Source of the DNA: an uncultured bacterium
GTDB taxonomy: Bacteria > Chloroflexota > Anaerolineae > J036 > Brachytrichaceae
Assembly (NCBI GenBank): GCA_903921365.1
Contig: CAIXPS010000576.1
Span: forward strand, 1-56,401
Direction: 5' to 3'
Length of the DNA stretch: 56,401 nucleotides
Shown: in pieces, positions 1-56,401 of the stretch
Position numbering within the stretch: the stretch's first letter is position 1
How the letters are laid out: every line of letters begins with the position of its first letter
Translations under genes and position numbers: made by a program
The notes under the pieces: model-generated
Seen by the model: only the letters and a program-made list of their open reading frames with translations
The model's database searches: none
Told to the model about the DNA's origin: nothing

Positions 1-1311
1 GAGCTGATGGAACAAGCGCGCAAACCAGAGCAGCGACTGGCGGTACCGCTCCGGCGAGGGGAACAGCGGCAGATCGCACCCCGCCATATCGGCGCCTTCC
101 AGGCGTTCGATGATCTCGCCGTAGGCCTTGCGCGCCTCAATAGCTGACCATTTCCGCCGTGGGTAGTGCCCCCAGCCCGGCACGACCTCGAAGGCCTCGA
201 ATAGTTCGCCCAGGCGCTCGTTTTCCGCGCCGAAGACCCTGCGGCAGAACTCGCGTGAGACGAGATCGGGGTCGCGATCCGGATCGATGGTCGCTTGACC
301 GGCTGCGTACAGGCACAGATGGCTGAGCATTGGCGACATGGTGTAGGACATCGCGCCATAATACGGTGCAACGGCGTATTCCTCGCGCCTGCGGCTGAAT
401 ATCCGCGGAAGCCGCCAGTGCGGATGCACCACCAGTTCCCCTTCCGCCACGGAGTAGTCCCAACTGGCAACGGGGTGGCTTTTTGCGATCTCGCGCACAA
501 AGGGGCGCGCATCCCCGCCCATCGTGCAGTCGGCGTCGGGGCTGAACCCCAGGTTGATTCCCACGATCATGTCTCCGGGGAACTGCGGGAGGCGCTGGAT
601 GAAGTCGGCCATCGAGCGCTTCGCCCGGTCGGGCGTGCCATTCCAGATATGGACGCGCTTTTGGGCTTCGCTGTATGCGAGCATGCTGGCGAAATAGCCG
701 TCCCATCCTTCCATCCGCAGCATATCGTCGCCCCAGCCGGTGAACGGCGTGCCCCACGTGCCGAGTTCGACGACGGCGCGCGGGTTCTCCTGCGCTACGA
801 TTTCAGTCAGCTCCAGGGCGAGATCGAGAAAGGTGTTGTGGTCGCAGCCATTGCGGTTGCAGCCGCCCGGGTCGCCTGGAAAGATGCCCACGATATCAGC
901 GCCTTTCATGACGGCCGCCCACTTTCGCCACAGCTTCAGAATCAGAGCGCGATCCGCCGGGTCGTTGGGGCAGGCAAGATACCACTCGTGCCCGATCGTG
1001 TTGGGGGCCAGGATGTATTTGAGCATCAGCCCCTTGTCATGGGCGATGTCGATGACCTTCTCCATCGTGGCCGCGAAGCGCGTGAACACCTCGTCCTCAG
1101 CCAATGCGGACTTGTACAAGGTCGGCTCCAGCCAGAACTCGAAACAGTTGAAGCCGAACGACTTGATCATGTCGAAAAGGGCGCCAAACTCGCCCGGCCC
1201 CCAGCCTCCACCGGCTTCGGGGCTGGTCATGTTTACATTCCAGCTATTCAGCAGGTGTGAGGCAAAGTTGACGTAATACGACCTGAGTGCGTAAGCAGGC
1301 TGTTTGTTCAC
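1..1311 (-). CDS. Glycoside-hydrolase-like TIM-barrel protein, C-terminus cut by window edge
   Basis: The reading frame is open from a GTG at 1309-1311 to base 1 (437 codons, no stop), so the C-terminus lies outside the window. A perfect AGGAGG sits 4 bases before the GTG and fixes the start. The protein has no signal peptide and is rich in Trp, Tyr and acidic residues. Segments such as GIFPGDPGG (about residues 142-150), HIWNGTPDR and VELGTWGTPF look like beta-strand/loop ends of a sugar-acting TIM barrel, but I cannot assign a GH family or catalytic pair. The next gene upstream on the same strand is an enolase-superfamily sugar-acid dehydratase only 29 bases away, so a joint role in plant or uronic sugar use is likely. 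Function is inferred. Confidence 0.6.
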   Translation of the reverse strand, partial: MNKQPAYALRSYYVNFASHLLNSWNVNMTSPEAGGGWGPGEFGALFDMIKSFGFNCFEFWLEPTLYKSALAEDEVFTRFAATMEKVIDIAHDKGLMLKYILAPNTIGHEWYLACPNDPADRALILKLWRKWAAVMKGADIVGIFPGDPGGCNRNGCDHNTFLDLALELTEIVAQENPRAVVELGTWGTPFTGWGDDMLRMEGWDGYFASMLAYSEAQKRVHIWNGTPDRAKRSMADFIQRLPQFPGDMIVGINLGFSPDADCTMGGDARPFVREIAKSHPVASWDYSVAEGELVVHPHWRLPRIFSRRREEYAVAPYYGAMSYTMSPMLSHLCLYAAGQATIDPDRDPDLVSREFCRRVFGAENERLGELFEAFEVVPGWGHYPRRKWSAIEARKAYGEIIERLEGADMAGCDLPLFPSPERYRQSLLWFARLFHQL

Positions 1312-1340
1312 CAGTCCTCCTGACAATCTGTAGCTGTTAA

Positions 1341-2618
1341 TCAACCTGCATAACGCATCCGAACCTGCGCCTCACGCGCCTGCGCTCGCGCCCATGCGCG
1401 CGGGAACCGGGGATTGGCAGCCACGTTGGAACCGGGGATGTATGGGAATTGCTTTTCCAGATCGGGCATTAGCGTCTTCCCAAAGCCCGGTACGTCGGGC
1501 AGCGTGATCACGCCGTTCACGGGGCGATAGGGTTCGGTGAACAATGCTTCGCGGAAGGGGTTGGGGTACATGAAGAACTCGCACATATGGCCGCTGCGTG
1601 CGCCAGCGACCAGGTGGACATTGCACATGGTTCCAAGGCTGGAACTCCAGTTGTGGGGCACGAGCTTCACGCCAGTGGCCGTAGCGACGCGCGCAATTCG
1701 CCAGTTCTCGCTGAGGCCGATGATGAAGCTGTCGGACTGCACCGCGTCGTAGATGCGCTGCTCCAGCCACGGGCGCGCCTCGGCCAGGCTGTGGAAGCGC
1801 TCGCCGCCCCACAGCATGACCCTGGGCATGGCTGCCTTGATCCGCAAGTAGTCCTCGAACTGCGTCGGCCCCTCGTCGCCCATGGGTTGCTCAAAGAACA
1901 GGAAATTGAGGTCGTTGATGATCGGCGCGATCTCCATGCATTGCTCGAAAGTCCAGGAGTCATAGCCTTTTTTCTCAAGGCCAAGCTTGAAATCGGGGCC
2001 GACCGCCTCACGCAACTTGCGGCACACATCGCCCAGCCGTGCCGGTGTGATGCCAGCTTCCTCCCAGTCCGTGCCGGGACGCCATTTGAAGGCGTCGAAG
2101 CCCATCGCCTTGTAGCGAAGGGCCTCTTCGATCAGCGCATCGACACCATAGGGTTTGCCGTCACCTTTGTCGTAATACGTCCACAACACACCGCCGCTGG
2201 CGTAGACATGCACTTGCGGGTTTGGCGGGTTATCGACAGCAAGTAACTGATAGACCGGCTTGCCCTTCACTCTGCCGATGATGTCCCAGCACGCCACATC
2301 CAGCCCGGTCGGCAGACTGGTTCCGACAAGATCAAACGGATTCTTACCCAACAGATGGGAATGATCCGTCGGCCCGTTTACATCGCCGGGGCCAATGCCG
2401 ATGATGCCCTGATCCGTGAAAACCTCGACGATGGCTACGTCATACTTGGTGAGCACAACGGGACCGCATTCATGGACATACGAGCCGTCGGACGGTTTAT
2501 AGGTCAGACGCGTGGTTTTAACACCCGTGATTTTGATCGGTTCACGAACGATGTTAGGGAGTTGCGGATCGACTGTCAAAGGCGAGTCATCGCCGGGCGT
2601 TTTATTCGTCATATGCAT
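1341..2618 (-). CDS. Mandelate racemase/enolase superfamily sugar-acid dehydratase
   Basis: 425 aa, full length for the family. Visible are the N-terminal capping domain (about 25-125) and the barrel. Lys178 in FKWRPG is the likely base; Glu215 (LGLEKKG), Glu243 (FFEQP) and Glu273 (GGERF) match the three metal ligands, and His322 (VPHNW) the C-terminal catalytic His. Enzymes of this kind abstract the alpha proton of an acid sugar with Mg2+ and either dehydrate or racemise it; substrate cannot be read from sequence. Start: Met1 follows AAGGT by 5 bases, but Met3 is equally possible. It lies in one direction with the glycosidase-like gene 29 bases downstream and with the radical SAM gene upstream (17-base gap). 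Confidence 0.85.
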   Translation of the reverse strand: MHMTNKTPGDDSPLTVDPQLPNIVREPIKITGVKTTRLTYKPSDGSYVHECGPVVLTKYDVAIVEVFTDQGIIGIGPGDVNGPTDHSHLLGKNPFDLVGTSLPTGLDVACWDIIGRVKGKPVYQLLAVDNPPNPQVHVYASGGVLWTYYDKGDGKPYGVDALIEEALRYKAMGFDAFKWRPGTDWEEAGITPARLGDVCRKLREAVGPDFKLGLEKKGYDSWTFEQCMEIAPIINDLNFLFFEQPMGDEGPTQFEDYLRIKAAMPRVMLWGGERFHSLAEARPWLEQRIYDAVQSDSFIIGLSENWRIARVATATGVKLVPHNWSSSLGTMCNVHLVAGARSGHMCEFFMYPNPFREALFTEPYRPVNGVITLPDVPGFGKTLMPDLEKQFPYIPGSNVAANPRFPRAWARAQAREAQVRMRYAG

Positions 2619-2635
2619 GTCATACCTTATGTTTC

Positions 2636-4117
2636 TTAAGCGACGTGTAGTTCTACCACCTGGCGGAAATGGAAACCATAAATGGCCAGGGTGATCGCAA
2701 CGGGGAACAAGCGCGGTCGGCGGAACAACGTCCAGAAAAACAAGCGCCAGTACTGGGCGCGTTCGACGCCGCGTATCCCCAGTTGAGTGATGGATCGCGC
2801 AAGCGCCAGGATGTACTGCGGCTCCAGTTGGATCCTGACCTTGGGCGGTTTGTACTCACGCAGAAACGTCATGACGCGCTCATAGTAAGGCTGCGGGGCG
2901 TAGATCTGGCTCAGGAGCTTGCGATACCCTTCGCGCAAGGTCTCAAGACCCATCGCGGGGATGATGTTGGTTGATCCATCCACGTTATCGCCGGATATAT
3001 TATCCGCAACCAGGCGGCCTTCCTTACTCATGCGGTCGAACAGGCGCGTTCCGAGCGGCGCCTGCAACAGCCCGACCATCGCGGTCACGATGCCGCTTTT
3101 CTGGATGAAATCAATCTGCTGCTGGAATATCGAGGTCGTGTCATGATCAAACCCGACGATAAACCCGCCTTGCACCTGCAGACCGGCGCGTTGAATCCGC
3201 TTGACGCTTTCGATCAGGTCGCGGCCTTTGTTTTGTGACTTGCTGCATTCGGTCAGGCTGTCTTCGTTGGGGGTCTCGATGCCGACAAAGACTGTGTCGA
3301 ACCCTGCTTCCGCCATGAGTCGCAACAGTTCCGGATCATCGGCCATGTTGATCGAGGCTTCTGTGTTGAACGCCATGTTCCCTTTGCCCTTTCGCCACTC
3401 GATCAACGCCGGCAGAACCTCTGTCTTGATCTGCTTTTTATTGCCGATAAAGTTATCGTCGACGAAGAAGATGTTCTTGCGCCAACCCAGGGCGTACAGG
3501 CCGTCGAGTTCGGCGATGAGCTGCGCAGCGGTTTTGGTGCGGGGGCGATGACCCAGCAGAGATGTGACATTGCAGAAATCGCAATTGAAGGGGCAGCCGC
3601 GCGAGAACTGGATGCTGACTGTATCGTAATGCTTGAGACTCGCCAGTCGCCAGAGCGGGATGGGGGTTTGCTGGATGTCTGGGAACTCGGTGCTGGTATA
3701 GAGACGCTTGGCGCAGCCATTAGCAAGGTCTGCGAGGAACGGGGGCAACGTCAGTTCGGCTTCGTTCAACACGAAAGTATCCACCTCTGGAAACTGGTCG
3801 TGTTCCATGGTGAAGAGCGGCCCGCCAGCAACTACTTTCACGCCGTTTTCTTTACACCTGGAAATGATGGCGCGCGCCGAGTCGCGTTGCACGACCATGC
3901 CGCTGATGAAGACGTAATCGGCCCACGCCAGATCGGCCTGAGTCAAGAGGGTTACATTCAAGTCGACCAGGCGTTTTTCCCAGTCGGTTGGCAATAATGC
4001 CGCCACTGTTAACAGTCCCAACGGCGGCGTCCCGGCTTTCTTATGGATGAATTTCAACGCGTGTTTGAAACTCCAGAACGTGTCGGGGAATTCGGGGTAG
4101 ACAAGCAGAATATTCAT
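2636..4117 (-). CDS. B12-binding radical SAM enzyme (DUF4070 type, HpnP-like)
   Basis: 493 aa from the Met that begins MNILLVYPEFPDTFWSF; a longer frame starts upstream but adds a non-homologous leader. The first 140 residues are a cobalamin-binding Rossmann domain (VFISGMVVQ, VVAGGPLF). The radical SAM core carries Cys175, Cys179 and Cys182 in SRGCPFNCDFCNV, which hold the 4Fe-4S cluster, followed by FFVDDNFIGN and GFIVGFDHD typical of this family. The C-terminal third is the DUF4070-like extension. Family members methylate unactivated carbons, the best known being hopanoid C-2 methylation; substrate here is inference. No Shine-Dalgarno is visible, and a -10-like TATGGT (4126-4131) lies 8 bases before the ATG, so the mRNA may be leaderless. 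Confidence 0.85.
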   Translation of the reverse strand: MNILLVYPEFPDTFWSFKHALKFIHKKAGTPPLGLLTVAALLPTDWEKRLVDLNVTLLTQADLAWADYVFISGMVVQRDSARAIISRCKENGVKVVAGGPLFTMEHDQFPEVDTFVLNEAELTLPPFLADLANGCAKRLYTSTEFPDIQQTPIPLWRLASLKHYDTVSIQFSRGCPFNCDFCNVTSLLGHRPRTKTAAQLIAELDGLYALGWRKNIFFVDDNFIGNKKQIKTEVLPALIEWRKGKGNMAFNTEASINMADDPELLRLMAEAGFDTVFVGIETPNEDSLTECSKSQNKGRDLIESVKRIQRAGLQVQGGFIVGFDHDTTSIFQQQIDFIQKSGIVTAMVGLLQAPLGTRLFDRMSKEGRLVADNISGDNVDGSTNIIPAMGLETLREGYRKLLSQIYAPQPYYERVMTFLREYKPPKVRIQLEPQYILALARSITQLGIRGVERAQYWRLFFWTLFRRPRLFPVAITLAIYGFHFRQVVELHVA

Positions 4118-4194
4118 TGTTATGCACCATAGCCGAACTTTTACGGCTGTATTCAACTGCTTATGAGAAGCGTACATCAATGGAAACACCATGA

Positions 4195-4314
4195 ACGGTG
4201 TTAGGATTCGTTGGGATTGTGCAACACCAGCCTGCCAACGCCAGACAGATTGCCGAGCGACTCGGCGCGACGCCGGGCGCCGTCGGCCATCATTTGCATG
4301 TGCTGGAGGAGTAA
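4195..4314 (+). pseudogene. Remnant of an ArsR-type winged-helix regulator
   Basis: Too short for a normal gene, this stretch follows a TGA at 4192 and ends with TAA at 4312. Its translation contains QPANARQIAERLGAT followed by PGAVGHHLHVLEE, which is the helix-turn-helix core of ArsR/HTH_20 regulators, where the recognition helix normally reads tvS.HLk.Le. The N-terminal helix before it is weak (VLGFVGIVQH) and everything after the recognition helix is missing, so the wing and dimer helix are lost. The MFS gene begins 11 bases later. I read it as a decayed local repressor of the exporter. A GTG at 4219 could open a 31-codon peptide, but no function is likely. Confidence 0.6.
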
Positions 4315-4325
4315 ACCTTAGCGAT

Positions 4326-5735
4326 ATGAGCGCAGCAACCCCCTATAAAGCGCCGCCGAACGGCTGGCGCACCTTTCTGATCGTGTGGGTCACTCAGTCG
4401 GTGTCGGTAATCGGCAGTGCGCTGACCGGTTTTGCCATCACCATCTGGCTGACGACTGGTCTCTATCCCGATCCGTCGCAGAAAGGTGAACTGGCGTGGG
4501 CGCTGGCCGCGTTCAACCTCGCTTTCGCCATCCCTATCGTCTTCGGCGCGCCCATTGCCGGCGCCTTTGTCGACCGTTACGATCGCAAACGCACCATGAT
4601 GGCGATGGATGTTCTCAACGGTTGCGTGAGCATTCTCACGGTTGCGCTGATTGCCGCGCGCCAGTTGACGGTGCCGTGGCTGATCGTCATTGCGGTGCTG
4701 ACCTCGATCTTCAGCGCGTTTCACGGTGCGGCGTTTGACACGTCGTATGCCATGCTTGTGCCAGAGAACAAACTGCCGCGCGCCAATGGGATGATGCAGA
4801 CGATCTGGTCGCTCTCAGGCGTGCTCGCGCCCAGCGTCGCCGCGATGTTGATCAGCCTGCCGTTGCTGGCACGCAATGGCCAGTTGCCTGCTTTCGCCAC
4901 TTTTCTGGGTCAGATTCAGAATGGCGCGCTACTTGCCATTGGCGTGGACGGACTGACGTTCTTCATCGCGGCGCTGGCGCCGTTGTTTCTTTTCATCCCG
5001 TCGCCGGTGCGCACCGACTTGAAAGCTGATTCGGGCGCAAAGAAAACCATGTGGGCCGATATCAAGGAAGGGGTGGTGTATATCTGGCATCGCCGTTCGT
5101 TCTTATGGCTGCTGGGCACGTTCACTGTCGCCAACTTTGTGGGCGGGACGGAGATTCTGATGCCGCTGATCATAAAGTTCCAACTCGCCCCCGATTGGGC
5201 CGCGCATGGGTTCCAGATTGAGACGGCGCTGGCATTCGTCACTACCGCAGCCAGCATCGGTGGGCTGCTGGGCGGTGTGCTTATCACGGCATGGGGAGGG
5301 TTGAAGCGGTTGCGCGTGTTTGGTGTGCTTGTGCCAATGATTTTAGAAGGGTTAATGATCATCGTGTTCGGTTTCTCCAACTTGATAACCATTTCGTGCA
5401 TCGTGACCGGGCTTGCCGCAGCAATGACGCCAATACTGAACGCGCACTCGCAGACGATCTGGCAGACGCAGACGCCGCGCGAGTTGCAGGGGCGCGTGTT
5501 CTCGGTGCGCCGGCTGATTGCGCAGTTTAGTTGGCCTGCCAGCGCATTTTTGATGGGCGCACTCGCCAGCAGATTCGACCCCGGCTTGATCGTTGCGGCG
5601 CTTGGCGCGATTCTGGTGGTGTGGTGCGTCATTGGTTTGTTCAACCCTTATCTGCGCAAGGTTGAGGATCGGGAGTGGATCGAAGCCAAAGCGGCTGAGC
5701 GCGCTGCCGCAAAGCGTACAATAAGGACATCATGA
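4326..5735 (+). CDS. MFS transporter, probable drug or siderophore exporter
   Basis: 469 aa from the ATG at 4326; an in-frame upstream ATG (4191) would add 45 residues that merely read through the regulator remnant. About twelve hydrophobic segments, the MFS motif A variant [11 protein letters not shown] after the second helix, and the layout of EntS/MdfA-like exporters (MFS_3) are visible. It would export small molecules by proton antiport at the inner membrane. GGAGGA at 4305-4310 is 15 bases upstream, which is far for a ribosome site. The stop overlaps the start of the aldolase gene in ATGA, showing translational coupling. The ArsR-type remnant in front suggests that efflux was once ligand-repressed. 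Confidence 0.85.
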
Positions 5736-6505
5736 CAATACGCAGACTCCATCACATTTTCAAATCAGATGGCCGCGGGCTCATCGTCGCCATGGATCAC
5801 GGGGCGCTTGAAGGCCCGATGAAGGGACTGGAACACCCCGCTAAGACGATCGAGCAGATCATCGCTGGCGGCGCAGACGCGGTGCTGACCACGTACGGCG
5901 TCGCGCGCGCCTTCGCGAAGGAACTCGCCCCGCTCGGGTTGATCCTGCGCACTGACGGCGGCAGCACGTTTCTAGGCAGCGCCACCGGGCCAAGCAGCAT
6001 CCAGTTCACCATCGAGTCGGCGTTGCGCCTTGGCGCGGATGCCGTCGCGGTGTGCGCCTATCCAGGGTCGGCACATGAGGAGATCACGTTGCTCAACCTG
6101 ACGCGCACCGTCGAGGCCGCGCACGCGATGGGCATGGTCGTATTGGCTGAAATGGTCCCCGGCGGTTTCGACAGCGGGCCGGAGTTTCGCACACTGAAGA
6201 GCATCAACGCCGCAGCGCGCATCGGCGCGGAGCTTGGCGCCGATATCATCAAGTGTCCCTACGTGGATGGCTTTGAAGCCGTGGTCACGACGACCTATGT
6301 GCCGGTCGTCATCCTCGGCGGCGCGAAGCAGGGCAGCGAGCGCGACATGCTCGTGAAGATCAAGAGCGCAGTGGATGCCGGCGGCGCTGGCGTGGCGGTC
6401 GGGCGCAACATCTGGCAGGCGGCGGATACAACCCGCATGACTGCTGCGGTCGCGGCGATTTTGCATCACGGCGCGTCGGTAGACGAAGCTATGAAGTTGA
6501 TGTAG
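5732..6505 (+). CDS. Class I aldolase, DhnA/FbaB-LsrF type
   Basis: 257 aa, usual length. The family's opening [11 protein letters not shown], the strand end ADIIKCPY with the Schiff-base Lys, and the phosphate-binding end [12 protein letters not shown] are all present. Enzymes of this DeoC/LacD-fold group cleave or form fructose-1,6-bisphosphate, or act on related ketose phosphates such as LsrF and ADH-synthase substrates. The ATG lies inside the MFS stop (ATGA), so translation is coupled. An exporter followed by an aldolase is an odd pair; the coupling may reflect sugar-phosphate handling, but this is inference. The gene ends at a CCACCT/AGGTGG hairpin shared with the convergent glycosyltransferase. 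Confidence 0.85.
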
Positions 6506-6514
6506 CCGTGATTA

Positions 6515-6537
6515 CCACCTTTCCCAGCGAGAGGTGG
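6515..6537. terminator. Hairpin between convergent genes
   Basis: CCACCT (6515-6520) pairs with AGGTGG (6532-6537) across an 11-base loop, midway between the plus-strand aldolase stop and the minus-strand glycosyltransferase stop. No T-run follows on either side, so termination strength is uncertain. Confidence 0.4.
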
Positions 6538-6554
6538 ACTTGTGCGCAGCCATA

Positions 6555-8849
6555 TTATTTGACGTCAATTACGCCCAACGGGATCGCATAATCGGGCAGT
6601 GCTGCGCCACTCGCGTCAAACGCCGGTATGCGCTCAACAGTCTTTGGATCATACATGCCGGCCGCCAGGTGATACCTGCCTGCCGGCAATCCAGGGTTTA
6701 GCTGGATGACATAGGCATCGGGAATGATCTCTCCCTTACTCCACAGATTCACCGGGTAAGTGTTGTTTCGCGGCGGTGAGTCTGTTTGCGCTTTTGGGGC
6801 GCCATCGGCGGCCAGCAAATGCACAAATGTGGTGAGTGCGGGCAGGCCGTCTGCGCCGGCGCGCCAGACCAGCGACACGGTCATGGTCTGCCCGGCCTGA
6901 ACAGAAGCAGGGATCGCAACCTGGACGAGGTCGATGGCGGCGCCTAGCCGGAACAGGGCTGGCAGGTTGGCCCACGGCTTGGCCGCACTGGAGTCCAGCC
7001 CAACTGGCAATTGACCAAACTTAGGTTCACAGGTCTGCCCGTTCTGACACGTTGGCGCAAGGTCCGACGCCAGAACATTGCCGCCTGCCGGGTCAAACCA
7101 CGTAACCTTAAATACCAGGGTGGTCGGCGCCAGCGCTGTTGATCTCAACGGCAGGTAGTAGTCCTCGCTGAAGGTGTCGCCAACCTTCCAGAATGAAGTG
7201 GGATAGACGCTGCGTCCGGGCGTGAAGTCCAGACCATTTTGCAGCGAAACACCGTTCGCGGTGAAGTTCTCCACGCGCAGGCCAAAATCTTTCGACATCG
7301 GTTGTAGCGCGCGCCAGTACAGCCTGATGGTAGCGATGTCGCCGAGGTAGGTTTTACGCACCGGAAGCGAGTACCCCAACAGGCGAATAGCTCCCCCGTA
7401 CGTCATATCGAGTGGGAATTGGATGCCGTCCGGGATGGTTACAGGATCGAGCATCTTCGGCTTCTGGTAGAACGGCTGTATGACCAGCGCCGGCGACATG
7501 ACCGCGACCAGTGCGATGCCGGCGAGGACGTAGGCGGCGCTCACGCGCGCGATGAGGCGTGGTAAATGCGCGAGGCCGAAAGCGAGCAGAATAGTCAGCG
7601 CGCCCAGCCCCGGCAGAAGGAATCGCCCGTTCACCAGGCTCAGGTTTGCGCTGGCCAATGTTCGTATGGTCGGCGCCAGCGCAACCGTGGAAAGCATGAG
7701 CACCATCAGCAATGGAAACCAGCGATCCTTGTGCTTCACCAGCGCGAGAACGAGACCGCCCGCTGCGATCAACGCTCCCGCAATCGCCATGTCATACCAG
7801 GCAGCCGGCATGCGCACCAGTCCCCACCCGAATGTTCCGAACATCGTCTCAAAAACCAACCGCCATAAGTAGTTGGCAAAGTTGGTGACGAGGAAAACAG
7901 TTCTATCCAGAATAGATGTGGAGACCACGGGGTTAGGCGCCGCTATCTGCGCCATATCAGGGGTTGCCACAAATGTGGCGTACCCGATTGTCGAGGAGAA
8001 CTGGCGCAATGACCTGCCTTCAGATACGACGCCGCCCGCAATCACCAACGCGGCCAGAACGATGAATGGAAGTAGAAGATCACGCAGTCGCGCGGATCTT
8101 TTCGCGATGACATCGCGGGCGATCAGCAAGCCGACGGCGACGACCGCAAACAGCAGCAATGAGATGGCGTTATCCTTTACCAGCACTGCGCCGGCCAGGC
8201 ATAGCGCCAACGCGAAATAAACCCTGCGCCTTGATTGTTGCGGCGGTTTGGCCCAAAGTCGAACGATAGTCCACAGGGTCAACGCGCCAAAAAACGTCAT
8301 GCCGATATCGTTCGTAATTGTTCCGCCCAGAAAGAGTGTGAGCGGCCACAAAGCGCTGATTGCCATCGCCAGCAGCGCAATATCGGCGCGCTGTGGCAAT
8401 GCCGTCCTGACGGTAAAGCACACAATGGCGACGGTAAGTGTGCTGAGGATGACTGAGACCATGCGACCCAACCGCAACGCCAAAGCAGTGCCGCGATATG
8501 GAAACGCGTCTATCTGCGCATCGGGCACCACATATACTCCGCCGCCAATTGCAAAACGGGGCTGCGCATCATCGGATGTGTCGATCAGACTGATCGGTAA
8601 TGCGACGAGCGCGTAATATAGGGGCGGCTGATGAGATTCGTTGTATTGCGCCAGTGTTGCGTTTGCCGGCGGCAGCGCGTGATGAATTGCAATGTATCGA
8701 GCGTAGGCGTAGTGTCCCGTCTCATCATAGGATTCCCACAACGGTGTGGAGAATGAATAGATGATGCTGATAATGGCATGGATGGTCAGCAACGCCGCGA
8801 AGGCAAGCTGGAATCGTGTTGATTGTGTTCGCATATGAGATACGGGCAT
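6555..8849 (-). CDS. Membrane glycosyltransferase, GT39/ArnT (GT-C) type
   Basis: 764 aa. The N-terminal half has about ten to twelve hydrophobic helices; the first periplasmic loop carries ESYDETGHY (about 39-47), where the Asp-Glu pair is the catalytic site of polyprenol-phosphate-sugar GT-C enzymes, followed by NESHQPPLYYALVAL typical of PMT_2 proteins. After about residue 470 comes a soluble, beta-rich extracytoplasmic domain (YWRALQPMSKDFGLRV, VDLVQVAIPA-like strands). Such enzymes transfer a sugar from a lipid carrier to protein or lipid at the outer face of the membrane. Met6 (8834) is an alternative start; neither has a clear ribosome site. It stands alone, divergent from the alcohol dehydrogenase. 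Confidence 0.8.
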   Translation of the reverse strand: MPVSHMRTQSTRFQLAFAALLTIHAIISIIYSFSTPLWESYDETGHYAYARYIAIHHALPPANATLAQYNESHQPPLYYALVALPISLIDTSDDAQPRFAIGGGVYVVPDAQIDAFPYRGTALALRLGRMVSVILSTLTVAIVCFTVRTALPQRADIALLAMAISALWPLTLFLGGTITNDIGMTFFGALTLWTIVRLWAKPPQQSRRRVYFALALCLAGAVLVKDNAISLLLFAVVAVGLLIARDVIAKRSARLRDLLLPFIVLAALVIAGGVVSEGRSLRQFSSTIGYATFVATPDMAQIAAPNPVVSTSILDRTVFLVTNFANYLWRLVFETMFGTFGWGLVRMPAAWYDMAIAGALIAAGGLVLALVKHKDRWFPLLMVLMLSTVALAPTIRTLASANLSLVNGRFLLPGLGALTILLAFGLAHLPRLIARVSAAYVLAGIALVAVMSPALVIQPFYQKPKMLDPVTIPDGIQFPLDMTYGGAIRLLGYSLPVRKTYLGDIATIRLYWRALQPMSKDFGLRVENFTANGVSLQNGLDFTPGRSVYPTSFWKVGDTFSEDYYLPLRSTALAPTTLVFKVTWFDPAGGNVLASDLAPTCQNGQTCEPKFGQLPVGLDSSAAKPWANLPALFRLGAAIDLVQVAIPASVQAGQTMTVSLVWRAGADGLPALTTFVHLLAADGAPKAQTDSPPRNNTYPVNLWSKGEIIPDAYVIQLNPGLPAGRYHLAAGMYDPKTVERIPAFDASGAALPDYAIPLGVIDVK

Positions 8850-8913
8850 TGCTCGTTATTGTACCGATTTATGGACTTGTGACGCGTGTCGCGTCGAGTT
8901 CGTTGCCCTCTCC

Positions 8914-8919
8914 TATAAT
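8914..8919 (+). promoter_or_regulatory. -10 box TATAAT next to start codon
   Basis: A consensus TATAAT ends 9 bases before the ATG at 8929. No -35 box is visible at the right distance. Transcription would begin within about three bases of the ATG, giving an almost leaderless mRNA, although AGGA at 8921-8924 could serve as a weak ribosome site if the start lay upstream. Confidence 0.5.
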
Positions 8920-8928
8920 GCAGGAACA

Positions 8929-9981
8929 ATGAAAACCACAGTCTTTACCGGCCCACAGAAACTCGAAATACACGATGTCGCGCGCCCTGAATTACTACCC
9001 TCGCAAGTGCTTGTAAAGACGCGCGCGGTTGGACTATGCACGCTGGAGCAGCGCTTCTACAAGGGTAGTTCACCCGACAGTTATCCGTTCCTGGGCGGGC
9101 ACGAGGTGGCTGGCGAAGTGGTCGAGGTCGGCTCGCGGGCAGTGACCAGGGCGCGAGTCGGGGATGTCGTCTGTCTGGCGTTGTTGACCCGTTGCGGAAC
9201 TTGTTATTACTGCCGTCGCGGCATGGACAATCTGTGTATACACAACATGGAAAGCCGAATTGGCGAGCAGACTCCGGGCCCGGCGGGCTTGAGCGAGTAC
9301 GTCGCGGCAGAGGATTACCAGGTTTACACGACCGATCTGCCGCCCACATACGATGCCGACTGGGAATGCCGGTTGTGCGAGCTCGCGCTGGCTGAGCCAG
9401 TGGCTTGCGTGATCCGCAGCGCACAGACGCCCCCGTTGCATTTTGGCGATCTGGTGGTGGTGCAGGGCGCGGGCATCATGGGGTTGTTGCACGCACAACT
9501 GCTCAAGCAACGCGGTGTGCGCATCGTCATGGCGGAACCGGATCTGCGTCGTCAGGAGATGGCGCTGCAGGCGGGCGCAGATTGGGTTGTGGATCCATTG
9601 CACAAGAATCTGTCAGATTTTGTGCGCGAGCGCTCCGACGGCTACGGGGCAAATGCGGTCTTTTTCACCGCAGGCGGCGCGCCAGCAATAGAGCAGGCGC
9701 TCCAGGGCATGGCGAAGGGCGCGTGGTTGTGTTTGTATGGGTCGGTGCACCCAAAGGGGCCGATCCAGATCGACCCGAACCTGATCCACTATAACGAGTG
9801 GGTGGTGACAGGATCATTCAGCCACACCAATTCGAGCTTCCAGCAGGCAGTGGCGCTGATCGCGTCACGCAAAGTCGATACGGGGATGTTTGTCAGTGAG
9901 CGTGTGGCGTTCCCACAGGTGGACTATGCCTTCGAGCGCGCCATCAGTCCAGATACCTATCGCGTTGTCATGACCTTCTAG
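8929..9981 (+). CDS. Zinc-type medium-chain alcohol/polyol dehydrogenase
   Basis: 350 aa, MDR superfamily. The catalytic domain shows GGHEVAGEVVEVG (about 55-67), the structural-zinc loop CGTCYYCRRGMDNLC (about 87-101), and the nucleotide-binding fold VVVQGAGIMGLLHAQLLKQR. The residue run GLCTLEQRFYKG at the usual first zinc ligand keeps the Cys but not the common C-x-x-D, so the active site differs slightly from threonine or sorbitol dehydrogenases. It oxidises a secondary alcohol or polyol with NAD(P)+; the substrate is unknown. Monocistronic, divergent from the membrane glycosyltransferase, with a near-leaderless TATAAT promoter. Confidence 0.85.
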   Translation: MKTTVFTGPQKLEIHDVARPELLPSQVLVKTRAVGLCTLEQRFYKGSSPDSYPFLGGHEVAGEVVEVGSRAVTRARVGDVVCLALLTRCGTCYYCRRGMDNLCIHNMESRIGEQTPGPAGLSEYVAAEDYQVYTTDLPPTYDADWECRLCELALAEPVACVIRSAQTPPLHFGDLVVVQGAGIMGLLHAQLLKQRGVRIVMAEPDLRRQEMALQAGADWVVDPLHKNLSDFVRERSDGYGANAVFFTAGGAPAIEQALQGMAKGAWLCLYGSVHPKGPIQIDPNLIHYNEWVVTGSFSHTNSSFQQAVALIASRKVDTGMFVSERVAFPQVDYAFERAISPDTYRVVMTF

Positions 9982-10006
9982 CCAACTAGCCAATCTGACC
10001 AATGAA

Positions 10007-10020
10007 ATGACATTTGTCAT
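10007..10020. promoter_or_regulatory. Palindrome ATGACA-tt-TGTCAT
   Basis: A perfect 6-2-6 inverted repeat 26 bases after the alcohol dehydrogenase stop. It has the shape of a dimeric regulator site, but no start codon of a supported gene is close, so its role is unknown. Confidence 0.25.
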
Positions 10021-10350
10021 GCAAACATCAGTCACCCGTCACTTGAAGTCGCCATACTGGGATGATAGTATTCCGTTCAAGTAGCTACGCAGTTTCTGTC
10101 TAATCGGAACATAGTCGCTCGCCGCAATCATTATCACAATACACATCAGTATTCATCGGACTCCCATCGGTGCACAATGCCATCCATCGCTCTAAATTGA
10201 TCACCGTCGTTGTTTCATCACGACACATCACACTCCATCAAGCACATTGTTGTTTGTCGCTGTCTTATCGTAGCACGTTGTTTCACATGGCAACTCCATT
10301 GTCGCTCGCGGACCGCCACGCATCGTAGTTTTTACGTTATCCAGAACTGC

Positions 10351-10379
10351 GTAGCTACAGGTAAAATACCTGTGGCTAC
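10351..10379. other. Hairpin GTAGCTACAGGT / ACCTGTGGCTAC
   Basis: Arms 10351-10362 and 10368-10379 pair over 12 positions (one G-T) around a 5-base AAAAT loop. It lies 7 bases before a second, terminator-like hairpin. The two may form the 3' end of a small RNA. Confidence 0.4.
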
Positions 10380-10385
10380 AAAAAC

Positions 10386-10425
10386 GAACCCGCTGGAGTC
10401 AAACCCAGCGGGTTCATTTTATTTT
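10386..10425 (+). terminator. Rho-independent terminator
   Basis: GAACCCGCTGG (10386-10396) and CCAGCGGGTTC (10405-10415) form an 11-bp perfect stem with an 8-base loop, followed by ATTTTATTTT. The nearest plus-strand gene stop is 400 bases upstream, so it probably ends an unannotated transcript. An A-rich run before the stem could make it work in both directions. Confidence 0.65.
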
Positions 10426-10878
10426 GGCTCTCCTGACTCTGCCGGGAAATTCGATGATGCCCCGACCCTACCTTATCTCCCGTTATGACAACTTTCCCGT
10501 CAGTGTCGGCAGTGCCACACTATTTACATATCCTTAACATACAAGGCTTAGCATTAATGCATGCTCGCAATGCGAACAGCTGTCAAAAACGTAGCTAGTG
10601 GCGGGACGTGAACATAGAGAAAGCCCGTGCCGGTCAATTTCGCGCCGGAGTAGTTGCAGTGCGCGATTGGGCCATACGTGTCAGCGGGTTGTGCGCGCTG
10701 GCGCTGTTTGCCACCGGCGCCGTGATGAGCATCAGCGGATTCGCCACTGCTCACCGTCATGACAGGCATTGCACACGACACAGAGAATGCACATGATAAG
10801 TAATAATGAGTTCACCTTGCTCGTGGGCGGTAGTTTCGCCCCAGCCATCAATGAGCCAGCTTTCTGTGAGGTAATCCT

Positions 10879-11340
10879 ATGAAACCACGTTATGCAAAAC
10901 CACCCTATCAGCCGAAATGGATTCTGCAGGCGCAGGTCTGGCTGCTGCGCCGCCGCCTGTTTCCATCTTTTAACAAACAGAACATGATCATCACGACCAC
11001 CGGGCGCAAAACCGGCCGCAGCCATGCCGTGCCCATCGGTTTTGCGCGCGATGGCAACACCTACCTGGCCCTCAATATGGGCGGCAAGTCGCACTGGCAC
11101 ATGAATGCGCTGGCAAACCCGCGCGTGACCCTGGAGATTGATGGCCGGGTGATCGCAGCGCGCGCCGAACAGGCGCCGGTGGATACGCCCGAACGGCTCC
11201 AAAGGGTGCTGGACGTTTATCGCCGCGAGCGCCCCGGCATGTTTGAAGGCTTCATGGGCGTTTCGCTGGATGCTCCGATCCAGGAACTGATGGACATCGG
11301 CAAATACATGGCGTTTATGCGCTTCTACCCGTCAGATTAG
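10879..11340 (+). CDS. Deazaflavin (F420)-type nitroreductase-family oxidoreductase
   Basis: 153 aa, typical of the DUF385/Ddn split-barrel family. The hallmark TTGRKTGRSHAVPIGF (about 40-55) binds the cofactor phosphate, and LALNMGGKSHWHMNALANP (about 63-82) completes the pocket. Members reduce quinones, aldehydes or nitro compounds with F420H2 or a flavin; which cofactor applies cannot be told from sequence. GAGGT about 7 bases upstream precedes the ATG. It heads a tight plus-strand run with an NmrA-like reductase (20-base gap) and an MBL hydrolase (9-base gap), suggesting one operon for redox metabolism of a small molecule. Confidence 0.8.
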   Translation: MKPRYAKPPYQPKWILQAQVWLLRRRLFPSFNKQNMIITTTGRKTGRSHAVPIGFARDGNTYLALNMGGKSHWHMNALANPRVTLEIDGRVIAARAEQAPVDTPERLQRVLDVYRRERPGMFEGFMGVSLDAPIQELMDIGKYMAFMRFYPSD

Positions 11341-11360
11341 CTGCGTCGCCTGGAGGCATT

Positions 11361-12239
11361 ATGGCAGACACGATTCTCATCATCGGTGGCACGGGCATGC
11401 TGGGCGAGCCCGTTGCGCGCCGGCTGCGCGCCGGTGGCTATCACGTGCGCATCCTGACCCGCTCGCCAGACAAAGCGCGCGGGCGATTCGGTGTGGATTA
11501 CGAGATCGTCGCCGGTGATGTCACTGTGCCTGACTCGCTGGCGGGAGCGATGCGCGGCTGCCAGGGCGTGCATGTCAGTTTGCATGGTGACTCGGCGCCC
11601 GATTTGGAGCGCATCGCAGTCGTTAATGCGGTGCGAGCAGCCCTCGGCGCTTGCGTCCAGCACTTTACCTACCTGTCGGGGGCGTCGGTCATCGCGGAGA
11701 ACTGCTGGTTTTCCGATACGCGCGCCCGGTTTGAGGCCGAGGAGGCCGTCAAGGCGTCCGGTCTGCCCTATACTATCTTCAAAGCCAGCTGGTTTATGGA
11801 GTCACTAGACAGGTTTATCCATGGGCAGCGGGCTTTCGTTTTTGGCCCGCAGACGAAATCCTGGCACTGGATCGCTGCCGATGACTATGCGCGCATGGTG
11901 GCCGCAGCCTATGTGACCCCGGTGGCAGCCGGCAAAAGCCTGTTCATCTACGGCCCTGACTATTGCACCATGCGCGCAGCGCTTCAACAATACATTGCGA
12001 TCGCCCACCCCGGCGTGCGCCTCATGCCCATGCCATTCTGGGCTGCCGATCTCATGGCCAGGCTGGGCCGGCGGCGCGAGTTGCAAGCCGCGCTGCCTTT
12101 CTTTCGCTATTGCGACAAGGTGAGCGTGCACGAAGCAGGCGATCCGACCGAAGCCAATATACTACTTGGCACTCCAGATACGATGTTGGAGCTGTGGAGC
12201 AGACAAAAGGCAGCACAATCAGACTCATTAAACTTGTAG
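11361..12239 (+). CDS. NmrA-like atypical SDR, NAD(P)-binding
   Basis: 292 aa. The dinucleotide-binding start ILIIGGTGMLGEPVARRLRAGGYHVR gives the GGTGxLG signature at residues 7-13, and EIVAGDVTVPDSL the acidic strand typical of NmrA/YwnB proteins. HFTYLSGASV replaces the classical Ser-Tyr-Lys site, and YTIFKASWFMES is the usual YT.lR..fFmE segment. Such proteins are redox sensors or quinone or isoflavone-type reductases. GGAGG 7 bases before the ATG is a strong ribosome site. It is the second gene of the operon starting at 10879. Confidence 0.8.
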   Translation: MADTILIIGGTGMLGEPVARRLRAGGYHVRILTRSPDKARGRFGVDYEIVAGDVTVPDSLAGAMRGCQGVHVSLHGDSAPDLERIAVVNAVRAALGACVQHFTYLSGASVIAENCWFSDTRARFEAEEAVKASGLPYTIFKASWFMESLDRFIHGQRAFVFGPQTKSWHWIAADDYARMVAAAYVTPVAAGKSLFIYGPDYCTMRAALQQYIAIAHPGVRLMPMPFWAADLMARLGRRRELQAALPFFRYCDKVSVHEAGDPTEANILLGTPDTMLELWSRQKAAQSDSLNL

Positions 12240-12248
12240 GAGATAACC

Positions 12249-12962
12249 ATGCCACAAGAGATTAAGACCATCACATTTCCAATGCAAGCAGGCATCATCA
12301 ACATGGGCGTCACTAATTGCTACCTGTTAAAAGCCGCAGACAGCTACCTCCTGATAGATACGGCATTCGCTAATAAGCGCGCTGAGCTCGTAAAAGAACT
12401 CGATAGCGCAGGTTGTCGACCTGGCAATCTCAAACTCATCGTCATAACGCATGCCGACCTTGACCATACCGGCAATGGCGCGTATCTCCGCCAAAACTAC
12501 GGGGCAAAGATTGGTATTCACCGTTACGAAGCCGGTGTGATTGAAAATGGCGATTCCAGCCTGAGCAGAAGAAAGAGACCCTTACACGAAAGGATCCTTG
12601 GCGGAATCATCCTTGGCGTGCTTTCGTTGTTCTTCAGGTTTGGCAACTTCGAGCGATTCAGCGCCGATGTATGCGTCGACGACGGGGACGATCTGTCCGC
12701 ATACGGATTCGACGGGAAAGTGATTCATCTGCCGGGGCACTCCAGAGGTTCCATAGGCATCCTGACCAGTGCAGGTGATCTGTTTTGCGGTGACCTGCTC
12801 TGGAATATGAGCAAACCGGGCGCGCATTCCATCGTCGACGACGCGACGGAAATGCGCGCCAGTATTCAGCGACTTAAGAGCTTGGGCATAAAAACCATCT
12901 ATCCCGGCCACGGCCAGCCATTTTCGATGGACTCTTTCCTGGAAAATTACCAACCCAGATAA
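12249..12962 (+). CDS. MBL-fold metallo-hydrolase
   Basis: 237 aa. The metal site begins THADLDHTGNG (His68, Asp70, Asp72, His73), a common variant of HxHxDH in which the second His is Asp. Further ligands are HLPGHSRGS, the Asp of FCGDLLW and the terminal YPGHG. This is the general glyoxalase II/beta-lactamase hydrolase fold, acting on thioesters, lactones or similar. AGGAG lies 7 bases before the ATG. It is the third gene of the operon after the F420-type and NmrA-like genes, so its substrate is probably a product of those reductases. The replaced metal ligand hints at a specialised subgroup. Confidence 0.8.
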   Translation: MPQEIKTITFPMQAGIINMGVTNCYLLKAADSYLLIDTAFANKRAELVKELDSAGCRPGNLKLIVITHADLDHTGNGAYLRQNYGAKIGIHRYEAGVIENGDSSLSRRKRPLHERILGGIILGVLSLFFRFGNFERFSADVCVDDGDDLSAYGFDGKVIHLPGHSRGSIGILTSAGDLFCGDLLWNMSKPGAHSIVDDATEMRASIQRLKSLGIKTIYPGHGQPFSMDSFLENYQPR

Positions 12963-13214
12963 TGGCTTATGAGTCGCTCTTCCATTCCTTCTGGGCTGTC
13001 AGTCGAATATCGGCTTTTGATCTCCTACGAGTCAGCCAGAACTATGTCACCGCGGTAAAATCCGCAAATGTGCTTTTGCTGTGCCAACTCGCACTCGAGT
13101 CTATGGATATTGTCGGTTGGTCATCGGAGTTTGGCTTTTATTCAAAGGCACACATGCACAACAACCTGCCACAATAACGCGCAGTTACCTAATGGCCCAA
13201 ATGGAGTCGCACAA

Positions 13215-15233
13215 ATGAAATCAATTGTTGAAACAAGAAGCGGTTCACTGGATGTTCCTAAGCTCAAGCAGGCGGGAAAACCGGTTTGTAAGGACATTGA
13301 AAAAGCTGAAGCGTTTGCGGATCTGGAGAGAGGGGTGCATGCGGCGTTGGAGACATATTCCAACGTCCACCGCGGCAGCGGGCACAACTCGCTGGCGTCT
13401 ACGCATTTATACGAAAAGGCCAGGGAAATTGTCCTGGAATACCTGGGGCTGAGCAAAGACAACTACGTGGTCATCTTTTGTGCACCCAGGAGAGCAGAGT
13501 TGCTCAAGGCGCAACTCAGGCCCGGTAGCTATCAATGTGTTTCAAGCCAGGACATCGGCCTGTCACTGGGTGTAAGGGCATTGGCCGTCGAGAAAAAAGC
13601 CTTGCCCAAAGGCGCTCCTTTTCAGACGGGCGGAGGGACGGCCAGACTTGTCTCCCCGGATTGGGTCATATGGGCTAAGGCGCCGGATAAATTTGAGGCT
13701 GGCACACCCGCGATCATCAACATTATTGCCTTTGCCAAGGCACTACGGCTGATACAGCATTTTGGAAAAGATGCTTTTCAGGGTGTAACCACTGAAAAGC
13801 TGACAGCCACTGAAATCCTGTCCCACGATGAACTAGAAAAATACTCAGGTCAAGAGCTGTTGGCTCAACTCAGGCAGAGGCTGATTGGTCGTGGCATGCG
13901 TGTCCCGACGATGGAAGGCGCCAGGCCTTTTATCAATCTGGACAACGGCGCCAGCACACCGACATTCACGCCGATATGGGACGCTGTTTGTCAGACATGG
14001 GAGCAATCCAGGCAAACACAGCAAGAAATCATCCAGGAGGTCAAGTCCATCTGCGCCAGGGTACTGGGTGCGCCATTGACAGCCTATGATGTGATCTTTA
14101 CTGCGAACACCACCGACGCCATTAACCTGGTGGCCGAGAGTTTGCGCAATGAATCGGAGCCAGGCATCGAACCGGTCGTGCTGAATACGCTCCTTGAACA
14201 CAACTCGAACGAGCTGCCGTGGCGCATGATTCCTGGCTTTTCCCTGATCCGGTTGTCGGTGGACGCCGAAGGTTTTGTGGATATCAACGAGCTTGAGACG
14301 CTTCTGCGCGCATACAACCAGGAGGGCCAGCATGGGGAGAAGCGCATCAAGCTGGTGGCAATGAGCGGCGCTTCGAATGTCCTGGGCGTATTCAACAACC
14401 TGGCGGAGATCGGTCGAATCGCGCACCGCTATGGGGCGCGCCTGCTGGTGGATGCGGCACAGCTGGTCGCCCACCGCAAGGCCATGGTGGAAGAGTGCGG
14501 GATTGACTATCTGGCCTTTTCTGCCCATAAGGTGTACGCCCCATTCGGCAGCGGTGTGTTATTGGCAAGAAAGGGGCTCCTTCATTTCAGCAGCGCTGAA
14601 CTGGAGCTGATCCAATCGTCCGGTGAGGAAAATGCAGGCGGCATCGCCGCCTTGGGCAAGGCGCTCGTGCTTTTGCAGCGGATCGGTCTGGACGTGATCC
14701 AGGCGGAGGAACAGGCATTAACCGCGCGGGCATTACGCGGCCTGGCGGGCATACCGGGACTCAGGATTTACGGGATAAAGGAACCGGACTCGCCCAGGTT
14801 CGCCCAAAAAGGCGGTGTGATCGTCTTTGGCATGAAGGATATCGCACCCAACCGGGTGGCGAAAGAACTGGCCGGGCGAGGGGGCATCGGTGTGCGCTCT
14901 GGTTGCCACTGCGCTCACTTGCTGATCAAGCGCCTGCTTAATGTCGGTCCACGGCTGGAACGATTTCAAGGCATGATCCTGACCTTGTTCCCACAGCTCA
15001 GTCTGCCTGGCGTCGTCCGGGTGAGCCTGGGCATCGAGAACAGCGCGGAGGATATTGACACATTGATTCAAGTGTTGGGCAAGATCGCCCCGCAGCCTCG
15101 GGCTGAGGTGGACAGGCGCTCTGCCGCTACAGCCGAGGGAACACAAACCCTGTCCTTGAAGGATGTTCAACTCCAAATGGAAGATTTCGCCAAGGTTGCG
15201 GGCGAGAGAATTTATGGAATTGACTCTATATAA
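13215..15233 (+). CDS. Long class V aminotransferase / cysteine-desulfurase-like enzyme with extra N-terminal module
   Basis: 672 aa from the ATG at 13215, chosen because GGAG lies 8 bases upstream; an open frame reaches back to 13068 without homology. Residues 235-640 are a complete class V PLP domain: INLDNGASTPT at its start, VDAAQLVAHRK, SAHKVYAPFGSG with the PLP Lys439, and RSGCHCAHLL with Cys564/Cys566 at the catalytic loop. In front lie about 230 residues that begin like a second class V domain (ETYSNVHRGSGHNS, REIVLEYLGLSKDNYVVIFC) and then stop, so the protein looks like a partial plus a full copy. PLP chemistry on a cysteine-like or amino-acid substrate is expected; 252 bases separate it from the MBL gene. 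Confidence 0.8.
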   Translation: MKSIVETRSGSLDVPKLKQAGKPVCKDIEKAEAFADLERGVHAALETYSNVHRGSGHNSLASTHLYEKAREIVLEYLGLSKDNYVVIFCAPRRAELLKAQLRPGSYQCVSSQDIGLSLGVRALAVEKKALPKGAPFQTGGGTARLVSPDWVIWAKAPDKFEAGTPAIINIIAFAKALRLIQHFGKDAFQGVTTEKLTATEILSHDELEKYSGQELLAQLRQRLIGRGMRVPTMEGARPFINLDNGASTPTFTPIWDAVCQTWEQSRQTQQEIIQEVKSICARVLGAPLTAYDVIFTANTTDAINLVAESLRNESEPGIEPVVLNTLLEHNSNELPWRMIPGFSLIRLSVDAEGFVDINELETLLRAYNQEGQHGEKRIKLVAMSGASNVLGVFNNLAEIGRIAHRYGARLLVDAAQLVAHRKAMVEECGIDYLAFSAHKVYAPFGSGVLLARKGLLHFSSAELELIQSSGEENAGGIAALGKALVLLQRIGLDVIQAEEQALTARALRGLAGIPGLRIYGIKEPDSPRFAQKGGVIVFGMKDIAPNRVAKELAGRGGIGVRSGCHCAHLLIKRLLNVGPRLERFQGMILTLFPQLSLPGVVRVSLGIENSAEDIDTLIQVLGKIAPQPRAEVDRRSAATAEGTQTLSLKDVQLQMEDFAKVAGERIYGIDSI

Positions 15234-15339
15234 TAGGCAAGTGTGCTGAACCTACTTTCGGGCCGTTCCTCGCTGGATAGACAACCCCATCCGGCAAGCT
15301 CCGATTTGCTGTTAAGCCTGTTACTGAAGTGAAGATACC

Positions 15340-17088
15340 ATGAGAAAGAATAGTAATTTACTCATCTGCGTTACGCTGGGCAGCCTGATTTTAGGCGCTT
15401 GTGCGCCGTTCTCCCGAGTCGGTTCGGGAACCACGGCGCCAAATATATCCTCAGACAAACAATTGAATATCTTCATCGGTTCCGAACAGGAGCCGACCAT
15501 GTTGACAATCGTCCAACCCTGGTGCACACAGCAGGGCTGGGATTGCCAATACCGTAAAAAGGGTTCGGTTGACCAGAAGACGATTCTTCAGGGAGGCACT
15601 TATGCCGACTCCGATGGCTGGGTGGGCGACAGTTTCTGGTTTGCCTCCAGCGTGTGGCCTACGATTGGCGACACCAAAGGTGTGCTGCGCGACAAAGAGT
15701 CCATGTATCTTTCCCCAACCGTCTTTGCCACCTGGAAGCGAATCGTTGCTGCCAATGGCTGGGCAGGTAAAGCATCCATACCTGTCACCGATATCTTCAA
15801 CGCTGCCAAGATCAACGGCTACAAGTTCTGGTGGAGTAATCCAACACAGAGTAATAGCGGCGCAACAGGATACATTTCACTGAATACCGCTGTAGCGGGC
15901 AACGCGCCAGGCGTGCCCCTGACTATGGCCCAGGTAAATGATCCGGCCATTCAAGCGAAAATTCAAGAATTCGTCCGTCTCATCGACCATACCAGTCCAT
16001 CAACGAAAGACGTCACCGATAATTGTGTCGCTAATCCTGATCGTTGTGACGGTGTATTTACCTACGAAAGCACCTTGATACAGGAAAATATTGCACTCGT
16101 GGCTGCTGGTAAAGAACCACTTGTCGCTGTCTACCCCGATGAGATCGCCCTTAATGACAGCTATCTGACCTTTGTCCCTTCCAAACCCATGACTGACAAA
16201 GCCGTGCAGGACAAGGAAACATTCTTCCTGTCTCTGCAAAAGTACCTGAAAACAAGCGAGGCCATCAACAAGCTCCTGGGGCTCGGCTGGCGCGCCGGTG
16301 ACAATCCAATGGATTTGAAGTCTGCTGACGCGAGCGTGTTTAATCCTGCCTGGGGCATTGAAACGACGATCACCCAGGCGCCCATCGCGTATCCGGCGGC
16401 GGATGTTATCACGACCCTTTTGTCGCTGTATCAGACATCCTTCCGTCGCCCCGTCGACGCGATATATTGTCTGGATACGAGTGGATCGATGGGCGCCGGC
16501 AAGCCGGACTCGCGCTGGTCGCAGGTCGTTCAAACGATCAAAGTCGTTTTCGACAAAGCCGAAGCCGAAAGGTATCAGATACTGACTGGCCCGCAGGATC
16601 TCACCCAGGTGCTTTTCTTTACCGATCGGCCCAATTACCGGTCTGCCGTGGTTGTTGGTGACAACTATGACGCGCTTGGCAGCCTCTATAACGATGTAGC
16701 CAGCAATACGCGTTCTGGGAATACAAACATCTATTCATGTCTTGAAGAAGCTTTGCTGCAATACGCTAAAGCCGATTCTGGAAAGCCGTTACACCCCGAT
16801 ATGCCAGAGCGTCGTCGCGTCATATTCCTGATGACTGACGGACAAAGTGAAGGTAGCCCAGCCGCTTTCCTTGACAGCGTCAAGAAAGCATTCGACGGAA
16901 AAATCACCGTCATCGCTATTGGATTCAGCAATGAAGCCGATGGTGTTCAGCTGCATTCAGTCGCCAATCCAACTCAAGGCACAGTGATTTATACCGACAA
17001 AGACGCTTATAGCACCGATCATCAGACAAACAAGCTGCTTGCAGCCGACTTCAGCGAAGCCATGAAGTTCGCCCTCGGATACAAGTAA
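15340..17088 (+). CDS. Lipoprotein: substrate-binding-like domain fused to a von Willebrand A domain
   Basis: 582 aa. The signal peptide ends in LGAC with Cys21, so the mature protein is lipid-anchored outside the membrane. Residues 40-350 resemble a type II solute-binding protein (FIGSEQEP, SNSGATGYIS, TYESTLIQENI, VAVYPDEIALND). Residues 372-570 are a vWA domain with the complete MIDAS start DTSGSMG (Asp379), a later Thr in RSGNTNIYS and Asp in FLMTDGQSEG. The first domain is visibly related to the 383-aa protein two genes downstream. It opens a four-gene operon ending in a TelA homologue. A sensing or assembly role at the cell surface with metal-dependent adhesion is inferred. Confidence 0.85.
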   Translation: MRKNSNLLICVTLGSLILGACAPFSRVGSGTTAPNISSDKQLNIFIGSEQEPTMLTIVQPWCTQQGWDCQYRKKGSVDQKTILQGGTYADSDGWVGDSFWFASSVWPTIGDTKGVLRDKESMYLSPTVFATWKRIVAANGWAGKASIPVTDIFNAAKINGYKFWWSNPTQSNSGATGYISLNTAVAGNAPGVPLTMAQVNDPAIQAKIQEFVRLIDHTSPSTKDVTDNCVANPDRCDGVFTYESTLIQENIALVAAGKEPLVAVYPDEIALNDSYLTFVPSKPMTDKAVQDKETFFLSLQKYLKTSEAINKLLGLGWRAGDNPMDLKSADASVFNPAWGIETTITQAPIAYPAADVITTLLSLYQTSFRRPVDAIYCLDTSGSMGAGKPDSRWSQVVQTIKVVFDKAEAERYQILTGPQDLTQVLFFTDRPNYRSAVVVGDNYDALGSLYNDVASNTRSGNTNIYSCLEEALLQYAKADSGKPLHPDMPERRRVIFLMTDGQSEGSPAAFLDSVKKAFDGKITVIAIGFSNEADGVQLHSVANPTQGTVIYTDKDAYSTDHQTNKLLAADFSEAMKFALGYK

Positions 17089-17100
17089 AGGAAGAAAAAA

Positions 17101-17793
17101 ATGCAGACCAAAAAGCCACCGCTTATCATCCCGGACTGGGCGGACTGGGTGCTCGCACTGATTGCAGCTGTTGGTGTCTGGCGCTTTATAGACACAAGCA
17201 TTCTCCCGACCACCAACGTGCTTGTTACACTGGTGACTCTGGTCGTCAAGCTGGTGATCGTGATCGTCACCTACTTTCTCGTCTGGGTCATTGTTCGAAC
17301 ACTCGCGGAGCCATCTCGACTTTATGTGCAGGGGCTCAAGATATTGAACCAAAGTGTCAATCCGAATCTGGCTATTTTGCGAGAACAACTGAGCAATCTC
17401 CAGAGGCTACAGGCAGGTGATCAAAGAGCCATACGTTCTGACATTGACATCCTATCAAAAGCACTCGCGATAACGAATGAAAATGTGATTCATGTGCTTT
17501 TGGAACAAAGTGGGATAACACTTTTCAATGGCATGGTCGATATTCGCTCAAAAGTAGATGCACTGGCCAAGTTAGTGCCTGGACATGTCAGGCTGCTCAA
17601 AAACCCCGAGCTGGTGGCCGATTTCGACAGCAAGGTTGCTGAAAACCGCCGGGGATTGCAGGGCTATCTTGAGTTTATCGAAGATGAAGCCAGGCGAGTT
17701 TCATCCGGAGAGATTTTCTCCATGACCACTGGAGCCAGAATGCTCAGTGCTCTGGTAAACGTGCTTCCTCTGGGAGGGACGAAACAATCATGA
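17101..17793 (+). CDS. Membrane protein with two helices and a cytoplasmic helical domain
   Basis: 230 aa, not recognised. Two hydrophobic segments (about 14-32 and 40-66, VLVTLVTLVVKLVIVIVTYF) anchor it; the rest is charged and helical with heptad-like stretches (LREQLSNLQRLQAGDQRAIRSD). Thirteen bases follow the vWA gene stop and contain AAAGGAAG, a good ribosome site. Its last four bases overlap the next gene (ATGA). Placement between the two extracytoplasmic binding proteins and upstream of a cytoplasmic TelA-like coiled-coil protein suggests that it links the two compartments. Confidence 0.75.
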   Translation: MQTKKPPLIIPDWADWVLALIAAVGVWRFIDTSILPTTNVLVTLVTLVVKLVIVIVTYFLVWVIVRTLAEPSRLYVQGLKILNQSVNPNLAILREQLSNLQRLQAGDQRAIRSDIDILSKALAITNENVIHVLLEQSGITLFNGMVDIRSKVDALAKLVPGHVRLLKNPELVADFDSKVAENRRGLQGYLEFIEDEARRVSSGEIFSMTTGARMLSALVNVLPLGGTKQS

Positions 17794-18941
17794 ACAATAA
17801 GAAAGTCATTATTCCGGTTGTGCTGTTGGTGCTTGTCATTGCCGTTGTGGGACTGCTGCCGACGCTTCAGACCACCCTGCAGGCAACGATACCGCCGACT
17901 GCCGTGGCGCTCCCTACAGCAACACCTGTCACACCCACCACCGTCACTTGTTTCATCGGTTCTGAAAAGCAACCCTTACTCAGCGATCCTGATGTAACGA
18001 AAATCATGGCGGACAAGTATCAACTGACTGTGGTCTACAAGACAAAAGGATCGATGGACCAGGTCACGTTACCCGCAGACCAGTTAAAAGACACTGATTG
18101 CCTGTGGCCGTCAAATATCAGCGCCTCATTGTTGTATCAGAGACTCAACCCATCGTTCAAGGGTTCACCGGTGCCGGTGTTGTATTCAGTCTTGGTGGCT
18201 TACGTAAAAATCGAGGCTCGTGATGTGCTGGTCAAGCAGGGATACGCCGAAAAGCGCGGCGACCAGTATTTCATCATCAAGATGAATGAGCTGGACACAA
18301 ACGTCATCCTGGCTGGCAAAACCTGGACCGATCTTGGAGCCTCGACGCTCAAAGGGCCGATTAAGTTTCAGTCGACTGACGGCGGAAAATCGAACAGCGG
18401 TTTTCTGACCTACGCCCTGCACGCCAACATTGCCGGTGGCGACGCTTACACCCCGGCCTCTATTGATAAAGCGTCCACGATTTTGCCAGCCATCAAGAAG
18501 CTGAAGGATCTCCAGGGTCTGCAATTTGCCGGCAGCGAAGATGTTTTTAATAACTGGTTTTCCACGCGGGGTTTTTCTGCGCCGATGTTGATGGCCTATG
18601 AAAGCCAGATACTGGAGAAAAGCGTTACCGATCCGGACGGCATCAAGTCAAACTACGGCTCGGCAATTTACATGATGTATCCGGAGCCGACAGTCCAGAG
18701 CGTGCACGTGATTATTCCGCTTACATCCAATGCCCAGCGGCTGATTCAAGCCATGCAAGACCCCGACATCCAGGCGATTGCCTGGAAGAAACATGGGTTC
18801 CGCTCATTGACGGGTGCGTCAAACGACCCAGCCGCTTTCCCGCTGGTCTCAGTGCCGCAGAATGTCGTTACCACCGATCTCCCATCGGTAGACATGATCC
18901 AGAAATTGTTGGACTGCTTACGCGACAACCTTTGCCAGTAA
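17790..18941 (+). CDS. Membrane-anchored substrate-binding-like protein, paralogue of the vWA protein's first domain
   Basis: 383 aa. A single N-terminal helix (KVIIPVVLLVLVIAVVGLL) without a lipobox anchors it; a Pro/Thr-rich linker follows (TPVTPTTV). The body shares FIGSEKQP, KTKGSMDQVT, GKSNSGFLTYA, MAYESQIL and MYPEPTVQS with matching positions in the 582-aa vWA lipoprotein, so the two arose by duplication and fusion or loss of vWA. The start overlaps the stop of the membrane-protein gene in ATGA. A type II binding-protein fold in a periplasmic or exocellular position is inferred; no ABC permease is encoded nearby, so import is not the evident role. Confidence 0.8.
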   Translation: MNNKKVIIPVVLLVLVIAVVGLLPTLQTTLQATIPPTAVALPTATPVTPTTVTCFIGSEKQPLLSDPDVTKIMADKYQLTVVYKTKGSMDQVTLPADQLKDTDCLWPSNISASLLYQRLNPSFKGSPVPVLYSVLVAYVKIEARDVLVKQGYAEKRGDQYFIIKMNELDTNVILAGKTWTDLGASTLKGPIKFQSTDGGKSNSGFLTYALHANIAGGDAYTPASIDKASTILPAIKKLKDLQGLQFAGSEDVFNNWFSTRGFSAPMLMAYESQILEKSVTDPDGIKSNYGSAIYMMYPEPTVQSVHVIIPLTSNAQRLIQAMQDPDIQAIAWKKHGFRSLTGASNDPAAFPLVSVPQNVVTTDLPSVDMIQKLLDCLRDNLCQ

Positions 18942-19067
18942 GGGACATCCCGTTGACGATCAGTTATTCGTTGTTGAAACCAGATTCATGTTAGTTTAGT
19001 CAAGTAGATACCCTTTTCCGGGGGTCTTGTAATCAACCGTTTGTAATTCAATAAAGGAGAATCACTC

Positions 19068-20330
19068 GTGGAAACCTATCAACTTCCTGCACTTCCCGAT
19101 TCGTTCGCAAATGCCGCTCCTCAGGCGCCAACGACCGCTGCCGGGCAGGATACCAAGACTGCGCTCACAACCCAGACCACCTTACAGCTCAGTGTGTCAG
19201 GACCAACTTATGAAGCCAGCACACATATACCGGCTAGTCGGTTGGCACAAATTACCACCTGGGCGCAAGCGTCAGTGCGCAGCAAAAACTTTACTTCTCA
19301 ATGGCTGGCTACCTATGCCCGCGGCATCGGACTTGATACGAGCCTGCTCGACATGGTCGTCAAAAACACAACGGCGCTCAATGCTGGCGAAGTCGGCGAC
19401 CTGACACTTCAGGCTACCCGGCTGATGGACCAGGTGAATAACAAAATCCCCAAGAATGTGGTCGACGCGCGCTTTATGCAGCAGGTCCAGCAACAGAAGT
19501 TGCGCATCGAACAGATCATTAGCAAGGTAAAAGCGATCAGTCAGGCCATTGAAGACGCCTTGCGCAAGTACCAGAGCCTGGCGGTTCCGATCGCCGAAGT
19601 GCGCGCCAAGTTGCAGGAGAAGTATGACCTCATGTTTGAGGCCATCGTCCTGAACCAGCAGTTGGCTGAAAAGGAAGATCAATCGACCGATATTCTGGTA
19701 AGCAAGACGGCAGAATTGGAAATCCTGGCGAAGTCACTCCCCGCGTATGTGGCTGAATTGCGAGCGAAGAAAGATCAGCCGGAAGCCGATAAGGACGCTT
19801 TGGACGCCGAGATCAACCGGCTCAACGGGATGATGCCGTTGATTACCAAAGCCCTCTCCATGCTCAAGCCGATGATCTTCACCGGCAACAATGCCGTCGG
19901 GCGCTACCTCAACCTGAGCAACATGGCCGGCGGTCGCGCTATGGTTCTGGGACTCTTTATTTCCGTCGGCATGTACCGCTGGGAATCGGACATTGTCACC
20001 CAACTTCAGGAAATGAACCAACTGGCGGTTGGGTTGGCTGAATCCAATATTGAAGCGGTCATGAATCAACAGGCGCAAGCATCGTCTGCCGGTTACGTGA
20101 GCGCCGTCCAGGACTATATGGACATGCTCAACCGCTGGACAACCACTGTCGCCACCTTGCAGCAAATCGTCGACGATACCGCAAAGGCGCAGGACATTCT
20201 AACCAAGGGCTTTGCACAGTTGAAGTCAGAGTATGGCAAGACCAGCAGCGTTGTCCAGGATGCGTTCACCAAGGTTCAGGCCAGCCAGCAGGCCTATAAC
20301 CTTGAGATGGAGCGCATCGCTGCGGCATAA
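19068..20330 (+). CDS. TelA-family protein (toxic anion resistance)
   Basis: 420 aa starting at GTG, with AAAGGAG seven bases upstream. The sequence has the long helical, Gln-rich layout of PF05816: SLLDMVVKNTTALNAG, LMDQVNNKIPK, then coiled-coil stretches (QQKLRIEQIISKVKAISQAI) and the conserved centre LKPMIFTGNNAVGRYLNLSN. Family members occur in tellurite and stress (Ter-type) clusters; the biochemical role is not settled. Here it ends a four-gene operon with a vWA lipoprotein, a membrane protein and a binding-like protein, 126 bases after the third gene. The vWA-TelA link is known from Ter systems; the substrate-binding partners are the unusual part. Confidence 0.8.
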   Translation: METYQLPALPDSFANAAPQAPTTAAGQDTKTALTTQTTLQLSVSGPTYEASTHIPASRLAQITTWAQASVRSKNFTSQWLATYARGIGLDTSLLDMVVKNTTALNAGEVGDLTLQATRLMDQVNNKIPKNVVDARFMQQVQQQKLRIEQIISKVKAISQAIEDALRKYQSLAVPIAEVRAKLQEKYDLMFEAIVLNQQLAEKEDQSTDILVSKTAELEILAKSLPAYVAELRAKKDQPEADKDALDAEINRLNGMMPLITKALSMLKPMIFTGNNAVGRYLNLSNMAGGRAMVLGLFISVGMYRWESDIVTQLQEMNQLAVGLAESNIEAVMNQQAQASSAGYVSAVQDYMDMLNRWTTTVATLQQIVDDTAKAQDILTKGFAQLKSEYGKTSSVVQDAFTKVQASQQAYNLEMERIAAA

Positions 20331-20380
20331 CGGCAATTCATTCGCTGATCAGGCAGATGCGGAGATAGCGTAAGCGCGAA

Positions 20381-20422
20381 GAGACTCAAGAAGCGCGCCG
20401 GCGTGGTGTCGCCTTGAGTCTC
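20381..20422. terminator. Long-stem hairpin after the TelA operon
   Basis: GAGACTCAAG (20381-20390) pairs perfectly with CTTGAGTCTC (20413-20422) around a 22-base GC-rich loop that can itself pair in part. There is no T-run, so it may be a factor-dependent terminator or an mRNA-stabilising end. Confidence 0.4.
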
Positions 20423-20536
20423 TGTCGGAGGGTGCTACTACTTGGGGTGCGCGCACATGCGCGCATACGCGACGGTTGCCGGGTTAATGGATTTTAACGG
20501 GTATGATTAAGCGAAATCTTCCAGGACAAGGAAAAT

Positions 20537-21877
20537 ATGGAACACAGTCAAGAAAATATTGAACGTGTTGAAGGGATCATCGCCAAGGCTGGCGTGGAGT
20601 TCATCAACCTGCAGTTCACCGATATCATGGGCATTGTCAAAACAGTCGGCGTGCCCGCTGGCGCATTTGACGACGTTCTCAAGCACGGTATGTGGTTTGA
20701 TGGTTCGTCGATTCAGGGGTTTGCCCGCATCGCTGAAAGCGATATGCTACTGCACCCTGATCTCGATACTTTCGCCGTGATCCCGTGGGATACAGACGCA
20801 CCCACTGCCCGCGTGATCTGCAATGTATATACGCCCAACGATGAACCCTTTGAGGGAGACCCGCGCTACATTTTGAAGCGCGCGTTGGCCGTGGCGAAGG
20901 AAATGGGCTATGACTACTACACAGGCCCGGAGCTTGAGTTCTTCCTGTTTAAGCCACACGCGAATGGCGATTTGCTGCCGCTCGTGCCGCATGACCAGGC
21001 GGGTTACTTTGACGCCAACATCGACCTGGCGCATCCAATCCGCCGCCAGATGGTGACTGCGTTGCAGGCGCTGGGCATTACGGTCGAGGCGCTGCATCAC
21101 GAGGTTGCGGTTGGTCAGCAGGAAATAGATATCAAGTACGACAAGGCGTTGCGCACCGCCGACAATGCGATCACGCTGCGCATGACGATGAAGGCCATCG
21201 CCGAGCGCAACGGGCTGTATGCCACCTTTATGCCAAAGCCAATTGCGGGCATCAACGGCAGCGGTATGCACACGCACCAGAGTCTGTGGAGCAATGGGGT
21301 GAACGCCTTTGCAGACACGTCGGATCAGTACGGCCTGAGCATGCTGGCGAAGAAGTTCATCGCCGGGCAACTGGCGCACGCGCGCGGTTTCTCCGCGATT
21401 ATCGCGCCGCTGGTGAACAGCTACAAGCGCCTCGTCCCGGGTTACGAAGCTCCTGTATATCTAAGCTGGGCGCGCACCAATCGCTCTGCGCTCATTCGCG
21501 TGCCCAAGGTCAGCCAGAGCCGCGTCGCAACGGCCACGCGCATCGAGCTGCGCTGTCCAGATCCGGCAGCCAACCCATACCTGGCGTTTGCGGCAATCCT
21601 GATGGCCGGCCTGGAAGGCATCAAGCGCGACTTGCCGGTGCCTGCGCCAGCCGAGGAAGATCTGTATCATCTCGATGAGACGGCCCGCGGCAAGATGATC
21701 ACGATGCCGGGTTCACTCGGCGAGGCCATCGAAGAAATGAAGGCCGATGAACTGATGCGCATGACGCTGGGCGATCATTTATTTGATCAGTATATTGCCG
21801 CGAAGAGACAGGCTTGGGACGAGTACCGCATTTATGTGAGCCAGTGGGAACTCGAGCGCTACCTGTCTGTATACTAG
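20537..21877 (+). CDS. glnA: Glutamine synthetase, type I
   Basis: 446 aa. It makes glutamine from glutamate, ammonia and ATP in the cytoplasm. Visible are the beta-grasp N-domain with MWFDGSSIQGF, the metal/ATP segment TGPELEFFLF, the loop HHEVAVGQQEIDIKY, the conserved NGSGMHTHQSLW with its ammonium-site neighbours, and NSYKRLVPGYEAPVYLSW. Length matches the short GSI-alpha form of Gram-positive and Chloroflexi-like bacteria. The typical adenylylation tyrosine loop of GSI-beta is not obvious. AAGGAAA precedes the ATG. Promoter candidates TTGCCG (20476) and TATGAT (20502) are 20 bases apart, which is long, so control is unclear. It stands alone between the TelA operon and the HU gene. Confidence 0.95.
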   Translation: MEHSQENIERVEGIIAKAGVEFINLQFTDIMGIVKTVGVPAGAFDDVLKHGMWFDGSSIQGFARIAESDMLLHPDLDTFAVIPWDTDAPTARVICNVYTPNDEPFEGDPRYILKRALAVAKEMGYDYYTGPELEFFLFKPHANGDLLPLVPHDQAGYFDANIDLAHPIRRQMVTALQALGITVEALHHEVAVGQQEIDIKYDKALRTADNAITLRMTMKAIAERNGLYATFMPKPIAGINGSGMHTHQSLWSNGVNAFADTSDQYGLSMLAKKFIAGQLAHARGFSAIIAPLVNSYKRLVPGYEAPVYLSWARTNRSALIRVPKVSQSRVATATRIELRCPDPAANPYLAFAAILMAGLEGIKRDLPVPAPAEEDLYHLDETARGKMITMPGSLGEAIEEMKADELMRMTLGDHLFDQYIAAKRQAWDEYRIYVSQWELERYLSVY

Positions 21878-21897
21878 GGAAGTAGAAAGTTTATTAA

Positions 21898-21913
21898 TAG
21901 TTTAACTAAACTA
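21898..21913. promoter_or_regulatory. Palindrome TAGTTTA-ac-TAAACTA
   Basis: A perfect 7-2-7 inverted repeat between the glnA stop and the HU start. A TATAAA-like -10 lies about 20 bases further down. It may be an operator for the HU gene or simply part of an AT-rich promoter. Confidence 0.3.
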
Positions 21914-21984
21914 GCGTTTTCCGGGGTTTTCGAGTATAAATCGAGGTATCCACTCGGAAGGGGAATGATTAAAGGAGACAAACA

Positions 21985-22293
21985 ATGGCAGGTAAAAAAA
22001 TGACAAAGTCGCAGTTCATCGCAGCGATTGCTGAGAAGAGCGGACTCACCAAAAAACAGACAGCCGCAGTTCTTGATACGTTGAACGATGTAGTTGCGGG
22101 TCAGTTGGGCGAGAAAGGACCGGGTGAGATTATCATCCCCGGGCTGTTGAAGCTGACAGTGGTTAACAAGCCGGCGGTTCCGGAGCACGAAGGGGTCGAT
22201 CCTTTCACAAAGAAACCAGCCACCTTTAAAGCCAAGCCTGCCAGCAAAGGGGTGAAGGCCCACGCTGTCAAGGCGCTGAAAGACGCCATCTAG
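21985..22293 (+). CDS. HU-family DNA-binding protein, divergent form
   Basis: 102 aa. The N-terminal half MTKSQFIAAIAEKSGLTKK and ILDTLNDVV-type helices are those of HU/IHF dimers. The arm normally begins GFGtF.v..RaaR.grNP; here it reads IIIPGLLKLTVVNKPAVP and continues with the Lys-rich FTKKPATFKAKPASKGVK, so the flanking motif is changed as in some planctomycete and Chloroflexi-type HU-like proteins. It binds DNA without strict sequence need and compacts the nucleoid. AAAGGAG lies about 7 bases before the ATG. A strong bidirectional terminator follows the gene. Confidence 0.85.
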   Translation: MAGKKMTKSQFIAAIAEKSGLTKKQTAAVLDTLNDVVAGQLGEKGPGEIIIPGLLKLTVVNKPAVPEHEGVDPFTKKPATFKAKPASKGVKAHAVKALKDAI

Positions 22294-22345
22294 TCACCCA
22301 AACCAGTAAAGGCATCACCTTTCGCAGGGGACGGGTAGCAAACTT

Positions 22346-22383
22346 AAAAGCCCCGGGCACACATGCATGTGCCCGGGGCTTTT
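22346..22383. terminator. Bidirectional rho-independent terminator
   Basis: A perfect 16-bp stem (22346-22361 with 22368-22383) and a 6-base loop, with an A-run on one side and a T-run on the other. It ends the HU transcript on the plus strand and the nitroreductase transcript on the minus strand, one base from the nitroreductase stop codon. Confidence 0.85.
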
Positions 22384-22384
22384 C

Positions 22385-23002
22385 TTATATCAAATCTGTT
22401 TCAGTTTGTGCCAGTTGCAGCGGGACATCCCAATGGGGGCCGAAGACGAATTCGGTCAATGGCTTGCGCGTTCTGGGTTGAAGCTCGCGAGTGCGCAGTT
22501 CCTCGGGCAACTCGTCGGCGTTGCCGTAATAGCCGATGGCAAACAGTGTCATTGGCTCGGTATCGGCAGGCAGACTAAACAGGGCGCGCGCCTTTTCGCC
22601 GTCAAAGCCAGCCATCTGGTGCACGTACAATCCCAGAGCGCTCGCCTGAACGCTGAGGTGCGCGACAGCCTGCCCGACATCGTAGTAGGACCATTTCCCG
22701 ACGGGTGTGCCGGGGCGGCCGGGTTTGGCAACTGCCAGCACCAGGACTGGCGCATTCTTCGCCCATACTTTGTTAAAGCCCATTGTCGTGTCAACCAGCT
22801 TTTCGAAGCTATCAGCGTCGCTCTGGGCCACGACGATAAATGCCCACGGCTGTGAATTTCCGCCAGAGGCTGACCAGCGCGCGGCTTCGAAAAGTGCGAG
22901 CAACTTTTCGGGTTCGACAGGTGTGTTCGCGAAGGCGCGGGGGCTCCAGCGATGTGTCAGGATGTCATGAATCGGATGTGTGGTTTCAGCGGGTTTATGC
23001 AT
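22385..23002 (-). CDS. Nitroreductase family protein
   Basis: 205 aa, typical length. The FMN-binding start THRWSPRAFANTPV (about 16-29), ARWSASGGNSQPWAFIV (about 41-57) and the central GQAVAHLSVQASALGLYVHQMAGFD (about 105-130) are family hallmarks. Such homodimers reduce nitro compounds, quinones or other electrophiles with NAD(P)H. It follows the Rrf2-family regulator gene on the same strand; the 70 bases between them hold a perfect 11-7-11 palindrome 22 bases before the ATG, the likely operator. Induction by electrophile or redox stress is therefore inferred. Confidence 0.9.
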   Translation of the reverse strand: MHKPAETTHPIHDILTHRWSPRAFANTPVEPEKLLALFEAARWSASGGNSQPWAFIVVAQSDADSFEKLVDTTMGFNKVWAKNAPVLVLAVAKPGRPGTPVGKWSYYDVGQAVAHLSVQASALGLYVHQMAGFDGEKARALFSLPADTEPMTLFAIGYYGNADELPEELRTRELQPRTRKPLTEFVFGPHWDVPLQLAQTETDLI

Positions 23003-23024
23003 ATTGTTTTACTTTACTCATTCT

Positions 23025-23053
23025 TATACTGTAATAATTATGATTACAGTATA
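23025..23053 (-). promoter_or_regulatory. Palindromic operator TATACTGTAAT-N7-ATTACAGTATA
   Basis: Perfect 11-bp arms (23025-23035 and 23043-23053) and a 7-base AATTATG spacer, located between the Rrf2 gene and the nitroreductase gene, 22 bases before the latter's start. Size and symmetry fit an Rrf2-type dimer site overlapping the nitroreductase promoter. Confidence 0.7.
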
Positions 23054-23072
23054 GGCCGAAACAGTAGCAGTG

Positions 23073-23504
23073 TCAAGTCAGGTTTTGCTTGACGCGGTGT
23101 AGGAGTGAGGCGATGGTGTATCTGCTTAAAATGCGAAGCGCGTGCACTTCGATCTCTTGCTGGATATCTTCCATCGCGCTTTGCAGACGCGCGCTCTGAC
23201 AGTCGCCGAGTTCATCATCGTCGGGCGGGTCCGTCAGTTGGACGGCGCTGTAGATGTCAGCGAGCGTGATCTGCCCGGCAGGGCGGGCAAGCTGGTATCC
23301 ACCCGATCGCCCTTCGCGCGCATGGACGATGTCTGCGCGCACGAGCTGCGCCAGCACACGCCGCAGGAACACCGCGTGCGCCTCAACATCGTGCGCGATC
23401 TCCGCGCTTGAGCACGGCTCTCTCGATTCCGCGATCATCACGAGCGCCTGCACTGCTATTCGAAACCATCCTGGGGCGATCAGCGTCTTTTGCGATTGAT
23501 TCAT
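23073..23504 (-). CDS. Rrf2-family transcriptional regulator
   Basis: 143 aa from the Met beginning MNQSQKT; 22 residues of non-homologous frame precede it. The winged helix is clear: FRIAVQALVMIAES, then SAEIAHDVEAHAVFLRRVLAQLVRADIV and the wing AREGRSGGYQLARP with the conserved GGY. ITLADIYSAV follows as in all Rrf2 proteins. Only one Cys lies in the cluster-binding region (GDCQSARLQ), so it lacks the three-cysteine Fe-S set of IscR/NsrR and is more like YwnA-type regulators that may sense by a single thiol. It probably represses the adjacent nitroreductase through the palindrome at 23025. Confidence 0.85.
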   Translation of the reverse strand: MNQSQKTLIAPGWFRIAVQALVMIAESREPCSSAEIAHDVEAHAVFLRRVLAQLVRADIVHAREGRSGGYQLARPAGQITLADIYSAVQLTDPPDDDELGDCQSARLQSAMEDIQQEIEVHALRILSRYTIASLLHRVKQNLT

Positions 23505-23566
23505 TCCAATACCTGACGATGGTAATTGTAACTGAGGAGAGTGCAGTTTGCAAAGCCATCGTGACA

Positions 23567-24676
23567 TCAAGGGACAAGCGCAGTTTTGATCTCCTCATAG
23601 ATTGGCAGGGGTTCGAGCGCTGGCGTGATAAATGTGAAGCGGTCGCGGTAGCCGTGGGCGGGGGCGGGCAGTTTGAATACCCACATCGCCACGCAGCGCA
23701 CCCAGGGCCACTGCGCCTGGGCATAGTCCCATGCGCTGAGCGTGTAGCGGATGCGTTGCGCCGGCGTCACGCCAAACGCCCAGTGCGTGTCGTCGTTCCA
23801 CCCCGCCTCGGTGACGTACACTGGCAGGCGCCCATCGCTGTGACTCACCATGACATCGTGCAGCAATTCCGCGCGCCGGTAGTTGAGCCGATCGCGCGCG
23901 GGTGGTTCCTCGGGCGGCGCGGTGCGTCCATACGAGTGAATCGCCCAGCCGTCATAGGGGCGCGCCTCAGCGCCAAGCGCCTGATACATCGCTGCGAGGT
24001 AGTCCAGGTCATTCATCCCCTGGGCGCTTCCGACCGGTTCCAGTGTGGGCGCAAGCGCGCCGGCAAGCACCACCGCAGCGGGGTTGGCGGCCTTGATCGC
24101 GGGATAGACCGCGCGCAGCATCGCGACATAGCCGGCCGGATCAACTGGCCGCATACCCCATTCACCGCTCAGGTTCGGCTCGTTCCAGATCACGATCTCG
24201 GTCACGCGTTCTTTGTAGTGCGCCGCAAAGGCGGCAGCGAAACGCGCGAAATCGGCATAGCGGGCGGCATCGAGATAGGTGAATGTGGTCGTCGTGACGT
24301 TGGGATCGGGGCGCGCCCAGTCCGGCGTGAAACCGAGGCGCGCGATTACGCGCAGTCCCTGGCGGTTGGCGTGATCAATGATCCGATCCGCGCTGCCCCA
24401 ATCGTATTGTCCCGGGCGCGGTTCGATGTAAGCCCACGGAAAGAACTCCACGATCCACGGCGCGCCCATCTCACGGATCATCGCCAGTCCGCGCTGAATC
24501 TTCCACGTCTCGGCTTCATCGATGAAGCGAGTGTGCACGCCCGCGATGGGGTTGCGCGTGTTGACGTGTTGTTGCTCGCCGAGGGTGACCAGCACCTGGG
24601 GCGGCTGGATCAACGTGAGCAGCCACAACAGCGCCGCAATCCGGATTGCAAAGGTGGTGACCCGTCGCGCTGTCAT
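23567..24676 (-). CDS. Clan-A glycoside hydrolase (GH5/GH39-like), membrane-anchored or secreted
   Basis: 369 aa from the ATG at 24676, 13 bases after the O-methyltransferase stop; an earlier Met (24709) would overlap that gene. An N-terminal hydrophobic stretch (FAIRIAALLWLLTLI) acts as signal or anchor. The TIM barrel carries the acid/base Glu166 in VIWNEPN and the nucleophile Glu290 in VTEAGW, the clan GH-A pair, with FPWAYIEPRPGQYDW near the first strands. It would cleave beta-linked sugars outside the membrane with retention. Substrate is not evident. It lies in a minus-strand run from the methyltransferase to the nitroreductase, though these probably form separate transcripts. Confidence 0.8.
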   Translation of the reverse strand: MTARRVTTFAIRIAALLWLLTLIQPPQVLVTLGEQQHVNTRNPIAGVHTRFIDEAETWKIQRGLAMIREMGAPWIVEFFPWAYIEPRPGQYDWGSADRIIDHANRQGLRVIARLGFTPDWARPDPNVTTTTFTYLDAARYADFARFAAAFAAHYKERVTEIVIWNEPNLSGEWGMRPVDPAGYVAMLRAVYPAIKAANPAAVVLAGALAPTLEPVGSAQGMNDLDYLAAMYQALGAEARPYDGWAIHSYGRTAPPEEPPARDRLNYRRAELLHDVMVSHSDGRLPVYVTEAGWNDDTHWAFGVTPAQRIRYTLSAWDYAQAQWPWVRCVAMWVFKLPAPAHGYRDRFTFITPALEPLPIYEEIKTALVP

Positions 24677-24689
24677 GGCTGATAAAGGA

Positions 24690-25361
24690 TCAGGGGTTAA
24701 CGACGCCAACGCACATGCCGTCGCTGATAGGCACCAGCACCGAGGTCAGGCGCGGGTCGGTCGCCATGCGGTGGTTGAACGCATGAATGACCTTGATGTA
24801 CTCGTCGGCGTTCGCGCCGAGGTTGTTCTTCCACTGCCACACATTGCCGGCTGCGGAGGCATTGTCGCCAATAATGATGCCGCCCGGTCGCACCAGCCTG
24901 AGCAGGTGGTCGAGATAGGTGATGTAGCCGGGTTTATCAGCATCGATAAACGCCAAGTCATAGGAGGCTTTTTCCGTCATCTGCGCCAGCGATTCTGCCG
25001 CAGGCCCTTGGCGCACTTCAACCTTCGATGCCAACCCGGCGCGTTCGACGTTGCGTCGCGTCACTTGCGCGTGCAGCGGGTTGAGTTCCAGCGTGATCAA
25101 CTTGCCATCGGCGGGCAGCGCGCGCGCCAGCCAGATGGTGCTGTAACCGAACAGTGAGCCGACCTCGATGACGCGGCGCGCGTTGGCGGCCTTCATCAGC
25201 ACTTGCAGGAACTTGCCCTGCTCGGGCGAGATGTGAATCATCGGCACGCCTTGCTTCGCCGCGTCCGCCGGCAGACTGCGCAGCAAGTCATCTTCTTCAG
25301 AGAAGTTCTCGACGATATAGTCAAACAATTGCTCGGTGATCGGGTTACCCTTCATTGCCAT
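24690..25361 (-). CDS. SAM-dependent O-methyltransferase (catechol/CCoA-OMT type)
   Basis: 223 aa. AAGGAG lies 8 bases before the chosen ATG (MAMKGNP); GTG three codons upstream is less likely. Motif I is VIEVGSLFGYSTIWLARALP, the acidic strand LITLELNPLH, and the metal-binding Asp sits in YDLAFIDADKPGY followed by GGIIIGDNA, all typical of Methyltransf_3. Members transfer methyl to catechol-like or small phenolic hydroxyls with Mg2+. It is the first gene of a possible pair with the glycosidase 13 bases downstream. Natural substrate unknown. Confidence 0.85.
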   Translation of the reverse strand: MAMKGNPITEQLFDYIVENFSEEDDLLRSLPADAAKQGVPMIHISPEQGKFLQVLMKAANARRVIEVGSLFGYSTIWLARALPADGKLITLELNPLHAQVTRRNVERAGLASKVEVRQGPAAESLAQMTEKASYDLAFIDADKPGYITYLDHLLRLVRPGGIIIGDNASAAGNVWQWKNNLGANADEYIKVIHAFNHRMATDPRLTSVLVPISDGMCVGVVNP

Positions 25362-25408
25362 CCAACACACTCCTTAAAAATGCGCGCAAGGCGCAAGATG
25401 AGGCAATG

Positions 25409-26678
25409 TTAGCCTATAAAACGCTCGATGAGCGCGACAGCGCGCCCAATGCCGTCCTCTGCAGAGATCAGCGCGCCAAGCTCAGCGGCGCGGCGTTTCA
25501 TCACGGGCGTCGTAGTGGCCTGGCGGATCGCGCTTGCGAGTGTGCCGGCTGTTAAGCGATCGCGTGGGATGGCGCGCGGCCCTGCGCCAAGTGCTTCGAC
25601 GCGCCGCCCCCAGAAGGGTTGATCGGCAAAGTGCGGGATGATGATCGAGGGCGCGCCGGCGCGGAGACATGCGCCGGGTCGTCCCTGCACCGCCGTGATG
25701 GACAACGGCGGCCATGCGCGGGAATAGCCATTCGTGCGGGACTTCACTCATGGGCAGGATTGTTGATGGCAGGTTCGCGTCGCCGATGCCTGCCCAGCCC
25801 GACAGCAACACAGCCCGTTTACCGCTCTGCGTCACGGCATCGACCACAAGGCGCGTCACGCCCAATGGGTCGCGCCCGGTCATCGAACCAAAGCCAATAC
25901 AGACAGGAGGGTCGCCCACATCCAGGAACTTGCGCAGTTCCTGCGGCGGTTGCCAGTCGGGGTGTTCGTCAAGGAACCAGTAACCGGTCGTGTGAATACT
26001 AGTCGGCCAGTCGGCGGGGTGGGGCACGACGTGTGCACTGAACCCCTGGATGACCAGCATGCGGCGCATCGCGGCGAAGTTCTGCGGCTGTGTTTGCGGC
26101 GGCAGCTTGAGGACTTCGACGCGGAACGCATTCGCCACCTCGCCATACAACCGCCATGTAAATGATTCGATGAACCACTTGCCGAGCAGGTAATTGAGCA
26201 AGCTGTTCCGGTGCGGCACAGGAGCATTCAGCGTCACTGCGCCGCTGCGAGTGGCGACAAATGCGGGCTGGAGCGGCATGCTGATGTGTTTGATGCCGAG
26301 TTTCTGTGCGATCGACACCGCATAGACATCGGAGGTGAAGCTGCTGATCAGCGCGCCGGCGTCCTGCGCCGCGTCCCACGCGTCCTGCAGCATAGCGCGC
26401 CCGACGCCGCTTTTGACGATGCGTTGAATCATGCGCACCTGTTTGAGCGGGTTCGATCCGCTCTCCACCCACTCGATGCCTGCTTCGCTTTCGAGCAGGG
26501 CATGAACATCGACATCCGAGCAAGCCGCCTCAAGTCCGTGGCTCTCGATCCAGGGCTTGAAGTGGGCGCTGGCGACGATTCGGACGCGGTGTCCGCCGCT
26601 GGTCTGTAGCGCGCGCCCAAGCGCAATGGCTGGCTGCACGTCGCCGCGGGTGCCGTAGGCGATGATAGTAATACGCAT
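25409..26678 (-). pseudogene. GT1 glycosyltransferase (UGT/EryCIII type) with a frameshift
   Basis: The first frame (start 26678) gives MRITIIAYGTRGDVQPAIALG, the N-terminal UGT start, through to MAAVVHHGGAGTT at about residue 343, the nucleotide-sugar motif. It then turns into Arg-rich nonsense to 25482. The next frame continues the family sequence as ACLRAGAPSIIIPHFADQPFWG and runs to a stop at 25409. One extra base in the CCC run at about 25677-25679 explains the shift. If real, the enzyme loses its C-terminal binding domain; a sequencing error is the alternative. Members glycosylate sterols, macrolides or other lipids with UDP-sugars. No ribosome site precedes the ATG. It abuts the broken PIN toxin. 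Confidence 0.75.
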
Positions 26679-26683
26679 ATTTG

Positions 26684-26794
26684 TCAGACAGCCAGGGTAA
26701 GTATGACGACTTGTTGGAATTCAGCTTGTAGCAGTCCAAGCCGGTCGAGTTTGGCAAGAACGATTAGGGGCGAGGCATCCGCGACGATAAGCAT
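26684..26794 (-). pseudogene. Truncated PIN-domain toxin (DUF3368 type)
   Basis: Only 36 codons: the start MLIVADASPLIVLAKL then DRLGLLQAEFQQVVI matches the first 31 residues of DUF3368 PIN toxins, including the first catalytic Asp6; then LTLAV and a stop. A whole toxin has about 150-160 residues, so the other acidic residues of the nuclease site are lost. It starts 12 bases after the UPF0175 antitoxin stop, as in intact pairs. The glycosyltransferase gene begins 5 bases after its stop, which marks the deletion or insertion point. Confidence 0.75.
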
Positions 26795-26806
26795 GGCTGA
26801 TTCGAG

Positions 26807-27079
26807 TCACAATTGAGCAGCGGCTTCGAGAGTGAGTGACGAGGGATTCACCTGCGGCAGAATGCTTCGCACACGAGCGGAAATGATCATTTCGCGCAGC
26901 GACACTTCCGCTCGCTCTGCCGCATATGCCAGCGTTCCTTCGCCGCGCTGGTACGCCTCTAGTGCCTCCACGATGCGCCATTCGCGCAGTCCCAATTCCA
27001 CAACGCGCTGACGCGCGGAGGTGTCGGCCGGCAGGCGCTTCGCCAGTTCATCAGGAAGGGTGAGTGATACGGTTGTCAT
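26807..27079 (-). CDS. UPF0175-family antitoxin
   Basis: 90 aa. TVSLTLPDELAKRLP begins like a ribbon-type DNA-binding segment; then REWRIVEALEAYQRGEGTLAYAAERAEVSLREMI matches UPF0175, a helix-turn-helix antitoxin family paired with DUF3368 PIN toxins. It would neutralise the toxin and repress its own operon. AAGGAG lies 7 bases before the ATG. The partner is now only a 36-codon fragment, so the antitoxin is an orphan that may persist as a plain regulator or may guard against related toxins elsewhere. Confidence 0.8.
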   Translation of the reverse strand: MTTVSLTLPDELAKRLPADTSARQRVVELGLREWRIVEALEAYQRGEGTLAYAAERAEVSLREMIISARVRSILPQVNPSSLTLEAAAQL

Positions 27080-27200
27080 GCCATTCTCCTTAATACGGCA
27101 TCATTATATTCAATGCCTTCGTTCATTGATGACCATTATTCCAAAGATGACCTGTTTCACGCACCTGACTTTGGCGAAGGTATTGCACATTCTCAAGTCA

Positions 27201-29570
27201 TTACGTCAACACAGTGTCAACATAAACTGCCTGGTCAGCGGTCAGATGATACTCTGCGCCAGCCGTTGTCTCAAAAGCCACGATGCCTGGCGCTGTCTGT
27301 GTTACTGGCGCCGGGTTCCCTTCGCATCTCACCGTTACTGGTATGGCGCAACGAACGCGACACTCATTCCCCAGCTTTGAGTGAATTTTAGCGGTCTGTA
27401 ATTGGTGGTGTTCCCACGTCATATCAACGACGAATCCGCCGCGCGCGCATAGCCCCGTCACACTGCCCGACTGCCAGCGCGCAGGCAACGCCGGGAGTAA
27501 CTCGATATATCCCGCGTGTGACTGCAGCAGCATCTCGGTGATGCCCGAGGTTGCGCCGAAGTTGCCATCGATCTGAAATGGCGGGTGCGCGTCAAAGAGG
27601 TTGGGGTAGGTCCCGCCGCCGTCGTACTTGGTCAACGCAGAACCCGTCAGTTTGAGCTGGTTGTTCAACATTAGCAACGCGTGATCCCCATCCTTGAGGC
27701 GCGCCCAGAAGTTGATCTTCCAACCCATCGACCAGCCAGTGCCGCCGTCGCCGCGATACAGCAGCGATTGCTTAGCCGCGGCGAATAACTGCGGCGACTC
27801 CTGGGTGATCTCTGCACCCGGGTGCAGCCCCCACAGGTGCGACACGTGACGATGGGTGTTGGTCGGGTCGTCCTTATCCACCAGCCATTCCTGCAATTGG
27901 CCGTGCCTGCCAATGTGGTTTGGCGCGATGCGGGCGCGCAACGTGGACAACTGTTCCCGCAGGTCTGCGTCGACGCCGAGTTCAGTCGCTGCCGCGATGG
28001 TGTTAGCGAACAGTTCGCGGATGATCTGGTGATCCATCGACGGCCCTGCTACGAGCCCGCCGTTCTCAGGCGAGTTCGACAGCGGTGAGATGAGGTAGCC
28101 GGTCTGCGCGTCTTCAACGAGCGTGTCGATGAAGAATAGCGCCCCTTCGCGCAGAATCGGGTATGCCTTGTCGGCGAGGAACTGGCGGTCGCCGCCGAAC
28201 TGATAGCGCCACCACAGGTGCTGGCTCAACCACGCGCCGCCCGTCGGCCAGATACCGTGACCGGACGCATTGATCGGCGCCGCCCCGCGCCACAGGTCGG
28301 TGTTGTGGTGCAACACCCAGCCGCGCGCGCCGTAATGCGCCTCAGCCACTGCGCGCCCGCTGGTTGCGACATCGGAGAGCATGTCGAACAAGGGCTGGTG
28401 GCACTCGGCCAGGTTGGTGGGTTCTGCCGGCCAGTAGTTCATCTCGGTGTTGATGTTCACAGTCATCTTGCTGTCCCACGGCGGTTGCATCTGGTCATTC
28501 CAGAGACCTTGCAGGTTGGCTGGTTGGCCGCCAGGGCGTGATGAGGCAATGAGCAGGTATCGCCCAAACTGAAAGTACAACGCCGCAAGCGCGGGGTCTT
28601 CGACCTTGGACACGGTTGCAAGGCGCTCCAGGGTTGGGCGATGCGCGATTAGACTCGCTCCGAGGTCAAGGCTGACGCGGCGAAATAGCGACTGGTGGTC
28701 GGCAAGGTGGGCGGCCTGGATGGCGTCGAAGTCTTTAGCCAGCACGCGTGCCAGTGTATTCGCACAGCGTTGTGCCGGGTCGGCGGAAAGGTCAGAATAG
28801 GTTACGTGGTTGGTCGCCGCAATCAGGTATAGCTCAACGGCCGTCGCCGCCTCGACGCGCAGCCCAGCGGCCGATGCCGTGAGTGTCCCGCCGGTGAGTC
28901 GCGCCGCCAGCCGCGATTCAAAATGGATGCCGTCCGGTTGGACGTTTCCAGCGAGTGCAAGCTGGTTGCCGGGCAGGTTGTGCAGCGTGGCGGATGGATG
29001 TGGGGAAGACAGCGTCGCTCGGAACGAGATTGCGCCGGGTTGATCGGCGCTCAAACGGACGATGATGACCTGGTCGGGGTAGCTGGCAAAGGTCTCACGC
29101 GTGTAGGTGACGTCGCCACACTTGTAGGTCACTGTGCCGGTAGCGCGGTCGAGATCGAGCCTGCGCACATAGTCGCCGGTCTCTGTATGGCCGTCAAAAT
29201 GGATAAACAGGTCGCCCGTGGGTTGGTAGCACTTCTGGCCCAGCGGTTGCGACATGAATGTCTCCATTGCGATTATTTCGGCTTCGAGCTGGATCGCCGC
29301 GGCATGCTCCCATTGGCCCTGCCGCTCCAGCGCAAGCATCTGCAGCGTCATGGCACGCAGGCGGGGCAGGTGTTCGACCGCGGCGGGATGGGCGTAACTG
29401 TGGGGCTTGCCAGTCCACACGGTCGACTCGTTGAACTGGATGTGCTCGATTGGCACACCGCCATAGATCATCGCGCCGAGGCGTCCATTACCGACTGGCA
29501 ATGCTTCAACCCATCGCTCAGCCGGTTCGCGATACCACAGAGATAGATTACTTGCGGATAGTTGTGTCAT
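27201..29570 (-). CDS. GH95 alpha-L-fucosidase/galactosidase
   Basis: 789 aa from the Met starting [34 protein letters not shown]-type GH95 opening; 50 upstream residues are not homologous. The beta-sandwich N-domain holds [13 protein letters not shown] and [11 protein letters not shown], and the (alpha/alpha)6 barrel holds [41 protein letters not shown] and [13 protein letters not shown], all strongly conserved. These inverting enzymes remove alpha-1,2-fucose or alpha-galactose; Asn and Glu/Asp residues in the shown motifs supply the base and acid. No signal peptide, so it acts inside the cell or after import. It lies 79 bases after a class V aminotransferase on the same strand. Confidence 0.9.
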
Positions 29571-29649
29571 GAGGGTTGTAGATCCTTGCGAAAGTACGCC
29601 TTGCAGGTGCGGTCGCCAAACCAGTCCGGGATGACGGAGACGAGGCGAG

Positions 29650-30906
29650 TCATGCAATGGATGACAGGTCGGCAAGCAGGCGGTCAATCTCCTCCGCGGT
29701 GTTGTAGTGGGCGATGCCAATGCGCACCATGCCGCCCGTGTCCTCGACGCCGAGTTGTTCGGTGAGGTTCAGAGCGTAATAGTTGCCCGACCAGACCGCA
29801 ATGGCGCGTTCGGCGAGGAACTGAGCAATCTCCAGCGGGGGATGGCCCTCCATGCGAATGGCGAAGGTGGGGACGCGCTCGTCGAGGCGGTTATGCGCCG
29901 TAATGCCGTACAGGCGTGTCCTGGGCAGCGCCATCAAGCCATCGAGCATCTGCGCCTTGAGCGCGGCCTCGTGCGTCTGGATGGCGCGCATGGCCGCGTG
30001 CAGGAGCGCTGACCGCTCGGAACGGTAACTGCCGCTCTCAGCCCGTCCGTGCGTCGTTCCCAGCCATTCGAGGTATTGCATTGTGCCGACGAGTCCGGCC
30101 AGCGATTCGTGGCTCTGTGTGCCGGTTTCCCACTTCCACGGTGGACGGTTGTCGGCAGGGCGCACCTTGTAGGCGGTCAATTGATCGAGTAGTTCCTGAC
30201 GGGCGTAGACAACGCCAAGATGCGGGGCGAAGAACTTGTAGGGCGAGCAGGCGAGGAAGTCGCAGCCGATATCCTGCACGTTAATCGGCCCGTGCGGGGC
30301 ATAGTGCACTGCATCGATATAAGTGAGTGCGCCGACCGACTTTGCAAGGCGGACGATCTCCTTCACCGGGTTGATCGTGCCGACGGCGTTGGATGCATAA
30401 CCCACTGCCACTAGCTTTGTGTTGCTATTCAGGTAGCGATCAAAGTCGCTCATCCGCAGCGTGCAGTCGGCGGGATCGACTGCGACGACGTTCACCTTGA
30501 CGCCGCGATCCTCAGCCATCAACCGCCAGGGGCTGAAGTTGGCGTCGTGATCGAGATAGGTGAGGATGATCTCATCACCGGGATGCAGGGTCCTGCCGAT
30601 GGCGCGACTGAAGGCGAAGGTCAGGCTGGTCATATTCTGACCGAAGAACACTTCGCTGTTCAACCGGGCGTTGAGAAAATCGGCCATTGCCTCGTGCGCC
30701 GCGGCGACGATTACGTCGCTCTCGACGCTGCTGATGAATGCGCCGCCGTGGTTGGCGTTGCAGCGGGTGAGGTAAGCGGTCATGCCGTCGATGCACGACT
30801 GCGTCACCTGGGTGCCGCCGGGGCCGTCAAAGTAGACCAATGATTTGCCGTTAAAAGTGCGCGCCAGCGCCGGGAAGTGCGCGCGTATCTGCATGGGTTC
30901 GAGCAT
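29650..30906 (-). CDS. Cysteine-desulfurase-like class V aminotransferase (VC1184 type)
   Basis: 418 aa. The start [24 protein letters not shown] matches the subgroup known from VC1184. PLP-binding features are [11 protein letters not shown] with the conserved Asp and [16 protein letters not shown] with the Schiff-base Lys; [19 protein letters not shown] closes the domain. The reactive Cys loop of true desulfurases is not visible, so it may act as a lyase or aminotransferase. GGAG lies 6 bases upstream of the ATG. It precedes the GH95 gene, perhaps in one transcript. Confidence 0.85.
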
Positions 30907-31047
30907 GATTTCTCCAGTTGACTCGGATGTAATGGGTTTATTATCGCCTTATGGAGATAAACGCGCAGCACAAACCAGGGTGCTACACCTGCGAGCGCAT
31001 GGCGCGACCGGACGCGCCGCGTGGGATCGCATCTATCGGACGCGCCT

Positions 31048-31082
31048 GTGTTCTGTCGGCAGTGCAACTGCCGACAGAACAC
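31048..31082. other. 16-bp perfect inverted repeat
   Basis: Arms 31048-31063 and 31067-31082 around a GCA loop, in the gap between the FAD oxidoreductase stop and the aminotransferase start. No T-run follows on the minus strand, but a TTTTTTT run lies 15 bases beyond on the plus strand. Candidate terminator of the oxidoreductase gene or operator of the next gene. Confidence 0.5.
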
Positions 31083-31103
31083 CAGGGTGGTTGTCAGTTT
31101 TTT

Positions 31104-32522
31104 TCAACGAGCGGGTGTGGTGATGGTGACCGGCTGGCGATTCGTTTCTGGTTGCTGCTGTGTCGCCTTGTTGGCGCGCAGCACACGCCACACGATGTCG
31201 GGCGCAAACAACACGGTTGGGGGCTTGAGCATGTTCATCACGTCGATGAACGCGCCGTATACCCTGGTGTCGCGCGCGGATGCATGATGCACCGCCAGCG
31301 TGTACTTGTTCAAAAGATTGGTGTAGAACGGCTTGACGCCTTCGGTCTCGGGGTACCGGAAGTCTTCGCCGGTGGCCAGCATCCACGCAGTATTTATCGT
31401 CTGGACAGCTTGCTTGTAAAATGCTCGTGATAGACCGGACAGTGACCGGCGCGTCTTGAGCACATTGCCCAGAGCGTTGGCTTCGCGCGATGCAACGGTC
31501 ATGCCCTGCCCGAAGATCGGGTTGAAGCTGCACACCGCGTCGCCCATAACCAGGTATCCCTCGGGGAAGTGATTCATTTTCTCGTAATGCCGGCGCAGGC
31601 TGGATGGCACCTTATAGACGGCGCATTCCGAGAGTGGTTCTGCCTGAGAAACGAGGTTGTAGATATCCGGGGAGGCGAGGCTGCGGGCGAACTCGCAGAA
31701 GCCTTTGTCGTCGGTCGGCGCGTGATCGTTGAAGTAGCCGAACAGCGTGACCAGCCAGCGGTCACCCTCGATCGGGATGACAACGCCGCCGCGCTTCTCT
31801 ACCGGCGCCGCCGGCAACACATACAGCACGCTGGATCCGGCAGGCACATCGCCCGCCTTGCGGCGATAGACCCGACTGGTGTAACCCACGTTAACGCGCA
31901 CTTCGGACTCTTCCGGCTTGCCGTAACCCAGCCCGTCCAGCCACTGCGGCGAGCGTGACCCGCGCCCACTCGCATCGACAACTATGTCTGCGTTAAGGAC
32001 GGTGTCCTTGCCGCCTGGGGCATCCGACTGCAGAATGACGCCCGTAATGCGCGAGTGGTCGGCGCTGGTCGCCAGGCCGTTGATAGAACACGCCTGCTTG
32101 ATCTCGACATTCGGAATCGCTGCGACGCGCGCGCGAAGCTTTGAATCGAGCAGCGGGCGGCTTTCGCCAATAGAGCTGACTGTGCCCTGGAATGCGGCCT
32201 TATAGCTGCCGTAGTGGAACCAGCGCACGGTGGAGGCAAAGTCCATGACAACGGCGCCGTCATTCTCGAGTTCCTTCATCAGACCGGGGAACAGGTTGCC
32301 CATGGTCTCCATGCCTTTGGCAAGGATCGCATGCGCATGTTGCGCCTGCGGCACGCCCTTGCGCGACTTGACCTCGTCTGGCAACACGTCGCGCTCAATG
32401 AGCGTTACGTGGTCAAAGTGCTCGGAGAGCACGCGCGCCGCCAGCATTCCTGCGACACTGGCGCCGATCACGACTGCATGTTTACCAACCGTATTCGTCA
32501 TGGAATTATTCACTTCGCTCAT
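31104..32522 (-). CDS. FAD-dependent monooxygenase/halogenase-like oxidoreductase
   Basis: 472 aa. The FAD-binding fold is HAVVIGASVAGMLAARVLSEH (GxSxxG, about 15-35) with acidic end VTLIERD, followed later by VDASGRGSRSP and the riboflavin-site motif YLVMGDAVCSFNPIFGQGM (GD motif, about 340-358). KSRKGVPQAQHAHAIL is common in proteins annotated as epoxidase- or geranylgeranyl-reductase-like. It likely oxidises or reduces a hydrophobic substrate; none is indicated by neighbours. GGGAG lies four bases before the ATG. The 227-base upstream gap holds two palindromes, suggesting operator control. Confidence 0.8.
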   Translation of the reverse strand: MSEVNNSMTNTVGKHAVVIGASVAGMLAARVLSEHFDHVTLIERDVLPDEVKSRKGVPQAQHAHAILAKGMETMGNLFPGLMKELENDGAVVMDFASTVRWFHYGSYKAAFQGTVSSIGESRPLLDSKLRARVAAIPNVEIKQACSINGLATSADHSRITGVILQSDAPGGKDTVLNADIVVDASGRGSRSPQWLDGLGYGKPEESEVRVNVGYTSRVYRRKAGDVPAGSSVLYVLPAAPVEKRGGVVIPIEGDRWLVTLFGYFNDHAPTDDKGFCEFARSLASPDIYNLVSQAEPLSECAVYKVPSSLRRHYEKMNHFPEGYLVMGDAVCSFNPIFGQGMTVASREANALGNVLKTRRSLSGLSRAFYKQAVQTINTAWMLATGEDFRYPETEGVKPFYTNLLNKYTLAVHHASARDTRVYGAFIDVMNMLKPPTVLFAPDIVWRVLRANKATQQQPETNRQPVTITTPAR

Positions 32523-32561
32523 CTCACTCCCTTCCTATAAACACTCACACTGCATATCCGG

Positions 32562-32617
32562 GTCCTGTTCAGGACTCACTTACTGTTCTCGCGTACTCGC
32601 GCACGCGAGTACGCGAG
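32562..32617. promoter_or_regulatory. Two palindromes upstream of the FAD oxidoreductase
   Basis: GTCCTG-tt-CAGGAC spans 32562-32575. CTCGCGTACTCGCG (32588-32601) and its exact reverse complement (32604-32617) follow with only 2 bases between. The second unit itself holds repeated ACTCGCG/CGCGAGT elements. They lie 40-95 bases before the ATG of the minus-strand gene, where operators are expected. Confidence 0.5.
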
Positions 32618-32696
32618 TAACGATACGGTTTTGGCAGGGAGAAGTGAATATCCGCTGGAGGGATAAAGAGGGTGATAAAAGGGGGGATAAGCGCGC

Positions 32697-32733
32697 AGAC
32701 TCCCGGATTCGCAGGCGAAAATTTCGGGAGTCT
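32697..32733. terminator. Nested hairpin after the DinB gene
   Basis: AGACTCCCG (32697-32705) pairs with CGGGAGTCT (32725-32733); inside, TTCGC (32708-32712) pairs with GCGAA (32715-32719). It starts 17 bases after the DinB stop on the minus strand. There is no T-run. It probably ends the YhcH-DinB transcript. Confidence 0.5.
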
Positions 32734-32749
32734 CTACGCGATGCTTTAC

Positions 32750-33232
32750 TTACCGTTTCGCCGCGAGGGTGCGTTGGATCTGGTCGATGTGCCCCTCGCC
32801 GTGGGCGGCGTAACTGCGCAATTGGTCTTCAAGCGTGACAATGCCGATATCGGGATGCAATCCGGCGCGCACCCAGTCGGCGTCACTCAGACTCTCGAAG
32901 AAGATCACCCAGCGGGCATGCAGTCCTCGCAGAAGCTGTAACGATAGCGCAATAGCCGGGTTGTCGGTATCCGGGAGCGCAGCCCAGCGATCCTGATCGT
33001 AAGGCCTAAGCGTCGGATGGTCTTCCGTCGCGATCAGCTTGCAGCGGATAAAGCTGTTCATGTGCGAGTCTGCAACGTGATGCACATTCTGCGCTACTGA
33101 CCACTCACCAGGCAGGTGGCGGGTTGTTAACTCGGCGGGCGACAGGCCGCGCACGACGGCTTCGAGAGACGCAGGCAACTGCGCGATCCGATCGATCAAT
33201 GCACGCCGTTGTTCGGTATCGAGTTGTGACAT
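32750..33232 (-). CDS. DinB-family metal-binding protein
   Basis: 160 aa, a four-helix bundle of the DinB_2 family. Metal ligands are His52 region (NVHHVADSH) and the C-terminal HGEGHIDQI; GEWSVAQNVHHVADS is the family signature. Members are thiol-dependent transferases or damage-inducible proteins such as bacillithiol S-transferases; the exact reaction here is unknown. It begins 9 bases after the YhcH stop, so the two are probably cotranscribed, although no SOS box is visible upstream. Confidence 0.85.
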   Translation of the reverse strand: MSQLDTEQRRALIDRIAQLPASLEAVVRGLSPAELTTRHLPGEWSVAQNVHHVADSHMNSFIRCKLIATEDHPTLRPYDQDRWAALPDTDNPAIALSLQLLRGLHARWVIFFESLSDADWVRAGLHPDIGIVTLEDQLRSYAAHGEGHIDQIQRTLAAKR

Positions 33233-33241
33233 TGCGCGGTT

Positions 33242-33691
33242 CTACTCTACGGCGATTTTCACTACTGCTTTCTTCACCGGCGTCGATGCGTCGATTGCCA
33301 TGCCGGGCATGTGACCATCGTTCGGCCACAGCACCATGAAGTCGCCGTCCGAAAGCGTCACCCAGTCGCCGTCGCCAGAGAGCGGCAGGAAGTCTTTCAC
33401 CGGGTCGTACGCGCCCTGTTGCAGACGCTTGAGCATTGCAAAGCAGATGCGCTCCTGCCCGGAGACGATGTACTGGATGTCGATGTAACGCTTATGGGCT
33501 TCCCACTTGCCTGCGCCGGGGAGTTTGCTCGAATACTCCTGGATCAGCACATACAGGTTTTTGCCATCGAGCTCGATGCGACCGACCGGCAGTGCTGCCA
33601 GATCCGTCTCGCGCAGGAACGCAAAGGCGCGTTCGAACTGCTCACCCAAACCGGCGTACATGCCGGTATTCATAATGTTATCTGTAATCAT
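33242..33691 (-). CDS. YhcH/YjgK/YiaL-family protein (DUF386)
   Basis: 149 aa from the Met with GGAG eight bases upstream (MITDNIMNTGMYAG). The cupin-like fold is recognised by EYSSKLPGAGKWEAHKRYIDIQYIVSGQE (about 57-85), where Glu and His residues bind a metal, and by FMVLWPNDGHMPGMAI. The family occurs in sugar operons of sialic and other acid sugars and is proposed to be an anomerase or sugar isomerase-associated protein. It is followed by DinB 9 bases later. Sugar catabolism is the theme of the wider window. Confidence 0.85.
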   Translation of the reverse strand: MITDNIMNTGMYAGLGEQFERAFAFLRETDLAALPVGRIELDGKNLYVLIQEYSSKLPGAGKWEAHKRYIDIQYIVSGQERICFAMLKRLQQGAYDPVKDFLPLSGDGDWVTLSDGDFMVLWPNDGHMPGMAIDASTPVKKAVVKIAVE

Positions 33692-33890
33692 GGTTATCAC
33701 TCCAAGCTTAGTCTTACGCAGCTGGCGGATATTGTCAAACACAGTGTTTATAATGCATCATTGACAGACCCGGAGCATCCTCATTGTTCTTCCCATCGTT
33801 TACACGCTTCCTTCTGCCTATGCTGTTCGGTCACGAGTAGTTTCCAGTTTGTGATTTTGGTGTAATTTGTTGTAATAAGGAGGACAGTCA

Positions 33891-34712
33891 ATGACCGTTT
33901 CTGCTGAACCTTTGCAACGTGTGGTCTGTCAGTGGTGCCAGACACAGAATGAGAAGATTGCCACGGCCTGCCGGTCGTGCGGCGCCCCACTCGATATTGC
34001 CAACCTGGTGAGTGAGTCGGGCTGGCGTGAAGCCCCGCGCATCAAGGACATGACCGAAATCCGCTTTGGCAACAGCCAGTGCCAGGTGGAAGGCGAGATC
34101 GTGCCGGTAGCGGAGATTCAGCTCGCGCCGGGCGACTCGGTGTTCTTCGAGCACCACGTCATGTTGTGGAAGGACCCTGGCGTCGCAATGACAGTGATGT
34201 CGTTGCAGGGCGGGACGAAGCGCATGCTGGCGGGCATGCCGTTCATAATCAGCGTAGCTAACGGCCCAGGGCGAATCGCATTCTCGCGCGACGCCACCGG
34301 CGAGCTGGTGCTGCTGCCGTTGCATCCGGGCATGGAACTCGATGTGCGCGAACACGCCTTCCTGCTGTGCTCGCATCACATCGACTACTCCTATGTGCGC
34401 ATCAAGGGTCTGCGCAACATCTTGTTTGGCGGGCAGGGGATGTACATGGATCGCTTTGTCACGACCAACGTGCCCGGGCTGTTGGTGTTGCACGGCTACG
34501 GCAATGTGTTTGAACGCGTGTTGCGGCAGGGTGAGAGCATCCTCATTGAACCCGGCGCGTTTTTGTATAAGGACTCAGCCGTGACGATGAACGTGGAGTC
34601 ACAGCAACTCACCACCGGGCTGTTCGGCGGGACGAGTATGAACCTGGCGCGCATGACCGGACCCGGACGGGTCGGCATCCAGTCGATGTACGTTCACCAT
34701 GAGACCGCATAA
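33891..34712 (+). CDS. AIM24-family protein with N-terminal zinc ribbon, copy 1
   Basis: 273 aa. Cys13, Cys16, Cys27 and Cys30 (CQWC...CRSC) form a zinc ribbon; after a linker, residues 50-270 have the TRAP-like beta-structure of AIM24 proteins with repeated turns LAPGDSVFFEHHVMLWKDPG and MTGPGRVGIQSMY at the end. A mitochondrial homologue is linked to membrane organisation; bacterial members are uncharacterised. AAGGAGG lies 6-7 bases before the ATG. The next gene, 13 bases away, is a paralogue, so an assembly of unequal subunits is plausible. Confidence 0.8.
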   Translation: MTVSAEPLQRVVCQWCQTQNEKIATACRSCGAPLDIANLVSESGWREAPRIKDMTEIRFGNSQCQVEGEIVPVAEIQLAPGDSVFFEHHVMLWKDPGVAMTVMSLQGGTKRMLAGMPFIISVANGPGRIAFSRDATGELVLLPLHPGMELDVREHAFLLCSHHIDYSYVRIKGLRNILFGGQGMYMDRFVTTNVPGLLVLHGYGNVFERVLRQGESILIEPGAFLYKDSAVTMNVESQQLTTGLFGGTSMNLARMTGPGRVGIQSMYVHHETA

Positions 34713-34725
34713 GGGAGGCGATGCT

Positions 34726-35685
34726 GTGACAGGAAATCTCAACCAGGCGTCAGTTTCGGGGCATCGCTATACCTGCGCGTGGTGCGGCACACTCAGCGAT
34801 GGCGTCAGCCTGAGTTGCCCCGGCTGTGGCGTAACCGTGAATGTCAAGGATATCGTCACGGAGTCCGGATGGACAGAAGCGCCTGGCCGTAAGGATATGG
34901 CGAAGTTGCAATTTGGCAGTTCGTATTGCCAGATCGAGGGCCAGTATGTGCCAGTGGCAGACATGAGCCTGTCGAAGGACGACAGCGTTTATTTCGCCCA
35001 TCACGTGCTGCTGTGGAAGGACCCGGCAGTGACGATCACGAACATGCCAATCAAAGGCGCGTGGAAACGCGTGCTCGCGGGGCTGCCGGTGATCATGGCG
35101 ACCGCGCGCGGGCCGGGGCATATCGCCTTCTCGCGTGACGTGCCGGGCGAAACAGTAGCGCTGCCGATTCAACCCGGCCATTCTGTGGACGTGCGTGAGC
35201 ACGTGTTCATTGTTGCAACAGGGCAGGTGAGCTACGGGTTCTTTCAGACCGGCATCTGGTTTACCACGCAGAAGGAAAAGGAGACGGAGACCCATTACCC
35301 CGTAGGGTACATGATGGATCGCTTCACGGCGGAGCATGCGCCGGGACTGATGCTACTGCACGCTTCGGGCAACGTGTTTGTCCGCAAGCTGCAACCGGGC
35401 CAGACTATCCTCGTCAAGCCGACCGCGCTGCTTTTTAAGGATCAGAGTGTGCAGATGCAACTCTACTTTGAGCATCCCAGTGGCGCCGCGCCGGCGGGAT
35501 TGGGCGGCCTGGGCGGTGGATTGTTGGGCAGCATCGTGAATACGCTCTCGTCGTTTGGTCAGCGCTACATCTGGCTGCAATTGACGGGGCCAGGGCGCGT
35601 GGCGGTGCAGTCGGCGTTTGAGCCGATAGAGGGCGAGGCCGGGACAATCACCAGCCACTCGAACGCGTTGCGGAAGCGGTGGTAG
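34726..35685 (+). CDS. AIM24-family protein with N-terminal zinc ribbon, copy 2
   Basis: 319 aa from GTG at 34726 with GGGAGG upstream; an in-frame ATG (34699) would overlap copy 1. Cys17, Cys20, Cys31, Cys34 (CAWC...CPGC) form the zinc ribbon. The body repeats copy 1: ESGWTEAPGRKDMAKLQFG, SLSKDDSVYFAHHVLLWKDP, AFSRDVPGE, LTGPGRVAVQSAF. It has an insert KEKETETHYP near residue 190 and a Gly-rich loop GLGGLGGGLLGS near 255 that copy 1 lacks, the latter hydrophobic enough to touch a membrane. Tandem duplication and divergence are clear. Function unknown. Confidence 0.8.
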   Translation: MTGNLNQASVSGHRYTCAWCGTLSDGVSLSCPGCGVTVNVKDIVTESGWTEAPGRKDMAKLQFGSSYCQIEGQYVPVADMSLSKDDSVYFAHHVLLWKDPAVTITNMPIKGAWKRVLAGLPVIMATARGPGHIAFSRDVPGETVALPIQPGHSVDVREHVFIVATGQVSYGFFQTGIWFTTQKEKETETHYPVGYMMDRFTAEHAPGLMLLHASGNVFVRKLQPGQTILVKPTALLFKDQSVQMQLYFEHPSGAAPAGLGGLGGGLLGSIVNTLSSFGQRYIWLQLTGPGRVAVQSAFEPIEGEAGTITSHSNALRKRW

Positions 35686-35732
35686 CACCCCATGAATGAA
35701 CTCACGGGAGGCGGCCGACCTAAATCGACGGC

Positions 35733-36110
35733 TTAGGCGCGTTGTTTGTCGCAGTAAGCCCGGATGGATTCCTCGGCAACCAGCCAGGGGCTATTGTCGC
35801 CACTGCCCTGACGCCGGCTGACGATCTTGCGATCCCGGCAGAGTTGCTGGATGGTGCGGGCGGCGAGTTTGTACTTGTCGCTCGCAGCTTTCACCGATAT
35901 AAAGTGCAGTCCTTTGTCGCCAGCGGGCAGGCGCTTCTTGCCGCTGGTGTACTCAATTTGCACGTCGCCCTTGCGCTTGCTGGACGAGGGTTCAAGCACA
36001 AACTCCTGTTCGATGCCCCGGATCGTGCGGTTGCCTGCGCGCACGCTGAACACCTCTTTGGGCTTTTTCTTCGCAATGACGTTTAGAAGGGTTTGCACTG
36101 CTTTCATCAC
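35733..36110 (-). CDS. Small protein with excisionase-like helix-turn-helix at its C-terminus
   Basis: 125 aa. Residues 1-65 are basic and not recognised (KKKPKEVFSVRAGNRTIRG). From about 70 the sequence follows the HTH_17/excisionase pattern: FISVKAASDKYKLAARTIQQLCRDRKI, then WLVAEESIRAY, like the turn and recognition helix used for binding-domain plasmid and phage excisionases. It overlaps the preceding 78-aa gene by 4 bases (ATGA). A DNA-binding role is inferred; its partners in the three-gene run give no clear job. Confidence 0.6.
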   Translation of the reverse strand: MMKAVQTLLNVIAKKKPKEVFSVRAGNRTIRGIEQEFVLEPSSSKRKGDVQIEYTSGKKRLPAGDKGLHFISVKAASDKYKLAARTIQQLCRDRKIVSRRQGSGDNSPWLVAEESIRAYCDKQRA

Positions 36111-36343
36111 CGGTCATCCTCCTCAAGCTTTAAAACCTTCAGGATGGTTTTGTCATCTTTGCGTTTGATCAACGCCAGATCATAACCGTCGGCCAACCCC
36201 TCCGAAACGTACGAGATGACCTTGTTCTGCAGATGCTCGGCTTGCGCGTCCGATACGGCGGGGTACTTCTTGCGGATGGCGTTATACAAGCTTGTGAGCG
36301 CTTCTTGCGCCGATGCGCTTTGGATGCTAATTGCTTCTTTCAC
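36107..36343 (-). CDS. Hypothetical 78-aa protein
   Basis: Not recognised. The protein is helical and charged, MKEAISIQSASAQEALTSL and DAQAEHLQNKVISYVSEGL, with a Lys-rich end ALIKRKDDKTILKVL. It overlaps the upstream membrane gene by 17 bases and the downstream HTH gene by 4, which supports real translation in a coupled three-gene unit. Confidence 0.55.
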   Translation of the reverse strand: MKEAISIQSASAQEALTSLYNAIRKKYPAVSDAQAEHLQNKVISYVSEGLADGYDLALIKRKDDKTILKVLKLEEDDR

Positions 36344-36626
36344 CCGTCACCTCGTGGAGTGTTCGTTCTTCTTCCTTCAATACGATGGATCGATTGTCAT
36401 CGAGCTTGAACCGGTCGATGATGCGGATGCGCGTGCGCACATCCTGCACCTGGGCTTTCAATTGCTCGATTTCGAGATGGGTTTTCTCGGTGTGGGCCTC
36501 CATCTCGCGGATTTCGGCCTCGGTCTTGCGGCGGTTCATGTAGTTAGTGACGAACGCGACGATGATGCCGCTGACGATACCGCTGAAAAGCGTGTCGATC
36601 AGTGTATTCAGAATGTTTGTTTCCAT
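36327..36626 (-). CDS. Small membrane protein with coiled-coil tail
   Basis: 99 aa. One transmembrane helix (about 11-29, LFSGIVSGIIVAFVTNYM) is followed by a long charged coiled coil (RRKTEAEIREMEAHTEKTHLEIEQLKAQV). First gene of the overlapping three-gene set. Such short anchor-plus-coil proteins often hold a soluble partner at the membrane or resemble holins and spanin-like parts, but no phage gene is nearby. Upstream, TATAGT-like boxes on the minus strand could be its promoter. Confidence 0.55.
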   Translation of the reverse strand: METNILNTLIDTLFSGIVSGIIVAFVTNYMNRRKTEAEIREMEAHTEKTHLEIEQLKAQVQDVRTRIRIIDRFKLDDNRSIVLKEEERTLHEVTGERSN

Positions 36627-36760
36627 CGTTCAGACGTCTCCCAACCTTAATCTTCCGCTATTCGATACACGCTCCAACCCGAATCGGCTGCGTCGGCTTG
36701 CCTTTGGACTGTCTAATACTATACTATACAATCTCTAATTGAATCGGGGTTTTGGCGTAG

Positions 36761-36789
36761 AAAAACGAAAAGGGCGCAAACTGCGCCCT
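36761..36789 (-). terminator. Rho-independent terminator of the VOC gene
   Basis: On the minus strand AGGGCGCA and TGCGCCCT pair with a 3-base loop (36771-36789) and are followed by TTTCGTTTTT (36761-36770). It is 40 bases after the VOC-protein stop. Confidence 0.7.
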
Positions 36790-36828
36790 ACGATCACTTT
36801 CCGTTCCGTTCTCAACCGCCAACTTGCC

Positions 36829-37200
36829 CTATTTCGGCGCCATACTCACAGCCTGCATGTGGTTCCCTTCAGGGTCGTAGAAATCGACGACGGCCACCAT
36901 CCCTGGAATCACATAGGGTTCGAGGGTCTTCACGCCGGCTTCGCGCAACGACTTTGCCGCGGCAAACGCGTCATCCACGTTCCACACCAGGGTGCCACCA
37001 CCGCCCTGCGGAGGCACAGGATCCGGCCCTCGCCACAGGTTGATTGCCACCTGAACGCCGTCCTGCGGGCCATATTGCGCCCAACCCATTTCGTCCATTG
37101 CCGTGCCGGGCAGGCCGAGGACCTCACTATAAAAATGCTTGGCCTGTTCCCAGTTCGTCACATTAAAACTCGTCAACGCGATACTCTTGAGTACTGACAT
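36829..37200 (-). CDS. VOC-superfamily (glyoxalase-like) protein
   Basis: 123 aa with two beta-alpha-beta-beta-beta modules: LTSFNVTNWEQAKHFYSEVLGLP (about 9-31) and VWNVDDAFAAAKSLREAGVKTLEP, closing in VDFYDPEGNHMQAVSM with the metal-type Glu/His end. Proteins of this type act as glyoxalases, dioxygenases, or bind antibiotics; none can be chosen here. AGGT precedes the ATG. A perfect 10-4-10 palindrome lies 20 bases upstream of the start, and a terminator lies 40 bases behind the stop, so this is a single-gene, repressor-controlled unit with no regulator gene beside it. Confidence 0.85.
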   Translation of the reverse strand: MSVLKSIALTSFNVTNWEQAKHFYSEVLGLPGTAMDEMGWAQYGPQDGVQVAINLWRGPDPVPPQGGGGTLVWNVDDAFAAAKSLREAGVKTLEPYVIPGMVAVVDFYDPEGNHMQAVSMAPK

Positions 37201-37220
37201 TACAAATACCTCCGAAAATA

Positions 37221-37244
37221 AGTATAGAACTTCTGTTCTATACT
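37221..37244 (-). promoter_or_regulatory. Operator AGTATAGAAC-N4-GTTCTATACT
   Basis: Perfect 10-bp arms with a 4-base TTCT spacer, 20 bases before the VOC start codon. No DNA-binding gene is adjacent, so the regulator acts in trans. Confidence 0.65.
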
Positions 37245-37294
37245 GTCAATAGAAAACCGTAAAATGATGTGACCGAAACAGTCTTCCCTACGAC

Positions 37295-37993
37295 CTACGG
37301 AAGAATAAAAGAAAGGGTCGCGAGGTCAAAGTAGGTGATCGCGTTGGCGTTGGCTTGAAGGATGAGCCGGCTTGACTCTGCGCCGGTGATGTGGAGCGAT
37401 CCGGCGGTCAGGGTGGTCGTGTACGCGTGTGTCTCAAGTGTTTTCACCTGCGGCGCGCCGTCGACGGTCACATACTGGAGCGTCTGAAGTATGACGACGC
37501 CCTGATCGGTGACTTCGCCGCCGGGACCGGCCACGTTCCCCGCGAATACAAAGGTGCGTTTGCTCGCGCCCGCACTATCGGTGTACCAGGCGTTCTCGAT
37601 GTGATACTGGTTGTTTGAGAATGGCGGGCGCACCTGGACGATGGCGCCCGATCCGGCAGTGATGCCATTGGGAATTGGCTGGAACACGGCGATTTCGGCC
37701 GCAGCAGCGAGGGGCTGGCGAGGTTGCTTGCGCGCGACGTCGGCCAGGGCTGGCGCGGGCGTCTGGTGAGCGGTGACGGCCTGTTGGGAAGCGAGCAATG
37801 CCTGTGCGTCCTTGGCCGCATTGCGTTGCAGGTCGCTGACTGTTGGGGTAGGCAATGGGATCACGGCATTTGCTCGCGGCGCCACTGGCGGGTTGGCAAG
37901 CGCGCCCAGGAAAGTCGCCGCCGCCGTGATCAGCAGGACGACAAGACCCACCTGGATGATGGCTTTCGGTTTGGAGGAAGGTGTGTGCTTCAT
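37295..37993 (-). CDS. Membrane-anchored or secreted protein of unknown function
   Basis: 232 aa. An N-terminal helix (IIQVGLVVLLITAAATFLGAL, about 13-33) acts as signal or anchor and is followed by a Pro/Ala/Gln-rich linker (about 38-95). The last 130 residues are beta-rich with many Gly, Thr and Asn (GAIVQVRPPFSNNQYHIENAW, TDQGVVILQTLQYVTVDG). The start codon follows the stop of the upstream gene directly (TAG then ATG), so both are cotranslated. No family recognised. Confidence 0.65.
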   Translation of the reverse strand: MKHTPSSKPKAIIQVGLVVLLITAAATFLGALANPPVAPRANAVIPLPTPTVSDLQRNAAKDAQALLASQQAVTAHQTPAPALADVARKQPRQPLAAAAEIAVFQPIPNGITAGSGAIVQVRPPFSNNQYHIENAWYTDSAGASKRTFVFAGNVAGPGGEVTDQGVVILQTLQYVTVDGAPQVKTLETHAYTTTLTAGSLHITGAESSRLILQANANAITYFDLATLSFILP

Positions 37994-39064
37994 CTAGTTA
38001 CTGTTACTCCATGTGATATCTGACCCTGGGCCGAGTGTCTTTTGTGTGCGAGGGTCGTTGTTGATTTTTGAGTAAAGCTGCGACCAGCCGGCGTTTGGCG
38101 TATTGTCCAGGTATTGACACGGGCCATTCGTTTGACAGGCCTGCCATTGCGTCAAGGTTCCCTTGAAGTTGAACGCCTGGCCATGGTTGGTGTAACCATA
38201 CAGGCTCATGCGATACCACTGATCTGCATGCACGCCGTTTGTGAGGTAAATTTCGGGCACGGGATAAGCCGGAAGCGCGCCCCATGAAACGTACCAGACA
38301 TCCTCGATCGACCAGTAGTTGTTGGGGGTGCAACTGGGGCACGAACTGTATGGGCAGCCGTCGCACGACCCATAGTTGTAGAGGTAGGACGTATTCGTAA
38401 ACACCGATGTATAGCCATCCACCCATGCGCGGGTTTGCGCGCGTCCGCCAAAGCTCGGTTCCATGTCATTCCCACCTAGAATAGTGACTTTGGAAGCAAT
38501 GCTGGGCGGGTCAACAATCCAGGCAGCAATGTTGTTGATCATCGTGCTCCAGGCGGCGCCATGCTCACGCGTCACCCCTGAACCGTAGTTGACGGTTCCA
38601 ACAACCAGGTAGAGGTAGGCGCCCGCGGGCGAACACAGGTAAAACTGATTGAGATATGCCTCGCTGGCTGCCGCGATGTCGCTCACAGAACGAAATGCAT
38701 AGGAGCCGAAAATATAGACGCCGTAGGAAAGCGTCGGCGCGTCATACGCCGGCTGGCCGAAGTCAAGGATGACGAGCGTCGATGTTGCCGCCGGTGTGGC
38801 CTTGCCCTGCGCACACCCCAGGTTCTTTAATGTATTGATATTTGTTGTAGACATATACCGCGACGCGCCAAATGTAAAGGCGGTGTTATTCGCGCCAAAA
38901 GTCTGGATGTTCGTGTTGCTCACGGCCGGGATGTAGGCATACCGGGTCACGGCCGGGTTGAGCGGGTTTCTGGCGGCGCCGAGCGTAGCGGCCATCGACA
39001 AACACAGTCCCAGAGTTATAAGGAGATGCTGATTGAGTTTCATGTTCATGTCCGGGCGAATCAT
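37994..39064 (-). CDS. Secreted Tyr/Asn-rich protein, unknown
   Basis: 356 aa. A signal peptide is clear (HLLITLGLCLSMAATLGA, about residues 13-30); Met1, Met6 and Met8 are possible starts. The mature part is rich in aromatic residues, Asn and Ser, and has Cys pairs NYGSCDGCPYSSCPSCTPNN (about 240-260) that could bind metal or form disulfides. VTILGGNDMEPSFGG and DVWYVSWGALPAYPVPEIYL suggest strand ends of a TIM barrel such as the DUF1906/GH25-like group, but this is a guess. It directly precedes the 232-aa secreted protein in one transcript. Confidence 0.65.
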   Translation of the reverse strand: MIRPDMNMKLNQHLLITLGLCLSMAATLGAARNPLNPAVTRYAYIPAVSNTNIQTFGANNTAFTFGASRYMSTTNINTLKNLGCAQGKATPAATSTLVILDFGQPAYDAPTLSYGVYIFGSYAFRSVSDIAAASEAYLNQFYLCSPAGAYLYLVVGTVNYGSGVTREHGAAWSTMINNIAAWIVDPPSIASKVTILGGNDMEPSFGGRAQTRAWVDGYTSVFTNTSYLYNYGSCDGCPYSSCPSCTPNNYWSIEDVWYVSWGALPAYPVPEIYLTNGVHADQWYRMSLYGYTNHGQAFNFKGTLTQWQACQTNGPCQYLDNTPNAGWSQLYSKINNDPRTQKTLGPGSDITWSNSN

Positions 39065-39153
39065 AGGTGCATCACCCCAGTAGCGCGATTGTTGGTTCAG
39101 CGTATTTATGCGGGCGAGTGTTCCTGCAAAGATGAATCTCCCATGTTCTCGTG

Positions 39154-39159
39154 TATGAT
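39154..39159 (+). promoter_or_regulatory. -10 box TATGAT 8 bases before ATG
   Basis: TATGAT ends 8 bases before the methyltransferase ATG, and no ribosome site fits between them. This matches a leaderless mRNA, as at 8914 and 4126. Confidence 0.45.
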
Positions 39160-39167
39160 AAAAACAA

Positions 39168-40073
39168 ATGTTCGATATTTCTGAGATCGCGGACCGGTAT
39201 GAACCAGATGCTCAAGCAGTTGTGTTTCAAGGCGACTGCCTTGACCTTCTAGCAACCATCCCATCTGAGTCGATCCAGCTTGTTGTTACGTCTCCGCCGT
39301 ATAACCTGGGTAAGGAATACGAGAAGCGATCCACGTTGCCACAATATGTTGCATGGCAAAGTCAAATTATTACCGAGTGCTTTCGAGTCGTAAAACCAAC
39401 CGGCAGTATTTGCTGGCAGGTTGGGAACTATGTTGATAAGGGCCGTATCGTGCCTTTGGACATAGCGCTGTATTCTACATTCGACAAACTCGGCATGCAA
39501 CTTCGTAACCGCATCGTGTGGCATTTTGAACATGGGTTGCACTCATCGCGAAGACTCTCCGGCCGTTACGAAACCATTATGTGGTTTACCAAGACGAGCG
39601 AGTATCTCTTCAACCTTGATCCGATACGTGTGCCACAGAAATATCCAGGCAAGAAATATTTCAAGGGCCCACACGCGGGTGAATATTCGGGCAATCCTCT
39701 TGGAAAGAATCCCGGCGACGTTTGGATTTTTCCGAATGTAAAAAATAATCATATTGAGAAAACGCAACATCCGTGTCAATTTCCAATCGAACTCGTTGAT
39801 CGCCTTGTGTTAGCGCTGACAAACGAGCAGGATTGGGTATTGGACCCGTTTATGGGTGTTGGCTCAACGGTTGCCTCTGCGATACGTCGCCATCGCCGCG
39901 GGGCTGGCGCGGAGATCGTATCGAGTTATGTGGAGATTGCACATAAGCGCATACAACAGGCATTTGAGGGAACACTGAAGGTGCGGGAAATGGGCACACC
40001 CGTGTATGATCCACGAGATGCGGGCATCGCGTTGACGAAAGTTCCATGGACAATTCCAACTGTGGAATGTTAG
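39168..40073 (+). CDS. Orphan beta-class DNA methyltransferase (N4-cytosine or N6-adenine)
   Basis: 301 aa. The catalytic motif IV is TSPPYNLGKEY (about 41-51) and the SAM-binding motif I is DPFMGVGSTVASAI (226 on); motif IV before motif I defines the beta order. The S-P-P-Y form is usual for N4-cytosine enzymes but also occurs in adenine ones. A target-recognition region lies between them. No endonuclease gene is adjacent: upstream are secreted proteins on the other strand, downstream the Mn riboswitch and ATPase. It may be a solitary regulator of gene expression or protection from a distant restriction enzyme. Confidence 0.85.
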   Translation: MFDISEIADRYEPDAQAVVFQGDCLDLLATIPSESIQLVVTSPPYNLGKEYEKRSTLPQYVAWQSQIITECFRVVKPTGSICWQVGNYVDKGRIVPLDIALYSTFDKLGMQLRNRIVWHFEHGLHSSRRLSGRYETIMWFTKTSEYLFNLDPIRVPQKYPGKKYFKGPHAGEYSGNPLGKNPGDVWIFPNVKNNHIEKTQHPCQFPIELVDRLVLALTNEQDWVLDPFMGVGSTVASAIRRHRRGAGAEIVSSYVEIAHKRIQQAFEGTLKVREMGTPVYDPRDAGIALTKVPWTIPTVEC

Positions 40074-40100
40074 AAGTTGATAAGAAAACCCGCGCCAGGG

Positions 40101-40129
40101 TTGACACAGGCATCCCGATCTGATACCGT
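40101..40129 (+). promoter_or_regulatory. Promoter of the riboswitch leader
   Basis: TTGACA (40101-40106), 17 bases, TACCGT (40124-40129). Transcription would start near 40136, immediately before the riboswitch core. Confidence 0.6.
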
Positions 40130-40135
40130 AAAGTC

Positions 40136-40236
40136 ATTGGGGAGTAGCCAACCATGCGGCTGACCGTGTGGAAAGGCGCGTCGTCAAGACGGTAGTGTTG
40201 ATAACACTGCCCGGCGCGTTTCATGTGTGCGAACAC
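40136..40236 (+). ncRNA. yybP-ykoY-type Mn2+ riboswitch aptamer
   Basis: GGGGAGTAG (40139-40147), the near-invariant 5' signature of this family, is followed by a helix, a GTCGTCAAGACGG segment resembling the conserved metal-binding loop, and a hairpin GGTAGTGTT/AACACTGCC. A terminator comes directly after. The gene behind is a P2-type cation ATPase, a standard target. In the known cases Mn2+ binding prevents terminator formation and lets the exporter be expressed. Confidence 0.8.
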
Positions 40237-40279
40237 AAAGGCGAGACCATCACTATCAATGTGGTGGCTCGCCTTTTTT
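40237..40279 (+). terminator. Riboswitch-linked intrinsic terminator
   Basis: AAAGGCGAG with CCATCAC pairs to GTGGTGG with CTCGCCTTT (one bulge, one G-T pair), loop TATCAAT, followed by six T (40274-40279). It lies between the riboswitch aptamer and the ATPase start. Confidence 0.8.
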
Positions 40280-40328
40280 ATTACAGCAGCCTCCACGAAT
40301 CAAAAACGAAATGCAGGAGGTTGTTCGC

Positions 40329-42998
40329 ATGACAGATTGGCACAACAAGGATACACAGTCGGTTCAACAGGAGCTTGGCGTCTCAGCAGCGCTGGGGCTG
40401 GATGACACCGAGGCCGCAAGCAGGTTCGCGCAGACCGGACCGAACGAACTGATTGACCACGGGATGAAAAGCCCGTGGCGCATCCTGTGGGAGCAGTTCA
40501 CCGCCACAATGGTGCTGATTCTGCTCGCGGCTGCGCTGGTATCCGGGCTGCTGGGCAAAGTGAATGAGACGATCTCAATCCTCGCCATCGTCGTCCTGTT
40601 CAGCCTGCTCGGTTTCACGCAGGAATATCGCGCCGAGAAGGCGATGGCTGCGCTCAAGAAGATGTCGTCGCCCGTAGTGCGCGCGCGGCGGGCGGGACAG
40701 TTGAAGGAATTGCCTGCGCGCGCGCTCGTTTCTGGCGATATCATTCTGCTGGAAGCGGGCAATGTGATTCCTGCCGATGCGCGCATGGTCGAGAGTTATA
40801 GCCTGCGCGCGCAGGAATCGGTGCTGACCGGCGAGTCCGAGCCAGTCGATAAGCACACCGACGCCATTGCTGGCGCAGACCTGCCGCTGGGCGACCGCCG
40901 CAACATGGTGTATATGGGCACAATCGTCACGTATGGCCGTGGGACAGCGGTCGTGGTTGCCACGGGCATGCAGGCCGAACTGGGCAATATCGCGACCGCA
41001 TTACAGGCGGTGAAGCATGAACAAACCCCGCTGCAAAAGCGGCTGGATCAGTTGGGCAAGTGGCTGGCGCTTGCCGGCGTGATCACGGCGGCGCTGGTCA
41101 TGGCGCTCGGCCTGTTGCGCGGCGAGGACTTCCGCGAGATGTTCCTGGCCGGCGTGAGCGTTGCCGTCGCCGTCGTGCCGGAGGGGTTGCCCGCCGTCGT
41201 CACATTTACGCTGGCGCTCGGCGCGCGACGCATGCTGAAACGCAATGCGCTCATCCGCAAGTTGCCCGCTGTCGAAACACTCGGCGCCGTGACGGTGATC
41301 TGCACTGACAAGACCGGCACACTCACCGAAAATCGGATGACCGTGGTCGCGCTCGATGTGGCGGGTCACTCGGCGACCCTTGGCGATGACATCGAGGGCG
41401 CGCCGGGGGACGCCACACGATCGCTGCGATTGTTGCTGACCGGCGCCGCGCTATGCAATGACGCGACCATCAGCCCCGCACCCGTTGACGGTGGCACTTC
41501 GACGGTGGGCGATCCCACCGAGGCCGCGTTGCTCGTTGCTGCGATGCGGATGGGACTGCAGAAGGCGGCGCTTGAGCGGGATATGCCGCGCGTAGCCGAA
41601 CTGGCCTTTGACTCCGAGCGCAAGTGCATGACCACTGTGCACAGGATGGGCGAGATAGCCCACGACACTTCTCTGCCACCGTCGCCCTATATTGCCTTTA
41701 CCAAAGGTTCGGTCGATGGCATCCTGACGATCTCAGACCACGTCATGCTCGACGACGGCCCTGTCGCGATCAATGACGACTTTCGAACGCGCATCGAGCG
41801 CGCCAATGCTGGCCTTGCTGCGCGCGGGATGCGCGTGCTGGGTGTCGGGTTCAAACCGGTGAAAGCCCCCCTCGCCGACGCGAACGCGGAACGCGCGCTC
41901 ATCTTCATCGGCCTGATCGCGATGATCGACCCGCCGCGCGCCGAGGTGACCGTCGCGGTGCAGACGTGCAAGACCGCTGGGATTCGGGCGATTATGATCA
42001 CCGGCGACCATCCGCTGACCGCGCGAGCGATTGCCGAACAACTGGGCATCAGCGCAAACGGCAAGGTCGTCACCGGCCAGCAACTCACTGCCATGAGCGA
42101 CGCCGAACTGACGACGGCGCTGGCCGACACGTCGGTGTTTGCCCGCGTGTCGCCGGCGCACAAGTTGCGCATCGTTGAGGCGTTGCAGGCACAGGGCGAG
42201 GTGGTGGCGATGACCGGCGACGGCGTCAACGATGCGCCGGCGCTCAAGAGGGCCGACATCGGCGTGGCGATGGGTATCACCGGCACGGATGTGTCGAAGG
42301 AGGCGTCGGACACGGTGTTGCTCGATGATAACTTCGCAACCATCGTTTCTGCAGTAGCCGAAGGGCGCACAATCTACGACAACGTCAAACGCTTCGTCAA
42401 ATTCTCGATCGCCGGCAATATTGGCAAGATCGCTGTGATGCTGATCGCTCCGCTGCTGGCGTTGCCGTTGCCCCTATTGCCGCTGCAATTGCTGTGGTTG
42501 AACCTGCTGACCGACGGGTTGCTTGGGCTGGGGCTTGGCGTGGAGCCGGCGGATCGCAACATCATGCGCCGCGCCCCGCGCAGCAAGCGCGAGAGCATCT
42601 TCGCGGGCGGCATGACGGTACACATCGCATGGATGGGCGCCTTGATTACTGTGCTCGCGGGCGGCGTCGGCCTTGTCTACTGGTCTGCCGGACTTGCGAC
42701 GTGGCAGACGATGATCTTCAGCACATTGGCTTTTTGCCAGGTTGCACAGGCGCTGGCTGTGCGGTCGCAACGCGACTCGCTTTTCACGCTGGGACTGTTC
42801 AGCAACAAACTGCTGTTCGGGCTGGTCGTGGGAGTGGTGCTGCTGCAACTGATGGTGTTGTATGTCCCGTTCATGGATGCATTCCTCAATGTCGAATCGC
42901 TGACGCTGGTCGATCTGGCCATCAGCCTCGGGCTGGGCAGCTGTGTGTTGATCGTGTCAGAGGTGGAGAAGGCGTTCATTCGACGCCGTGTGATGTAG
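40329..42998 (+). CDS. P2-type ATPase, Ca2+/Mn2+ exporter
   Basis: 889 aa from the ATG at 40329; AGGAGG lies 8 bases upstream, while the open frame back to 40227 runs through the terminator. Ordered features are the N-terminal cation_ATPase_N domain (about 1-75), actuator loop [19 protein letters not shown] in helix M4, the phosphorylated Asp327 in [11 protein letters not shown], and [17 protein letters not shown] (from 629). About ten helices, four at the C-terminus as in SERCA/PMR1-like pumps. It expels Ca2+ or, given the riboswitch, Mn2+ by ATP hydrolysis at the cytoplasmic membrane. Regulation by Mn2+ through the leader is well supported. Confidence 0.9.
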
Positions 42999-43003
42999 TG
43001 GCA

Positions 43004-43139
43004 GATGGGCAACCGCGGATGGGCAACCGCAGATGGGCAACCGCAGATGGGCAACCGCAGATGGGCAACCGCAGATGGGCAACCGCAGATGGGCAACCGC
43101 AGATGGGCAACCGCAGATGGGCAACCGTAAAGGTTGCCC
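43004..43139 (+). repeat. Minisatellite: nine 14-bp units with a closing hairpin
   Basis: The unit GATGGGCAACCGCA occurs nine times without gaps (43004-43129); the first differs in its last base and the last ends GTA. GGGCAACC of the last unit (43119-43126) pairs with GGTTGCCC (43132-43139) after it, and every other unit can pair there too. It starts 5 bases after the ATPase stop and lies before the URO-D gene. A reading frame passes through it but belongs to no gene. Confidence 0.9.
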
Positions 43140-43197
43140 CTACACCGGTTTGCCTGATTTGGACATTCACTGTAATCTGTATGTGGAGAATGTTGAA

Positions 43198-44280
43198 ATG
43201 ACCAAACTACTAACATGGAAACCCGACTGGCAGGCGTGCCGCGACAACCTGGTGCGCTGGTGGAACCGAGAAGGGATGGGACTGTACATGGAGGTGCTGC
43301 GCGACCAGCCGCGCGCGGGCATTCCTTCTGTTGACCTGCCCGCCGACCTGGAATATCGCTGGACGAATGCCGAGTACCGTTGTTCTGCCGCGGAAGCCCA
43401 GATGGCGCGCGTCGACTTCTGGGCCGAGGCATTCCCGTATTTCGATACGCAGATTGGCCCTGGCAGCCTGGGCACATTTATCGGGTCGCGCCCTGGCTTT
43501 GCTGTGGACACGGTCTGGTATGAGCCGTACATTACTGATCCTGATCAGGTGCAGGGGATCAGCCTGACGGCGGATCGGCACTGGCTGGACGTGCACCTGG
43601 GGTTGATCGATGAGGGCATGCGGCGCGCGGGCGGTCGCTATCTCGTCGGAATCCCGGACCTGATTGAAAACATGGATACGCTCGCGGCGTTGCGCGGCGA
43701 CGCCAACCTGCTGTATGACCTGGTCGATCGCCCCGATTGGATTCCTGCGCGCCTCGAAGAGATCAACCGCATTTACTTTGAGATATTTGATCTGATGACT
43801 GCGCGCGTGTCGCCCGACGGGGATGGCAATGCGTTTTCTGCGTTTCACATCTGGGGGCCGGGGAAGACGGCGAAGATTCAATGCGACATCTCGGCGACAC
43901 TGTCACCGCGCATGTTCCGCCGCTTCGTGCAACCCTATCTGCGCGCGCAGTGCGAGTTCCTCGACTTCTCGCTGTATCATCTGGACGGCACGAATGCGAT
44001 GCAACACGTCGAGCCGTTGCTTGAGATTGAGCCGCTCAACGCGATTGAGTGGACGCCGCAGGCGGGTCGCCCTGGCGGTGGCGATCCGTGCTGGTTCGAC
44101 CTGTACAAGCGCATCCGCGCCGGCGGCAAAGGCGTGCAGGCGGTCGGCGTGCAGCCGGAGCAGGTCATTCCGCTGGTGGACGCCGTAGGGCCGCATGGGG
44201 TGTTCATTCTGCTGGCCGACCCGGTCGATCAAGTCACTGCCGAGAAACTGATGCGCGACCTCGAACCCTATCGCACCTGA
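43198..44280 (+). CDS. URO-D-fold protein, copy 1
   Basis: 360 aa from the ATG at 43198 (GGAG 9 bases before); codons upstream lie in the minisatellite. The protein begins WKPDWQACRDNLVRWWNREG and has VGIPDLIENMDTLAALRG, FSLYHLDGTNAMQHVEPLLEI and EWTPQAGRPGG, seen in a poorly known branch of URO-D/cobamide-methyltransferase-like proteins. True uroporphyrinogen decarboxylases do not look like this. Relatives occur in sugar-degrading Chloroflexi and planctomycete-like operons and may move methyl groups, but no corrinoid protein is nearby. Its stop is 11 bases before a second URO-D-fold gene. Confidence 0.75.
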   Translation: MTKLLTWKPDWQACRDNLVRWWNREGMGLYMEVLRDQPRAGIPSVDLPADLEYRWTNAEYRCSAAEAQMARVDFWAEAFPYFDTQIGPGSLGTFIGSRPGFAVDTVWYEPYITDPDQVQGISLTADRHWLDVHLGLIDEGMRRAGGRYLVGIPDLIENMDTLAALRGDANLLYDLVDRPDWIPARLEEINRIYFEIFDLMTARVSPDGDGNAFSAFHIWGPGKTAKIQCDISATLSPRMFRRFVQPYLRAQCEFLDFSLYHLDGTNAMQHVEPLLEIEPLNAIEWTPQAGRPGGGDPCWFDLYKRIRAGGKGVQAVGVQPEQVIPLVDAVGPHGVFILLADPVDQVTAEKLMRDLEPYRT

Positions 44281-44291
44281 GGAGGCGCCCG

Positions 44292-45335
44292 ATGAGCTAT
44301 CAACGCGTCTTGGATGCAATCCATCTGCGCCCGACCGACCGCGTGGCGGAACAGGAGAATCTCGATCACCCGGCGTTCATGCGGGAGTTGATCGGCTATG
44401 ACCCGTGGTCGAATCCCGCGCAGGCGTATATCGATACCTACAAGAAGCTCGATGTCGATTGGATCTTTGGCATCCCGAAACGCACGGTGCGGTTCGACCG
44501 CGGCGAGTCGAGTCGCGACGGCGCGGATGGCATCCGCTATACCGAGTGGGGCATGACCGGGAGCAGTTGGCGCGAGGACTTCGCGTTCACGGACATCGAA
44601 GATGTGCTGAACTACGACCCCATGACGTTAATCTCGGCAGAGGGAATCAACCAGACGATCCAGAATTGCCGCGACGATCAGGCGTTGATGGGCGATGCGG
44701 CGCTGGTGAGCGGTCTGTACTACACCACGCTGTTTCAGTTTCCCATCATGACGTTTGGCTGGGAGCTGTTTCTGATGGCGGCGGCCTCGGAGCCGGAACG
44801 ATTCGACCGCGTCCTGCGCGACTTCGCCGCCGTGTCGTGCTTTAACGTGGCCGCATGGGCAAAGAGTGGTTTCGATCTGGTGCTGCTGCACGATGATATC
44901 GCGATGGAGCGCGGTCTCGTGTTTCACCCGAAGTGGTATCGCAAGCGCTTGTTCCCGCTGTATGAGCGCATCCTCGAACCACTCAAGGCGAACCGCAATC
45001 TGCGCGTTGCCTTCGTGTCCGATGGCGACTACACCCCGATGCTCGACGATCTGGTGGCGCTTGGGTTTGACGGGTTCATCATCAACAACAATATGAACCT
45101 TGCCGAGATTGCGCGCGGGATCGGGAAGGATCATTTCCTGATCGGGAATGTGAGCACCTCGATCCTGACGTTTGGGACGCCTGAGGATGTGCGGCTCGAG
45201 GTCAAGCGCTGCCTCGATGATGCGCGGCCCTGCGCCGGGCATATCATCAAGGCAACCGCCGATCTACCGCACAATATCCCGGTCGTCAACATGCGCGCGT
45301 ACTTCGACGCCGTCAACGACCTTGGGCGAGGATGA
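44292..45335 (+). CDS. URO-D-fold (uroporphyrinogen decarboxylase family) protein, copy 2
   Basis: 347 aa with GAGGAGG 7-8 bases before the ATG; the frame is open further upstream but only as a shadow of copy 1. Signature segments are FDLVLLHDDIAMERGLVFHPKWYRKRL, VAFVSDGDYTPMLDDLVALGFDGF and FLIGNVSTSILTFGTPEDVR, typical of the family whose members include methylcobamide:CoM methyltransferases. The zinc-binding HxC of MtaA is absent. It belongs to one transcript with copy 1. The substrate is unknown; the surrounding glycosidases and sugar dehydrogenases suggest methylated or anhydro sugar processing. Confidence 0.8.
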   Translation: MSYQRVLDAIHLRPTDRVAEQENLDHPAFMRELIGYDPWSNPAQAYIDTYKKLDVDWIFGIPKRTVRFDRGESSRDGADGIRYTEWGMTGSSWREDFAFTDIEDVLNYDPMTLISAEGINQTIQNCRDDQALMGDAALVSGLYYTTLFQFPIMTFGWELFLMAAASEPERFDRVLRDFAAVSCFNVAAWAKSGFDLVLLHDDIAMERGLVFHPKWYRKRLFPLYERILEPLKANRNLRVAFVSDGDYTPMLDDLVALGFDGFIINNNMNLAEIARGIGKDHFLIGNVSTSILTFGTPEDVRLEVKRCLDDARPCAGHIIKATADLPHNIPVVNMRAYFDAVNDLGRG

Positions 45336-45376
45336 TGCGCGACTGGAGGGTGAGCGCGAGCCCGCGAATTAATGTT

Positions 45377-45509
45377 ACTGTTGGTAAACTCATTTTCGTA
45401 GGGACGACACCCTCTAAAACATCGGTTTTACGAAGACATTGGCCCACTATGGCGGCTTATCGGTTGCCAGGAGGCGTTTCTCTCCCACCAGGCGTAGTTT
45501 GCCAACAGT
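45377..45509. mobile_element. Possible MITE-like element with 14-bp inverted ends
   Basis: ACTGTTGGTAAACT (45377-45390) and AGTTTGCCAACAGT (45496-45509) are inverted repeats matching at 13 of 14 bases, 133 bp end to end. The interior contains a smaller inverted pair TTCGTA/TACGAA. No target duplication is visible and no protein is encoded, so the mobile origin is uncertain. Confidence 0.35.
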
Positions 45510-45654
45510 CAAGATGAGCCTGGCGGCACACCGCAAGGCATGAAAACAGCCATCTATTTTCATATCAGTAACTTTGCAATCGCAGCAGCAATTGCAAATC
45601 GCAACAATGCGGGGAATACGCCTGCTGACAATGCTATCTCCGTACACCGCCGCT

Positions 45655-45944
45655 GGGCGGACACACGGGTCCCGCTACGCGCCGTGAGGCCGCCTGACGT
45701 GGCGCATGCAGCCGGGCGGACACACGGGTCCCGCTTCGCGCCTACGTCATACATCCACGAAGCGGCGGCTACGCGCCATGTGGCTGGCTGACGTGGCGCA
45801 TACAGCCGGGCGGACACACGGGTCCGCGCCTACGTCATATATCCACGTAGCGGCCGCTACGCCCTGTGTGACCGCCTGATGTTGCGCATGCAGCCGGGCG
45901 GACACATGGGTCCCGCTTCGCGCCTACGTGATACATCCACGTAG
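45655..45944. repeat. Four diverged copies of a hairpin-bearing repeat
   Basis: GGGCGGACACACGGGTCC-type cores start at 45655, 45714, 45808 and 45896 (spacings 59, 94, 88). Around them recur CGCCTGACGTGGCGCATGCA before and CGCGCCTACGTCATACATCC after. The later copies contain CTACGTnATAnATCCACGTAG, which folds as a 7-bp hairpin; copies 3 and 4 are perfect or near perfect. They look like a REP/BIME-like family. Confidence 0.75.
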
Positions 45945-45960
45945 TCTGTACGGTTTTTTT
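45924..45960 (+). terminator. Hairpin of repeat copy 4 followed by T7
   Basis: CTACGTG-atacatc-CACGTAG (45924-45944), then nine bases and TTTTTTT (45954-45960). It may terminate the plus-strand URO-D transcript about 600 bases after its stop. Distance between stem and T-run is longer than usual. Confidence 0.4.
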
Positions 45961-46002
45961 GCTTAATCTTCATAAGCGCGTTAAGGAACGCAAACCACCT
46001 CG

Positions 46003-46044
46003 AATCTCCAATCTCCAATCTCCAATCTCTAATCTCCAATCTCA
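46003..46044. repeat. Heptanucleotide microsatellite AATCTCC x6
   Basis: Six tandem units 46003-46009 to 46038-46044; unit 4 ends T and unit 6 ends A. On the minus strand the unit is GGAGATT. The stop codon of the GH3 gene (46029-46031) lies inside unit 5/4, so unit loss or gain would alter the reading frame at the protein's end. Confidence 0.85.
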
Positions 46045-48176
46045 AACCGCGCACTCACCGGCTGCGGCGCGCCGAGTGCGATGCCTCGCTCTGACGGCGA
46101 GCAACCACCGATTGTGACGCGGAACTCGCCCGCTTCGATCATCGGTGCGCCGTCTTCGCCGATGATCTGCATCATCTCTGGCGTGATCGTGAATGGCACG
46201 ACCCGGTGCTCACCCGGCTTGAGGGATACCCGCTCGAAGTGAACCAAGGTGCACAGGGGCGCCGGCACAGAGGTCTGCACATCGGTGATGTAGAGTTGCG
46301 CCACTTCCTCGGCTTCGACCGCGCCGGCATTGGTCAGCGTGAACTGCCCGGTCACGGTGTCGCCTGTCTTTAAGGAACTGGCCGACAAGGTCAAGTCGCT
46401 AAAGACGAACTGCGTGTAGCTGAGACCGAAGCCAAACGGATAGCGCGGCACTGCGGTTGCGTAGCGGTAGGTGCGGCCGGCCATGGCGTAATCCTCGAAC
46501 GGCGGCAGGTCATCGACAGACATGGGGAAGGTGAGCGGCAGCTTGCCGGAGGGAGATTCTTTGCCGAACAATACGTCTGCGACCGCGTAGCCGCCTTCCT
46601 GACCGGGGTACCACACAAACATGATGGCATCGACCAGGTTCTCAATCTCGCCAAGGTCAATCGGGCTGCCGCCGGTGACGACGAGCACGATCTTCGCGCC
46701 GCCGCGCGCCAACCGCTTGATGAAGTTGACCTGCACTGCCGGCAAGCCGAGTTGCGAGCGGTCGCCGTTCTCAATTGACAGGATGGCGTCGCCCTCTTCG
46801 CTTTCCAGCAGGGGCGATAGACCCACGCAGGCGATGGTGATGTCGGTCCCGCTGACGATGTCATACGTCCAGTCCATCTCATTCTGGTTTGGCGCGGCAA
46901 GCGTGCAGCCGGGGCGATACTCAATCGCCATGCCTTCGGGGATGCGATTTACCACGCCTTCGAGGATCGTCGTCAGGCTGTCGCTCAGGCCGTAGTAATT
47001 GCCCAGCAACACCTCGATATTTGCGGCGGTCGGGCCGGTGACGACGACCGAGCGGGTCTTGTCGGTGATCGGCAGAAGAGCCCCTTTGTTCTTTAGCAAC
47101 ACGACCGACTTCAGCGCGGCTTCATGCGCCAGGGCGCGGTGCGCCGGGCTGTTGACGACGCTCATCGGCGTGGTCGAGAACGGCACGCGCTCGGGCGGGT
47201 CAAACATGCCCAGCTTGAAGCGCGTCGCCAGTGTGCGCATCAGCGACTGGTCGATGTCGGCTTCAGTGATCAGCCCGCGCGCCAGCGCCTCACCGAGCTT
47301 GTCGTAGGTGGCGCCACAAGCGATGTCGCAGCCGGCCTTGAGCGCGAGCGCGGCGCTCTCGGGCGCGTCCTTCGTGAGTTTGTGGCCGTTGTGAATGTCG
47401 CTCAGCGCGCCGCAGTCCGAAACGACATGCCCTTTGAAGCCCCACTTGCCGCGCAATGTTTGCACGAGCAGCACATCGCTCGCGCAGGCCGGTTCGCCGT
47501 TGACGCGGTTGTACGCGCCCATCACGGCCTCGACCTTTGCCTCGGTCACCAGTTTCTCGAAGGCGGGCAGATAGGTGTCGTTCAGGTCGCGCAGACTCAC
47601 GCGCGCGTCAAAGACGTGGCGATCCTTCTCAGGGCCGCTGTGCACCGCGTAGTGTTTCGCGCACGCCGCCGCCTTCATGTATTTCGGGTCGTCGCCCTGC
47701 AGACCGCGCACGAAGGCCGAGCCCAACTCGCCGGTCAGGTGCGGGTCTTCGCCCCACGTCTCCTGACCACGCCCCCAGCGCGGGTCGCGGAAGATGTTGA
47801 TGTTGGGCGACCAGAATGTCAGCCCGCGCGAGATGGCGGAATCGCCGAACTTGCGCAGCGACTCGTGGTGCTTGGCGCGCGCCTCGTCGCCGATGGCCGA
47901 CGCGATGCGCTGGATCAAGGCCGCATCCCAGGTCGCGGCCATGCCGATGGCCTGTGGGAACACCGTTGCGCGGCCGGCGCGCGCCACGCCATGCAACGCC
48001 TCGTTCCAGTAGTTGTACGCCGGCACGCCCAGGTGCGGGATGGCGGAGGCGCCGCTGGTCATCTGGCTGATTTTCTCGTCAACCGTCATGCGCGAGATCA
48101 GGTCGGCGACGCGGGTCTCAGTGGGAAGGTCGGGATTCTTGTAAACAGGCGTTGAGTTGTTGTTGCCTACGGTCAT
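46029..48176 (-). CDS. GH3 beta-glycosidase (beta-glucosidase/xylosidase type)
   Basis: 715 aa from the Met in MTVGNNNSTP with GAGGAA 7 bases upstream; an earlier Met (48209) lies in the repeat before the gene. The barrel has ETWGEDPHLTGE, CAKHYAVHSGPEKDR (Lys174-His175) and the nucleophile Asp254 in VVSDCGALSDI. The second domain has the Glu-rich LLLNKG-like KNKGALLPI and GLSPLLESEEGD, and the C-terminus is the fibronectin III-like domain ending RFEIGD. No signal peptide, so it cleaves imported oligosaccharides. The last codons and stop lie in a seven-base tandem repeat. It is divergent from an oligogalacturonide-lyase-like gene. Confidence 0.9.
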   Translation of the reverse strand: MTVGNNNSTPVYKNPDLPTETRVADLISRMTVDEKISQMTSGASAIPHLGVPAYNYWNEALHGVARAGRATVFPQAIGMAATWDAALIQRIASAIGDEARAKHHESLRKFGDSAISRGLTFWSPNINIFRDPRWGRGQETWGEDPHLTGELGSAFVRGLQGDDPKYMKAAACAKHYAVHSGPEKDRHVFDARVSLRDLNDTYLPAFEKLVTEAKVEAVMGAYNRVNGEPACASDVLLVQTLRGKWGFKGHVVSDCGALSDIHNGHKLTKDAPESAALALKAGCDIACGATYDKLGEALARGLITEADIDQSLMRTLATRFKLGMFDPPERVPFSTTPMSVVNSPAHRALAHEAALKSVVLLKNKGALLPITDKTRSVVVTGPTAANIEVLLGNYYGLSDSLTTILEGVVNRIPEGMAIEYRPGCTLAAPNQNEMDWTYDIVSGTDITIACVGLSPLLESEEGDAILSIENGDRSQLGLPAVQVNFIKRLARGGAKIVLVVTGGSPIDLGEIENLVDAIMFVWYPGQEGGYAVADVLFGKESPSGKLPLTFPMSVDDLPPFEDYAMAGRTYRYATAVPRYPFGFGLSYTQFVFSDLTLSASSLKTGDTVTGQFTLTNAGAVEAEEVAQLYITDVQTSVPAPLCTLVHFERVSLKPGEHRVVPFTITPEMMQIIGEDGAPMIEAGEFRVTIGGCSPSERGIALGAPQPVSARFEIGD

Positions 48177-48204
48177 TTTCGGTTCCTCGTGTTGGATAAT
48201 GCGA

Positions 48205-48234
48205 GTCATATCGGGTCATATCGGGTTATATCGA
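48205..48234. promoter_or_regulatory. Three 10-bp direct repeats in the divergent promoter
   Basis: GTCATATCGG, GTCATATCGG, GTTATATCGA follow one another without gap (48205-48234), between the GH3 start (48176) and the propeller start (48268). One helical turn per unit suits cooperative binding of a regulator on one DNA face; chance slippage is the alternative. Confidence 0.45.
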
Positions 48235-48267
48235 GCCACATAAGGTTGATTTTATACGGAGCGGCAA

Positions 48268-49506
48268 ATGTACAAAACCATATTCGGAAAACATGGCAGG
48301 GCGGTGGCCTTCTGGAGCTACGGCAAGCTTGGCCTGATGACTGAAGAAGAGGGGGATCCGCAGTTATTCGACCTGAACGTGCCTGGTGAGACGGAGTGGC
48401 AGTTCGGGCCGGAATACCGGGAGGTCGCCGGACAACGGAAGATCATTCTGCACAGCCATCGCAAAACCGCGATGAAGGATCTGGTGATCGGCAACCTGAC
48501 TCGCCGCATCTGGACGTATGACTGGGAAAGCGCTGAGTTGCGCGAGATATTTACGGGGCGCCGCCCTGCAGACTGGATGGGCGTGACTGAGTTTCTCGAT
48601 GGCGGCAGCCGGGCGGTGGTGAACGCGATCATCGACGGCGAACAACGCCTGTTCCTGGCCGACGTGGAACACGAGACTTATGATCCCATCACACTGCCGG
48701 GGTGGGGGTTTCATTACTGCGAGTCATTGAGCCCCGATCAAAAACGCATTGCGTGGCACGTGACGCATTCCAAGTTCGCCAGCATCGAGACCAATCCCTA
48801 TATGCCCTCTGCCTATTCCATCAACGTCATGAACCTGGCAACGCGCGAACGCGCGCTCATTGCGGGGAAAGCCGGCCATCTCTATTTTGGCCCGCAGTGG
48901 TCGCCCGACGGCCGGCGATTGACGTTCCTCGATTGCCATTCCGCCGAGGATCCAGCGCATTTCTGGGCGGATATCTGCGTGGCAGAGGCAGACGGTTCGT
49001 CCTTGCGGGTGATTACAACAGGACAATCCCACTGGTTTGCAACCTCCTATGGCCACGCGCATGCGCGCGGAGGCGGTTCCAATATCACCGCATGGGCGCC
49101 AGCGGGATTTGCCATTCCGACGGACGCGCCAAAAGGCTTCGGGGATCATGGGCTGGTCAGCCACACGTGCAGGCTGCCAGGCTCTCACCCGGATGTCACC
49201 TACGACAACACGCGACCGGATCATGAGGAATTTGTATTCAAACCTGATGATGCGCGCGGCGGGACGCACCTGCGACTGCTCGATCCTGACACCGCTGCCG
49301 TCTACGACCTTACGCCGCCTGAGGAAGGGCGCTGGGACTTTCGACTCTCGTTTTCACCAGCCGGGGACAGGATACTGTTCTCCCGCGCGAGACCCGGCGC
49401 CCCTGCCGAACTGTGGATTATGGACGCCGATGGGAGTAACCCCGGGTTCCTCACGCGCGGTTTTGAAGACAAGGGCGCTGATTTTGGGCGGTGGCTGACG
49501 TTTTAG
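48268..49506 (+). CDS. Oligogalacturonide-lyase-like beta-propeller protein
   Basis: 412 aa with GGAG 6-7 bases before the ATG. PD40-like blades are visible: HYCESLSPDQKRIAWHVTHSK, FGPQWSPDGRRLTFLDCHS and RLSFSPAGDRILFSRARPG. HSEDPAHFW-like, FATSYGHAHARGG and GDHGLVSHT give His residues in the top face, as in oligogalacturonate lyase (PF14583), which cleaves pectin oligomers with Mn2+. No signal peptide, so it acts in the cytoplasm. Divergent from GH3 across the 10-bp direct repeats; pectin-type breakdown fits the nearby uronate-type enzymes. Confidence 0.7.
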   Translation: MYKTIFGKHGRAVAFWSYGKLGLMTEEEGDPQLFDLNVPGETEWQFGPEYREVAGQRKIILHSHRKTAMKDLVIGNLTRRIWTYDWESAELREIFTGRRPADWMGVTEFLDGGSRAVVNAIIDGEQRLFLADVEHETYDPITLPGWGFHYCESLSPDQKRIAWHVTHSKFASIETNPYMPSAYSINVMNLATRERALIAGKAGHLYFGPQWSPDGRRLTFLDCHSAEDPAHFWADICVAEADGSSLRVITTGQSHWFATSYGHAHARGGGSNITAWAPAGFAIPTDAPKGFGDHGLVSHTCRLPGSHPDVTYDNTRPDHEEFVFKPDDARGGTHLRLLDPDTAAVYDLTPPEEGRWDFRLSFSPAGDRILFSRARPGAPAELWIMDADGSNPGFLTRGFEDKGADFGRWLTF

Positions 49507-49575
49507 GTAATAAACTAACGCGCAGTTGCGGCACGTTTCTTCGATGCGAAGTGGTTGCTTCAAGCAAGAGGTGGG

Positions 49576-50958
49576 ATGACAATGCTCAAAAAGAAAGTTC
49601 AACGGCATGCTATGTGGATCGGCAAACTTCAGTTCGTTCAGGTTAAAGCACCTGGCTGGCTTCACATGACCACGGTACTGATGGCCGGGTTGCTTGGGTT
49701 GCTGTTTGGTCTGTTTGTGGTGATGCCTGGAAGTGTGGCATACGCTGCTACAAGCATTGTTGTCAATACCCTGTCCGATGGTGTCCATGCCTCATGCGCT
49801 ACGCCGTGTACACTCCGCGACGCCATAACCGCTGCCAACGTGAGTGGGGGCACGATCACGTTTGACATTGACGGAACTATCGTATTAACCGGCTCTCTGC
49901 CGACCATCAGCAATACGGTTACCATCGACGGCAGCGGTCACGCTATCACCGTGAGCGGGAATAACCTCTATCAGGTGTTGATCGTAAATTACGGCCAGTC
50001 ACTTATTTTGCAAGCCATCACCATTGCCAAAGGATCCGCATCGAACGGTGGCGGCATCTACAACAGCGGCGCGCTGACCGTGACCAACAGCACCCTGTCG
50101 GGCAACGGCGCCACAACTAGAGGCGGCGGCATCTACAACAGCGGCACGCTGAGCGTGATCAACAGCGCCTTCTCGAGCAATAACGCACCCTACGGAGGCG
50201 GCCTCTACACCAACGGCACGTTGAGCGTGATCAACAGCACCTTCTCGGGCAACACAACCAAATACCACGGCGGCGGCATCGAGAACGAAGGCACGCTGAG
50301 CGTGATCAACAGCACCTTCTCGTACAACAACGCGACTTACGGAGGCGGCATCTACAACTATGGCACGCTAAGTATGATCAATAGCACCTTGTTTGGCCAC
50401 GGCGCGATTTACGGAGGCGGCATCTACAACTATGGAACGCTAAGTGTGACCAATAGCACCTTGGCTGGCAACTACGCCCCTTACGGCGGTGGCGGCATCT
50501 ACAACTATGGCACGCTGAGTGTGATCAATAGCACCTTGATTAGCAACGGCGCCCAGACCGGCGGTGGCGGCATCTACAACGCCGCAAGCGGCACTTCGGC
50601 TATAACCAACACCATCATCGCCTACAGCACGGTAAGCAGCGATTGCGTTAACAGCAGCGGCACAGTGACAGGCAGCCACAACCTCATCAAAGATACCACC
50701 AACGCCTGCGGCCTGACCAATCTCGTCGATGGCAACATCATCGGCATGGACCCGCTTCTCGGCGAATTCGCCACCAACGGCGGGGCAACAATAACGTGGG
50801 CACCGTTGCCAGGCAGCCCCGCCATCAATGCCGGCACGAATGCTGGTTGTCCAGCGTTTGATCAACGCGGCTTCCAGCGTCCGATTGGCGGCACGTGCGA
50901 CATTGGCGCAGTGGAGTGGTCGCCGTGGGCAGCGTATCTGCCACTAGGACTGCGATAG
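49576..50958 (+). CDS. Secreted right-handed beta-helix protein with choice-of-anchor Q end
   Basis: 460 aa from the ATG at 49576 (GAGG just before); 7 residues upstream are possible. A long signal region ends about residue 55 (GLLGLLFGLFVVMPGSVAYA). Then comes NTLSDGVHASCATPCTLRDAI, the CSLREAI-type start, and about ten Gly/Asn-rich coils with GGGIYNYGTLSVINSTFSxN every 24-25 residues. The end GSPAINAGTNAGCPAFDQRG and GTCDIGAVE is the choice-of-anchor Q motif, with disulfide-forming Cys. It is exported and may bind or act on polysaccharide at the surface. The repeats are nearly identical at DNA level, so copy number may change by recombination. Confidence 0.8.
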   Translation: MTMLKKKVQRHAMWIGKLQFVQVKAPGWLHMTTVLMAGLLGLLFGLFVVMPGSVAYAATSIVVNTLSDGVHASCATPCTLRDAITAANVSGGTITFDIDGTIVLTGSLPTISNTVTIDGSGHAITVSGNNLYQVLIVNYGQSLILQAITIAKGSASNGGGIYNSGALTVTNSTLSGNGATTRGGGIYNSGTLSVINSAFSSNNAPYGGGLYTNGTLSVINSTFSGNTTKYHGGGIENEGTLSVINSTFSYNNATYGGGIYNYGTLSMINSTLFGHGAIYGGGIYNYGTLSVTNSTLAGNYAPYGGGGIYNYGTLSVINSTLISNGAQTGGGGIYNAASGTSAITNTIIAYSTVSSDCVNSSGTVTGSHNLIKDTTNACGLTNLVDGNIIGMDPLLGEFATNGGATITWAPLPGSPAINAGTNAGCPAFDQRGFQRPIGGTCDIGAVEWSPWAAYLPLGLR

Positions 50959-51129
50959 TTTGGTCATTATGGACGCACATTACTCAAACAATCTGGACGC
51001 TAACAGCGTGCTTGCTAGCGGTTGCGACATAATAATGAGCGGCATGCCGGGGTCATGGCAAATCTCAGTGACATTGCGCTTTAGCCCGCAAGTGCGGCTT
51101 ACGGTGTTAAATAGAGATTTGTGGACACT

Positions 51130-52176
51130 ATGCCAAACTTAAATTTTGCCGTCATCGGCACCGGGTTCTGGTCGCTGTATCAGATTCCCGCCTGGCTGGA
51201 GGTGGGCGGCGCGCGGCCTGTCGCAGCGCACAATCGCACGCTTTCCAAAGCCCGGAAAATCGCTCAGCAATACGACATCCCACGCGTGTACGCTGACCCT
51301 GAAGTGCTATTCCGATCCGAGGCCGGGCGCATCGATTTTGTGGACATCATCACCGCCGTGGAGACGCACGCGCCGCTGGTGCATCTGGCCGCGAAATACA
51401 AAGTGCCGGTCATCTGCCAGAAGCCGATGTCGACCGATTTGGCCTCTGCCGAGGCGATGGTAGCTGTGTGTCGCGACGCAGGCGTGCCGTTCTATATCCA
51501 TGAGAACTGGCGTTGGCAGACGCCGATCCGCGCGCTCAAGGCCGTGCTCGAACAAGGCGCCATCGGCGCCCCGTTCCGCGCGCGCATCGACATGATCTCA
51601 GGATTTCCGGTGTTCGCCAACCAGCCCTTCCTGGCCGAACTTGAACAGTTCATCCTGACCGATCTCGGCTCGCACATTCTTGATGTCGCGCGGTTCCTGT
51701 TCGGCGAGGCGACCTCGCTGTATTGTCAGATCAAGCGCGTTCACAAGGACATCAAGGGCGAGGACGTTGCAACCGTCATGATGCAGATGGTCGACGCATC
51801 CGGCGCCGAAGTCACTGTGACGTGCAACCTCGCCTACGCCGGGAACCCTCTCGAACGCGAGGCGTTTCCGCAGACATTTATCTTTGTCGAAGGCGAGCGC
51901 GGTTCGCTCGAGCTGGGCAGAGACTATCTTCTGCGCATCACGACTGCTGATGGCACGCATCTGCGCCGCGCGGCGCCGCCGCGCTACGCATGGGCGGACC
52001 CCGCGTATGAGGTCGTGCACGCCAGCATCGCATCGTGCAATGCGAACCTGCTGGGCGCGCTCAAGGGAACCGGGGCTGCGGAGACGACTGGCGAAGACAA
52101 CCTCAAGACCGTGCGCCTGGTGTTTGCCGCGTACGATTCAGCCAATCACGATCAAGTCATCCATTTCCAGGAGTAA
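51130..52176 (+). CDS. Gfo/Idh/MocA-family oxidoreductase
   Basis: 348 aa from the ATG at 51130; GTG nine bases before is an alternative. Rossmann start FAVIGTGFWSLYQIPAWLEV, the EKP-type active-site motif as CQKPMSTDLASAEAM (about 95-109), and DLGSHILDVARFLFGEATSLY with the catalytic-region His. Such enzymes oxidise sugars, inositols or sugar acids with NAD(P)+. It starts a run of same-strand genes with a PGDH-C-type dehydrogenase 4 bases later and, beyond an inserted segment, a sugar isomerase and an SDR. Confidence 0.85.
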   Translation: MPNLNFAVIGTGFWSLYQIPAWLEVGGARPVAAHNRTLSKARKIAQQYDIPRVYADPEVLFRSEAGRIDFVDIITAVETHAPLVHLAAKYKVPVICQKPMSTDLASAEAMVAVCRDAGVPFYIHENWRWQTPIRALKAVLEQGAIGAPFRARIDMISGFPVFANQPFLAELEQFILTDLGSHILDVARFLFGEATSLYCQIKRVHKDIKGEDVATVMMQMVDASGAEVTVTCNLAYAGNPLEREAFPQTFIFVEGERGSLELGRDYLLRITTADGTHLRRAAPPRYAWADPAYEVVHASIASCNANLLGALKGTGAAETTGEDNLKTVRLVFAAYDSANHDQVIHFQE

Positions 52177-52180
52177 GAAT

Positions 52181-53026
52181 ATGACAACTATTGCTTTGTT
52201 TGGCGCCGCCGGCAAGATGGGCTCGCGCATCTCGCGCCGCTTGCGCAATAATTCGGTCTATACGACGCTATATGTTGAGTCGGGTGAGGCTGGCGCGGCA
52301 CGGTTGCAGGCGCGCGGCGATACACCGACTGCGTCCGACACCGCGGCGGCGACTGCCGATGTGATCATCTTCGCGGTGCCGGACAAGCTGATCGGCAAAG
52401 CGGCGCGACAGGTCGTCCCGCTCATGCGCCCCGGCGCGATGCTGATCATGCTCGACCCGGCCGCGCCCCATGGGGGCGAATTGCCCGAACGCGCCGACAC
52501 CACATATTTCGTGTGTCACCCATGCCACCCACCCATCGTCAATGATGAGACCGACCCCGAGGCGCGCATGGACTTCTTCGGCGCGATCAAAGCCAAACAG
52601 CACATCGTCGCGGCGCTGATGCAGGGGCCGGAAGAGGACTATGCGCGCGGCGAAGCCGTAGTGCGCGCGATGTTCGAACCGGTGATGAACGTATATCGCG
52701 TGACTGTCGAGCAGATGGCGATCCTCGAACCGGCGCTGTCTGAGACCGTGGTGTTGACGTGCATGGTGATCATCACCGAGGCGATTGAGGAGGCCGTCAA
52801 GCATGGCGTCCCGGCGGAAGCCGCGCGCCAGTTCATCCTGGGGCACATGAACGTCAACGTCGGCATCCTGTTCAAGTACATCGACGCGGAACTGTCCGAC
52901 GGCGCAAAGATGGCGGTGTCGCGCGCGCGCGAGCGACTCTTCCAACCCGACTGGAAGAAGGTCTTTGAGCCTGAAAACGTCATGGCCGAGGTCAAAGCGA
53001 TCACACAGGCGACGTCGGTGAAATAA
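52181..53026 (+). CDS. NAD-binding dehydrogenase with phosphogluconate-dehydrogenase C-terminal domain
   Basis: 281 aa with AGGAG 7 bases before the ATG; an open frame upstream to 51884 is a shadow of the Gfo gene. It begins IALFGAAGKMGSRISRRLRN, a GxxGxxG NAD(P) site, continues ADVIIFAVPDKLIG, and has FVCHPCHPPIVNDETD typical of the PF16896 (PGDH_C) group. The C-terminal helices include SETVVLTCMVIITEAIEEAVKHG. Likely role: oxidation of a sugar acid in the same pathway as the Gfo protein. Its last 18 codons reappear at 55341 in a diverged copy, marking the edge of an insertion. Confidence 0.8.
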   Translation: MTTIALFGAAGKMGSRISRRLRNNSVYTTLYVESGEAGAARLQARGDTPTASDTAAATADVIIFAVPDKLIGKAARQVVPLMRPGAMLIMLDPAAPHGGELPERADTTYFVCHPCHPPIVNDETDPEARMDFFGAIKAKQHIVAALMQGPEEDYARGEAVVRAMFEPVMNVYRVTVEQMAILEPALSETVVLTCMVIITEAIEEAVKHGVPAEAARQFILGHMNVNVGILFKYIDAELSDGAKMAVSRARERLFQPDWKKVFEPENVMAEVKAITQATSVK

Positions 53027-53049
53027 CGGAGGCCGACGATGCGACTGGC
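52973..53049. other. Left copy of a 77-bp direct repeat (possible attachment site)
   Basis: Covers the last 17 codons and stop of the PGDH-C gene, its downstream ribosome site CGGAGG and the first 11 bases of the isomerase gene (ATGCGACTGGC), after which homology stops. It matches 55341-55417 at 66 of 77 bases by hand alignment. Confidence 0.7.
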
Positions 53050-53051
53050 TA

Positions 53052-53288
53052 TCAATTGCCCATCGCTTTTTCGGCTTCAATCTCGGCAAGTTTGGCATAG
53101 TGCTGGGCGGTGAGTTGGTCAATGGCATTCATAACAATCGATCGTTTAGGCATGGTGTTGGTCTCCGGATTTGAACCGGCTGTGTTTGTTCGACCGTAAC
53201 GTTCGTCTTTGGTGATGAGTTCAGACAATGACCCTCCGGAATTCAAACGGTTTCTACTGGCTTGAATGAGACTCACGTTTCTTGGCAT
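53052..53288 (-). CDS. Hypothetical 78-aa protein in the inserted segment
   Basis: Start MPRNVSLIQASRN with AAGGAG 7 bases upstream. The end is IDQLTAQHYAKLAEIEAEKAMGN, helical and charged. The same frame is open upstream to 53441, and two further in-frame ATGs (53330 and 53159) each follow GAGACCAA-type ribosome-like sequence, so three starts are possible. No family recognised. It reads opposite to the neighbours and ends 2 bases inside the left repeat boundary. Confidence 0.45.
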   Translation of the reverse strand: MPRNVSLIQASRNRLNSGGSLSELITKDERYGRTNTAGSNPETNTMPKRSIVMNAIDQLTAQHYAKLAEIEAEKAMGN

Positions 53289-53504
53289 CTTGTTGCTCCT
53301 TGAATGTGGCTGGTAAAACATGGGCGGCATCGTATTGGTCTCTTTTAGAAGGTCAACCGGTCTATCGTCATACGTTGAGGGTCTATACTTTGTGGACAGG
53401 AAAGAGCCTTGGGAGGGCGTGATACATGACACCGAAGGCAATTAGCATGAATACGCTTTTCTATGGTGATAACCCGCCCATATTTTTCTAGTTCGAGAGG
53501 CTAT

Positions 53505-54485
53505 ATGCTGCGTTCGAAATCTGGTACTGAATGGAAAAAGTCGCCTGCCCACTTACTACTACTAAGCAAGCACTTGTCCCCTAGGGTCACAAGTGATTTT
53601 GCAAGGGGAGACAATTGGCAAGAGGTTCTGGGAGAGCCCGTTGCAAAAGCGATTAATCGGTTCAAGGACGACAACGTTATTGATATTTTGGCAACAGATG
53701 AGCTATTGGATATCAAATACAAGGTTACTGAACTCAAGCAGATACTAAAGTCAAAACAGATTCAAGTATCAGGTACAAAACGAGCATTGATCCAGAGATT
53801 ACTTAATGCAGATCCCGAAGGTGCGCAGAAGGCAGTAGCTGACATGACTGTCTATATATGCACAATGGAGGGTAAATCGATTGCTGACCAATATCTGGCG
53901 CATGAAAAAGAAAAACGAACACTAACCGAGCAGCATGTACTAGAGTCGCTTAAAAATGCGAAGTATAAAGAGGCAGCTATTATTGTCGCCCAATTTGAGG
54001 CAGAGCAAGTGTTTCCACGAGGCATGGGGATCGATTGGGAAAAATACAACACCAAACACGACGAGATCTTCCTCAATAAGTTGTTCACATGCAAACCTAA
54101 AGTGCTATCCGCGTTGTCTAATGAACAGCTATATACGGGACGTCTAATCGGAGCGCTCCGCCGCCTTTTTAGTTACTCTGATAATTACCTGTCATTACCG
54201 GACGATTTTGATAATCCCACTGTATATGACAAATCATCAATTCTCCACCTATTGATGTCAAATGCCTATTTCCATACGGTAATCGCCGAAGCGGTGGAAT
54301 TACATAGAACCTTAGGCAATATCGTAATCGAGGTATTGACGGTTAATGATGATCTGGTATGTGATGAATGCAAAACATTGACGAAGCATCCATTTGAAAT
54401 CAACCAGGTACCAGAGTTACCATATCAGAAATGCACTTGCAAGTTTGGGTGCCGCTGTTCTATTAGCGCTCGACCCCAGTACTAG
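53505..54485 (+). CDS. SAP-domain protein in the inserted segment
   Basis: 326 aa from the ATG preceded by GAGAGG; the frame opens 14 codons earlier. Residues about 75-110 (KVTELKQILKSKQIQVSGTKRALIQRLL) are a SAP domain, a helix-extension-helix DNA-binding unit. The C-terminus has VLTVNDDLVCDECKTLTKH and CTCKFGCRCSI, like the Cys/His end of phage head-morphogenesis (Mu gpF-type) proteins. Codon use is AT-richer than in neighbouring genes. The protein is likely carried by a mobile element; a DNA-handling role is inferred from SAP only. Confidence 0.65.
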   Translation: MLRSKSGTEWKKSPAHLLLLSKHLSPRVTSDFARGDNWQEVLGEPVAKAINRFKDDNVIDILATDELLDIKYKVTELKQILKSKQIQVSGTKRALIQRLLNADPEGAQKAVADMTVYICTMEGKSIADQYLAHEKEKRTLTEQHVLESLKNAKYKEAAIIVAQFEAEQVFPRGMGIDWEKYNTKHDEIFLNKLFTCKPKVLSALSNEQLYTGRLIGALRRLFSYSDNYLSLPDDFDNPTVYDKSSILHLLMSNAYFHTVIAEAVELHRTLGNIVIEVLTVNDDLVCDECKTLTKHPFEINQVPELPYQKCTCKFGCRCSISARPQY

Positions 54486-54674
54486 GCAATATGAAATCAC
54501 ACTCGCCGGGTTGGAACCGGGACTACCCGAAAATACAAACCTTGACCATTCGCAAGTTGTCTATCGGCGCCGAAATCAAAATGGCCCACCCCGAAGGAAA
54601 TTCTAGCAAGTGCCGAAGGCAAAGTATGATGACGATGGAACACAGCCAGAGTTAGGATTGGAGTAGTTCACAAG

Positions 54675-55196
54675 ATGGACCTAAAGAAAATCACCGAACA
54701 CCTGAATTACGAGTACACCCAGCTTGAATTCCTAGCCGTGAAATTACCTGGAATGTGTGATGACGACGTACGGTTACAGTGGGCATGCCTTGAGGCTTTT
54801 CTTGTACATGCGAGGGTGCTACTCGATTTCCTACATCTATGGGATGGAAATGGGCTTGCTTCAAATTATGTGGTCAAAACAGAGTGGTGGCAGGATAAGG
54901 TAGTTGAACAAGCACTAAATACTGACTTATTGAAAGATGCTCGTAATTATGCGAACCAACGTGTCGCACACTTGACTCCTGAGCGGTATAGCACTATCCC
55001 AGAGGTAAAGTATCTGGACATTGCACGCGACATCGAGAAGGCGTTTCACGAATTTCTTAAACTGGCAAAACCTGAGTTGTTATGTGACCAGTTGCGCGAG
55101 TTAAAGAACACACCTGAGCAGCGACCGATTGAAAAAGTTTATGCTGTTGTTGGCCACGTAACAATTAGCACTTCGCCAGATACGAGAGCCAAATAA
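54675..55196 (+). CDS. Hypothetical 173-aa protein in the inserted segment
   Basis: Not assigned to a named family. MDLKKITEHLNYEYTQLEFLA, CLEAFLVHARVLLDFLH and ARNYANQRVAHLTPERY are recognisable as a widespread helical unknown family often found on mobile elements and near defence genes. The first part is helical, the latter basic. GGAG lies 12 bases before the ATG, which is far. AT-rich like the SAP gene. Confidence 0.6.
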   Translation: MDLKKITEHLNYEYTQLEFLAVKLPGMCDDDVRLQWACLEAFLVHARVLLDFLHLWDGNGLASNYVVKTEWWQDKVVEQALNTDLLKDARNYANQRVAHLTPERYSTIPEVKYLDIARDIEKAFHEFLKLAKPELLCDQLRELKNTPEQRPIEKVYAVVGHVTISTSPDTRAK

Positions 55197-55312
55197 AACG
55201 AGCCAGATAGAATCCAGAAGGCCATGTTTCGTTTGGTGGATTTGGCATACGCGAATCTTAAAGTTAGCTTAAATATTTCTTGACGTTTATCATGTTTGGC
55301 TATGTTTACAAA

Positions 55313-55340
55313 TTGACTGCCGTTTCCTTCCTGTTACAGT
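55313..55340 (+). promoter_or_regulatory. Outward promoter at the insert edge
   Basis: TTGACT (55313-55318), 16 bases, TACAGT (55335-55340), reading into the isomerase gene. It ends exactly where the right 77-bp repeat begins, so the insert could restore transcription of the gene it separated from its operon. Confidence 0.4.
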
Positions 55341-55417
55341 GAGAACGTCATGGCCGAAGTAAAGGCAATCACACAGGCGACTGCGGTGAAGTAACGGAGG
55401 CAAAGGATGCGACTGGC
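55341..55417. other. Right copy of the 77-bp direct repeat (possible attachment site)
   Basis: Contains 17 codons of a diverged PGDH-C 3' end with stop, CGGAGG and the first 11 bases of the isomerase. Seven of eight coding differences to the left copy are synonymous. Confidence 0.7.
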
Positions 55418-56225
55418 GCTCAGTTCATATACCTACACGTGGGCAATTGGCGTGCCGAGCCAGTTACCTGCAACACCCATGACGGCTGTCGATCTGCTCA
55501 AATGCGCGGCAACGCTCGGTGTGTATGTTGTACAAGTGGCTGACAATCTGCCGCTGGATCGCCTGAGCGCCGACGAGATGTACGCGTTTGAGGTGACTGC
55601 CAAACGGCTTGGCATTGCGATTGAGGTTGGCACGCGCGGCATTGCGCCGGAGCATCTGCGCCGTTACCTGGCGCTGGCGCAGCGCTTCCATTCGCCCATC
55701 CTGCGCGTGGTGATCGACACCGCGAGCCATCATCCGACGCCGGACGAAGTTGTCGCGATCCTGGCGACGCTGGAAGGCGAGTTCCGGCGCGCGGGCGTTC
55801 GCCTCGCCATCGAGAACCACGACCGTTTCACCGCGCCAGTGTTTGTCGACATCGTTCGACGCCTGGGCGACTGGACCGGCATTTGCCTCGACACGGTGAA
55901 CTCGTTTGGCGCGCTTGAAGGGCCGCGCGTCGTCGTCGAGACGATTGGGCCGCTGACGATCAACCTGCACATCAAGGACTTCGCCATCTTCCGGGCGAGT
56001 CACATGATGGGGTTCAACATTGAGGGACGACCGGCAGGGCAGGGGCGCTTGGATGTGCCGTGGCTGATCGAGGCGTTGCAGGCGCGCGGGTGTGACGTCG
56101 ATGGGACGATGAGTGCGGTGCTCGAACTGTGGACGCCGCCTGAATCGGCGCTACGCGATACGATTGCGAAGGAGCAGCGCTGGGCCGAGGAGAGTGTGGC
56201 CTATCTGCGCGCGGTGATCAAGTAG
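55407..56225 (+). CDS. Sugar phosphate isomerase/epimerase (AP-endonuclease-2-type TIM barrel)
   Basis: 272 aa, with CGGAGG 8 bases before the ATG. The xylose-isomerase-like barrel has LAIENHDRFTAPVFVDIVRRLGDWTGICLDTVN, where Glu and Asp bind metal, and NLHIKDFAIFRASHMMGFNIEGRPAGQGRLDVPWL, the conserved His-Lys-Asp segment. It isomerises or epimerises a sugar or sugar acid in the cytoplasm. The natural neighbour upstream was the PGDH-C gene, as the left 77-bp copy shows; the insert now separates them. A partial SDR follows 20 bases later. Confidence 0.85.
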   Translation: MRLALSSYTYTWAIGVPSQLPATPMTAVDLLKCAATLGVYVVQVADNLPLDRLSADEMYAFEVTAKRLGIAIEVGTRGIAPEHLRRYLALAQRFHSPILRVVIDTASHHPTPDEVVAILATLEGEFRRAGVRLAIENHDRFTAPVFVDIVRRLGDWTGICLDTVNSFGALEGPRVVVETIGPLTINLHIKDFAIFRASHMMGFNIEGRPAGQGRLDVPWLIEALQARGCDVDGTMSAVLELWTPPESALRDTIAKEQRWAEESVAYLRAVIK

Positions 56226-56245
56226 AAAGCAACTGAGAGGATGGC

Positions 56246-56401
56246 ATGAAGATTCTTATTATCGGTGGAACGGGGCTGATCAGCGTCTCAATCACGCAGT
56301 TTCTGATCGAGCGCGGCGAGGATGTGACGGTGTACAACCGCGGCAAGAGCAGCCTGCCGCTGCATCCGCGCGCAAAGGTGATCCACGGCGACCGCACCGA
56401 C
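56246..56401 (+). CDS. NAD-dependent epimerase/dehydratase, N-terminus only
   Basis: 52 codons before the window ends. ILIIGGTGLISVSITQFLIE is a GGTGxIS NAD-binding start and GEDVTVYNRGKSSLP the extended-SDR continuation with the NRG motif. ATG at 56241 leads to a stop after two codons, so the ATG at 56246 is used, with GAGAGG just before. Probably the next gene of the sugar operon. Confidence 0.75.
   Translation, partial: MKILIIGGTGLISVSITQFLIERGEDVTVYNRGKSSLPLHPRAKVIHGDRTD

Follow-up and report, generated by a model that had tools for sequence, protein, structure and literature searches.

In this study, we describe four genes, all on one strand between positions 15340 and 20330 of a 56,401-nucleotide stretch of DNA (the window), which are real genes and part of a recurrent cassette. 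Two of them encode binding proteins that are shown or strongly predicted to be exported, one lipid-anchored and carrying a vWA domain with a metal site, the other anchored by a helix; the other two encode, with the same degree of support, a two-helix membrane (2TM) protein with an XpaC-like cytoplasmic tail and a soluble helical protein in the TelA position. We regard as evenly balanced the proposal that they form a self-contained envelope sensor or scaffold module feeding stress proteins of the XpaC/TelA type. The features are the following.

Gene 1, 15340..17088, forward strand: lipoprotein in which a type II solute-binding-protein domain (residues ~38-372) is followed by, and fused with, a vWA domain (~368-582).
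Gene 2, 17101..17793, forward strand: membrane hairpin (two TM helices) whose C-terminal domain is predicted to be cytoplasmic; by its rank and slot it is XpaC-like.
Gene 3, 17790..18941, forward strand: second solute-binding-like protein, with an N-terminal TM helix as anchor.
Gene 4, 19068..20330, forward strand: 420-residue protein, predicted all-helical and soluble, occupying the TelA slot.
Segment with the cassette and upstream genes, 9982..20492, no strand assigned: ~10.5 kb, delimited by blastn/blastp of its flanks against three same-genus genomes (L112, L113 and L114).

A first-pass annotation had proposed an operon of close or overlapping genes, and the four ORFs are found at the coordinates it gave, separated from gene 1 to gene 4 by +12, -4 (an overlap) and +126 nt, with purine-rich, ribosome-binding-like stretches preceding genes 2-4. 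It had also reported that neither an ABC permease nor other Ter genes are present. Both statements hold, the latter as far as TerD is concerned: a search for the permease and ATPase of an ABC importer finds neither in the cassette, whose neighbours in the window are unrelated, and PF02342 (TerD) has no match in the whole genome. The PADLOC models of anti-phage defence systems have no match to genes 1-3.

The product of gene 1 carries a lipobox (LGAC, with C21 at the lipidated position) that is present in 28 of the 34 aligned rows, and it matches the Pfam VWA family (PF00092) with 46.9 bits against a cut-off of 23.8. In its AlphaFold model (pLDDT 86.5), residues 38-372 have a type II periplasmic binding protein fold, aligned by VIA-align with 5um2 over 287 residues (Z 25.5, rmsd 3.6), and residues 368-582 align with the vWA structure 6fpy_B over 185 residues (Z 22.2, rmsd 2.2). 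The structural matches of the binding domain include sulfate-, thiamin- and ferric-binding proteins; as the Z-scores of the sulfate-type proteins 1sbp and 5um2 (25.3-25.5, at 13-14% identity) tie with that of the thiamin-binding protein 2qry (25.1), they do not reveal which class of ligand is bound. Relatives match SBP_bac_11 with 62 and 40.5 bits (cut-off 25). Two sets of residues are kept in all 34 rows: a complete MIDAS in the vWA domain (D379, S381, S383, T462 and D500) and eight positions of the binding domain (E49, N167, P168, S171, N172, G174, Y242 and E243).

Gene 3, with an N-terminal membrane anchor at residues 1-32, is homologous to the binding domain of gene 1. By hhalign it matches positions 17-350 of the SBP-VWA profile, which span that domain (99.0%, E 2.8e-18), the two families match in a profile-profile comparison (100%, E 5.4e-52), and its motifs resemble those that are invariant in gene 1. 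Its counterpart in a syntenic sister cassette, L038, is found with E 8.4e-75, and in 60 relative genomes gene 3 is matched in its own genome only. Thus, the lipid-anchored fusion of a vWA domain to a binding-like domain and the second binding-like paralogue, both proposed in the first-pass annotation, are borne out, and the binding-like parts share the periplasmic-binding fold, as indicated by the VIA-align match of gene 1, the hhalign match of gene 3 and SBP_bac_11 in the relatives.

Two hydrophobic stretches in gene 2 (8-26 and 33-71) agree with the two-helix membrane protein that had been described there. Against Pfam, gene 2 gives nothing above cut-off and has no match to PF10112 (Halogen_Hydrol), the family of XpaC-like proteins, to which the L038 gene of this slot does have a match (47.3 bits, cut-off 29.8). 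A profile of the Ktedonobacteria and Nocardia 2TM proteins ranks gene 2 as the best non-member among 5195 ORFs (E 0.0062), and hhalign to this profile gives 42.6%, compared with at most 3.0% in 40 shuffles. The 2TM families are themselves linked in a profile-profile comparison on disjoint sets (52.2%, E 1.4e-4; controls at most 0.2%). A broad 2TM profile misses gene 2 when gene 2 is not a seed (E 65 at a set database size); an E of 3e-14 to that profile was discounted, since gene 2 itself was among the seeds. PF10112 exceeds its cut-off in 2 of the 26 chosen genomes and falls below it in 2 more, always at the 2TM gene of the cassette. Judging from these comparisons, gene 2 appears to be weakly but specifically related to XpaC-like (PF10112) proteins. 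As a control, the family was matched in the genome of Lactococcus lactis and had no match in that of Bacillus subtilis, so that B. subtilis XpaC is tied to the cassette by its gene name in papers.

The conservation of the neighbourhood, on which the first-pass annotation had staked its proposal within Chloroflexota, extends well beyond that phylum, with cassettes recorded in Actinomycetota, Chloroflexota/Dormibacterota, Deinococcota and Pseudomonadota. We found 57 relatives irrespective of their neighbours and scored the 42 with enough flank, dropping 15 short-flank loci: the second binding protein is kept in all 42, the 2TM protein in 36, and TelA is present in 21 and absent from the other 21. 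The order SBP-VWA, 2TM, SBP is shared by the window, Ktedonobacteria and Nocardia, followed by TelA, by gene 4 or by nothing. The five Nocardia copies have these three genes in common in mostly different flanks (two of them, L057 and L061, share theirs), and all five belong to the 12 of 26 chosen genomes without any match to the TelA family PF05816. The core can thus exist without TelA, as seen both in half of the scored cassettes and in these genomes, and TelA is likely to be an output of the cassette rather than its centre. Neither a conserved fifth gene nor a recurrent permease was found near the cassettes of the relatives. The subfamily of the window is rare, being found in its own genome only among 396 genomes of the class (E 1e-30) and in 2 of 47 genomes of the Ktedonobacteria-type class.

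The identification of gene 4 as TelA, made in the first-pass annotation, does not stand as a statement about its sequence, and the label is positional. PF05816 has no match to gene 4 up to E 1, nor to any protein of the genome of the window; an HMM built from five TelA proteins does not match gene 4; hhalign against TelA gives at best 0.5%, compared with up to 1.5% for the reversed gene 4; and local alignments against 12 of 37 TelA proteins give, with windowed shuffles, a mean z of 0.7, compared with 1.6 for reversed TelA. These negatives are weak, because TelA is very divergent and the positive control, Ktedonobacteria TelA, was mostly left unlinked to other TelA by the same hhalign and shuffle tests. 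The same-slot genes of the two nearest syntenic cassettes do match PF05816 (L038 with 65.3 and L039 with 64.5 bits, cut-off 30), and gene 4 resembles the slot TelA genes of Ktedonobacteria in length (420 residues vs 436-437) and in being all-helical in a single-sequence structure model of low confidence (pLDDT 47.8). From slot, length and this low-confidence prediction, we infer that gene 4 is TelA-like. That it is instead an unrelated helical protein, which replaced TelA or merely sits downstream, is an explanation on the unlikely side, to which the missing TelA signal, the 126-nt gap upstream and the scarcity of relatives lend some weight: none but gene 4 itself was found in 400 Chloroflexota genomes at E 1e-5, and none in genome_contigs, plasmids, phages or viral contigs. 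Against this, gene 4 agrees with the TelA genes of Ktedonobacteria, the sister clade in the tree, in its slot, its place in the gene order and its strand, and resembles them in length and in being helical; moreover, our tests were insensitive to most TelA-TelA links. Matches of gene 4 to viral spike proteins in the PDB (E at least 0.06) were rejected as chance coiled-coil similarity, and PADLOC (E 0.0017 or worse) and PHROGs gave only weak matches to coiled-coil proteins.

A number of known systems share parts of this architecture. In B. subtilis, xpaC and yaaN (TelA) form one operon of the core sigma-W regulon, according to an excerpt of PMC3498285, and excerpts of PMC12791056 state that the XpaC- and TelA-like proteins of Listeria are the products of lmo1966-lmo1967 and that disruption of lmo1967 makes the mutant more sensitive to nisin and tellurite. 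As in these Firmicutes pairs, a PF10112-type membrane protein adjoins a TelA-type helical protein in the cassette, and both families are matched in L038; in contrast, the excerpts of the two papers mention no binding-protein or vWA genes, and genes 2 and 4 of the window both fall below their Pfam families. In the case of the Ter systems, the first-pass annotation had treated vWA domains and TelA as companions, and an excerpt of PMC7824862 indeed names TerF (vWA) and TelA together as components of sub-membrane structures. The arrangement of the window is a different one: its genome is devoid of TerD, and the vWA domain, joined to a binding domain, is predicted to lie outside the cell. A further known system is a plasmid cassette of Variovorax, with the order SBP, TelA, SBP-VWA, 2TM, which is also that of Sphaerotilus; NCBI names a 'substrate-binding and VWA domain-containing protein' beside a 'toxic anion resistance protein' in both. 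It differs from the window in gene order, and its SBP-VWA protein is only ~24% identical to gene 1. A published description of the cassette was not found in the literature searched, which did not include the 2012 Ter review and the Listeria TelA paper.

An envelope stress sensor role is plausible for the cassette, as far as its sequences can tell. The two binding domains would capture a small extracellular ligand, their nearest folds including sulfate, thiamin and iron binders, and capture would alter how the vWA domain uses its metal site to dock onto a partner at the membrane surface, which may be either the second binding protein or the hairpin protein. The hairpin protein would relay the signal into the cytoplasm, and a membrane-tolerance response may be organised there by TelA or by the protein that stands in for it, as is thought for XpaC-TelA in the envelope stress of Firmicutes. 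The envelope-spanning sensor or scaffold of the first-pass annotation is retained here in its layout (outside, membrane and cytoplasm, as predicted from the sequences) and loses its fixed TelA end, given the positional label of gene 4 and the relatives that lack TelA. The stress proteins TelA and XpaC are common in annotations, and the cassette ties both to dedicated exported binding proteins, so that the ligand of the binding domains, once found, would make the signal behind them testable; in excerpts of PMC12791056 and PMC7864038, the mechanism of Listeria TelA is stated as not known and the roles of XpaC-like proteins are unsettled.

Other functions can be considered for the same proteins. 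The binding proteins might act as a surface sponge for a toxic anion, metal complex or peptide, with the membrane and cytoplasmic proteins secondary, as suggested by the two paralogous binding domains in every scored cassette, by sulfate-, thiamin- and ferric-binding proteins as best structural neighbours and by the annotation of TelA as a toxic anion resistance protein. However, a sponge has no need of a vWA domain whose metal site is invariant, or of a conserved membrane hairpin, and the tied Z-scores point to no ligand class. We consider sequestration unlikely. It is still less probable that the vWA metal site binds a surface protein partner in adhesion or assembly, with the binding-protein fold as a structural spacer. 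The MIDAS is complete and adhesion-type vWA domains (von Willebrand factor A3 and CMG2) are among the structural matches, but the eight invariant residues of the binding domain and the similar motifs recurring in gene 3 fit a functional cleft better than a spacer.

As for the orphan binding proteins of an ordinary ABC importer encoded elsewhere, the fold and the SBP_bac_11 matches of the relatives would agree with them. The same fold links gene 1 to the sulfate-type periplasmic proteins, from which it differs in its fusion to a vWA domain and in having no transporter; the constant association of two paralogues and a 2TM protein and the want of a permease that recurs (of up to 61 loci, 9 have generic ABC ATPase ORFs at a distance of at most 5 kb) also speak against this reading, which we hold to be very improbable. 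Since no permease belongs to it, the cassette is not a transporter. A bolder version of the sensor module, which we consider somewhat unlikely, is that of a horizontally moving, undescribed envelope signalling module, in which a ligand-switched vWA domain would control a hairpin of the XpaC type and, in the cytoplasm, a helical protein that evolves fast. TelA would then be one of two interchangeable outputs, and gene 4 would represent the other, a new family that occupies the TelA slot.

Regarding the genomic setting, the window holds no tRNA genes, and no flanking repeats of at least 16 nt were found at the ends of the ~10.5-kb segment. In the three same-genus genomes the segment is missing between the same two neighbours, which are separated there by ~0.6 kb. 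The adjacent glnA is 93, 92 and 85% identical in three genomes of the genus and thus the contig belongs to its genome and is not a contamination.

The locus consists of four genes on one strand, and their spacing (12, -4 and 126 nt between genes 1/2, 2/3 and 3/4) agrees with the overlapping or closely placed genes reported in the first-pass annotation. They lie within a longer segment that three same-genus genomes lack:

15340-17088, same strand as genes 2-4: gene 1, a lipoprotein with a solute-binding protein (SBP) domain fused to a vWA domain (SBP-VWA)
17101-17793, same strand as genes 1, 3 and 4: gene 2, a predicted two-helix membrane (2TM) protein
17790-18941, same strand as genes 1, 2 and 4: gene 3, a second binding protein
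19068-20330, same strand as genes 1-3: gene 4, a predicted helical protein in the position of TelA
9982-20492: extra segment, missing between the same two neighbours in three same-genus genomes

In gene 1, Pfam recognizes the vWA domain (46.9 bits) and no binding domain, while relatives that align with it from end to end match SBP_bac_11 (cut-off 25) with 62 bits in a Deinococcales bacterium (L063) and 40.5 bits in Nocardia yamanashiensis (L057). The AlphaFold model (34 rows; mean pLDDT 86.5, pTM 0.86) was compared by running VIA-align on Foldseek candidates. Residues 38-372 superpose on the sulfate-binding protein 5um2 (Z 25.5, rmsd 3.6, 287 aligned), followed by sulfate-binding 1sbp (Z 25.3), thiamin-binding 2qry (Z 25.1) and further binding proteins, and residues 368-582 match vWA domains (6fpy_B, Z 22.2, rmsd 2.2, 185 aligned); the proposed fusion of a vWA domain to a binding-protein fold thus stands. 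As 5um2, 1sbp and 2qry are tied, the ligand is not readable from these matches. Five vWA positions, which we take to be the MIDAS, are kept in 34/34 rows, and a lipobox lies within the first 60 residues in 28 of the 34.

The predicted second binding-like paralogue is likewise recovered in gene 3: it and the binding domain in the gene 1 family are homologous (hhalign 99.0%, E 2.8e-18; 100%, E 5.4e-52 in a comparison of profiles from two gene sets that share no members). By-eye reading of the alignments finds GSE-, SNSG- and YES-type motifs common to both. Gene 3 has a single N-terminal hydrophobic stretch (residues 1-32) as its predicted anchor, and shares 39% identity with the syntenic Ktedonobacteria gene.

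With two hydrophobic stretches ahead of a soluble tail, gene 2 is a probable two-helix membrane protein, as had been claimed. It has no Pfam match above cut-off. When 5195 ORFs were searched with a profile built from seven 2TM proteins of the sister clade, the window excluded, gene 2 ranked first outside the profile's own members (E 0.0062). The hhalign value is 42.6%, and 40 shuffles did not exceed 3.0%. This points to a weak but specific relationship at the sequence level. The same-slot gene of Ktedonospora formicarum (L038, the same place as L055) matches the XpaC-like family PF10112 (47.3 bits, cut-off 29.8). Among 26 chosen genomes, PF10112 has matches in four, always at the cassette gene and two of them above cut-off; in the control it matched in Lactococcus lactis only and not in Bacillus subtilis. 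The name XpaC is taken from excerpts of Lactococcus, Listeria and Enterococcus papers (PMC7864038, PMC12791056, PMC10269926).

The assignment of gene 4 to TelA was not upheld: PF05816 (TelA) matches neither this protein nor any other in the genome, and HMM, hhalign and alignment-shuffle tests against TelA were all negative. These negatives are weak, because the same in-house tests leave Ktedonobacteria TelA mostly unlinked to other TelA, though Pfam gives it 65 bits. A single-sequence model of gene 4 is all-helical (pLDDT 47.8), and relative to the TelA genes that Pfam supports in the two nearest cassettes its order and strand are identical and its length similar. The case for TelA is therefore positional, and gene 4 could instead be a second output family of the cassette.

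Conservation of the neighbourhood was assessed in 57 loci, collected by a scan with the gene-1 alignment and one degenerate peptide pattern, neighbours being disregarded. In the 42 whose flanks reach 3.5 kb or more upstream and 3 kb or more downstream, the second binding protein is always near gene 1 (42/42), the 2TM protein is found in 36 and TelA in 21, a count that includes two Ktedonobacteria TelA missed by the profile and entered by hand; all four genes occur in 21/42. On the sequence available, the 15 dropped loci hold the second binding protein, the 2TM protein and TelA in 11 each. PF05816 has matches in 14 of 26 genomes hand-picked from the 57, and nowhere in the other 12, which include all five Nocardia. 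The commonest order is SBP, TelA, SBP-VWA, 2TM (18/42). In the window, as in two Ktedonobacteria and in five Nocardia, the order is SBP-VWA, 2TM, SBP, then TelA, gene 4 or nothing. A quick 70-row tree, which carries a long-branch warning, places all of these on one side of a branch supported by an SH-aLRT of 100. The five Nocardia copies have exactly SBP-VWA, 2TM and SBP in common, and their flanks mostly differ except in the L057/L061 pair. Clustering of neighbours within 5 kb at up to 61 loci gave no fifth recurrent gene apart from Frankia-lineage synteny and generic ABC ATPases (nine loci).

As half of the scored cassettes are without TelA, we take the core to be the binding pair and the 2TM protein, with TelA serving as one output. 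Four other Chloroflexota loci (L045, L046, L047, L050) form a deeper SBP-VWA branch in which a second binding protein is the partner, a 2TM protein of ~245 aa is often present and TelA is absent; this suggests that the three-gene core predates the TelA association. A second, distant SBP-VWA gene of the window's own genome (G000:C522:7463-9049; L044:7373-9058; 28% identity) is of a different cassette design: its neighbours are an NMT1-like binding domain, after which comes an OmpA-like region that scores below cut-off, together with a 1-TM protein and a PLP-dependent decarboxylase.

The source assembly comprises 6.88 Mb in 603 contigs. The contig is genuine, because glnA, the next gene downstream of the cassette, shares 93, 92 and 85% identity with its counterparts in three genomes of the same genus. 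There, a zinc-dehydrogenase gene (8929-9981 in the window) adjoins glnA at ~0.6 kb, against ~10.5 kb in the window. Besides the cassette, the extra segment encodes F420H2-dependent reductase-like, NAD-binding, metallo-beta-lactamase fold and aminotransferase class V genes; neither a tRNA nor a flanking repeat was found as a marker at its ends. The same-genus comparison by itself gives no direction, and gain is favoured over loss because the cassette is rare in the class sample. The G+C content of the cassette is 0.52, versus 0.58 in the rest of the window. A 721-aa ORF (13068-15233) matches class V aminotransferases, best over residues 314-666, its first 300 residues having no match that explains them; its true start is unsure, as a 71-aa ORF overlaps.

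The topology and domains of the cassette are shown or well predicted. In the working we propose, a ligand would be captured outside the cell, docking of the vWA domain through its metal would act as the switch, and the signal would pass through the 2TM hairpin to a TelA-type response inside. Support comes by analogy from the xpaC-yaaN pair, a core sigma-W operon of B. subtilis according to part of PMC3498285, and from Listeria lmo1966-lmo1967, described in excerpts of PMC12791056 as encoding XpaC/TelA-like proteins, the lmo1967 disruption mutant being more sensitive to nisin and tellurite. In Ter systems, the vWA protein TerF and TelA are jointly named, in a passage of PMC7824862, as components of sub-membrane structures, whereas the window's genome has no TerD.

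The components belong to known families, and the SBP-VWA fusion is already named by NCBI; no description of the cassette as a system was found in the literature searched, a scope outside which the 2012 Ter review falls. PADLOC does not place the cassette proteins among its known defence proteins. Plasmid records bear the same cassette, named 'toxic anion resistance protein' with 'substrate-binding and VWA domain-containing protein' or 'vWA domain-containing protein'. One record labelled plasmid in the plasmid collection, NZ_LT559118.1 of Nonomuraea gerenzanensis (L035; 11.85 Mb), looks chromosomal in size. In Variovorax sp. SRS16 (L033:12562-17476 and 809-2551), JetA (Wadjet), DUF4194 and SbcC/MukB-like genes follow the cassette within a few kb, and a flotillin-domain gene lies ahead of it.

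Follow-up and report, generated by a model that had tools for sequence, protein, structure and literature searches.

The PGDH locus and its insert

Within the window (the whole 56,401-nucleotide stretch of DNA analysed here), a gene for a PGDH-C family dehydrogenase of 281 aa (52181-53026, plus strand; PF16896, E=1.5e-60) and an intact gene for a sugar isomerase-like TIM barrel protein of 272 aa (55407-56225, plus strand; PF01261, E=1.4e-15) are held apart by an insert of 2282 bp (53058-55339). A repeat search of the window found the insert to be bounded by an 86-nt direct repeat with 84% identity between its copies, far above background. Copy 1 (52972-53057, plus strand) comprises the last 17 PGDH codons, the stop codon, the motif CGGAGG and the first ~7 codons of an isomerase gene (MRLAIN), and thereby lies at the restored end of a complete PGDH reading frame; copy 2 (55340-55425, plus strand) is an orphan PGDH 3' end together with the start of the resident isomerase gene. 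The PGDH tail ENVMAEVKAITQATSVK of the first copy recurs as ENVMAEVKAITQATAVK in the second. The initial annotation had described a repeat of 77 bp with 66 identical positions, and a recount over the same 77 bp again gave 66, but homology extends slightly beyond those limits, into isomerase codons 5-7. It is lost at both ends of the repeat. No identical run exceeds 14 bp, and the same search found no inverted repeats around the direct repeat.

The coding differences between the copies are, as had been claimed, mostly synonymous: among the 18 codons compared (17 plus the stop), 8 differ, 7 of them synonymously and 1 by a replacement (S>A). When copy 1 was randomly mutated with the same number of changes, as few replacements arose in just 0.03% of 100,000 trials (P = 3e-4). 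Moreover, the 57-nt PGDH tail matches the second copy at 49 of 57 positions, as against 23-32 of 57 for the best downstream match in the other PGDH loci tested. The scarcity of replacements and the tail match argue that the repeat is not due to chance and that both copies were coding for most of their separate history; the 7:1 ratio indicates that they diverged as functional alleles. Copy 1 is probably the allele that arrived with the insert.

The empty site expected from an insertion is found in relatives. Among the nearest PGDH relatives, most have the isomerase gene starting between about -4 and +40 bp from the PGDH stop (examples are L005, L006, L049, L051, L052, L055, L056, L060, L061 and L064), and the insert is absent from relatives with this adjacency. 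The closest PGDH found (L048, 77%) is followed by a different gene. None of the other PGDH loci tested has a second PGDH tail that would mark this gene end as a hotspot; one relative (G041:C8) has a pair of PGDH genes, distant paralogues separated by 3.3 kb. The synonymous pattern and the empty site together back the original proposal of an insertion in which the gene end was restored by an allele of foreign origin.

The insert is single-copy in its genome (G000) and, as first read, AT-richer than its surroundings, with 44.5% GC against 62.3% for PGDH and 62.8% for the isomerase gene. The reported absence of an integrase also held: there is no recombinase among the insert ORFs and no match to PF00589 on the contig (C576), and a genome-wide search limited to that family, the tyrosine recombinases, gave only four matches in 6.9 Mb. 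An opposed ORF of 129 aa (53052-53441, minus strand) exists as a frame but is doubtful as the gene it was taken for, since it has no match in 30 genomes, Pfam, PHROGs or NCBIfam and partly overlaps a methyltransferase remnant; it is probably not a gene. On the same strand, two near-identical segments with the motif GAGACCAAyACsATGCC lie about 180 bp apart (53140-53350), each before a short ATG frame. At the other end of the insert, a 173-aa protein of no assigned family (54675-55196, plus strand) has no Pfam, NCBIfam or plasmid match and occurs in none of 199 other genomes.

Between these lies a SAP-domain gene of 326 aa (53505-54485, plus strand; PF02037, E=5.8e-8), whose product ends in CxxC ... 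C-C-GCRC. Its start is probably at 53505, although the ORF opens at 53463, because a homologue with 73% protein identity in a congener (G003 contig 74, L022) has the same start and length. The SAP gene was identified as such from the outset; what escaped the first reading is that it sits between the two ends of a broken methyltransferase gene. A tblastn search with the full methyltransferase found its first 19 codons at 53426-53482 and its last ~50, frameshifted, at 54500-54654. The 5' remnant (MTPKAISMNTLFYGDNPPIFF*; 53426-53491, plus strand) is 79% identical over 19 aa to the start of a 550-aa methyltransferase in G003:C11, and the 3' remnant (HSPGWNRDYPKIQTLTIRKL... / QVPKAKYDDDGTQPELGLE*; 54500-54667, plus strand) is 45% identical over 40 aa (aa 497-536, E=3e-9). 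The L022 homologue likewise lies inside a broken methyltransferase (5' piece 8758-9006, inner piece 10159-10323), and the presence of this arrangement in both genomes suggests that the unit is probably older than either insertion.

The SAP gene is intact and under purifying selection (dN 0.16 and dS 1.16 against its L022 homologue, dN/dS ~0.14), so that the suggestion of an old, decayed element agrees with the methyltransferase remnants but not with the SAP gene itself. A further suggestion, that the SAP protein takes part in a new mode of transfer, found no support: remoter relatives hold one conserved chromosomal position beside the SSB gene in two congeners (L023, L024), and a family of ordinary chromosomal genes is unlikely to have moved the insert. 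The same relatives speak against the protein being a recombinase, for which Foldseek against PDB returned only the SAP domain itself and low-confidence FAN1 matches (model mean pLDDT 66), and the protein had no match in viral contigs and phages. Elsewhere in the window, a solitary DNA methyltransferase gene of 301 aa (39168-40073) lies within a stretch of 48% GC, and a tandem array of a 14-bp unit (GCAGATGGGCAACC; 42987-43155) lies just behind a P-type ATPase gene.

Orphan gene ends at other loci

Judged by its sequence signature, integrase-free gene-end restoration recurs at unrelated genes, namely comEC, a methyltransferase and clp. The common architecture is an intact gene, small accessory genes of lower GC content and an orphan gene end downstream, with no integrase. 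In the genome of the window itself, the gene order at a second locus is a ComEC-like gene (755 aa), a DUF2442 gene, an orphan comEC 3' end and an AAA ATPase gene (L228, G000:C8, 5142-2350, minus strand). Over 17 codons the orphan shows 8 synonymous changes, 1 replacement and 1 stop (P = 1e-4), and the best 57-nt match of comEC scores 44, a value that among 151 control genes never exceeds 35. In the congener G001, comEC has no orphan within the 1.5 kb read.

The congener G003 carries an intact DNA methyltransferase gene followed by three diverged orphan 3' ends (L161, G003:C11, 5929-80, minus strand), spaced by AT-rich gene pairs: a HipA-type kinase (HipA_2) with DUF3037, and a 191/136-aa pair. 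The starts of the methyltransferase orphans of G003 and of the window differ by no more than a few bases; as for a class-wide hotspot at this gene end, G003:C11 was the only case among two dozen loci tested. In another family (L211, G151:C162, 1609-6044), UPF0175 and DUF2283 genes separate a Clp-type gene from a first orphan clp end downstream, and a TumE-type pair separates that end from a second one; both orphans have the same upstream junction, GCTTGCTTCGC. A sister species (G047:C147, a case known by coordinates only) has an orphan clp end of 67% identity (aa 665-727) 4.4 kb downstream of clp. Set against the intact end, the clp orphans show 9 synonymous changes to 9 replacements, and 11 to 15; with this larger share of replacements they are older, or less constrained, than the PGDH and comEC orphans of G000.

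The orphan 3' ends at the PGDH, comEC, methyltransferase and clp loci all lie downstream of an intact gene but start at different depths: ~17 codons at PGDH, 20-24 at comEC, 44-46 at clp and ~52 at the methyltransferase. A comparison of the four restored gene ends revealed no common core, and the passengers among these loci are as small as 0.4 kb.

The methyltransferase case in G003 emerged from mapping that gene, and the comEC and G151 clp cases from a subsequent scan, which compared the last 60 residues of each ORF with the 8 kb that follow it on its own strand and covered 617 kb of the 6.9 Mb of G000. Strict matches were found for 2 of 423 genes in G000 (one being the window), 1 of 157 in G003 (a locus known before the scan), 1 of 201 in loci of the class after removal of one diversity-generating retroelement (DGR), 0 of 299 in G023 and 0 of 636 in diverse loci. 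The controls gave one match each, for gene starts (L242, a near-identical repeat) and for gene middles (spurious). As neither the window nor the methyltransferase locus was discovered independently by the scan, the counts yield no rate, nor do they establish that gene-end repeats are commoner in G000 than elsewhere.

Two loci met along the way are of other kinds. At L242 (G003:C11, 2769-4278, plus strand) a 502-aa gene has its first 37 codons repeated upstream at 97%, a recent 5'-end repeat that is opposite in kind to the gene-end cases. At L159 (G230:C358, 2512-4090) the end of a protein with a SAP domain and likeness to formylglycine enzymes is found again 180 bp downstream, in an Asn-rich version. 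Such a repeat is typical of a DGR, here with a target protein that carries a SAP domain; the match was set aside as a gene-end case since it resembles a template/variable repeat pair.

Possible routes of entry

We give a probability of roughly one half to the reading that foreign accessory DNA entered the PGDH locus by homologous recombination, through a single crossover with a recircularised donor circle and without a dedicated integrase. The donor, a fragment of a related genome, would have carried its own PGDH 3' end and first isomerase codons, joined to the passenger genes. Recircularised through one illegitimate joint, it would then have recombined by a single crossover inside the ~86 bp held in common with the recipient PGDH end, giving, in order, PGDH with the donor end, the passengers, the displaced resident end and the intact isomerase gene. 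With the displaced end directly before the isomerase gene, the operon genes would stay intact, and reuse of the restored end would account for stacked orphan ends. Since the donor part stops within the isomerase gene, the PGDH case would call for another odd junction. A circular intermediate, a role for RecA and uptake by transformation are parts of the proposal that we infer; DprA and ComEC are both present in the genome, which makes DNA uptake by this bacterium plausible.

Several lines of evidence favor the single crossover. Direct repeats that end where homology ends, with one copy from another allele, are a Campbell-type feature, and the locus combines two alleles, empty sites in relatives, foreign composition and a lack of recombinases, the four PF00589 matches in 6.9 Mb all lying off C576 and DprA being present. 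The synonymous pattern arose independently at PGDH and at comEC, the same integrase-free architecture is found in G000:C8, G003:C11, G151:C162 and (by coordinates) G047:C147, and the orphan ends vary in length and share no core. There is also an experimental precedent in E. coli, where plasmid DNA that came in by conjugation, was shortened within its homologous end and closed again into a circle gave, by single crossover, mainly partial duplications of the target gene end, of 109-950 bp (PMC3240628). As at PGDH, a partial duplication of the target end, of overlapping size range, bounds the insert without any integrase, but the laboratory event was selected and involved identical DNA, whereas the PGDH insert is natural, its alleles are 16% diverged and the gene stays intact. 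Against the single crossover, RecA would have had little homology to act on (86 bp at 84% identity), and no donor genome was found.

The shared clp junction and the near-equal methyltransferase orphan starts would be equally expected from a site-specific mechanism. Such a mechanism, with a tyrosine or serine recombinase acting in trans on the PGDH 3' end, or a CIME-like relic that has lost its integrase, the repeats being attL and attR, seems unlikely though worth considering. The restored gene end and att-like repeats fit it, and four tyrosine-recombinase matches do lie elsewhere in the genome. Integrative elements with their own integrase (ICEs, IMEs and genomic islands) match the locus in the restored 3' end and the direct repeats, but not in the internal integrase gene; CIMEs and islands located at protein-gene 3' ends share the restored end and the repeats at both ends, CIMEs also the missing integrase, yet the PGDH insert is very small and shows no clear core, and no related integrase-bearing element was found. 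That said, the site-specific element first envisaged fits poorly with a longest identical run of 14 bp, the lack of inverted repeats around the repeat, orphan depths ranging over ~17-52 codons, four gene ends without a visible shared core, the lack of a second occupied PGDH site among the loci tested and passengers as small as 0.4 kb.

We think it rather improbable that a linear donor entered by homology-facilitated illegitimate recombination, with a crossover in the PGDH end, end joining upstream and no circle. This process, known from competent bacteria, likewise combines one homologous with one illegitimate joint, would yield the same product and would allow a variable orphan start, and it has been suggested, tentatively, for Vibrio T6SS immunity arrays with displaced effector ends (PMC5361080); however, published events mostly delete ~1 kb of recipient DNA (PMC3240628), and here there is a duplication. 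An old PGDH-isomerase tandem duplication whose middle was replaced by foreign DNA is very unlikely. The paired PGDH genes of G041:C8 might seem a parallel but are too distant as paralogues, no trace remains of a second PGDH body or a first isomerase body, and a remnant should decay freely, yet the differences are synonymous. The metagenome bin is fragmented (603 contigs) and two alleles stand on one contig, but an artefact of assembly or strain mixing is scarcely credible: the region has no N, a join would have to fall within the single-copy AT-rich insert, and both junctions would still put the insert beside PGDH-isomerase alleles. A transposon target-site duplication or filled-in breaks can be rejected, the copies being alleles that diverged through synonymous changes, and so can DGR variable and template repeats, as A>G and G>A changes run both ways and are not adenine-confined to one copy.

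Gene-end restoration and the spread of accessory genes

The single-crossover reading, with its displaced and stacked gene ends, invites comparison with the effector-immunity arrays of Vibrio T6SS and with orphan Rhs/CDI ends, which also show displaced downstream 3' ends and stacked passengers with no integrase found (PMC5361080). In those systems the end that is exchanged belongs to the toxin itself; at the present loci PGDH, comEC, clp and the methyltransferase keep their C-terminus (with only S>A at PGDH) and the passengers are unrelated genes. The restored targets are metabolic or housekeeping genes, not polymorphic toxins or effectors with an exchanged C-terminus. A word search of open full texts found no report of the pattern at ordinary genes, which is weak evidence of novelty.

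Toxin-antitoxin and defence genes move between genomes, and how solitary, recombinase-free ones enter chromosomes is mostly unexplained. The recurring pattern, often with toxin-antitoxin-type passengers, suggests an integrase-free route for collecting accessory genes. More speculatively, and in our view improbably, the Anaerolineae might possess an integrase-free cassette system in which small toxin-antitoxin or defence cassettes carry a host-gene 3' end as an address, insert through recombination at that end, restore the gene and stack into arrays on its repeated use. Since gene-end restoration leaves a scar, in the form of an orphan 3' end with a past as coding DNA, the route would be countable in genomes by a simple scan, and it would also be testable in transformable laboratory strains.
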